Shown here in pieces: positions 1-34,902 of a stretch of 34,902 nucleotides of DNA. The notes beneath the pieces are model-generated. The model had not been told where the DNA came from and made no database searches. It worked only from the letters and a program-made list of their open reading frames with translations. A program made the position numbers and the translations under genes. Source of the stretch: Comamonadaceae bacterium (GTDB lineage: Bacteria; Pseudomonadota; Gammaproteobacteria; Burkholderiales; Burkholderiaceae_C); NCBI GenBank assembly GCA_947450255.1, contig CANFVA010000012.1:1-34902 (forward strand), given 5' to 3'. How positions within the stretch are numbered: the first letter of the stretch is position 1; each line of letters begins with the position of its first letter.

Positions 1-738
1 ATGGCGCCGGTGACGATTGCCGGTGCGCTGGCGCAGCAAAACGCCGAGGCCTTAGCGGGCATCACGCTCACCCAATTGGTACGCCCCGGCGCGCCGGTGG
101 TCTATGGCGGCTTTACCTCGAATGTCGATATGAAAAGCGGCGCACCGGCTTTCGGCACGCCCGAGTACATGAAGGCGGTTTTGGTCGGCGGGCAACTGTG
201 CCGCAAATACGGCATCCCCTACCGCACCAGCAATGTCAACGCGGCCAACACCGTGGACGCGCAGGCGGCTTATGAATCGGTGTTCTCTTTGTGGGCGCTG
301 ACACAAGCTGGCGGCAACTTCATCATGCACAGCGCCGGTTGGATGGAAGGCGGCCTGACCGCTTCGTTTGAAAAATTTATCCTCGACTGCGACTTGCTGC
401 AAATGGTGGCCGAGTTCCTGACGCCGCTGGACGTCAGCCCGGCTGGACTGGCACTGGACGCCGTGCGCGATGTAGGCCCCGGCGGCCACTACTTTGGCAC
501 CGCGCACACGCTGGAACGTTTTGAAACCGCGTTTTATTCGCCCATCATTTCCGACTGGCGCAACTTCGAATCCTGGGACGAAGGCGGCAGGCCTACGGCT
601 TACCAAAAGGCCAACACGATTTGGCAAAAAGAACTCGAAGCCTACGAGCGCCCGCCTATGGACGCGGCGATCGAAGAAGAACTCGATGCCTTTGTCAACC
701 TGCGTAAATCGCAGGGCGGCGCACCCACCGACTTTTAA
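1..738 (+). CDS. Trimethylamine methyltransferase (MttB) family protein, C-terminal part (5' end outside window)
   Basis: ORF open from the window edge; protein has MttB-superfamily-like segments (GAPVVYGGFTSNVDMKSGAPAFGTPEY, NAANTVDAQAAYES, HSAGWMEGGLTASFEKFILD, GGHYFGTAHTLERFETAFYSP). Followed directly by DMGDH/sarcosine oxidase genes. Confidence 0.9.
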   Translation: MAPVTIAGALAQQNAEALAGITLTQLVRPGAPVVYGGFTSNVDMKSGAPAFGTPEYMKAVLVGGQLCRKYGIPYRTSNVNAANTVDAQAAYESVFSLWALTQAGGNFIMHSAGWMEGGLTASFEKFILDCDLLQMVAEFLTPLDVSPAGLALDAVRDVGPGGHYFGTAHTLERFETAFYSPIISDWRNFESWDEGGRPTAYQKANTIWQKELEAYERPPMDAAIEEELDAFVNLRKSQGGAPTDF

Positions 739-772
739 TTTTTGTTTTGCTCTGCAAAAAGGATTTACAGCT

Positions 773-3202
773 ATGAAAACAACAGCACGGGTAGTCATCA
801 TCGGCGGCGGTGTCGTCGGTTGTTCAGTGCTTTACCACCTGACCAAAAAAGGCTGGAGCGATGTGATGTTGCTCGAGCGTGACCAACTTACCTCCGGCTC
901 CACCTGGCACGCGGCAGGCGGCTTTCACACCTTGAATGGCGACCCCAATGTGGCCATGCTGCAAAGCTACACGGTGAGTTTGTATGAGGAGTTAGAGCGC
1001 ATCTCCGGCCAAAGTTGCGGCCTGCACAAGTCGCCCGGCATCATGCTGGCCGATACGCCTGAGCGTATGGAGTTTTTGAAGATGACGGTGGCGCGTGGCC
1101 GTTATTTGGGCATGGAGACAGAAATCATCTCTATCAAAGAAGCGCTCAACTACTTCCCCTTTATCGAAGAAAAATATTTTTTGGGTGCCCTACTAGACCC
1201 CAATGAAGGCCACTTAGACCCCAGCGGCACGACCTACGCCTACGCCAAAGCGGCGCGCATTGGCGGGGCCACCATTGAAGTGCAAACCAAGGTGGAAAGC
1301 CTGGAGCAAAAGCCCGACGGCACCTGGCGTGTCATCACCAACAAAGGTGTGGTCGAGTGCGAGCATGTGGTCAATGCCGGCGGTCTGTGGGCGCGCGAAG
1401 TAGGCCGCATGGTGGGCATCGAACTGCCGGTGCTGGCTATGGAGCACATGTATTTGGTCACCGACGATATTCCTGAAGTGGAAGCCTTTAACAAAAGCGC
1501 GGGCAAAGAAATCGGCCACGTCATCGACTTCGGCGCCGAAAGCTATTTGCGCCAAGAAGGCAAAGGCATGGTGCTGGGCGTCTACGAGCAAGCCGGTAAA
1601 CCTTGGTCCACCAAGACCACGCCCTGGAGCTTTGGCCAAGAGCTGCTGCAACCGGACCTGGACCGCATCGCGCCCTCTCTAGAAATCGCCTTCAAGCATT
1701 TCCCCACGCTGGAGCACGCAGGCATCAAGCGCGTGATCAACGGGCCCTTCACCTTTGCACCTGATGGCAACCCGCTGGTCGGCCCGGTGCAAGGGCGTAC
1801 CAATTTTTGGAGCGCTTGCGGCGTGATGGCCGGCTTTAGCCAAGGTGGCGGCGTGGGCTTGGCCCTATCCAACTGGATGGTCGATGGCGACCCTGGCTTT
1901 GATATTTGGGGCATGGACGTGGCACGCTACGGCGACTGGGCCACGCGCACCTATACCAATGCCAAAGTGCGCGAAAACTACTCGCGCCGCTTTCGCATCC
2001 GCTTCCCCAACGAAGAGCTGCCCGCAGGCCGTCCGCTGCAAACCACGCCTTTGTATGACACATTTATCGCCCAAGGCGCGGTGATGGGCGACTCTTGGGG
2101 CATGGAAACGCCGCTGTGGTTTGCGCCCCCCGGCACTGAGGCCAAAGACATCGTGTCCTTCCACCGCTCTAATGACTTTGAACCCATCAAAGCCGAGTGC
2201 AAAGCAGTACGCGAAGCCGTGGGCGTCACCGAGGTGGCCAACTTCGCCAAGTACGAAATCACCGGCCCGGGCGCCGAGGCCTGGCTGCAAGGCCTGATGA
2301 CCAACACCTTGCCTAAAACCGGCCGCTTGCAGCTATGCCCCATGCTCAACCACCAGGGCAAGATCATTGGCGACTTCACCATCGCCAAAGCAGCGGAAGG
2401 CCGTTTCATGATGTGGGGCTCCAGCCAAGCGCAGGTCTATCACATGCGCTGGTTTGAGCAGACGCTACCCAAAGACGGTTCGGTACATATCGCGCCCTAC
2501 GGCATGAAGCTCATCGGCTTGTCGATTGCAGGCCCCAAGTCGCGCGAAGTGCTGCAGCGCTTGACCGATGAGGACGTGTCCAACGAGGCCTTCAAGTTCA
2601 TGGACTACCGCGAAATGGAAGTCGCCACCGTGCAGGCCAAGATCAACCGTGTCACCTACACCGGCGACCTGGGCTACGAGATTTGGGTTGCGCCCGAATA
2701 CCAGCGCCGTTTGTACGAGAGCATCATGGCAGCAGGCGCGGATTTGGGCATCAAAAACTTCGGCATGCGCGCCCTGCTGTGCCTGCGGCTGGAGAAAAAT
2801 TTTGGCACCTGGTTCCGCGAGTTCCGCCCCATCTACGGCCCCTTCGAAGCCGGCCTGGACCGTTTTGTCAAACTGGACAAGCATGACTACATCGGCAAAG
2901 CCGCCGCCATCCAAGAGAAGCAGAACGGCCCCAAAAAGACCCGTATCTTCATGGTGGTCGATGCGTTGGACTGCGACGTGATGGGCGACGAGCCGATCTG
3001 GGTCGACGGCAGAGTGGTCGGCTGGGTCACCTCGGGCGGCTTTGGCCACTATGTGAACCAATCGCTGGCGCAAGGCTACATTCCCACTGAATGCTTTAAG
3101 CCAGGTATGCAACTCGAAATTGAAATTTTGGGCGAACGCCGGGCGGCACACTTGCAGATGGACCCGCCCTTCGACCCCGAAGCCAAACGCATGCGCATGT
3201 AA
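773..3202 (+). CDS. FAD-dependent oxidoreductase with GcvT domain (dimethylglycine dehydrogenase-like)
   Basis: Start at ATG 773 after AAAAAGGA; N-terminal VVIIGGGVVGCSVLYHLTKKG FAD-binding motif, HAAGGFH, C-terminal GcvT/aminomethyltransferase-like region (YTGDLGYEIWV, MRALLCLRLEKNFGTWFREF). 809 aa. Confidence 0.9.
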   Translation: MKTTARVVIIGGGVVGCSVLYHLTKKGWSDVMLLERDQLTSGSTWHAAGGFHTLNGDPNVAMLQSYTVSLYEELERISGQSCGLHKSPGIMLADTPERMEFLKMTVARGRYLGMETEIISIKEALNYFPFIEEKYFLGALLDPNEGHLDPSGTTYAYAKAARIGGATIEVQTKVESLEQKPDGTWRVITNKGVVECEHVVNAGGLWAREVGRMVGIELPVLAMEHMYLVTDDIPEVEAFNKSAGKEIGHVIDFGAESYLRQEGKGMVLGVYEQAGKPWSTKTTPWSFGQELLQPDLDRIAPSLEIAFKHFPTLEHAGIKRVINGPFTFAPDGNPLVGPVQGRTNFWSACGVMAGFSQGGGVGLALSNWMVDGDPGFDIWGMDVARYGDWATRTYTNAKVRENYSRRFRIRFPNEELPAGRPLQTTPLYDTFIAQGAVMGDSWGMETPLWFAPPGTEAKDIVSFHRSNDFEPIKAECKAVREAVGVTEVANFAKYEITGPGAEAWLQGLMTNTLPKTGRLQLCPMLNHQGKIIGDFTIAKAAEGRFMMWGSSQAQVYHMRWFEQTLPKDGSVHIAPYGMKLIGLSIAGPKSREVLQRLTDEDVSNEAFKFMDYREMEVATVQAKINRVTYTGDLGYEIWVAPEYQRRLYESIMAAGADLGIKNFGMRALLCLRLEKNFGTWFREFRPIYGPFEAGLDRFVKLDKHDYIGKAAAIQEKQNGPKKTRIFMVVDALDCDVMGDEPIWVDGRVVGWVTSGGFGHYVNQSLAQGYIPTECFKPGMQLEIEILGERRAAHLQMDPPFDPEAKRMRM

Positions 3203-3214
3203 GGAGACGCCCCG

Positions 3215-4471
3215 ATGACGCACTACTCGGCCTGGGCGCTGCTGCGCAATGCGCTTGGCGGCCACCAACATTGGGACCGCGCCTGGCGCGACCCCGAGCC
3301 GCGCAAAAGCTATGACGTCATCATCATCGGCGGTGGCGGCCACGGTCTGGCTACGGCCTATTACCTGGCTAAAAACCACGGCATCAAAAACATCGCGGTG
3401 CTGGAAAAAGGCTATATCGGGTCTGGCAATGCGGGGCGCAACACCACCATCGTGCGTTCCAACTACATGATGCAGGACAACACCGCGTTTTACGAACACT
3501 CCATGTCTTTGTGGCGAGGCATGTCGCAAGAACTGAACTACAACGTCATGTTCTCGCCGCGTGGTTATTTGTACGTCACCATGTCACCCAGCGGGCATGA
3601 CGCGCAAATCCGCCGCGCCAACATCATGCGCCTCAACGGCATCCGCGCTGACATCCTCAGCCGCGAAGACGTGATGAAAGAAGCGCCGTACCTCGATTTT
3701 TCGGACGAAGCGCGCTTTCCGATTTACGGCGCCATGTTGCAACCGGACGCCGGGACCGCACGCCACGACGCCGTGGTCTGGGGCTACGCCCGCGCGGCCA
3801 ATGCGCTGGGCGTGGACATCATCCAAAACTGCGAAGTGCGCGACTTTGAATGGTCGGGCGAACGCATTACCGGCGTACACACCTCGCGCGGCACCATTAG
3901 CGCAGGCAAAGTCGGTATGGCGGTGGCGGGCAACACATCGCCCCTGGCGCAAAAGGCCGGGCTGCAATTGCCTATCGACAGCCATGTGCTGCAAGCCTAT
4001 GTCACCGAGTCCATCAAGCCTATCGTCCACCATGTGGTGGTCTGGTCGGCCTCGTATTTTTATTTCTCGCAGTCGGATAAAGGCGGCCTGGTGTTTGGCG
4101 GCCATATCGACCGCTACAACTCCTATGCCCAGCGCGGCAATTTGGCCAATGTCAGCGAAGTGACCCAAGCGCTAGTCAGCGCCATGCCGAGTGCTGCGCG
4201 TCTGCGCGTACTGCGCCACTGGGGCGGCATCATGGACATGACGCCCGACGGTAGCCCCATCATCACCAAAACCCAGGTCGATGGGCTTTATCTGAACGCG
4301 GGTTGGTGCTACGGCGGATTTAAGGCCACGCCGGCCTCGGGCTGGTGTTTTGCGCACACGATTGCCAACGACGCGCCGCATGCCTACAACGCCGGTTTTA
4401 CGCTGGATCGCTTTGCCCAGGGCCGCTACATCGACGAAGCGGGCACTGGCCCCTATAACCATTTGCAATAG
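3215..4471 (+). CDS. soxB: Sarcosine oxidase subunit beta
   Basis: DVIIIGGGGHGLATAYYLAKNHGIKNIAVLEKGYIGSGNAGRNTTIVRSNY is typical of heterotetrameric sarcosine oxidase beta; B-D-A-G gene order. Confidence 0.95.
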   Translation: MTHYSAWALLRNALGGHQHWDRAWRDPEPRKSYDVIIIGGGGHGLATAYYLAKNHGIKNIAVLEKGYIGSGNAGRNTTIVRSNYMMQDNTAFYEHSMSLWRGMSQELNYNVMFSPRGYLYVTMSPSGHDAQIRRANIMRLNGIRADILSREDVMKEAPYLDFSDEARFPIYGAMLQPDAGTARHDAVVWGYARAANALGVDIIQNCEVRDFEWSGERITGVHTSRGTISAGKVGMAVAGNTSPLAQKAGLQLPIDSHVLQAYVTESIKPIVHHVVVWSASYFYFSQSDKGGLVFGGHIDRYNSYAQRGNLANVSEVTQALVSAMPSAARLRVLRHWGGIMDMTPDGSPIITKTQVDGLYLNAGWCYGGFKATPASGWCFAHTIANDAPHAYNAGFTLDRFAQGRYIDEAGTGPYNHLQ

Positions 4472-4487
4472 AAAGGGCAGACCCACC

Positions 4488-4757
4488 ATGCTACGCATCG
4501 CCTGCCCCTACTGCGGCACCCGCGACCACGAAGAGTTCAGCTACTTCGGGGACGCCACCCAAGCCTACCCGGACCTGGGCGTGGAGCACCACGACGCCTG
4601 GGTAAACACCGTCTATACCCGCCCCAACCCGCGCGGCATCCATAGCGAGTTTTGGCAACACACCTTGGGCTGCCGCCGCTGGCTGGTGGTCAAGCGCCAT
4701 ACGGTGACGCACAATATCGAATCGGTGGTGCCCGCCGCACAAAGGACGCTGCCATGA
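4488..4757 (+). CDS. soxD: Sarcosine oxidase subunit delta
   Basis: MLRIACPYCGTRDHEEFSYFGDA, short Cys-pair protein; lies between soxB and soxA and its stop overlaps the soxA start (ATGA at 4754). Confidence 0.93.
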   Translation: MLRIACPYCGTRDHEEFSYFGDATQAYPDLGVEHHDAWVNTVYTRPNPRGIHSEFWQHTLGCRRWLVVKRHTVTHNIESVVPAAQRTLP

Positions 4758-7700
4758 ACGCGCCTACAAAAGCCCAAGGCGGCAAGCAGCGCATCGCTAG
4801 CGGTGGCCGCATAGACCGCAGCAAACCCATCACCTTCACCCTCGACGGTTCGCCCTACCAAGGCTTTGCCGGTGACACCCTGGCCTCTACCCTGCTGGCG
4901 CACAACGTGCATTTGGTGGGCCGCTCTTTTAAATACCACCGGCCCCGCGGCATTCTGGGCGCTGGCGTAGAAGAGCCCAATGCCTTGTTCACGCTAGGCG
5001 ACGGCGGCACGCGCGAACCCAATATCGCCGCCACCGTCACTGAATTGGAGCAAGGCCTGCGCGCCCGCACGCAAAACGCCTGGCCCTCGGTCAGCCTGGA
5101 TTTCATGGCCATCAACTCCCTGCTCTCGCCGGTGTTTGTGGCCGGGTTTTATTACAAAACCTTTATGGGCCCAACGCGCAAGGCCTGGATGTTTTACGAG
5201 CACTTCATCCGTAAAGCCGCTGGCCTGGGCGCATCGGTGGCGGACTTTGACATCCACCGCTACGACTACCACAACGATTTTGTCGATGTGCTGGTCATCG
5301 GCTCGGGCGCTGCTGGCCTAGCCGCCGCGCTACAAGCGGCGCGTGCCGGTGCAGAAGTGATGCTGGTGGAACAAGACTTTGCGCTTGGCGGCGCCTTGCT
5401 CAACTGCCCCGCCGCCAGCGCGCAAGCGCAATGGCTGGCGCATATGCTGCAAGACATCCAAGCCACGGGCCGTGTGCGCCTGCACACGCGCAGCACCGCT
5501 TTTGGCATTTACGACGGCAACACCGTAGGCGTGATCGAGCGCAGCGCGCCCGGCGTGGCCGACCCCGCGTTTGGCGTACCGCGCCAGCGCATGCGCACCG
5601 TGCGCGCCAAGGCCATCGTCATGGCCTGCGGCGCCATCGAGCGGCCCCTGGTGTTTGGCGGTAACGACAAACCAGCAGTCATGCTCAGCAGCGCAGTGGG
5701 CGCCTATGTCAACCGCTACGCGGTAGCACCGGGCCGGCGCGCCCTGTTTTGCGTGAACAACGACGCGGCCTATGCGGACGCTATCTCTCTCGCGCAATCG
5801 GGCGCGCAGGTGCAACTGGTCGATCTGCGGCCTACCACGGCGCCCGCTTTGCTGAGTGCAGCCAACAGCGCGGGTATTACCGTCCACCACGGCAGCGCTA
5901 TCACGCAAGTGAGCGGCTTTCAGCGCGCCAACACCGTGCGCATCGAAGGCTTTGACAGCAACACCGGCCGCGTCATGGGCGGCGCTGCGCACCACGAGGT
6001 GGACTTGGTCGCGATGTCTGGCGGCTGGACGCCGACGGTACATCTGAGCTCGCACCGCAACGTCAAGCCGGTGTACCGCAGCGACATTGCCTGCTTTGTG
6101 CCCGGCGCTTTTGACCGCGCGCAGTTTGGCGCAGGCAGCATGGTCGGCGAACAGACTTGGGACGGCGCCATCGCGTCTGGCTGGGCGGCGGGCGCGCAAG
6201 CAGCGGGTGTGCTCAGCCTGCACAGCAGCGGGGATGCGCCCACGCTGCAAGACGGCTTTGGCATGGCTTTTGTGCCCGCCGGGCCGCTGCGCTCCGATAA
6301 ATCGGGTGGCAAGTTGTTTGTGGACTTTCAGCACGATGTGACGGTGGACGATGTAGAGCTGGCGCACCGCGAAGGCTATGTGTCGGTAGAGCACCTCAAG
6401 CGCTACACCACGCTGGGCATGGGCACCGACCAGGGCAAGACCTCTAACCTCAATGGCATGGGCGTCATGGCCGCTGCACGCGGTCTGGATGTGTCCCTGG
6501 CCGGTACCACCACCTTCAGGCCGCCCTACACCCCGGCGGCACTGGGCGCGCTGGCCGGGCGCAATGTGCGCGGCCACTTCCAGCCCGAGCGGCTGACGGC
6601 GATGCACGACTGGCATCTGGCCCACGGCGGCGTCAAGATGGAAGCGGGCTACTGGCTGCGCCCGCTGTGGTACCGCACGCACGGCGCCACGCTGTCCGAG
6701 GCCTACAAAACCGAGATGGAGTTTGTGCGCGAAGGTGTGGGCATCGCCGACACCTCGACGTTGGGCAAGATCGATGTGCAAGGCCCGGACGCTGCCGCGT
6801 TTTTGGACCGGGTGTATGTGAACGGCTATTCCAAACTGGCGATAGGCAAAGCGCGCTACGGCTTTATGTTGCGCGAGGACGGTATCGTCATGGACGACGG
6901 CACCACCACACGCATCAGCGAAACCCAGTTTTTCATGACCACCACCACCGCGCAAGCGGCCAAGGTAATGAGCCACCTGGAGTTTTTGCTGCAAGTGGTG
7001 TGGCCCGAATTGCGCGTCACCGTGGCGTCTGTCACCGACCAATGGGCGGCCATGAGCATTGCCGGGCCGCGCACGCGAGAGGTATTGCAAGCGGCCTTCC
7101 CGCACCTGGACTTTGCCGACGCCGCGCTGCCCTTCATGGGCTTGTTGGATACCCACGGAAAAGGTCCGTTAGAAGGCGTGGCGCTGCGCATATTGCGGCT
7201 CACTTTTTCGGGCGAACTGGCATTTGAGATCTTTGTGCCCACGCACCACGGCCTGGCGGTGTGGGAGCACCTGATGGAAGCGGGCAAGCCTTGGCAACTG
7301 CGTCCTTATGGCCTGGAGGCGCTGGGCTCGCTGCGTATTGAAAAAGGCCATGTGGTCGGCTCGGAAATGGATGGCCGCACCACCTTGGGCGATATGGGCG
7401 CCGGCCGCATGGCCAGCCAGACCAAAGACTTTTGGGGCAAGGCGCTCAGCCACAGCCCGCATTTGCAAAAGCCAGATCGGCCTACCTTGGTCGGCCTGGA
7501 AGCGGTGGACCCGGCGCAGCCGCCGAGCAATGGCTCCATCCTGTTCTTTGCCGATGACGCCATCCAAGGCCACGGGCGCGGGCATGTCACCTCCACCACG
7601 TTTAGCAAAACCGTGGGCAAAGCTATTGCCCTGGGCCTGCTGCAAGGCGGCACCGCGCATGTGGGCCAAGAAGTGGTGGCGGCATCGCCCGCCACCGGTC

Positions 7701-7768
7701 GCCAATACCGGCTGCGCGTGGTCGAACCCTGCTTTATCGATCCGCAAGGAGTGCGTTACCGTGTCTGA
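4754..7768 (+). CDS. soxA: Sarcosine oxidase subunit alpha
   Basis: 1004 aa; N-terminal ITFTLDGSPYQGFAGDTLASTLLAHNVHLVGRSFKYHRPRG (2Fe-2S-like domain), internal DVLVIGSGAAGLAAALQAARAGA, C-terminal GcvT-like region. Confidence 0.95.
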   Translation: MNAPTKAQGGKQRIASGGRIDRSKPITFTLDGSPYQGFAGDTLASTLLAHNVHLVGRSFKYHRPRGILGAGVEEPNALFTLGDGGTREPNIAATVTELEQGLRARTQNAWPSVSLDFMAINSLLSPVFVAGFYYKTFMGPTRKAWMFYEHFIRKAAGLGASVADFDIHRYDYHNDFVDVLVIGSGAAGLAAALQAARAGAEVMLVEQDFALGGALLNCPAASAQAQWLAHMLQDIQATGRVRLHTRSTAFGIYDGNTVGVIERSAPGVADPAFGVPRQRMRTVRAKAIVMACGAIERPLVFGGNDKPAVMLSSAVGAYVNRYAVAPGRRALFCVNNDAAYADAISLAQSGAQVQLVDLRPTTAPALLSAANSAGITVHHGSAITQVSGFQRANTVRIEGFDSNTGRVMGGAAHHEVDLVAMSGGWTPTVHLSSHRNVKPVYRSDIACFVPGAFDRAQFGAGSMVGEQTWDGAIASGWAAGAQAAGVLSLHSSGDAPTLQDGFGMAFVPAGPLRSDKSGGKLFVDFQHDVTVDDVELAHREGYVSVEHLKRYTTLGMGTDQGKTSNLNGMGVMAAARGLDVSLAGTTTFRPPYTPAALGALAGRNVRGHFQPERLTAMHDWHLAHGGVKMEAGYWLRPLWYRTHGATLSEAYKTEMEFVREGVGIADTSTLGKIDVQGPDAAAFLDRVYVNGYSKLAIGKARYGFMLREDGIVMDDGTTTRISETQFFMTTTTAQAAKVMSHLEFLLQVVWPELRVTVASVTDQWAAMSIAGPRTREVLQAAFPHLDFADAALPFMGLLDTHGKGPLEGVALRILRLTFSGELAFEIFVPTHHGLAVWEHLMEAGKPWQLRPYGLEALGSLRIEKGHVVGSEMDGRTTLGDMGAGRMASQTKDFWGKALSHSPHLQKPDRPTLVGLEAVDPAQPPSNGSILFFADDAIQGHGRGHVTSTTFSKTVGKAIALGLLQGGTAHVGQEVVAASPATGRQYRLRVVEPCFIDPQGVRYRV

Positions 7769-8366
7769 TGCCATCGCCACCCCCGCAGCCCCCGCCACCC
7801 GCAGCCAGCCCACGCGCAGCGGCTTATTGCAAGTGCATTTGCGCGTGCAAAAGCTTTCCAATCTGACGCAAATCAGCACCTGGTCCAGCGGCATTGGCGC
7901 GCTAAGCAGCGCGCTGCACCGCGCCCTGGACTGCGAAGTACCACTGCACACCGGCCAGCTCGTGCCGTGTGCGCTGGGTACGCTGATGCGCAGCGGCCCG
8001 TTTGAGTTGTTGTTGGTCGGGGACGCCGACCAGGCCCCTAGCGACCGCGTCGCCCTGCTGCGCCAGCATGTTGGCGCCGAGATAGGCTCCGTGCTGGACC
8101 TGAGCCACGCCCGCGTACGCGTCAGCGTGCATGGCGACAAAGCGGTAGAGGCTTTGTCCAAACTCTATGCCCTGGACTTTCGGCCCGCCGCTTTTGCCCC
8201 CAATACCTTTGCCCTGACCGGCCACCACCACATCCCCTGCCTGCTGCACCGCATCGATGCGCAGCACTTTCATGCCTATTACTTCACGACCTATGCACGC
8301 GGGCAAATTGATTTGCTGGCCGATGCAGCGCTGGAGTTTGGGGTGGATGTGACGCAGGCGGGCTAG
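7761..8366 (+). CDS. soxG: Sarcosine oxidase subunit gamma
   Basis: In-frame GTG at 7761 overlapping the soxA stop; position and size (201 aa) fit SoxG; GHHHIPCLLHRIDAQHFHAYYFTTYARG. Confidence 0.8.
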   Translation: MSDAIATPAAPATRSQPTRSGLLQVHLRVQKLSNLTQISTWSSGIGALSSALHRALDCEVPLHTGQLVPCALGTLMRSGPFELLLVGDADQAPSDRVALLRQHVGAEIGSVLDLSHARVRVSVHGDKAVEALSKLYALDFRPAAFAPNTFALTGHHHIPCLLHRIDAQHFHAYYFTTYARGQIDLLADAALEFGVDVTQAG

Positions 8367-8378
8367 GCGCCCGCCGCG

Positions 8379-8774
8379 CTAGCGCATCGCAGAGCGGGCT
8401 GCCTCGACCAAAAATCCGCTGCGGCTCATGCCCTGGGATTTGGCGTAGTCGTCGATACTCGCCAGCATCAATCGCGGCACGGTGATATTTATTTTTTCGG
8501 CTGGCCCCAGGTATTTTTCGACCGGCACATCCACCACCGCCCAGACCCAACCCGCATAGTCTGGGTCGGCTTGCCAATGCGCCAAGCCGCGCGGGGCTGG
8601 AATGTGCGCACCATCTTCAATCAACACCTCGACATGCTGCTCAATCGCCTGGCGGGCGTTTTCCATGGCCTCTTCCATGGTGTCGCCGGCCGAAAAACAT
8701 CCCGGCACGTCGGGCACCGCCACGCCCCATGCAGTGGTATCGGTTCCGGGCTCTAAGGCAATCATGAATTTCAT
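8379..8774 (-). CDS. hicB: HicB-family antitoxin (type II toxin-antitoxin)
   Basis: MKFMIALEPGTDTTAWGVAVPDVPGCFSAGDTMEEAMENARQAIEQH HicB-fold pattern plus C-terminal ribbon-helix-helix-like ITVPRLMLASIDDYAKSQGMSRSGFLVEAAR. Confidence 0.88.
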   Translation of the reverse strand: MKFMIALEPGTDTTAWGVAVPDVPGCFSAGDTMEEAMENARQAIEQHVEVLIEDGAHIPAPRGLAHWQADPDYAGWVWAVVDVPVEKYLGPAEKINITVPRLMLASIDDYAKSQGMSRSGFLVEAARSAMR

Positions 8775-8786
8775 CGGGCTTTCCTC

Positions 8787-8837
8787 TCAGCGTAGGCCTG
8801 CCTGCTTCCATAGCTTACGCAGCAAACCAACATCCCA
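8787..8837 (-). pseudogene. Remnant of hicA toxin 3' end (about 16 codons)
   Basis: Minus-strand reading directly upstream of hicB: W-DVGLLRKLWKQAGLR-stop; the xxKQAGL tail resembles HicA C-termini; the rest of the toxin is absent because the neighbouring res gene ends at 8838. Confidence 0.55.
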
Positions 8838-11549
8838 TCACCCCGCCACCTTCGCTGCGATCTGCCCCACCACATCCCGCCCCTGCGTATCGACCTTACG
8901 GGCCATGAGGAACAGGCATCGGCCTTTGCTCTCGGTTTCCCATTGCTGGCCGACCAGGCGTTTTTCGATGGAGTCGGTGCTGTCCCACAAGATGCTGCCT
9001 TTGTATTCCACGACCAGTAAGCGTCCGTCATGCAGCTCGGCCACAAAGTCGGGGTAGAAATAGTCGGTGCTGGTGGGCAGCCAGAAAGATGATTTTTCCT
9101 GGCGCTCGATATTGCGTACCCAGTGCTTCACCTGGGGGCACATGTCGATGGCGCGGGCGCAAACAAACTCTTCGGTCAGCACGCCTGCGCCGGTCACTTC
9201 CTGCAAATCGTGGATCTGGTGCGCGCCGTAAAAATGCTTGCTAAAGCCGTAGCTGCCATTTCGGTACACGTTACGCGCGGGGTAGACGCCGGGCTCAAAG
9301 CGGAAGCTGCACTGGGGCGCCTGCGCCACGTCTGCAAGCGTCATCAGCGGCAATTGCCGGGCAAAGCTTTGTTCCACCAGGGCGGCGCGCAGGCGCTCTA
9401 TTTCTTGGGTCAAACACGGCACCAGCGCAAAGCGCGCTGTCACCAACTGGGACAGGCTAAAGCCCCGGTCCTGCTGCAAATGGCGCAGCATGCGCAGCAG
9501 CCAGGCGCGCATGTGCAATTGGCCTATGTCGTTCTGGCGCACCTCGCGGTCCAGCCAGCGCACCAGGTCTTCTTCGCTCAGCACCGCCGTGGTCAAGTAG
9601 GCCAGTTCGACCTGTTGCGCCTGGCCTTTGTGGTACTTCATACCATCGGCCTCTAAGTCGATTTCAAAAGTCTCCAGCGTCTGAGCACCAAAGGCTGCGA
9701 GCTGCACCGGCCCGTCCAGCTGCATCTGGCCCATGCCGGCCAGGGTGTGGCGGTCTACTACCTCCAGATGCCCATCAAGGGGCAAACACAGTTGCGGCAG
9801 CGGCGCGAACTGCTGTCCCAGCTGGGCCGGTGCGCAGTGGGCGGCGCGCAAAGCGCGTTGCACTTCAAATTGCGCTTGCAGGCCGGGCCGCTGGGCGGGC
9901 GCGGCAGCGGCCACCAGGCACTGCTCCACTTGCGCAAAAGCGGCATCGGACACATTGGCCGCCAGCAAGGCCGCCGCGCCCACACTGGTCGGGCGCAGTT
10001 CCAGCACCTCACGCACCGCTGGTGGCCAGCTAGCCTGCACTTGGGCCGTCGGCATAGCTGGCAGAGGGACATAGCTGTCGGGCCGCATGGGGCTTTGCGC
10101 ATGGCCGCCTTGCAGCGCTAAATCTATTTGCGGAGAGGCCAGCATGGACGCAGCCTCATAAGCGTTAAAGCCCATGTTGTGGACCAAGCGGTCGGTGATG
10201 TTGTGCGCTGCCTGCGCAAAACTTTCCGCCACGATATGGGCATAGGCTTTGTTCAGCGCCTCGTGCTTGCGGGTGCGCGCATAGGGCATGCGCAGCACGC
10301 GCCCGAGCAATTGCTCCACGTCTTTGGCCGAATGCACATCTTGCAGCCCGGCCAGCACATACGCAAAAGCGCAGTCCCAGCCCTCTTTCAAAGCCTCCAC
10401 CGTCACCACATAGCGCACCGGGCATTTCTCGTCCAGCAGGTTGATACCGTCCAGGTCTTTTTGCGTGCCGGTGACCACGGCGATTTGCGCCGTGGCAATG
10501 CCTTCTTCGTCCTGCAAAAACTGCCGCACCACGTCCACCGTGGCTGCGCCGTTTTTGTCCTGTGCTTGCACCAGCACAATGGGGCGCAGGTAGTCAGGCT
10601 CTTGGGCGGCCAGCGTTTCCAGGTGATCGCGCGTCAGGCGCGCGTGGTGCAAGCATTGCTGCCAGCCTTGCGGATGCTCGGTCAGCACAATGGGCAGCTT
10701 GACCATTTGCTCGGCTTTGAGCTCTTGCGCCGCCACATGGTGCAGCACATTGATACCGGCCACCGGCGTGGCCGTGAACTCCAGCACGCAGCTCGGGTTG
10801 AGCCGCTCAATCGCTTTGTAAAACACCGCCGTCTGGTGGTTGTGCGCTTCGTCCACGATCACCAGCGGGTGTTGCATATGCAGCCAATTGGCCACCGAAT
10901 GCTTGATGCGGCCCACATCGGCGCTTGTCAGAAATGGCTGATGCTCCAGGTCTGCTTCGCTCACCCGCTCCAGCGCGGGCTGCGCGCCCGGCGACAGGGC
11001 TGCAAAGTGGGGCGACAGCGCCTCGAAAAACGAATACACCGTGCGGTCTGCCGTCTTGCGCACTGACAAGGCCTGAATCGTGCTGATCACCACGACAGCG
11101 GCGTGGCCCACATCGTGCGGGCCTATGGTTTGCAGCGAGTCCAGATCGCACACCCGCACCCGGTCGCCAAAGTGCTGCGCCAGCGCCTGGCGGTAAGGGT
11201 GGCGCGCATCGCTAAAGGCCTCTAGGGTCTGGCGGCGGATCGTGTCCGAAGGCGTCAGCCACAAGGCCACGGGGGTATCGCTATGCAGCAAGGTCTGGCC
11301 GGCAATAGCTACGGCGTGCGCGGCCATCAGCGTCTTGCCGCCACCGGTGGGCACGCGCAAACACACGCAAGGCACATCCGCCCCAAAGCGGGCGCTGTAG
11401 GCTGGGGCCGCTGGGCTGCCGCTCCACTGGTGAAAGCTGGCGCCGTGCGCGGTAAAGGCCGCTGCCGGACTGGCGCCGCGGCAGGCCAGCAAAAAGGCGC
11501 GCAGCGTGTCCAGGGACTGGACTTGGTAGTTTTTAAGAACAAGCGTCAT
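8838..11549 (-). CDS. Type III-like restriction endonuclease subunit (SF2 helicase plus C-terminal PD-(D/E)xK-like nuclease)
   Basis: RVPTGGGKTLMAAHAVAIA (Walker A), VIVDEAHNH (DEAH), EFTATPV (motif III), C-terminal YPDFVAELHDGRLLVVEYKG (PDx..ExK-like). ORF can extend to 11564; ATG at 11549 (MTLVLKNYQVQSLDTL) preferred. Confidence 0.88.
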   Translation of the reverse strand: MTLVLKNYQVQSLDTLRAFLLACRGASPAAAFTAHGASFHQWSGSPAAPAYSARFGADVPCVCLRVPTGGGKTLMAAHAVAIAGQTLLHSDTPVALWLTPSDTIRRQTLEAFSDARHPYRQALAQHFGDRVRVCDLDSLQTIGPHDVGHAAVVVISTIQALSVRKTADRTVYSFFEALSPHFAALSPGAQPALERVSEADLEHQPFLTSADVGRIKHSVANWLHMQHPLVIVDEAHNHQTAVFYKAIERLNPSCVLEFTATPVAGINVLHHVAAQELKAEQMVKLPIVLTEHPQGWQQCLHHARLTRDHLETLAAQEPDYLRPIVLVQAQDKNGAATVDVVRQFLQDEEGIATAQIAVVTGTQKDLDGINLLDEKCPVRYVVTVEALKEGWDCAFAYVLAGLQDVHSAKDVEQLLGRVLRMPYARTRKHEALNKAYAHIVAESFAQAAHNITDRLVHNMGFNAYEAASMLASPQIDLALQGGHAQSPMRPDSYVPLPAMPTAQVQASWPPAVREVLELRPTSVGAAALLAANVSDAAFAQVEQCLVAAAAPAQRPGLQAQFEVQRALRAAHCAPAQLGQQFAPLPQLCLPLDGHLEVVDRHTLAGMGQMQLDGPVQLAAFGAQTLETFEIDLEADGMKYHKGQAQQVELAYLTTAVLSEEDLVRWLDREVRQNDIGQLHMRAWLLRMLRHLQQDRGFSLSQLVTARFALVPCLTQEIERLRAALVEQSFARQLPLMTLADVAQAPQCSFRFEPGVYPARNVYRNGSYGFSKHFYGAHQIHDLQEVTGAGVLTEEFVCARAIDMCPQVKHWVRNIERQEKSSFWLPTSTDYFYPDFVAELHDGRLLVVEYKGSILWDSTDSIEKRLVGQQWETESKGRCLFLMARKVDTQGRDVVGQIAAKVAG

Positions 11550-11581
11550 GGCGTGGGCTGGCAAGACAGCGGTAAGTGCGG

Positions 11582-13126
11582 CTAGCGCAGCGGGAGGTCG
11601 TAAGGAATTTGCTTAAAGCGGATACCCAGGCGCGCCAGGCGGGCAGGCCCCAGGCTCGTGGTCTCGCCATAAATAAGCTTGGGGCCGTCGTGGGGCATGG
11701 CCTCTTCGATCATTTGCAGCACGGCCAGCGTCAGCACATTGCCGCCTTCGGGCCGGCGGTCGCCCAAAATGCCGTTAAACAGCAGGTAATAGGCCGTGCC
11801 CTGGTGTGTGCCCAGGCGGGGCTTGTCGTAGCGGGCTTTGCCGGGTGTGCCGGTTTCAAAATGCCAGAGGTAAGCTGCCAGCGCGTTGAACTTCACGTCG
11901 GGGTGAATAGCGCCAAAAGCATCAAACACCGCGCTACCTACTTTGCAAAAGCGAAAACCACCACCGCCTTGCCAGCCCACTTGCGCGCTGATGCCGCCTT
12001 GCTCACCCTCCAGCACTTTTTGCAGCCGGGGCAGGCAATGCGTTTGCGCATGTTCGCCCATCTCAATGCCGATGTAGCGGCGGCCCATTTTGTGGGCCAC
12101 CGCGGCGGTGGTGCCTGAGCCTAGGAAGCTGTCGAGAACGAGGTCGTTGGGGTTGGTGGCAATTTCGAGAACTCTAGAAATTACTGCCTCAGGCTTTGGT
12201 GTTGAAAAGGCACTGTCATCCCCAAACAACTTCTTGACCTCAGCCTTTGACGTTCGATTACTACCTACCTCGGTATGCGGCCAAATTGTTTCGGGTGGCC
12301 GACCACTAGTTAAATCCTCGTAAATTCGATAGTAGGGAGTCCAGCCGCTTTTGCCTTGAACCCATTCGATTCGTTGTAGCTCTTTTTTGACCTTTTCTTC
12401 GCTCCAACGCCAGCGGCCATCAGTGCCATCTGGCTTCACTGGGAGCACCATTGTTCCGTCGGGCGCAATTAGATCGAAATAAAGGCTTGGTCGAGCCGCC
12501 CGAGTGTCCTCGCCGCTTCCCATTGCTCTTAACGGCTTTGTGTAATAGCGTCGCCCGAGGTTATCGGTCTTTCTGTAATGCTCTTGGGCTTCCGTCACTA
12601 ACTTTGACAGCATTAGGTTCGAAAGCGATTTACAAAAGACAAGTAGGTGGTCGTGGCGCGACGAGAAATATCGCGAATCCATTTTGGGGCTATCCGACTT
12701 TTCCCAAACCACATTCGCCACAAAATTTTGCCGCCCAAACACCTCATCCATCAGCACCTTGCAGTAGTGCGCCTCGTTGTCGTCCAGCGTCACCCAGATG
12801 CTGCCGTTCTCGGCCAGTAGCTCGCGCAGCAGCACCAGGCGGGGGTACATCATGCTCAGCCACTGACTGTGTTCCAGCCGGTCGTCGTAGTGTTCGAAGG
12901 CGCTTTGCGTGTTGTAGGGCGGGTCGATAAATATGCACTTGACCTGCCCCCGGTAAAAGGGCAGCAGCGCCTTGAGGGCCAGCAGGTTGTCGCCCTGCAC
13001 CAGCAAATTGTCAGCATACGGGCCATCGACATCACCGTGCGCGCCGACCTGGCGCAGCAGGTGATAAGGCACCTCTTGCGCGCTGCGCGTGGCCTGCGGC
13101 TTGTTGACCCAATCGAGAAATGGCAT
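11582..13126 (-). CDS. Site-specific DNA methyltransferase (Type III Mod-like, beta-class N6-adenine/N4-cytosine)
   Basis: Motif IV IDPPYNT precedes motif I FLGSGTTAAVAHKMGRRYIGIEMGE (beta-class order); immediately upstream of the restriction subunit. Confidence 0.92.
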   Translation of the reverse strand: MPFLDWVNKPQATRSAQEVPYHLLRQVGAHGDVDGPYADNLLVQGDNLLALKALLPFYRGQVKCIFIDPPYNTQSAFEHYDDRLEHSQWLSMMYPRLVLLRELLAENGSIWVTLDDNEAHYCKVLMDEVFGRQNFVANVVWEKSDSPKMDSRYFSSRHDHLLVFCKSLSNLMLSKLVTEAQEHYRKTDNLGRRYYTKPLRAMGSGEDTRAARPSLYFDLIAPDGTMVLPVKPDGTDGRWRWSEEKVKKELQRIEWVQGKSGWTPYYRIYEDLTSGRPPETIWPHTEVGSNRTSKAEVKKLFGDDSAFSTPKPEAVISRVLEIATNPNDLVLDSFLGSGTTAAVAHKMGRRYIGIEMGEHAQTHCLPRLQKVLEGEQGGISAQVGWQGGGGFRFCKVGSAVFDAFGAIHPDVKFNALAAYLWHFETGTPGKARYDKPRLGTHQGTAYYLLFNGILGDRRPEGGNVLTLAVLQMIEEAMPHDGPKLIYGETTSLGPARLARLGIRFKQIPYDLPLR

Positions 13127-13437
13127 GGCTTAGTGCTTACCCGCCCTAGCAACACCACGCGCCGCGGTTGAACCTCTGAGCAGCCTTTGTTGCGCGGGGT
13201 ATCTGGGTACATGATCCATCACCAGACTATAAACCATTGTCTTTTTTATATTAATTTACTCGGGTCTACATGCAGCGCCCTTGTGCAAGCCTCCCGCACG
13301 CATCAACTAGCCGCCCCCAACCCCGTGAAAACCCTAGTAAAAATTGTCTTGACAGCCCGTGCTTCCCGCCAAAACTCCAAATACATTAAGAACCTATTTA
13401 GACCGACTAGCTGCTCTGTATTGAAGGAGTTGACGCC

Positions 13438-14352
13438 ATGCACAATCCCCGCTGGAAAGGCATATTTCCCGCTGTCACCACCAAGTTCCACGCCGATGAA
13501 AGCCTGGACTTGGAGGGCACGGCGCGGCACCTGGACTTTCAGATCCGCAACGGCATCCATGGCATGGTGACCTGCGGTTCGCTGGGCGAAGCCAGCACGC
13601 TGACGCTAGAAGAAAAGCTGCTGGTCGCCAAAAACGCCCTCGAAGTGAGCAAAGGCCGGGTGCCGGTGCTGGCTAACATTTCCGAGACCAGCACGCGCGA
13701 AGCCATACGTTATATCGAAGGCGCCAACAAAATCGGCGTGGACGGTTTTATGGTCATGCCCTCGGTGATTTACGTGGCTGATGCACGCGAAGCCATGCAA
13801 AACCTGCGCACCATGGCCGCCGTGGCGCAAAAGCCCATGATGATTTACAACAACCCGGTGGCTTACCGGGTGGACCTCAAACCCGAGCACATGCTGGAGC
13901 TGGCCGATTGCGAGTGGCTGGTCGCTATTAAAGAAAGCAGCGACAACATCCGCCGCATTACCGATTTGCGCAACACCGTCGGCGAGCGCTACCAGTTGTT
14001 CCTAGGCGTGGACGACCTGGCCTACGAAGGCCTGGCGCTGGGCGCTGATGGTTTGTTGGCCGGAGTGGGTTGCACCTTCCCGCGCGAGACGGTGGCTTTG
14101 TACGACCTGATGGTGGCCGGCCGCTTTGCCGAAGCGCTCAAGCTTTACCAGTGGATGACGCCCATGCTGCATCTGGACGTGTCCACCAAGCTGGTCCAAA
14201 ACCTCAAATTGATCGACGTGCTGGCCGGCACCGGCACCGAGTACATGCGCCGCCCGCGCCTGCCCTTGATCGGCGCGGAGCGAGAATGTGTCGAAGCCAT
14301 TGTCAAGACCGCATTGGCTGCACGCCCGGCGCAATACCATTCCATTCCTTGA
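13438..14352 (+). CDS. DapA/dihydrodipicolinate synthase family protein, possibly 1-pyrroline-4-hydroxy-2-carboxylate deaminase
   Basis: MHNPRWKGIFPAVTTKFHADESLDLEGT, GSLGEASTLTLEEK, MMIYNNPVAYRVDL, Schiff-base lysine context VAIKESSDNIRR. Specific role inferred from adjacent hydroxyproline epimerase. Confidence 0.88.
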   Translation: MHNPRWKGIFPAVTTKFHADESLDLEGTARHLDFQIRNGIHGMVTCGSLGEASTLTLEEKLLVAKNALEVSKGRVPVLANISETSTREAIRYIEGANKIGVDGFMVMPSVIYVADAREAMQNLRTMAAVAQKPMMIYNNPVAYRVDLKPEHMLELADCEWLVAIKESSDNIRRITDLRNTVGERYQLFLGVDDLAYEGLALGADGLLAGVGCTFPRETVALYDLMVAGRFAEALKLYQWMTPMLHLDVSTKLVQNLKLIDVLAGTGTEYMRRPRLPLIGAERECVEAIVKTALAARPAQYHSIP

Positions 14353-14409
14353 GCATGCGACCACCCGGTTCCACGCCATCAAAAAACACCACCTGCCTGC
14401 AGTAGCACG

Positions 14410-15345
14410 ATGCAAAGCATTGAGGTCATCGACTCGCATACCGGCGGCGAATCTACGCGCCTGGTGATCGCCGGATTTCCCGATTTGGGCCGCGGCAGCA
14501 TGGCCGAACGCCGTGAGGTTTTGCGCAGTCAACACGACGCCTGGCGTGCCGCCGCGATGTTGGAGCCACGTGGCAACGACGTGTTGGTCGGCGCGCTGCT
14601 GTGTGCGCCGCACGACTCTGCGCATGCGGCGGGGGTGATTTTTTTCAACAACACGGGTTACTTGGGCATGTGCGGCCATGGCACGATAGGCGTGGTGGTG
14701 TCGCTGGCCTACCTGGGCCAGATTGACACGGGCACGCACACCATCGAAACGCCTGTGGGCCCTGTACGGGCCACGCTGCATGGCGATGGCTCGGTGAGTG
14801 TGCGCAATGTGCCGGCCTGGCGCCACCTGGCACAGGTGCCCGTGCAAGTGCCCGGCTACGGGCTGGTGCATGGCGATGTGGCCTGGGGTGGCAACTGGTT
14901 TTTTCTGGCTAGCGACCACGGTCAGCGCGTGGCCGGCGACAACTTGGCGGGCCTGACGGCTTACAGCCTGGCCTTGAAGAACGCGCTGGTAGCCCACGGC
15001 ATTACAGGCGCCGGTGGCAGCGAAATTGACCATATCGAGCTCTTCGGCCCGGACGACAGCGGCGCCGACAGCCGCAACTTTGTACTCTGTCCCGGCGGCG
15101 CCTATGACCGCTCGCCGTGCGGCACCGGCACCAGCGCGAAAGTCGCTTGTCTGGCGGCCGACGGCAAGCTCGCGCCGGGCAAGGTATGGACGCAGGCCAG
15201 CGTCATCGGCAGCCGCTTTGAAGCCAGCTATGCGCTGGAAAGCGGCCGCGTAATACCCACCATCCGCGGGCGCGCCCACATCAGCGCCAAAGCCACGCTC
15301 CTATTGGACCCGCAAGACCCGTTTGTCTGGGGCATCCGCCTGTAA
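14410..15345 (+). CDS. 4-hydroxyproline 2-epimerase / proline racemase family
   Basis: [18 protein letters not shown], catalytic cysteines in [11 protein letters not shown] and [10 protein letters not shown]. Confidence 0.93.
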
Positions 15346-15362
15346 TGCTGGCGCGGGTGGCA

Positions 15363-15392
15363 CCGGCACCAGCCCCTCAGGGCAGGTGCCGG
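15363..15392. terminator. Strong hairpin between convergent genes (possible bidirectional terminator)
   Basis: CCGGCACC-A-GCCC ctca GGGC-A-GGTGCCGG; 12 bp pairing with one A/A mismatch, between convergent genes. No clear T-tract. Confidence 0.45.
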
Positions 15393-15406
15393 CCATTGGC
15401 AAGCGC

Positions 15407-16027
15407 TTAGTCCGCGCTAAAACTCACCACGTCGGCCACAGCGCGGCGCACTTTGCGGGGCCAGTTGCCCGGTGCGGGGCGGCCTACGGCGATCAGCATG
15501 GCGGGGATTTCGTTGGCGGCGAGTTTGCATTCGGCGCTGACGGCAGCCGGGTCAAAACCAATCATGGCGCCGGACACCAGGCCTTTGCCATGGGCAGCGT
15601 ACATCAAGGTCATCGCAGCCATGGAGGCCGAGCGTATAGCCTCGTCGCGCTGGAACTGGTCCTTGCCTTCGTACATGCCGTTGGCCATGCCAATCCAGCC
15701 GTCATAAGCAGCCTGGTCGATGTGGCCGCCGTCCAGCATGGGCTTGATCAGCGCGGGCAGGTCTTTGTGACCACCCACTTTGCCCACCACCACAAAAGTC
15801 ACCGCCGCATCGCCCACTTTGGGCTGGTTGTACGCAGCCGCTTTCAGGCGGGCCTTGGCCGCTGGCGTGTTGACCGCGACCAGGCGCCAGTTTTGCTGGT
15901 TGAAAGAGGTTGGGGTTTGGTTGGCCAATTGGGCCAGCTCGGAGATTTCGGCCTGGCTCATGACATGGGTCGGGTCAAAGTTGTTGGCAGAGGTGCGGCC
16001 ATTGATGGCACTGGTAATGTCAGTCAT
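15407..16027 (-). CDS. Nitroreductase family protein
   Basis: MTDITSAINGRTSANNFDPTHVMSQAEISELAQLANQTPTSFNQQNWRLVAV; typical nitroreductase N-terminus and length. Confidence 0.88.
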   Translation of the reverse strand: MTDITSAINGRTSANNFDPTHVMSQAEISELAQLANQTPTSFNQQNWRLVAVNTPAAKARLKAAAYNQPKVGDAAVTFVVVGKVGGHKDLPALIKPMLDGGHIDQAAYDGWIGMANGMYEGKDQFQRDEAIRSASMAAMTLMYAAHGKGLVSGAMIGFDPAAVSAECKLAANEIPAMLIAVGRPAPGNWPRKVRRAVADVVSFSAD

Positions 16028-16062
16028 AGAAAGTCTCTTTTTTACAAAGGTTGAAGGGAAAT

Positions 16063-16641
16063 TTATTTGGCGATGGCTTCGATAGCGATATCGATGCGTA
16101 CCTCGTCGCCCACATACGGGGCGTATTTACCTGCGCCGAACTCGGTGCGTTTGATGGTGGTAAATGCATTGGCGCCCAAGACCGGCACTTTCATCATGGG
16201 GTGCGCCATGGCTTGGAACGAGGTGATGGTCAGGGTGACGGCCTTGGTCACGCCTTTGATGGTCAATTGGCCTTCTACCGAAGCGGGCTTGTCGCCGTCA
16301 AACACTACTTTGGTCGATTTGAAAGTCGCTTTAGGAAATTTGGCAGTGTCCAAAAATCCATCGCCCTGGATATGGCCATTGAAATCCGTCGAACCGGTAT
16401 TGACCGTGGTCATGTCGATGACGATATCGACCGAGCCGGTTTTGGCTGCGGCATCAAATACCACGGTACCGCTGGTGTTGGTAAAGCTACTCAACTGCGT
16501 GGAGTAACCCATATGGGAATACGAAAAACGTGGAAAGGTGTGGCTGCTGTCCACGGTGTAATTCACCGGTGCGCCCATTGCCGGGGCTAGGGCTGCAGCG
16601 CTGAGGGCCAAAACGGCGCCAAGGGTTTTCAAAGATTGCAT
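16063..16641 (-). CDS. YceI family protein (periplasmic, lipocalin-like)
   Basis: Signal peptide MQSLKTLGAVLALSAAALAPAMGAPVNY; YTVDSSHTFPRFSYSHMGYS; VVFDGDKPASVEGQLTIKGVTKAVTL. Confidence 0.92.
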   Translation of the reverse strand: MQSLKTLGAVLALSAAALAPAMGAPVNYTVDSSHTFPRFSYSHMGYSTQLSSFTNTSGTVVFDAAAKTGSVDIVIDMTTVNTGSTDFNGHIQGDGFLDTAKFPKATFKSTKVVFDGDKPASVEGQLTIKGVTKAVTLTITSFQAMAHPMMKVPVLGANAFTTIKRTEFGAGKYAPYVGDEVRIDIAIEAIAK

Positions 16642-16663
16642 AGGGATACTCCAGTTAAAAAAA

Positions 16664-17227
16664 CTATTTGCCACTCAAAACAGTGAGTTGAAAATTGACT
16701 TGGATCTCATTGCCAATGACATCGAATTTGGACCACACGCCTTCGCCAATGGCAAAGTCCGCGCGGGCCAAGCTAAGGCTGGCAGTGAGCAGACCTTTGC
16801 CGCCCTGCGCCTGGTGTTTGACGGGGAATTTCAGCTCGCGTGCATGGCCTTTGATGCTCAGCGTGCCGCTGGCCTCGTAGCTATCAGGCCCGGTGGCCTT
16901 CAATTGCTTTAGCACAAACAACGCTTTTGGAAATGCAGCCGTGTGGAACCAGGACTTGCCCACCACTTCATCGTCACCCTCGGCCGAACCGGTATCCACG
17001 CTGGCCAGGTCGATCTCAATGCTGGCGCGAGCCGCCTCGGGTTTGGCAGTATCCAATTGCAGCGTGCTTTGGAACTTGGCAAATTTGCCGTCCATGGCCA
17101 CGCCCATTTGCTTGTAGCGAAAGCTGATACTGCTTTTGTCCGCCTGCACAGTTTGGTAGCTCGCTGCCTGCGCAGCCCCAAGCACGCAGAGCCCGGCGAC
17201 GAAGCTTAAAAGGAATCGGTTTTTCAT
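16664..17227 (-). CDS. YceI family protein (second, divergent copy)
   Basis: Signal peptide MKNRFLLSFVAGLCVLGAAQAA; DKSSISFRYKQMGVAMDGKF; SGTLSIKGHARELKFPV. Confidence 0.92.
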   Translation of the reverse strand: MKNRFLLSFVAGLCVLGAAQAASYQTVQADKSSISFRYKQMGVAMDGKFAKFQSTLQLDTAKPEAARASIEIDLASVDTGSAEGDDEVVGKSWFHTAAFPKALFVLKQLKATGPDSYEASGTLSIKGHARELKFPVKHQAQGGKGLLTASLSLARADFAIGEGVWSKFDVIGNEIQVNFQLTVLSGK

Positions 17228-17228
17228 T

Positions 17229-17768
17229 TCAGTGACCTGCCCTGGCGGGCAGCATGCGTTGCAAGATGTCGTCTTTCAATACGCGGTAGTGGTACAGCGC
17301 AGCGGCAATGTGCACGCCGACCAAGACCATCAGGCCCACCGCCAATGCACTGTGCAGTGCTTCCAATTGGTGGCCTAGGGCTTTGTCTCGTAATAACAAG
17401 TCGGGCAGCGGCAGGACGCCAAACCAGACGGTTTGCACGCCCTTGGCAGAACTCATTAACCAGCCGCTGACAGGAATCGCCAACATCAGGACATAGAGTG
17501 CAAAGTGGCCGCCATGAGCAGCGGCTTTTTGCAGCGGCGTCATACTGTCCGGATACGCCGGCGGGCGGTGCACCAGGCGCCAAAAAAGACGCAGCCATAC
17601 CAGTGCAAACAAGGTAACGCCCGCCCATTTGTGCCAAGAGAAAAGTTGGATTTTTTCGGGCGACAAGGGCAAGTCGGCCATGTAAAAGCCCAGCCCCAGG
17701 AGGCCGCCGAGCAAAAGTGCCATGAGCCAATGCAAGGCCTTGGCGGGTGCGGTGTAGTGGGTCGTCAT
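17229..17768 (-). CDS. Cytochrome b561 family protein
   Basis: MTTHYTAPAKALHWLMALLLGGLLGLGFYMADLPL, FSWHKWAGVTLF, ALHSALAVGLMVLVGVHIAAALYHY (haem-ligating His). Confidence 0.92.
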   Translation of the reverse strand: MTTHYTAPAKALHWLMALLLGGLLGLGFYMADLPLSPEKIQLFSWHKWAGVTLFALVWLRLFWRLVHRPPAYPDSMTPLQKAAAHGGHFALYVLMLAIPVSGWLMSSAKGVQTVWFGVLPLPDLLLRDKALGHQLEALHSALAVGLMVLVGVHIAAALYHYRVLKDDILQRMLPARAGH

Positions 17769-17778
17769 GGGCGGCGGA

Positions 17779-18567
17779 TTAGTGAAAGCGGTAACCATCC
17801 ATGGCGATCACGTAATCGCTCACGCCACGGAAAAAAGCCTCCGCTTGCGCCTGCGGGCCAGCGGCACCCAGGGCGGTAAACAGCGGCAAAAAATGGTCTT
17901 CACTGGGATGCGCACGCGCTCCATCGGCGCTGACACGGCGGTAATCGAGCAAGGCGTCCAGGTCGTGACCCAGCAAGCGCGCATGCACCCAATCGGCAAA
18001 GCTGTGCACATAGCCGGGCGTCTGGCCACCGGACATACGGGCTACGCCGTAGTCGCGCAGGTTGTGGGTCACGTTACCCGAGGCAACCACCAAGATCTGA
18101 TGCTGCGCCAGGCTTTCCAGCGCCCGGCCGACGCGGTAGGCGTGCGCCGGGCCACCATGGGTTTGGATGGACAGCGGCACGACCGGAACGTCCGCGTCCG
18201 GAAACATATGGCGCAGCGGCACCCAGGCGCCGTGGTCCAGGCCGCGCACAGCGTCCAGCTGCACTGGCAAGCCCTGGGCTTGCAGCGCCTGGGCCACCAA
18301 TTTGGCGGCCTCCGGGCAGCCCGTGGCGGGGTAGCGGATATCGTACAGGCGCTTGTCAAAGCCGCCGAAGTCGTAAATGGTTTCGAGCTGGGTGGCCGTA
18401 CCTACGGTGGGGATGTCGGTCTCCCAATGCGGGCTAAGCACTACGATGGCGCGCGGCGTAGCAAAGCCCTGAGCCACTTGCGCCAAGGCGGCGCCTGCGG
18501 CGCCCGGGCTCAGGGCGAAAGTGGGTGCCCCGTGGGGCACGAAAAGGACATTTCGGGCGTTGGACAT
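17779..18567 (-). CDS. DODA-type / class III extradiol dioxygenase family protein (YgiD-like)
   Basis: NVLFVPHGAPTFAL, VVLSPHWETD, YDFGGFDKRLYDIRYPATG, GLDHGAWVPLRHMFP, VVASGNVTHNLRD. Confidence 0.92.
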   Translation of the reverse strand: MSNARNVLFVPHGAPTFALSPGAAGAALAQVAQGFATPRAIVVLSPHWETDIPTVGTATQLETIYDFGGFDKRLYDIRYPATGCPEAAKLVAQALQAQGLPVQLDAVRGLDHGAWVPLRHMFPDADVPVVPLSIQTHGGPAHAYRVGRALESLAQHQILVVASGNVTHNLRDYGVARMSGGQTPGYVHSFADWVHARLLGHDLDALLDYRRVSADGARAHPSEDHFLPLFTALGAAGPQAQAEAFFRGVSDYVIAMDGYRFH

Positions 18568-18639
18568 AGTGGTTTGGCTAATACGTGATGGACTGTAGGC
18601 TGTATCAATAAAAAGAAAAAGCCACTAATCTACAAATAT

Positions 18640-18660
18640 TTGTTGCATAATTTGCAACAA
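18640..18660. promoter_or_regulatory. Inverted repeat overlapping the LysR gene start; candidate LysR-family operator
   Basis: TTGTTGCA-TAATT-TGCAACAA: perfect 8-bp arms with 5-bp spacer in the divergent intergenic region, ending on the first base of the ATG. Confidence 0.6.
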
Positions 18661-19559
18661 TGGACAAGCTCGATGCAATGCAAACCTTTGTGCGGGTGGC
18701 CGAGGCCGGCAGCTTTACTGCTGTGGCCGACCATTTGCAGGTGGACCGCTCGGCCATTACCCGCCAGATCAGCGCTCTTGAAAAGCACTTAGCGGCCAAG
18801 CTGATCACCCGCAGCACGCGCAGCCTGACACTGACCCCGGCCGGCGCTGCGTATTTAGAAAAGTGCCGCCTCATCCTCAACCTGGTCGATGCCACCGAGA
18901 CCGGACTGCGCGAAGAAGGTACCCACGTGCGTGGCCGGATACGGATGGCGATTCCGCTGAGCTTCGGACACGCGCGCTTACTGCCCCTGCTGCTCGAATT
19001 CATGCGATTGCAACCGCATTTGGAATTACTGCTAACCCTGTCAGACCAGCGTTCCAACCTGATCGAAGAAGGCCTGGACCTGGCGATACGGGTAACGGCC
19101 GATTTGCATTCGAGCGACATCGTCCGCAAGCTGGGCGCATGTCATTTGCAAACCGTGGCCTCGCCCGCCTATCTCTCGCAACACGGCACCCCCGCGCACC
19201 CGGATGATCTGCGCCACCATGAATGCTTGCTCTATACCAGCAGCAGCACTGCCGCGCAGTGGACTTACCGCATAGACGGGCAAATAAAAAACGTGGCGGT
19301 GCGGGGTCGTCTGGCGGCCAACAACGGCCTAGCGTTGCTGGCGGCCAATGCCGCAGGCATGGGTATTTCCGTGCAACCCGATTTTTTGGCTGAACCGTTT
19401 TTGGCAAGCACAGCGGTGGTGGAAATACTGGCTGAATTTAAGCCCCCAGCGCTGGGCATTTACGCCGTTCTACCCAGTAATCGCTACATACCGCACCGCG
19501 TGGCAGTGCTCATGGATTTCCTGGCCCAGGCTTTGCAAATTAGCGGGAGTGCGCAATGA
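18660..19559 (+). CDS. LysR family transcriptional regulator
   Basis: MDKLDAMQTFVRVAEAGSFTAVADHLQVDRSAITRQISALEKHL winged-HTH N-terminus; divergent from the dioxygenase/b561/YceI cluster. Confidence 0.95.
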   Translation: MDKLDAMQTFVRVAEAGSFTAVADHLQVDRSAITRQISALEKHLAAKLITRSTRSLTLTPAGAAYLEKCRLILNLVDATETGLREEGTHVRGRIRMAIPLSFGHARLLPLLLEFMRLQPHLELLLTLSDQRSNLIEEGLDLAIRVTADLHSSDIVRKLGACHLQTVASPAYLSQHGTPAHPDDLRHHECLLYTSSSTAAQWTYRIDGQIKNVAVRGRLAANNGLALLAANAAGMGISVQPDFLAEPFLASTAVVEILAEFKPPALGIYAVLPSNRYIPHRVAVLMDFLAQALQISGSAQ

Positions 19560-19933
19560 ATGCGAGCCTTCGGTTTTTGGGAGTATTTGCCTGCGTCAGT
19601 GCGCTGCTGTCTATTGGGGTGAGCGCGGCAGCCGCGCACGCGCTGACGCTGTCCGTACAGGATACCCAAACCCTGGCATGGGCGCTGGACTTGCAACGTT
19701 TTCATGCCCTGGCATTGCTGGTCTTGGCGTTGTTTGCGCACCGGGGCCGTCTCGATGCCTGGACGCTGGCATCCGGGGCATTGATGGTGACGGGCACCTT
19801 GCTGTTTAGTATCAACATCGAACTGCGTTTATTGTTGGGCCTGGCCCAATTGCGTCCGCTGGTCCCGCTTGGAGGCGTGGCCTGGATGATGGCCTGGCTG
19901 GCGCTGGCAATCGCCTTTTGGCGCCGCAGGTGA
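19556..19933 (+). CDS. DUF423-like small membrane protein
   Basis: Overlaps LysR stop (ATGA); AAAAHALTL, LQRFHALALLVLALFAHRG, GTLLFSINIELR, PLGGVAWMMAWLALA resembles the DUF423 pattern. Confidence 0.7.
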   Translation: MNASLRFLGVFACVSALLSIGVSAAAAHALTLSVQDTQTLAWALDLQRFHALALLVLALFAHRGRLDAWTLASGALMVTGTLLFSINIELRLLLGLAQLRPLVPLGGVAWMMAWLALAIAFWRRR

Positions 19934-20004
19934 CGGCCAATAGCCGATCAGAAAAGCCAAGTGAACGCTGGTGGGGCGGCGCTTGGCGGGGCTTGACGCG
20001 AAGG

Positions 20005-21312
20005 TCAATTGCCGGTGGTGAAGCTAAAGGTGCTATCAAAGGGCGTTGACCCTGAACTACCTCTGACATGTACGGTGTACCTGCTGTTGGGTAGCAAGGG
20101 ACTGTCCGGTATCAAAAATGCCGTGTCCGTGGCCAAACCCTCATTTTTGTCGCTTGCATGGTTCAGTATGGGCAACAAAACAAGAGTCTGGTTGAGCGCG
20201 TCATGGATAGTGGCATCATCCAACGTCAGCACTTTTTTCTTACCTGCGACCACCATAATCGGCTGGCCCACGGGATTACGCCCCAGATTGCGTCCCGGAA
20301 CTGGATTGGGGAACTCACTGCTCAGCTTGGTCGCGGTTGCCGTGGTACCTTGGCAGGGATAGGTGACGATACCGTCCGTTTGTAGCTCCAAGCTTTCCTC
20401 ATGCTTGCGGGCATCCGAGCCCAAATTGACCACCAAGGCAGCACCGCGACGGGTTTGGTTGAGATCCGCCAGCGGGTTGGCTGCACTCACTGCGATCGAA
20501 ATGCCGACCGAATGGTAGCCACCAAAAGCACCGGTCATGTGATAAGGCGCAGCCATCAAGCTGCGCATACGCGTCACGCCCTCGATTCTCCAATTCGGTA
20601 CTTCCGTTGAGTTCGCAAAAAACTGCGTATTTAAAATTTCTCCAATAAATCGGTAGTCGTAGTCCACGGCATCTGCACGGTCTCCCACTTCCACGCCCGT
20701 AAAGCCCGGGGTGCCCGGTGTCTCGGTATGGCTGCTGACCCAATTTTTCAGGATCCAAAGCGCATGACTTCGGGCTGCGATGTCCAACTTTGCATCGCGC
20801 TGAATCGGCGTAAATCCACAACGGCTTCGCTCTGCAGAAAGTAGCTGATACACGGCATCCGCCCCTTGTTTCGCGCTCAAAGAAGGCTCGGAATACACGC
20901 TATTGACTTGCCCCGGTGCGACAGGCTGACTTGGCGTCGATGCAGGAGGCGTAGGAATAGATGCTGAGGGGCTTGGCGTCGATGCAGGAGGCGCAGGAAT
21001 AGATGCTGTGGGGCTTGGCGTCGATGCAGGAGGAGCAGGAATAGATGCTGTGGGGCTTGGCGTCGATACAGGAGAAGCAGGAATAGATGCTGTGGGGCTT
21101 GGTGTGGACGCTGGGTACAGGGGAGCCGGCGCAGGCGCTGCCGAAGCAACGATTTGAGGGGTTTGCACCAGAGGCCGAATAATTTGCGACGGGGGAGGTA
21201 ACTGCGCCTGGGTTTCAGGGTCTGCTGGCAGCGGCGTTTCTTCCTTACCCGCACCACCGCATGCACTGAGCAGGATGCAAAAAAAGGCGAAAAATACTGA
21301 TATTTTTTTCAT
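20005..21312 (-). CDS. Lipoprotein with Pro/Ser/Thr-rich repeat linker and CAP/SCP-like domain
   Basis: Lipobox LLSACGG; linker of repeated STPSPTASIPAPPA; CAP-like LLSAERSRCGFTPIQRDAKLDIAARSHALWILKNWVSSHTETPGTPGFTG. Confidence 0.75.
   Translation of the reverse strand: MKKISVFFAFFCILLSACGGAGKEETPLPADPETQAQLPPPSQIIRPLVQTPQIVASAAPAPAPLYPASTPSPTASIPASPVSTPSPTASIPAPPASTPSPTASIPAPPASTPSPSASIPTPPASTPSQPVAPGQVNSVYSEPSLSAKQGADAVYQLLSAERSRCGFTPIQRDAKLDIAARSHALWILKNWVSSHTETPGTPGFTGVEVGDRADAVDYDYRFIGEILNTQFFANSTEVPNWRIEGVTRMRSLMAAPYHMTGAFGGYHSVGISIAVSAANPLADLNQTRRGAALVVNLGSDARKHEESLELQTDGIVTYPCQGTTATATKLSSEFPNPVPGRNLGRNPVGQPIMVVAGKKKVLTLDDATIHDALNQTLVLLPILNHASDKNEGLATDTAFLIPDSPLLPNSRYTVHVRGSSGSTPFDSTFSFTTGN
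20933..21100. repeat. Four in-frame 42-bp tandem repeat units (plus partial fifth) in lipoprotein linker
   Basis: Unit ggcgtcgatgcaggaggcgcaggaatagatgctgtggggctt at 20933, 20975, 21017, 21059 with few substitutions; 14 codons each. Confidence 0.95.
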
Positions 21313-21497
21313 GCACATTGAACTTCCTTGTACTTTCTTATTTCGCATGTTTAATCATATCCATATTTATTGTTTAAATAACAAATAAAAATTTAATCAT
21401 TCCTTTGCCGTCATGGTGCTTGGCAGCTTCGCCACGCCTGCAGCGGCACTAGCGCCTCTTTTAAAATTCGACCGGTCGCTATCGACTACGGAGCTTT

Positions 21498-22436
21498 ATG
21501 CAAGCCTTTTACAGCGACCAATTCGTGCTTCCCTTGCCTGAGGGCCATCGCTTTCCCATGGCGAAGTACGCCTTGCTGCGCAACGCGCTGTTGGCGCATT
21601 TACCGGATATTCAATTGCTACAAGCACCGCGCGCCAGCGATGCAGAGTTGCTGCGGGTGCATACAGCTGACTATGTGCGCGGTATTGCCGATGGCAGCGT
21701 GCCTGCGGCCGTGACCCGCGAAATCGGCTTTCCCTGGAGCGAGGCGATGGCAGAGCGGGCGCGACGATCCGTAGGCGCCACCGTAGCCGCTGCGCGCTCC
21801 GCCCAGCGTCAGGGCATAGGCGCCAACCTGGCCGGAGGTACGCACCACGCCTATGCCGATAAGGGCGGTGGCTTTTGCGTGTTCAACGACGTAGCAGTGG
21901 CCGCGCGGGTGCTCCAAGCCCAACACAAGCGCGAAGGACGGGACTTACAAGTGGCGGTCATCGACCTGGATGTGCACCAGGGCAATGGCACCGCGCGCAT
22001 ATTTCAGGACGATGCAAGCGTATTTACCCTCTCCTTGCACGGAGAGAAAAATTTTCCTTTTCGTAAAGAAGCCGGCGACCTGGATGTGGGCCTCCCCGAC
22101 GGGACCGGCGACGTGGACTACCTGGCCGCGCTGGACGCTGCGCTGCTGGAATTAGACCGGCGCTGCGCGCCACAACTGGTGTTTTTTCTAGCTGGGGCCG
22201 ACCCGCACGAAGGCGATCGCTTGGGCAGGCTGAAGCTGACATTTGAAGGCATGCAAACGCGTGACCAGCGGGTGCTGGACTGGTGCCTGGCGCGGCGCAT
22301 CCCCTTGGTGCTATTGATGGCGGGCGGTTATGGCGTGCAGATCGATGCCACCGTACAAGTGCAGTTAAATACCTACCAATTGGCCTATGCGCATTGGCAA
22401 CGTTGGTCCGGTGATGCCGCTCCAAGGCCAACCTAA
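21498..22436 (+). CDS. Histone deacetylase family protein (HDAC-like amidohydrolase)
   Basis: NLAGGTHHAYADKGGGFCVFNDVAVAA, VIDLDVHQGNGTA, LSLHGEKNFPF, FFLAGADPHEGDRLG. Confidence 0.95.
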   Translation: MQAFYSDQFVLPLPEGHRFPMAKYALLRNALLAHLPDIQLLQAPRASDAELLRVHTADYVRGIADGSVPAAVTREIGFPWSEAMAERARRSVGATVAAARSAQRQGIGANLAGGTHHAYADKGGGFCVFNDVAVAARVLQAQHKREGRDLQVAVIDLDVHQGNGTARIFQDDASVFTLSLHGEKNFPFRKEAGDLDVGLPDGTGDVDYLAALDAALLELDRRCAPQLVFFLAGADPHEGDRLGRLKLTFEGMQTRDQRVLDWCLARRIPLVLLMAGGYGVQIDATVQVQLNTYQLAYAHWQRWSGDAAPRPT

Positions 22437-22459
22437 GGCGAACCAAGCGCCTTTCGCCC

Positions 22460-23263
22460 TCAGGGGGCGTTGGGCGCCGGAAACAAGGCGTCGATGCGGC
22501 CCGTGAGGTAGTACACCCACAAGCCGACATATTCGTGTACCGCAGCTTCCATATTGCCCAGTGCCGTCGCTGCACTGCGTGGCACATACCACTGGCCGTC
22601 CTTTCCGGTAGATTTGAACGCCACGGGATAAGGGATCACCTCAAAGCCAGCTTTGCGGAACAGCCCCATCGATCGCGGCATGTGCACTGCCGAGGTCACG
22701 AGCAGCCATTTTTCACCCGGCTTGGGTTTGACCAGATCGCGTGTGAAATAAGCGTTTTCGTAGGTATTGCGCGAGTTTTCTTCGTACACCACCTGCCCAC
22801 GGTCGACGATGGCGTCGCGCCAAAAGGGACGCACTTTGTCGCTTTCCCGTAGCGACCCGGGACTCAGAGAACCGCTGCCACCGGTCAAGACCAGGCGCGC
22901 GTTGGGGTAGCGGCGCAGCAAGCTGACGGGGGCCATCAAGCGCTCGGCTTCATCGTTGACGCTCAGATGGCCCTGCCCTGCGCTGGTCACCTCGTTCACC
23001 GCCCCGCCTAAAACAATAATCCCGTCGACTTGCTCTGGCAGCTTGGCGGGCATGGGGAAGCGGGTTTCCAAAGGCACGAGTAATTCGTTGCCGACCGGGA
23101 AAATCAATAGGGATAACAAGCACCCCAGCGTCAGCTGCACCAAGCGGGACGACCAACTTCGCTTATGAATTTGCGGCCAAAAGCTCAGGGCAAAACCCAG
23201 GCTGACCAGCATGTGCACAGGCGATACCAAGAAGCCAGCGATCTTGGAAATTTCAAAAAACAT
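22460..23263 (-). CDS. YdcF/ElyC-like (DUF218) family protein
   Basis: DGIIVLGGAVN, LVLTGGSGS, ENSRNTYENAYFTRDLV, WLLVTSAVHMPRSMGLFRKAGFEVIPYPV. Confidence 0.92.
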   Translation of the reverse strand: MFFEISKIAGFLVSPVHMLVSLGFALSFWPQIHKRSWSSRLVQLTLGCLLSLLIFPVGNELLVPLETRFPMPAKLPEQVDGIIVLGGAVNEVTSAGQGHLSVNDEAERLMAPVSLLRRYPNARLVLTGGSGSLSPGSLRESDKVRPFWRDAIVDRGQVVYEENSRNTYENAYFTRDLVKPKPGEKWLLVTSAVHMPRSMGLFRKAGFEVIPYPVAFKSTGKDGQWYVPRSAATALGNMEAAVHEYVGLWVYYLTGRIDALFPAPNAP

Positions 23264-23349
23264 GATTCACTCCCTGTTGTAGGTAGGTAGGAGACCGGCG
23301 TGTAAACTGCAAGCGCCACCGGCCACCCTTTCAAAACATCGACATATTT

Positions 23350-23982
23350 ATGATGAAAAAGTCTCTCGCCGCCCTCCTTGCAAGCGCGCTTTGTGCACAA
23401 GCGGGTTTTTCGATGGATAACGAGACGCTAAAAACCACGGTCATCGCAGCGGGCATTTTGACCAATTCGTTTGCCATTTTTAATCGGCACGCAATAGATT
23501 GTGAAAATGATTATAAATTCGGTTACGAGGCCAGTAAGGACGAAGAACTAAGCGCACACACGCTGAATCTTTCGCCCATGGCTTGTAAATTGAACGCGCC
23601 CAGCCTGCTTCCGTCGGCGGTGCAATTTGAAGTACTGCCCACGGTTTTGGGCTCGGTTTGGAGTGCGGACGCGGGGCCCTATGCCAAGCAAGCGTTCTCG
23701 CTGGCCCTGATCCCCATGGGACGCTACGGACTGCAAGTGGGCTCGGCGATGGTGGATTTCAGCGTCGGACTAGGGCCTACGTTGGTGAGCGAAACCGATA
23801 TCGGTACCCGCCAGAAATCCACCAACCTTCAATTTACCGACGAAATGGGCATCGGTATTTCTGACCGCAACCAGCGTGCTCGCCTGGCCTTCACCTACCG
23901 CCATGTCAGCAATGCGGACATCAAATTGCCCAATAACGGCGTGAATTTCCTGGGCCTGGGGCTGACCCTCAAGCTCGATTAA
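23350..23982 (+). CDS. PagL-like lipid A deacylase / acyloxyacyl hydrolase family outer-membrane protein
   Basis: Signal peptide; C-terminal LAFTYRHVSNADIKLPNNGVNFLGLGLTLKLD resembles the PagL His-Ser active-site segment (RHxSNAxIxxPNxGxNF). Confidence 0.75.
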   Translation: MMKKSLAALLASALCAQAGFSMDNETLKTTVIAAGILTNSFAIFNRHAIDCENDYKFGYEASKDEELSAHTLNLSPMACKLNAPSLLPSAVQFEVLPTVLGSVWSADAGPYAKQAFSLALIPMGRYGLQVGSAMVDFSVGLGPTLVSETDIGTRQKSTNLQFTDEMGIGISDRNQRARLAFTYRHVSNADIKLPNNGVNFLGLGLTLKLD

Positions 23983-24118
23983 GCCATGGGCTGCGGGATA
24001 CAGCCCGCCCCCTGTCCTCGCGCGACAAGCGGGGGAAATCCCCATAGGCGCGGTCCGGCGCTGGGGCTATAGTCATCCCAATCGGCATCGATGTAGCCGC
24101 AATTGGAAAGACTTACGC

Positions 24119-25759
24119 ATGCCTGCCACCCGCCCCATCCGCAGCACCATGATGCCGGTGCCCCTGTCGCTCAACCATTTACTCGACCGCGCAGGCCAGC
24201 TATTTGCCAGCAACGAAATCGTCTCGCGCCTGCCCGACAAATCACTGCGCCGCCACAGCTATGGCGCTTTTTACGCCCGCACCCGCCAGTTGGGCCAAGC
24301 CCTGTTGGACTTGGGTTTGCAGCCCGGCGACCGGGTGGCCACGCTGAGCTGGAACCACCACGCGCACCTGGAGTGCTATTTCGGCATCCCCGCCGCAGGG
24401 GGCGTGATGCACACCCTGAACTTGCGCTTGGCGCCGGACGAAATCGCCTGGATCGCCAACGACGCCAAGGACCGTTTTCTGGTGGTGGACGATGTGCTGC
24501 TGCCCTTGTTGGCGCAGTTCCAAGGCCAGTGTGCATTTGAAAAAATCATCGTCTTCCCGTTTTCGGGCGCGCCAGTGGCAGCGCCGTATTTGGATTACGA
24601 GGCCCTGTTGGCTAAGGCCGATGGCGCCAAGTTTCAGTACGTGGCGCACCTTGAAGACGACGCGGTGTCCATGTGCTACACCTCGGGCACCACGGGCAAG
24701 CCCAAGGGCGTGGTCTATTCGCATCGGTCCACGGTGCTGCACACCTTGGTGGGCTGCCTGGGCGATTGCTGGGGGCTGCGTGGCGCCGATGTGGTGATGC
24801 CGGTCACGCCCATGTTCCACGCCAACAGCTGGGGCATGCCTTATGGCGCGGTGATGATCGGCTGCAAACTGGTATTTCCCGGCCCGCATTTGCACCCGGA
24901 CGATTTGCTGGACCTGATGCAACTGGAGCCGCCCACGCTATCGCTGGGCGTGCCGACAATCTGGATGAGCCTGATCCAAACCTATGAGGCCTCTTTGGTC
25001 AAAGAGCCCGGTCGCTGGAAATTACCTGCTGGTATGCGCAGCCTGGTCGGCGGAGCCGCAGTGCCCGAGGCCCTGATACGCGCTTTTGACAAGCACGGCA
25101 TCTGGATTCAGCAAGGCTGGGGCATGACCGAGACCTCGCCGCTGGCCACGGTGTCTTACACCAAATCCGAATTCATCCACACAGACGCAGACGAGCGCTA
25201 CCGCCGCGCTGCCATGGCCGGCATTCCTGTCCCACTGGTGGACATCCGTATGCGTGGCGACGACGGGCTGGACGCGCCCTGGGACGGACAGTCGGTAGGC
25301 GAAATACAAGTGCGCGGCCCCTTCATCACCGGTAGCTACCACGAAGTGCCCGTCAGCGAAGAGAAGTTCAGCGCCGACGGATGGCTGCGCACCGGTGACG
25401 TAGCGTCTATGGATGCGCACGGTTTTGTGCGCATTACCGACCGCACCAAAGACCTGATCAAATCCGGCGGCGAGTGGATTAGTTCGGTTGATCTGGAGAA
25501 CGCGCTGATGGGCCACGCCGATGTGGCCGAGGCGGCCGTTATCGCCGTCCCAGACGCCAAGTGGAGCGAGCGACCGCTGGCGTGCGTGGTGGCCAAGCCA
25601 GGCAAGACGCTGGACTATGCCGCGCTCAACGCGCATTTACTAGCTAACGGTTTTGCCAAATGGCAACTGCCCGAACGCTACGAAAGCATTGGCGCAGTGC
25701 CGCGTACTTCTACCGGCAAGTTTTACAAGCTGAAGTTGCGGGAGATGTTTCCGGCTTGA
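24119..25759 (+). CDS. Fatty-acyl-CoA synthetase / AMP-dependent ligase (medium/long-chain)
   Basis: AMP-binding motif SMCYTSGTTGKPKGVVYSHRS, QQGWGMTETSPLATV, GWLRTGDVASMDAHGFVRITDRTKDLIKSGGEWISSVDLEN. Start could alternatively be 24149. Confidence 0.93.
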   Translation: MPATRPIRSTMMPVPLSLNHLLDRAGQLFASNEIVSRLPDKSLRRHSYGAFYARTRQLGQALLDLGLQPGDRVATLSWNHHAHLECYFGIPAAGGVMHTLNLRLAPDEIAWIANDAKDRFLVVDDVLLPLLAQFQGQCAFEKIIVFPFSGAPVAAPYLDYEALLAKADGAKFQYVAHLEDDAVSMCYTSGTTGKPKGVVYSHRSTVLHTLVGCLGDCWGLRGADVVMPVTPMFHANSWGMPYGAVMIGCKLVFPGPHLHPDDLLDLMQLEPPTLSLGVPTIWMSLIQTYEASLVKEPGRWKLPAGMRSLVGGAAVPEALIRAFDKHGIWIQQGWGMTETSPLATVSYTKSEFIHTDADERYRRAAMAGIPVPLVDIRMRGDDGLDAPWDGQSVGEIQVRGPFITGSYHEVPVSEEKFSADGWLRTGDVASMDAHGFVRITDRTKDLIKSGGEWISSVDLENALMGHADVAEAAVIAVPDAKWSERPLACVVAKPGKTLDYAALNAHLLANGFAKWQLPERYESIGAVPRTSTGKFYKLKLREMFPA

Positions 25760-25775
25760 ATGCGCAATGGCTTAG

Positions 25776-25906
25776 GGAAGGTCTGCATAAGTCCGTCATC
25801 GCGAGGAGCGCAGCGACGCGGCGATCCATAAATGCTTGATTGGCAAACAAAAATGGATTGCTTCGCTACGCTCGCAATGACGGATTTGGATTTATGCAGA
25901 GGTTCC
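25776..25906. mobile_element. 131-bp MITE-like palindromic element, copy 1
   Basis: GGAAGGTCTGCATAAGTCCGTCAT...ATGACGGATTTGGATTTATGCAGAGGTTCC terminal inverted repeats, flanked by TTAG direct repeats (25772-25775, 25907-25910); inverted copy at 28850-28980. Confidence 0.85.
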
Positions 25907-25958
25907 TTAGGCGGAAAAACCGCTGAATCAAAGTGCCAATGCACGGCACCGAAATCAG

Positions 25959-28694
25959 TTATTTAACTGGCCCAGCGGTCACTACCACCATATTTGACGT
26001 ATCCACGAGTTTTTTAGCAGCAGCATCGATCTCTTCGATCGTCAGGTCTTGCATGATGCCGATCTTCTCTTCGTACCAAGCAGCGCTGCGTTCCCGGCCC
26101 AGCAGCGCTGCGGATTCAGCGCGCAACAGTTCATCGACCATGTAGCTATCACTACTTAAGCCCTGCTCTATGGACTCCGCTAAAGTGCGCTTGGCGAAGA
26201 ACAGTTCTAAAGAACTCAAACCCTGGCTGGAAATTTTTTTCAAGGCATCGCGCGTCGCTTTATCAAAGGCCGCGAGATTTTTGGGAGCAAAACTCCCGTA
26301 GACATAAAAACTTAGGAAGGCGTCAGATTCGTTGGGCTCCAACTGTGCGCCAACGGCGTAAGAAAGGCCCTTCTCCTCCCGCACTTCTTTAAAGAACCGT
26401 GACGCGGCACCGCCCCCAATGATGCCGCTAGCGATTTGCATAGCCAAACCCTCGCGGGACCACGGATCAACAGGTATCCTTTTTGCCATAAGTCGCACAC
26501 TGTTAGGCTTATCGGGCGTGTTAATTTCAACAGCATTAGCGCCATATGCATACCAAGGATTGGGTATGCGCGCATAGCTCTCAGCGCCGCCGGGAGTCTG
26601 CCAGTCACCGAAGCTGCGTAAGATGTCACGTTGTACTACTGCAACATCCAGGGCACCAACGGCAGCGAATTCCCCCACACTGGCACCCGCAAATTGGCGC
26701 CAAAATCGCTTGACATCTTCTACCTGCAAGGTTCGAAATTGGGCAAGCAATTCTTCGCCGGATCGGACGTAACGTGGGTCGTCGAACGCATACGGTGTTG
26801 CCAATAATTTATTGACAGCAGTGTGTACCAAGGCGCCTTGGTTACTTTGTTGCTCTAATAAGCTTCCAACAATCTCTTGCCGCCATTTCGAAAAACTTGA
26901 TTCGTCGAAAGAAGGATTGCGCAACACGTCATGCAACAATTTGGAAAATGCGGGCCAGTTAGCACGTGTGGTTTGAAAATTGACATTCAAGCCACCATAG
27001 TCGGAAAAGACCTGCATCTTACTTTTCAGCTGCGCAAGTTGTGATTGAATTTGCAATTCACTGCGCGTCAAACTGCCTTTGAGCAATAGACTTCCCACAT
27101 GCACTGCGACCCCCTGGCCTCGCAAACTATTTTCATTACCCCAGCGTAGTTGTAATCGCCCTACGAGTTGATCGTTAATCGCCGGGCGGGGCAGCAAAAT
27201 CAGGTGAAGCTGACCATTGATTTTGCTTCGAATAGTGCGCTTTTCAATCTCAGCAACCGTGGGCTCAAAGCGCGCAAGCGCAGGTAACTTGTCTGCGCTG
27301 GCATCCGCCTGAGATTGCGCTACATACTCACCCAAATCTTGCGCTTGCGGCAAGGGCGCGCGCACCGGATCATCTTCTGGAATGAACGTCACGCGCACCC
27401 GGTTAGCGTCTACCAAATAGGCTTTGGCAACACGCTGGGTATCGGCCACACTGACGGCCCGTAGCTTATCCCTGTAAAAAAATCCTAGACGCCAATCACC
27501 ACCGGCTGCGGCACCCGCAAGGCTAGACCCGAACGCATCTGCACTACTTGTCGCTTGCGCTTGAAAATTTTCAAGTGCACGGCGCGCGTCCTCTAACTCC
27601 TGCGGGGTTACACCATTTTGCGCGATGGCAGCTATGTGACGCAGTACCAGAGCCTGTACTTGCTCGCGTGCCTCGGCATCTAGCAATTGCATACCGATAG
27701 CAAATGCACCCTCCTGACGCATGGATCGATGCATTGCCCAGGGCGAACTACCCAAACCCTGGCTTTCAAAATCAACGCGAAAACGCCCACCACCCGCACT
27801 CACTAGCGAATGGGCCACGATGTCCAGCACGGCATCATCCGGATGCGCATGGGGCACGCCGCGCCAACTCATACGCATGATGGGGGCACTACCGACACGG
27901 CGAATAATGGCTTCGCGTACACCTTGTTGCACCGGTTCACGGGTATAAACCGTAGGCAGCGGGACGCTGGGGTTTGTCAGTGGCCCAAATACGGATTGAA
28001 TATGGGCGAGTACTGCTGCAGCGTCGAACCGCCCGGCCACCACCAGCACCATATTGTCCGGGCGGTACCAGGTTTTGTTAAAAGCCTGCAGTCTTTCAAT
28101 ATTGATATTTTCTATATTGGATTGGATGCCAATTACCGGCCTGCCATAGCCATGGTTAGGAAATGCCAAAGCCATACCGGCGTCATACACCGCCCGATCC
28201 GGGTACGTGGCAGATAGTTCAAATTCATTGCGAACCACGCTCATTTCACGGTCCAAATCTTGTTTTGCGATAAAACTATTGACCATGGCATCAGCCAGCC
28301 AGCCAAGGTACCAGCGAAGGTTCTCCGCATCCGGATTCATGCTGGCGAAGTACTGTGTGCTATCTAAGTCGGTAGTACCGTTGTAATAAAAACCGCGGTT
28401 AGAAAATTCTTTCGCCGGGTCGCGCGTAGTGGGCGTGCCCTTAAAAACCATGTGCTCCAGCAAGTGCGCCATTCCGCCTTCACCAAAGCCTTCGACCGCG
28501 CTGCCTGCTTTGACTACCAAGTGCGTGTAGCTTCGGGTGTGCAAGTCATTGGGCGCTAGCAGGACTTGTAGTCCATTGGTCAGGCGGTACTCGGTGACGC
28601 CCTCCATGCTGCGAATAAGGGTTTGGGCACCAGACGTGACTGGCGCAAGCAAACCAAGAAATAGCAGGTAAATAAAGCAGTAAATCGATCTCAT
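25959..28694 (-). CDS. M16 family zinc metallopeptidase (two-domain, secreted)
   Basis: Signal peptide MRSIYCFIYLLFLGLLAPVTSGA; inverzincin motif MAHLLEHMVFKGTP; second M16-like half. Start at 28694 preferred over ORF start 28823. Confidence 0.92.
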   Translation of the reverse strand: MRSIYCFIYLLFLGLLAPVTSGAQTLIRSMEGVTEYRLTNGLQVLLAPNDLHTRSYTHLVVKAGSAVEGFGEGGMAHLLEHMVFKGTPTTRDPAKEFSNRGFYYNGTTDLDSTQYFASMNPDAENLRWYLGWLADAMVNSFIAKQDLDREMSVVRNEFELSATYPDRAVYDAGMALAFPNHGYGRPVIGIQSNIENINIERLQAFNKTWYRPDNMVLVVAGRFDAAAVLAHIQSVFGPLTNPSVPLPTVYTREPVQQGVREAIIRRVGSAPIMRMSWRGVPHAHPDDAVLDIVAHSLVSAGGGRFRVDFESQGLGSSPWAMHRSMRQEGAFAIGMQLLDAEAREQVQALVLRHIAAIAQNGVTPQELEDARRALENFQAQATSSADAFGSSLAGAAAGGDWRLGFFYRDKLRAVSVADTQRVAKAYLVDANRVRVTFIPEDDPVRAPLPQAQDLGEYVAQSQADASADKLPALARFEPTVAEIEKRTIRSKINGQLHLILLPRPAINDQLVGRLQLRWGNENSLRGQGVAVHVGSLLLKGSLTRSELQIQSQLAQLKSKMQVFSDYGGLNVNFQTTRANWPAFSKLLHDVLRNPSFDESSFSKWRQEIVGSLLEQQSNQGALVHTAVNKLLATPYAFDDPRYVRSGEELLAQFRTLQVEDVKRFWRQFAGASVGEFAAVGALDVAVVQRDILRSFGDWQTPGGAESYARIPNPWYAYGANAVEINTPDKPNSVRLMAKRIPVDPWSREGLAMQIASGIIGGGAASRFFKEVREEKGLSYAVGAQLEPNESDAFLSFYVYGSFAPKNLAAFDKATRDALKKISSQGLSSLELFFAKRTLAESIEQGLSSDSYMVDELLRAESAALLGRERSAAWYEEKIGIMQDLTIEEIDAAAKKLVDTSNMVVVTAGPVK

Positions 28695-28849
28695 GGCACC
28701 ACCGTCCCTTCCAATATGATTATTTATATGATAACTAAATTGGAAATTACACGGGCAATGAGGTGCCGTGGGATGCGCCTTAACCCGACCAGGACGGCGA
28801 AAAAGCGAGGCAGAAGGCGACATAGCGCTGTCCGATCAGGGTCGCCTAA

Positions 28850-28980
28850 GGAAGCGCTGCGTAAGTCCAAACCCGTCATTGCGAGCGCAGCGAAGCAATC
28901 CATTTTGGCTTGCCTATTAAGCACTTATGGATCGCCGCGTCGCTGCGCTCCTCGCGATGACGGACTCATGCAGACCTTCC
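28850..28980. mobile_element. 131-bp MITE-like palindromic element, copy 2 (inverted relative to copy 1)
   Basis: Reverse complement aligns to copy 1 without gaps (12 substitutions over the 141 nt including flanks, by hand); flanked by CTAA (28846-28849, 28981-28984). Confidence 0.85.
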
Positions 28981-29023
28981 CTAAGTCTCCGATAGAGGTC
29001 TGCTTATTGGCAAGCAAGCAGGG

Positions 29024-29755
29024 CTATTTGAGCCACTGCGGATCGGGCAATTGTCCGAACACCTGGCGCAGACCCTGGCTCCAACTGCTGCGCAAGTCTC
29101 TGAAGTACGTATCTTCGGCGTCTATGCGGTGCCTTTTGGTCACCCGCAAGTCATTGGTTTTGACCATGGCCACATCAATCGGCAGACCCACCGACAAATT
29201 ACTTTTGATGGTCGAGTCGAACGAAACCAAGGCGCATTTGATGGCCTGCGACAGGCTGATGCCGGGCTGAATGACACGGTCCAAAATCGGTTTGCCGTAT
29301 TTGCTCTCGCCGATCTGGAAAAACGGTGTGTCGGCTGTGGACTCGATGAAATTGCCTTGCGGATACACCATGAACAAACGCGGCGCTTCGCCTTTGACCT
29401 GGCCGCCGACCAAAAACGTGGCGGTGAAATCCACATCGCTTTGTTCAGGCGCTTCGTTCCTAGTGGTGTGTATGGTTTTGCGCAATTCGCGGCCCACCAG
29501 TTCGGCCACGGTAAACATGGAGGCATGGGCCGTCAGTGGCTTGTCTTCATCCAAAGCGCGTTGCTTGACGCGGCTGATCACTTGCTGCGTGGTCGCCAGG
29601 TTGCCGCTGTTAAGCATGACGACGACACCTTGGCCCGGTGTTTCAATAACCGTCATCTTGCAAAACGTGGACACATGGTCCACGCCCGCGTTGGTGCGCG
29701 AGTCCGAGGCGAACACCAGTCCTTCGTCGAGCACCATGCCAACACAGTAAGTCAT
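29024..29755 (-). CDS. anbu: Anbu, ancestral beta-subunit proteasome-type protease
   Basis: TYCVGMVLDEGLVFASDSRTNAGVDHVSTFCKM N-terminus and ~243 aa size; downstream of transglutaminase/alpha-E/ATP-grasp genes as in known Anbu operons. Confidence 0.93.
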   Translation of the reverse strand: MTYCVGMVLDEGLVFASDSRTNAGVDHVSTFCKMTVIETPGQGVVVMLNSGNLATTQQVISRVKQRALDEDKPLTAHASMFTVAELVGRELRKTIHTTRNEAPEQSDVDFTATFLVGGQVKGEAPRLFMVYPQGNFIESTADTPFFQIGESKYGKPILDRVIQPGISLSQAIKCALVSFDSTIKSNLSVGLPIDVAMVKTNDLRVTKRHRIDAEDTYFRDLRSSWSQGLRQVFGQLPDPQWLK

Positions 29756-29765
29756 GCCTAAAGCC

Positions 29766-30569
29766 TTATTGCTGATCGTAAGTGCTTGATTCTACTTTTG
29801 CGTAGCTGTGCATGGTTTCATTGCCGCCACCTATGCGCATGCCGCGCACCGGGCTGGCGTCTTCGTAGTCCAGGCCGTGCGCCAGCCGTATGTGGCCTCG
29901 GTCTGCGTCACTCGAATTGCTGACGTCATAGCCTATCCAGCGCCCACCCACCCAGGCCTCGGCCCAGGCGTGGCTGGCCACTTGCTCGTTGTGCGCGGAA
30001 TGCAAATAGCCGCTGACGTAGCGCGCCGGTACACCCAGAAAGCGCGCGCACGCCACAAACACATGGGTGTGGTCCTGGCACACACCTTTGCCTTTGGCGA
30101 AGGACTGGGCCGCCGAATCGCCGACGTGGGTGATGCCGGTTTCATAGGGCATGCGCTCCAGCAAAGCCAGCATGACATCGTGCAAAGCCATGTAAGGGCG
30201 CGATTTGACCGTGGCGCGAAAAGGTTCGATAAAACTTTGCATGGCCGCGTCCACGCTGGTCAAGGTGGTAGCGCGTAAATACACCGCATGCGGTACCGTG
30301 CCCTCGGGCTCGCCCTGGTCTGAATCGGTCAAGTCCACGCTGCCGCGCGCGCGCAACACGATGTCCTGGCTGGCGTTTTCCAGCACCAGACAATGGCACA
30401 AATTGCCATATGCATCTGTCCAAGGAGTGGCTTTGCCGGGCAAGTCCAGTTGCCAGTGCAACACGTTTTGCCTTTGGGTTTTGGCCGGGGTCATGCGCAG
30501 CATTTGTATGCTGCGGCGCACCGGCTGTTCGTAGCGGTAACTGGTTTCGTGGAACACCTGTAGCTTCAT
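29766..30569 (-). CDS. Transglutaminase-like family protein
   Basis: MKLQVFHETSYRYEQPVRRSIQMLRMTPA N-domain; GKGVCQDHTHVFVACARFLGVPARYVSGYL core with catalytic Cys; SHAWAEAWV His. Confidence 0.93.
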   Translation of the reverse strand: MKLQVFHETSYRYEQPVRRSIQMLRMTPAKTQRQNVLHWQLDLPGKATPWTDAYGNLCHCLVLENASQDIVLRARGSVDLTDSDQGEPEGTVPHAVYLRATTLTSVDAAMQSFIEPFRATVKSRPYMALHDVMLALLERMPYETGITHVGDSAAQSFAKGKGVCQDHTHVFVACARFLGVPARYVSGYLHSAHNEQVASHAWAEAWVGGRWIGYDVSNSSDADRGHIRLAHGLDYEDASPVRGMRIGGGNETMHSYAKVESSTYDQQ

Positions 30570-31516
30570 GCGATGGACTCCAGGTAATCGGTTTGCACGG
30601 CTTCGGCCAGTGCGATGTTTTCTTTGACAAACAGCTCCAGGTAATTTTCCAGACCGCTGTCGTAGACCTCGCTCAAGCTGCCGAATTTCAAATTGGTCAA
30701 CAAGTTGGCGCAACGCTTGCGCGCCTCTCGCCCGGTTTGCTGCGGCAACTGGTTCAGTATGTATGCGGTTTCGTCCAGACAAAAATGCAGCGAACGCGGC
30801 ACCCGCGGGTTGAAGATCAGCAGCTCGGACACGCGGTCTGCGTCTATGGCGTCGCGGTAGGTGTCGCGGTAAGCCTCTAGCGCACTGACCGAGCGCAGCA
30901 CCGCACCCAGGCGGTAATAGTCGTCCACCAAATCGTTGGTCTCGCCTTGTTCCACCTGTGTTTTGACGCTCAGTATGCGCGCCGTGTTGTCGGCGCGTTC
31001 CAGGTAAGTGCCCAAGCGGATGAAGTGGTAAGGCTGGTCGCGCTGAATCGTGGCAAAGGTCACGCCCCGGAACAAATGCGAGCGTTGCTTGATCCATTCA
31101 AACAGCGAGGAGTCCACCGGGTGGTCCGGGCCTTTGATTTTCTTTTTGCGCGCCAACAACTCCAGCCAGGTGTCGTTGATGCATTCCCACATCTCCACCG
31201 TCATGGCACCGCGCACCGAGCGTGCGTTTTCGCGGCAGGACTGTATGCAATTGAAAATGGACGACGGATGGTCCGGGTCCCAGGCCAAAAACTGGGCCAC
31301 CTGGTCGGAGCGCATGGGCCGGCCTGTGGCTTGGAAGGCAGACAAGGTGTCGGTGATGACCAGCGGTTCGCTGACCGTGTCCGGCGCGGCGCGGCTGTTG
31401 TCAGAGCTGGAAAGCAGGGCGAAGGACTGGCCGACTTCCAAAATACGCGCCATGTTTTCGGCGCGCTCCAGATAGCGCGACAGCCAATACAGTTGTGCAG
31501 CAACACGTGACAGCAT
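30566..31516 (-). CDS. Alpha-E domain-containing protein (DUF403)
   Basis: MLSRVAAQLYWLSRYLERAENMARILEV; YHFIRLGTYLERADNTARILSVK; overlaps neighbours by 3-4 nt. Confidence 0.93.
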   Translation of the reverse strand: MLSRVAAQLYWLSRYLERAENMARILEVGQSFALLSSSDNSRAAPDTVSEPLVITDTLSAFQATGRPMRSDQVAQFLAWDPDHPSSIFNCIQSCRENARSVRGAMTVEMWECINDTWLELLARKKKIKGPDHPVDSSLFEWIKQRSHLFRGVTFATIQRDQPYHFIRLGTYLERADNTARILSVKTQVEQGETNDLVDDYYRLGAVLRSVSALEAYRDTYRDAIDADRVSELLIFNPRVPRSLHFCLDETAYILNQLPQQTGREARKRCANLLTNLKFGSLSEVYDSGLENYLELFVKENIALAEAVQTDYLESIA

Positions 31517-32937
31517 CAGAGCGCCTCCTCGTCTTCCAGCACCCAGGTGTCTTTGGTGCCGCCGCCTTGGGATGAATTGACCACCAGCGAGCCTTCGCGC
31601 AACGCCACACGCGTGAGACCGCCGGGCACGATGCGCGTGTCCTTGCCCATCAGCACAAAGGGACGCAAATCGATGTGGCGCGGCGCAATGCCTTGGTCGA
31701 CAAATATCGGACATGCCGACAAACTCAGCGTGGGCTGGGCGATGTAGTTATCCGGCTGCGCTTTCAAGCGCTTGGCAAAACTCTCTATTTCCGCTTTGCT
31801 GGCGGTGGGGCCGACCAGCATGCCGTAGCCGCCGGCGCCATGGACTTCTTTGACCACCAGTTGGGACAAATTGGCCAGCACATGCGACAACTCATCGGGC
31901 TTGCGGCATTGCCAGGTTTGCACATTGTTGAGTAGCGGCGTTTCGTCCAAGTAAAAGCGAATCATGTCAGGTACATAAGGGTAAATCGATTTGTCGTCGG
32001 CCACGCCTGTGCCCAACGCGTTGGCGATCACCACATTGCCCTGGCGGTACACCGACGCCAGACCCGGCACGCCAATCAGTGAATCCGGCGCAAAACTCAA
32101 AGGGTCCATATAGACATCATCGACGCGGCGGTAAATCACATCGACTTGCTGCGGGCCTTCGGTGGTTTGCATGTACACATGGCCGCCGCGCACAAACAAG
32201 TCCGAGCCTTCGACAAGTTCTATGCCCATTTGCTTGGCCAAAAACGCATGCTCAAAATACGCGCTGTTGAAACGCCCCGGCGTGTGCAACACCACCGTGG
32301 GCTGGTCCACCCAACTGGCCGAGCGCAAGGTTTGCAGCAGCAGGGCGGGATAGTGCTCGACCGGCCGCACCGCGTAGCGACGGAACAAATCGGGGAACAA
32401 ACGCATCATCAACAAGCGGTTGCTCAGCATGTAAGACACGCCGGAGGGCACCCGCAAGTTGTCTTCCAGCACATAAAAATCGCCGTCCGAATGCCGCACG
32501 ATGTCTACACCGGCGATATGGGCGTAAATTTGATGCGGTAAATCCAAACCGAGCATGACGGGCATGAACTGGGCGTTGGCAAGAATTTGTTCGGCGGGGA
32601 TCAAGCCTGCTTTTAAGATGCGTTGCTCGTGGTACACATCGTGCAAAAACATATTGATGGCTTTGACGCGTTGCACCAGGCCTTTTTCCAAGTGCGCCCA
32701 TTCTTTGCCGTGGATGATGCGCGGAATCAAATCTGAGGGAATCAGCCGCTCGGTGCCGCCTTCGTCGCCATTGAGCGAAAACGTGATGCCGGTGCGCCGG
32801 AAAATCAGGTCTGCCTCGGTTTGCTTGACTTGAATGGTGTCCGCCGACACGCCTTTGAGCCAGGTGTCAAAGGCTGCGTAATGCGGGCGGGCGATGCCCT
32901 GCGCGTCGCTCATCTCATTAAATATCGGGCTGCTCAT
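31516..32937 (-). CDS. Circularly permuted type 2 ATP-grasp protein (DUF404/DUF407)
   Basis: FSLNGDEGGTERLIPSDLIPRIIHGKEWAHLEKGLVQRVKAINMFLHDVYHEQRIL; VLEDNLRVPSGVSYMLSNR; VKEVHGAGGYGMLVGPTAS. Start at 32937 with GGAG ribosome-binding-like site. Confidence 0.94.
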   Translation of the reverse strand: MSSPIFNEMSDAQGIARPHYAAFDTWLKGVSADTIQVKQTEADLIFRRTGITFSLNGDEGGTERLIPSDLIPRIIHGKEWAHLEKGLVQRVKAINMFLHDVYHEQRILKAGLIPAEQILANAQFMPVMLGLDLPHQIYAHIAGVDIVRHSDGDFYVLEDNLRVPSGVSYMLSNRLLMMRLFPDLFRRYAVRPVEHYPALLLQTLRSASWVDQPTVVLHTPGRFNSAYFEHAFLAKQMGIELVEGSDLFVRGGHVYMQTTEGPQQVDVIYRRVDDVYMDPLSFAPDSLIGVPGLASVYRQGNVVIANALGTGVADDKSIYPYVPDMIRFYLDETPLLNNVQTWQCRKPDELSHVLANLSQLVVKEVHGAGGYGMLVGPTASKAEIESFAKRLKAQPDNYIAQPTLSLSACPIFVDQGIAPRHIDLRPFVLMGKDTRIVPGGLTRVALREGSLVVNSSQGGGTKDTWVLEDEEAL

Positions 32938-32976
32938 CGGGACTCCGCGTTTTCCAACTAAGGGGCAACAATGCCT

Positions 32977-32993
32977 AAGCACGCATCGTGCCG
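32977..32993 (-). promoter_or_regulatory. Candidate sigma54 (-24/-12) promoter of the Anbu operon
   Basis: Minus strand CGGCACGATGCGTGCTT vs consensus TGGCACG-N4-TTGCW; GG and GC 12 nt apart; predicted start about 30 nt upstream of ATP-grasp ATG. Confidence 0.55.
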
Positions 32994-33062
32994 CCTGCAC
33001 ATTGGGCATGCTAAGGCATGTGCGCGGATTTGCCTAAGTCGTTGCACCAAAAAAGGTCGCAC

Positions 33063-33079
33063 TGCACCATACCAGTGCC
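33063..33079. promoter_or_regulatory. Candidate NtrC-binding site
   Basis: Minus strand GGCACTGGTATGGTGCA matches the GCAC-N6-GGTGC spacing of NtrC boxes; centred about 104 nt upstream of the predicted sigma54 start; a second half-site GGTGCA about 21 nt away. Confidence 0.5.
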
Positions 33080-33204
33080 CAGCTGCGGGCGCGCTTTGGC
33101 ACGGCATAGATAGGCGCTAAGGGTGTCGCAAGGTCTTTGCCAATCAAAGGAACACCTTGGCACCCAAAAAAAATGCGCCTCCGCCTGACCCTGACCTTGT
33201 TTCC

Positions 33205-33372
33205 TTACCACCCAGAAGTTGGTAAATCCGGCACCTTGTTGATTTGAAGACAGGGTTTTGACCCGTTCTTCAGAGCGAACGCTTTGGGTGTGTGCCCGCA
33301 TAGCGCAATGTGAGGCCTCTCCTGGTGATAGGAGACTCGCCAAGCCTTAACTTTATTCTTGGCAGCGCGCGG
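33205..33372 (-). pseudogene. Fossil C-terminal fragment of IS3-family-type transposase (integrase-core end)
   Basis: Minus-strand reading AAKNKVKAWRVSYHQERPHIALCGHTPKAFALKNGSKPCLQINKVPDLPTSGW-stop; the WRxxYxxxRPHxALxxxTPxxFA pattern is typical of IS3/IS407-type OrfB C-termini. Confidence 0.75.
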
Positions 33373-33428
33373 CGCGGGCAATAGCCAAACTAATATAGGC
33401 GGCAACACCGATCCCGCAAAATAGCAGC

Positions 33429-33941
33429 ATGCCCATGTACCGGCCTCCTCTTCGCCTTCCTTTGCTCCTTGGCGCGCTGCTGTGCGCGCTGGTGGGCTGC
33501 GGCACGGCGCCCCAGCAAGCTGGGCCAAGCAGCGCCTCCGTCCCGTCCTCGCAATCGCCGCTCACCGGCAAACGGCAAGACGTAGTGATGCAGGCCATGG
33601 CCATGCTGGACCGCAACTATGTGTACAACGGCAAAAAGTTGCACACCGGATTTGACTGCTCAGGCCTGGTGAGCTTTGTATACAAAGAATCTGCCGGCGT
33701 GGAACTGCGCGGCAGCGCGGCTGACATCGCCAGCAAAACCCGCCCGGTGCCCGCCAACGCCGCCGTCCCCGGCGACTTGGTGTTCTTCAACACCCTGGGC
33801 GCGCCCAATTCGCACGTTGGCATTTACATCGGCTCTGGCAAATTCATCCACGCCGCCAACGAGCGCACCGGGGTGCGCATCGACCAACTCACGGCGGACT
33901 ACTGGGCCAAGCGACTGGAAGGCTACCGCAGCGTTTTGTAG
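33429..33941 (+). CDS. NlpC/P60 family lipoprotein (C40 endopeptidase)
   Basis: Lipobox ALVGCGT; FDCSGLVSFVYKESAGVELRGSAADIA; DLVFFNTLGAPNSHVGIYIGSGKFIHA. Confidence 0.94.
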   Translation: MPMYRPPLRLPLLLGALLCALVGCGTAPQQAGPSSASVPSSQSPLTGKRQDVVMQAMAMLDRNYVYNGKKLHTGFDCSGLVSFVYKESAGVELRGSAADIASKTRPVPANAAVPGDLVFFNTLGAPNSHVGIYIGSGKFIHAANERTGVRIDQLTADYWAKRLEGYRSVL

Positions 33942-34035
33942 CGCAGGATGATCGAATTTTTGTTTTCGTAAACACATTTATTTCTAAAATAATAATGAAT
34001 TCCGTTACCATGCGCGCTCACTTAGTGAGCACTCC

Positions 34036-34902
34036 ATGGGTCTTAACTGGAACGAAATTAAATCCAGGGCATTGCTTTTCAGCAAGACTTGGGACGACGC
34101 CTGCAACGAAAACAGCCAGGCCAAGCCCTTTTGGATTGATTTCTTTGAAATCTTTAGCATCACCGACAAACGCGTCGCCACCTTCGAGCTGAACGTCAAA
34201 AAGCTGGGTGGCGCGCAGGGCTTTGTGGATTTGTTTTGGCCGGGCATGCTGTTGGTAGAACACAAGTCACTCGGCAAAAACTTAGACGACGCGGTGGACC
34301 AAGCTCTGGGCTACCTGCACCACCTGAAAGAGCATGAACTGCCGCAACTGGTGGTCATCTGCGACTTTGCCCACTTTCGGGTGCACCGCCTGGCCACGGG
34401 CGAGACGGTGGCGTTTGAGCTCAAGCACCTGCACAAACACATCAAGCTGTTTGGCCTGCTGGCGGGCTACAAGGTGCAAGACATTCGGGCCGAAGACCCG
34501 GTCAACATCAAAGCGGCTGAGCGCATGGGTCGGCTGCACGACGCCCTGAAGGCCAGCGGCTACAGCGGCCACGCGCTGGAAGTGCTGTTGGTGCGGCTGT
34601 TGTTTTGTTTGTTTGCCGACGACACCGGCATCTTTCAACCCGCGCAATCCTTTAGGGACTTGGTAGAAGAACGCACCGCGCCCGACGGCTCGGACCTGGG
34701 GCCGCGCTTGGGGCAACTGTTTCAGGTGCTGAACACGCCAGAGCAGCAACGCAACAAAAACATAGACGAACAACTGAGCCAGTTTGCCTACATCAACGGC
34801 AAGTTGTTTGAAGAAACCCTGCCCATGGCCGACTTCAACACCGCCATGCGCGAAGCCCTTCTGGACGCTTGCGCACTCGACTGGTCGGCCATCAGCCCGG
34901 CC
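34036..34902 (+). CDS. MmeI-like Type IIG restriction-modification / class I SAM-dependent DNA methyltransferase, N-terminal part (truncated by window end)
   Basis: Open frame from ATG 34036 to window end (not in supplied ORF track): FWIDFFEIFSITDKRVATFELNVKKLGGAQGFVDLFWPGMLLVEHKSLGKNLDDAVDQALGYLHHLKEHELPQLVVICDF, typical MmeI-type N-terminal nuclease-like domain. Confidence 0.9.
   Translation, partial: MGLNWNEIKSRALLFSKTWDDACNENSQAKPFWIDFFEIFSITDKRVATFELNVKKLGGAQGFVDLFWPGMLLVEHKSLGKNLDDAVDQALGYLHHLKEHELPQLVVICDFAHFRVHRLATGETVAFELKHLHKHIKLFGLLAGYKVQDIRAEDPVNIKAAERMGRLHDALKASGYSGHALEVLLVRLLFCLFADDTGIFQPAQSFRDLVEERTAPDGSDLGPRLGQLFQVLNTPEQQRNKNIDEQLSQFAYINGKLFEETLPMADFNTAMREALLDACALDWSAISPA

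Follow-up and report, generated by a model that had tools for sequence, protein, structure and literature searches.

Two inverted repeats around a peptidase gene

In the 34,902-nt stretch of DNA analyzed here (the window), a gene for an M16 family zinc peptidase lies between two inverted copies of a short repeat, and the locus raises the question of what these repeats are, what moves them, and whether they ever moved the gene that they enclose. We consider it highly probable (roughly 0.86) that they belong to a family of about 32 MITEs, chimeras of IS5 ends and a dimer of CGTC-tagged palindromes that are moved in trans by an IS5-family transposase, and that the peptidase gene is a bystander.

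The inverted pair (25771-25913 and 28843-28985; 143 nt, 92% identity) comprises two elements of 131 bp each, at 25776-25906 on the plus strand and 28850-28980 on the minus strand, when the limits are set at GGAAGG...TTCC. The preliminary description had reported an inverted pair of this size with some 12 substitutions and with 4-bp direct repeats; its positions were exact to the base, 12 substitutions were counted (119/131 identical), and both repeats were perfect, TTAG around the left copy (25772-25775 and 25907-25910) and CTAA around the right copy (28846-28849 and 28981-28984). The end sequence of the elements is GGAAGGTCTGCATAAG. On the left copy, the IS5-type terminal inverted repeat GGAAGGTCTGCATAAGTC occupies 25776-25793 (plus strand), and the opposite terminal inverted repeat at 25889-25906 (minus strand) reads GGAACCTCTGCATAAATC from the outside in. 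The left copy sits between convergent gene ends, and the right copy separates the stop of an upstream proteasome-family gene from the M16 start. The M16 gene (insulinase type; 25959-28694, minus strand) is the only long coding sequence between the elements, as had been described (PF05193, 6.7e-50; PF00675, 4.8e-26); its open reading frame spans 25959-28823, but translation probably begins at 28694, which gives a signal-peptide-like N terminus.

Two other features of the window were observed. An operon-like group at 29024-33009 (minus strand) encodes a circularly permuted ATP-grasp protein, an alpha-E domain protein, a transglutaminase, and a proteasome-family peptidase. Near-identical 42-bp tandem units, giving four overlapping 84-nt matches, were seen at 20930-21139, inside a 447-amino-acid open reading frame at 20005-21348 (minus strand).

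A MITE family that moves as whole units

The source genome is a MAG of 2.71 Mb (210 contigs, 85.6% complete). Further copies, for which the preliminary description had proposed a search, were found there: 32 in all (E ≤ 4e-13), plus fragments, with no transposase gene inside the ~131-bp copies. In 17 of the 23 copies that reach 80% identity, the two 4-bp flanks agreed at three or more of the four positions, with 7 perfect matches among them; control flanks taken 5 bp further out did so in none of the 23. The flanks fit YTAR on the left in 14/23 and on the right in 12/23, and several older copies had imperfect duplications.

Orthologous loci in sister genomes were both empty and occupied. The MAG contig CAJBBZ010000267.1 of an uncultured beta proteobacterium (G020) has the same gene order around M16 as the window, with M16 in the same orientation. 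It carries an orthologue of the left copy (C267:7711-7853, 96%), and its site for the right copy is empty, with a single CTAA, an allele of the kind that the preliminary description had suggested looking for in relatives. The joined flanks of eight other copies were searched against five sister genomes, and three of the eight gave base-exact empty sites with one YTAR: copy L003 (CTAA) in G018, G020, and G130; copy L010 (CTAG) in G130 and G020; and copy L002 (TTAG) in G035. Copy L002 was present at the orthologous site in G130 and G002, as was copy L005 in G020. Since the units gained or lost between sister species run to the GGAAGG ends, it is the whole 131-bp element that moves; the elements are MITEs that moved as entire units.

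The peptidase gene as a bystander

The pair could also be read as the two ends of a larger unit that imported, moves, or inverts the peptidase gene, and the preliminary description had raised the possibility of such a mobilizable cassette. The inverted orientation of the copies and their 92% identity would fit this reading, as would the GC content of the M16 gene, which is below that of its surroundings, and its distribution within the genus, in that the only orthologue (86% identity) is in G020 and the other same-genus genomes searched had nothing above 37% identity. However, the M16 gene of G020 has the same position and orientation, next to the left copy, and the right site is empty there; the copies are therefore independent insertions of different age, the left one being the older, on either side of a gene that was already present. 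Moreover, each copy has its own duplication, TTAG and CTAA, rather than one duplication surrounding the whole 3.2-kb segment; the right copy is no nearer to the left copy (119/131) than to copies elsewhere (122/131 to one in G035, 121/131 to one in G020); and chance alone would place approximately 1.1 pairs of copies within 3.1 kb of each other, given 32 copies in 2.71 Mb. Between the window genome and G020, the M16 segment showed no inversion. We therefore regard a composite cassette as very improbable. The M16 gene predates the right MITE and was moved by neither, an ordinary outcome for a bystander gene. By the mechanism that we favor, the left copy would have inserted beyond two convergent gene ends before the split from G020, and the right copy upstream of M16 after it.

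Base composition had been offered as a hint of a foreign segment. The individual sequence lines quoted in its support (45% and 60% GC) were correct but exaggerated the difference, which is 52.6% for the gene against 59.0% for the window, and the low GC is common to G020. Because the orthologue there has 52.0% GC, low GC is a property of the gene itself and not of a MITE-borne segment; being low in both genomes, it points to a gene that may be lineage specific or acquired.

Full-length IS5-family elements with the same ends

Full-length elements with matching termini were present in three sister genomes. The complete genome G106, of the same genus, has a 1,163-bp IS, flanked by CTAG at either end, whose reading frame of 324 codons is intact; G020 has a 1,179-bp IS with an intact transposase (81% identical); and G019 carries another full-length IS with these ends. 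The transposase matched the NCBIfam IS5 family model NF033581 (4.6e-97) and also the Pfam models PF01609/PF05598. The MITE ends are identical at 18/18 positions to the IS ends of both G020 and G106. Together with the multiple copies, the duplications, and the empty sites, these matching full-length IS bear out the earlier proposal of IS5-type MITEs with YTAR targets; none of the three absences named there as refuting it (of further copies, of empty-site alleles, and of an IS with such termini) held. A second IS copy in G106 (L119; C3:171115-175672) has its transposase frame in two fragments approximately 4 kb apart, apparently split by another inserted element.

No IS5 transposase was found in the source genome by searches with PF01609 and with the G106 protein in an assembly that is 85.6% complete and in 210 contigs, and its absence may reflect either loss or an assembly gap. 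This result weighs against the mobilization in trans by an IS5-family transposase that our reading proposes.

The interior of an IS5-family MITE typically, though not universally, derives from the parent IS by deletion. An interior of that origin was ruled out for the present elements: in comparisons with four full-length IS, similarity to the MITEs ended after the terminal ~18 bp, and all four IS lacked a CGTC palindrome inside. These MITEs are like other IS5-family MITEs in that their ends start with GGAAGG, their duplications are 4-bp YTAR, they are noncoding, and a full-length IS5 relative has the same ends; they are unlike them in that the interior is not IS derived and consists of a palindrome dimer that also stands alone in other bacteria.

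A CGTC-tagged palindrome dimer as the interior

The interior, which the preliminary description had overlooked, has no relation to the IS and is made up of two CGTC-tagged palindromes. Its 91-bp core forms an inverted dimer, consisting of CGTCAT[C/T]GCGAG...GC[A/G]ATCCA, a loop, and then the mirror of that sequence, and in both window copies the CGTC tags point outward and the CCA tails inward. In the left copy, arm 1 (CGTCATCGCGAG...GCGATCCA) lies at 25794-25828 on the plus strand and arm 2 (CGTCATTGCGAG...GCAATCCA) at 25854-25882 on the minus strand; in the right copy, arm 1 is at 28928-28962 (minus strand) and arm 2 at 28874-28902 (plus strand). The arms carry the CGTC tag, complementary AT at stem positions 1 and 2, and a CCA tail (CGTCATTGC...GCAATCCA), and each is predicted to fold with five contiguous stem pairs and an interrupted inner stem.

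These traits recall the CGTC-tagged REPs of Di Nocera, De Gregorio and Rocco (2013), which are described as follows: they have an AT stem start and a CCA tail, are mostly inverted dimers, occur mostly in alphaproteobacteria but in several phyla, have stems of 8 to 9 pairs with loops of 4 to 5, and include Neisseria dRS3 and Rickettsia RPE-4/RPE-6 (PMC3733652). The same paper describes them as apparently lacking a dedicated transposase, offers mobilization by a broad spectrum of transposases as a hypothesis only, and mentions one comparable framing of a CGTC REP (PMC3733652). By comparison with that text description, the tag, AT stem start, CCA tail, inverted dimers, and intergenic dispersal are alike, as is the fact that many of the core-bearing genomes found here are also alphaproteobacterial. 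The stem is a less good fit, with 5 contiguous pairs predicted here versus the 8 to 9 given in the published text. The dimers here further differ from REPs as portrayed there in lying between IS5 ends that are bordered by target duplications.

QMITE2 of Coxiella burnetii is also a REP-containing MITE, known both at full size and in small versions that consist of the REP only, but it differs in having a GTAG REP and duplications of 7 to 11 nt, and the role described for IS1111 is to insert into QMITE2, not to move it (PMC5896051). A literature search with raw sequence strings of the element returned nothing relevant. What is new here is the chimeric makeup, in which a CGTC palindrome dimer is carried between IS5 ends.

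The core also stands alone. Without these ends it is present in other genomes of the same genus, and unframed at a few places in the source genome itself (e.g., C23:25103). It was matched in 16 other genomes of the order, in some of them framed, and in 20/299 genomes of the phylum, at up to 219 sites per genome, compared to zero matches for a reversed control pattern in the same 299. It also occurs in Novosphingobium aromaticivorans, and stand-alone alphaproteobacterial copies are inverted dimers as well. The flanks of nine examples from other classes had no excess of inverted repeats. The framed element was absent from viral contigs (by a strict end-plus-core pattern) and from plasmids; matches to replicons were to unframed cores only, on those of Novosphingobium and Halomonas. 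In viral contigs, CGTC palindromes gave matches in at least 120 stretches, often as inverted dimers, and some of these matches may be host DNA in provirus contigs.

Which part of the chimera moves

Such stand-alone copies could be taken to mean that the dimer is the mobile part, inserted repeatedly by some unknown REP transposase into empty MITEs with IS5 ends. Besides the unframed dimers of the source genome and of many other bacteria, this reading can draw on other genera, where different IS5-like ends enclose the same core. Against it, what is polymorphic within the genus is the entire 131-bp element, with its boundaries at the GGAAGG ends, the near-full copies have identical junctions between ends and palindrome, and no core-less MITE with these ends was noticed in passing. 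We therefore think it improbable that the dimer is the mobile part; the palindrome was more plausibly captured between IS ends than the reverse.

In the favored mechanism, each unit is a nonautonomous chimera in which 18-bp IS5-family terminal inverted repeats surround the inverted CGTC palindrome dimer. An IS5-family transposase (~320 amino acids, from the 1.16- to 1.18-kb elements of sister species) would bind the MITE ends in trans, cut, and insert the 131-bp unit at a YTAR tetranucleotide, which is duplicated in the process, and the palindrome would spread as a passenger of the IS5 system. With CGTC dimers inside units that have IS5 ends, target duplications, and empty sites in sister species, and with a full-length IS of the same ends in the genus, the question of the mover becomes directly testable.

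A different explanation would place mobility in the distant past and have the elements retained for a function at gene ends, as terminators or RNA hairpins. The left element does fold, on either strand, as one long hairpin (-60.9 and -64.3 kcal/mol; z scores of -6.6 and -9.5), and 7/23 copies lie between convergent open reading frames by a rough call of those frames. Yet copies are polymorphic between sister species, and no promoters or T-run terminators were called at the elements, regional counts being no higher than in shuffles. Retention for such a role thus appears unlikely as an account of the family, and effects on transcripts are possible. A search of Rfam gave no match up to E = 5 in 25700-29060.

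The same core between other ends in other genera

In other betaproteobacterial families, several cores lie between different ends of IS5 style. In G266 the core is framed by CTAA followed by GGAAGCGCTAATTAATT..., in G205 and G095 cores have similar GGAA..GCTGA.. ends, in G172 the end is GGAAGCTCTGCATAAG, and in G206 (L175) the arrangement is TTAG, GGAGCCTCCGCACAACCTCG...CGAGGTTGCACAGAGGCTCC, TTAG. Flank pairing exceeded the 95th percentile of mismatched flank pairs in 5 of 16 tested loci. Relatives of the present transposase in genera with differently framed cores were limited to partial matches, in G086, and no IS matching those other ends was found. Different IS5-like ends around one core suggest repeated capture, from the few loci examined. 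A broader proposition, that betaproteobacterial CGTC palindromes have time and again recruited IS5-family transposases as a general vehicle, would accommodate the several end types in different genera; we put it forward tentatively, as a possibility short of even odds. If true, it would provide a means of movement for a superfamily of repeats that was said to have none.

The palindromes themselves vary between loci. At L206, L209, L212, and other loci of the phylum, very variable inner hairpins lie between CGTCATTGCGAG and GAAGCAATCCA and remain self-complementary (e.g., GCACAGATTTTTTCTGTGGC and TATTTTTATAAAAAATA). In G172, which belongs to another family (L178 and L192), the palindrome is CGTCTTTGCGAG...CTCGCAAAGACG, with the same change in both arms, as if the arms were kept matched by hairpin conversion or by selection on pairing.
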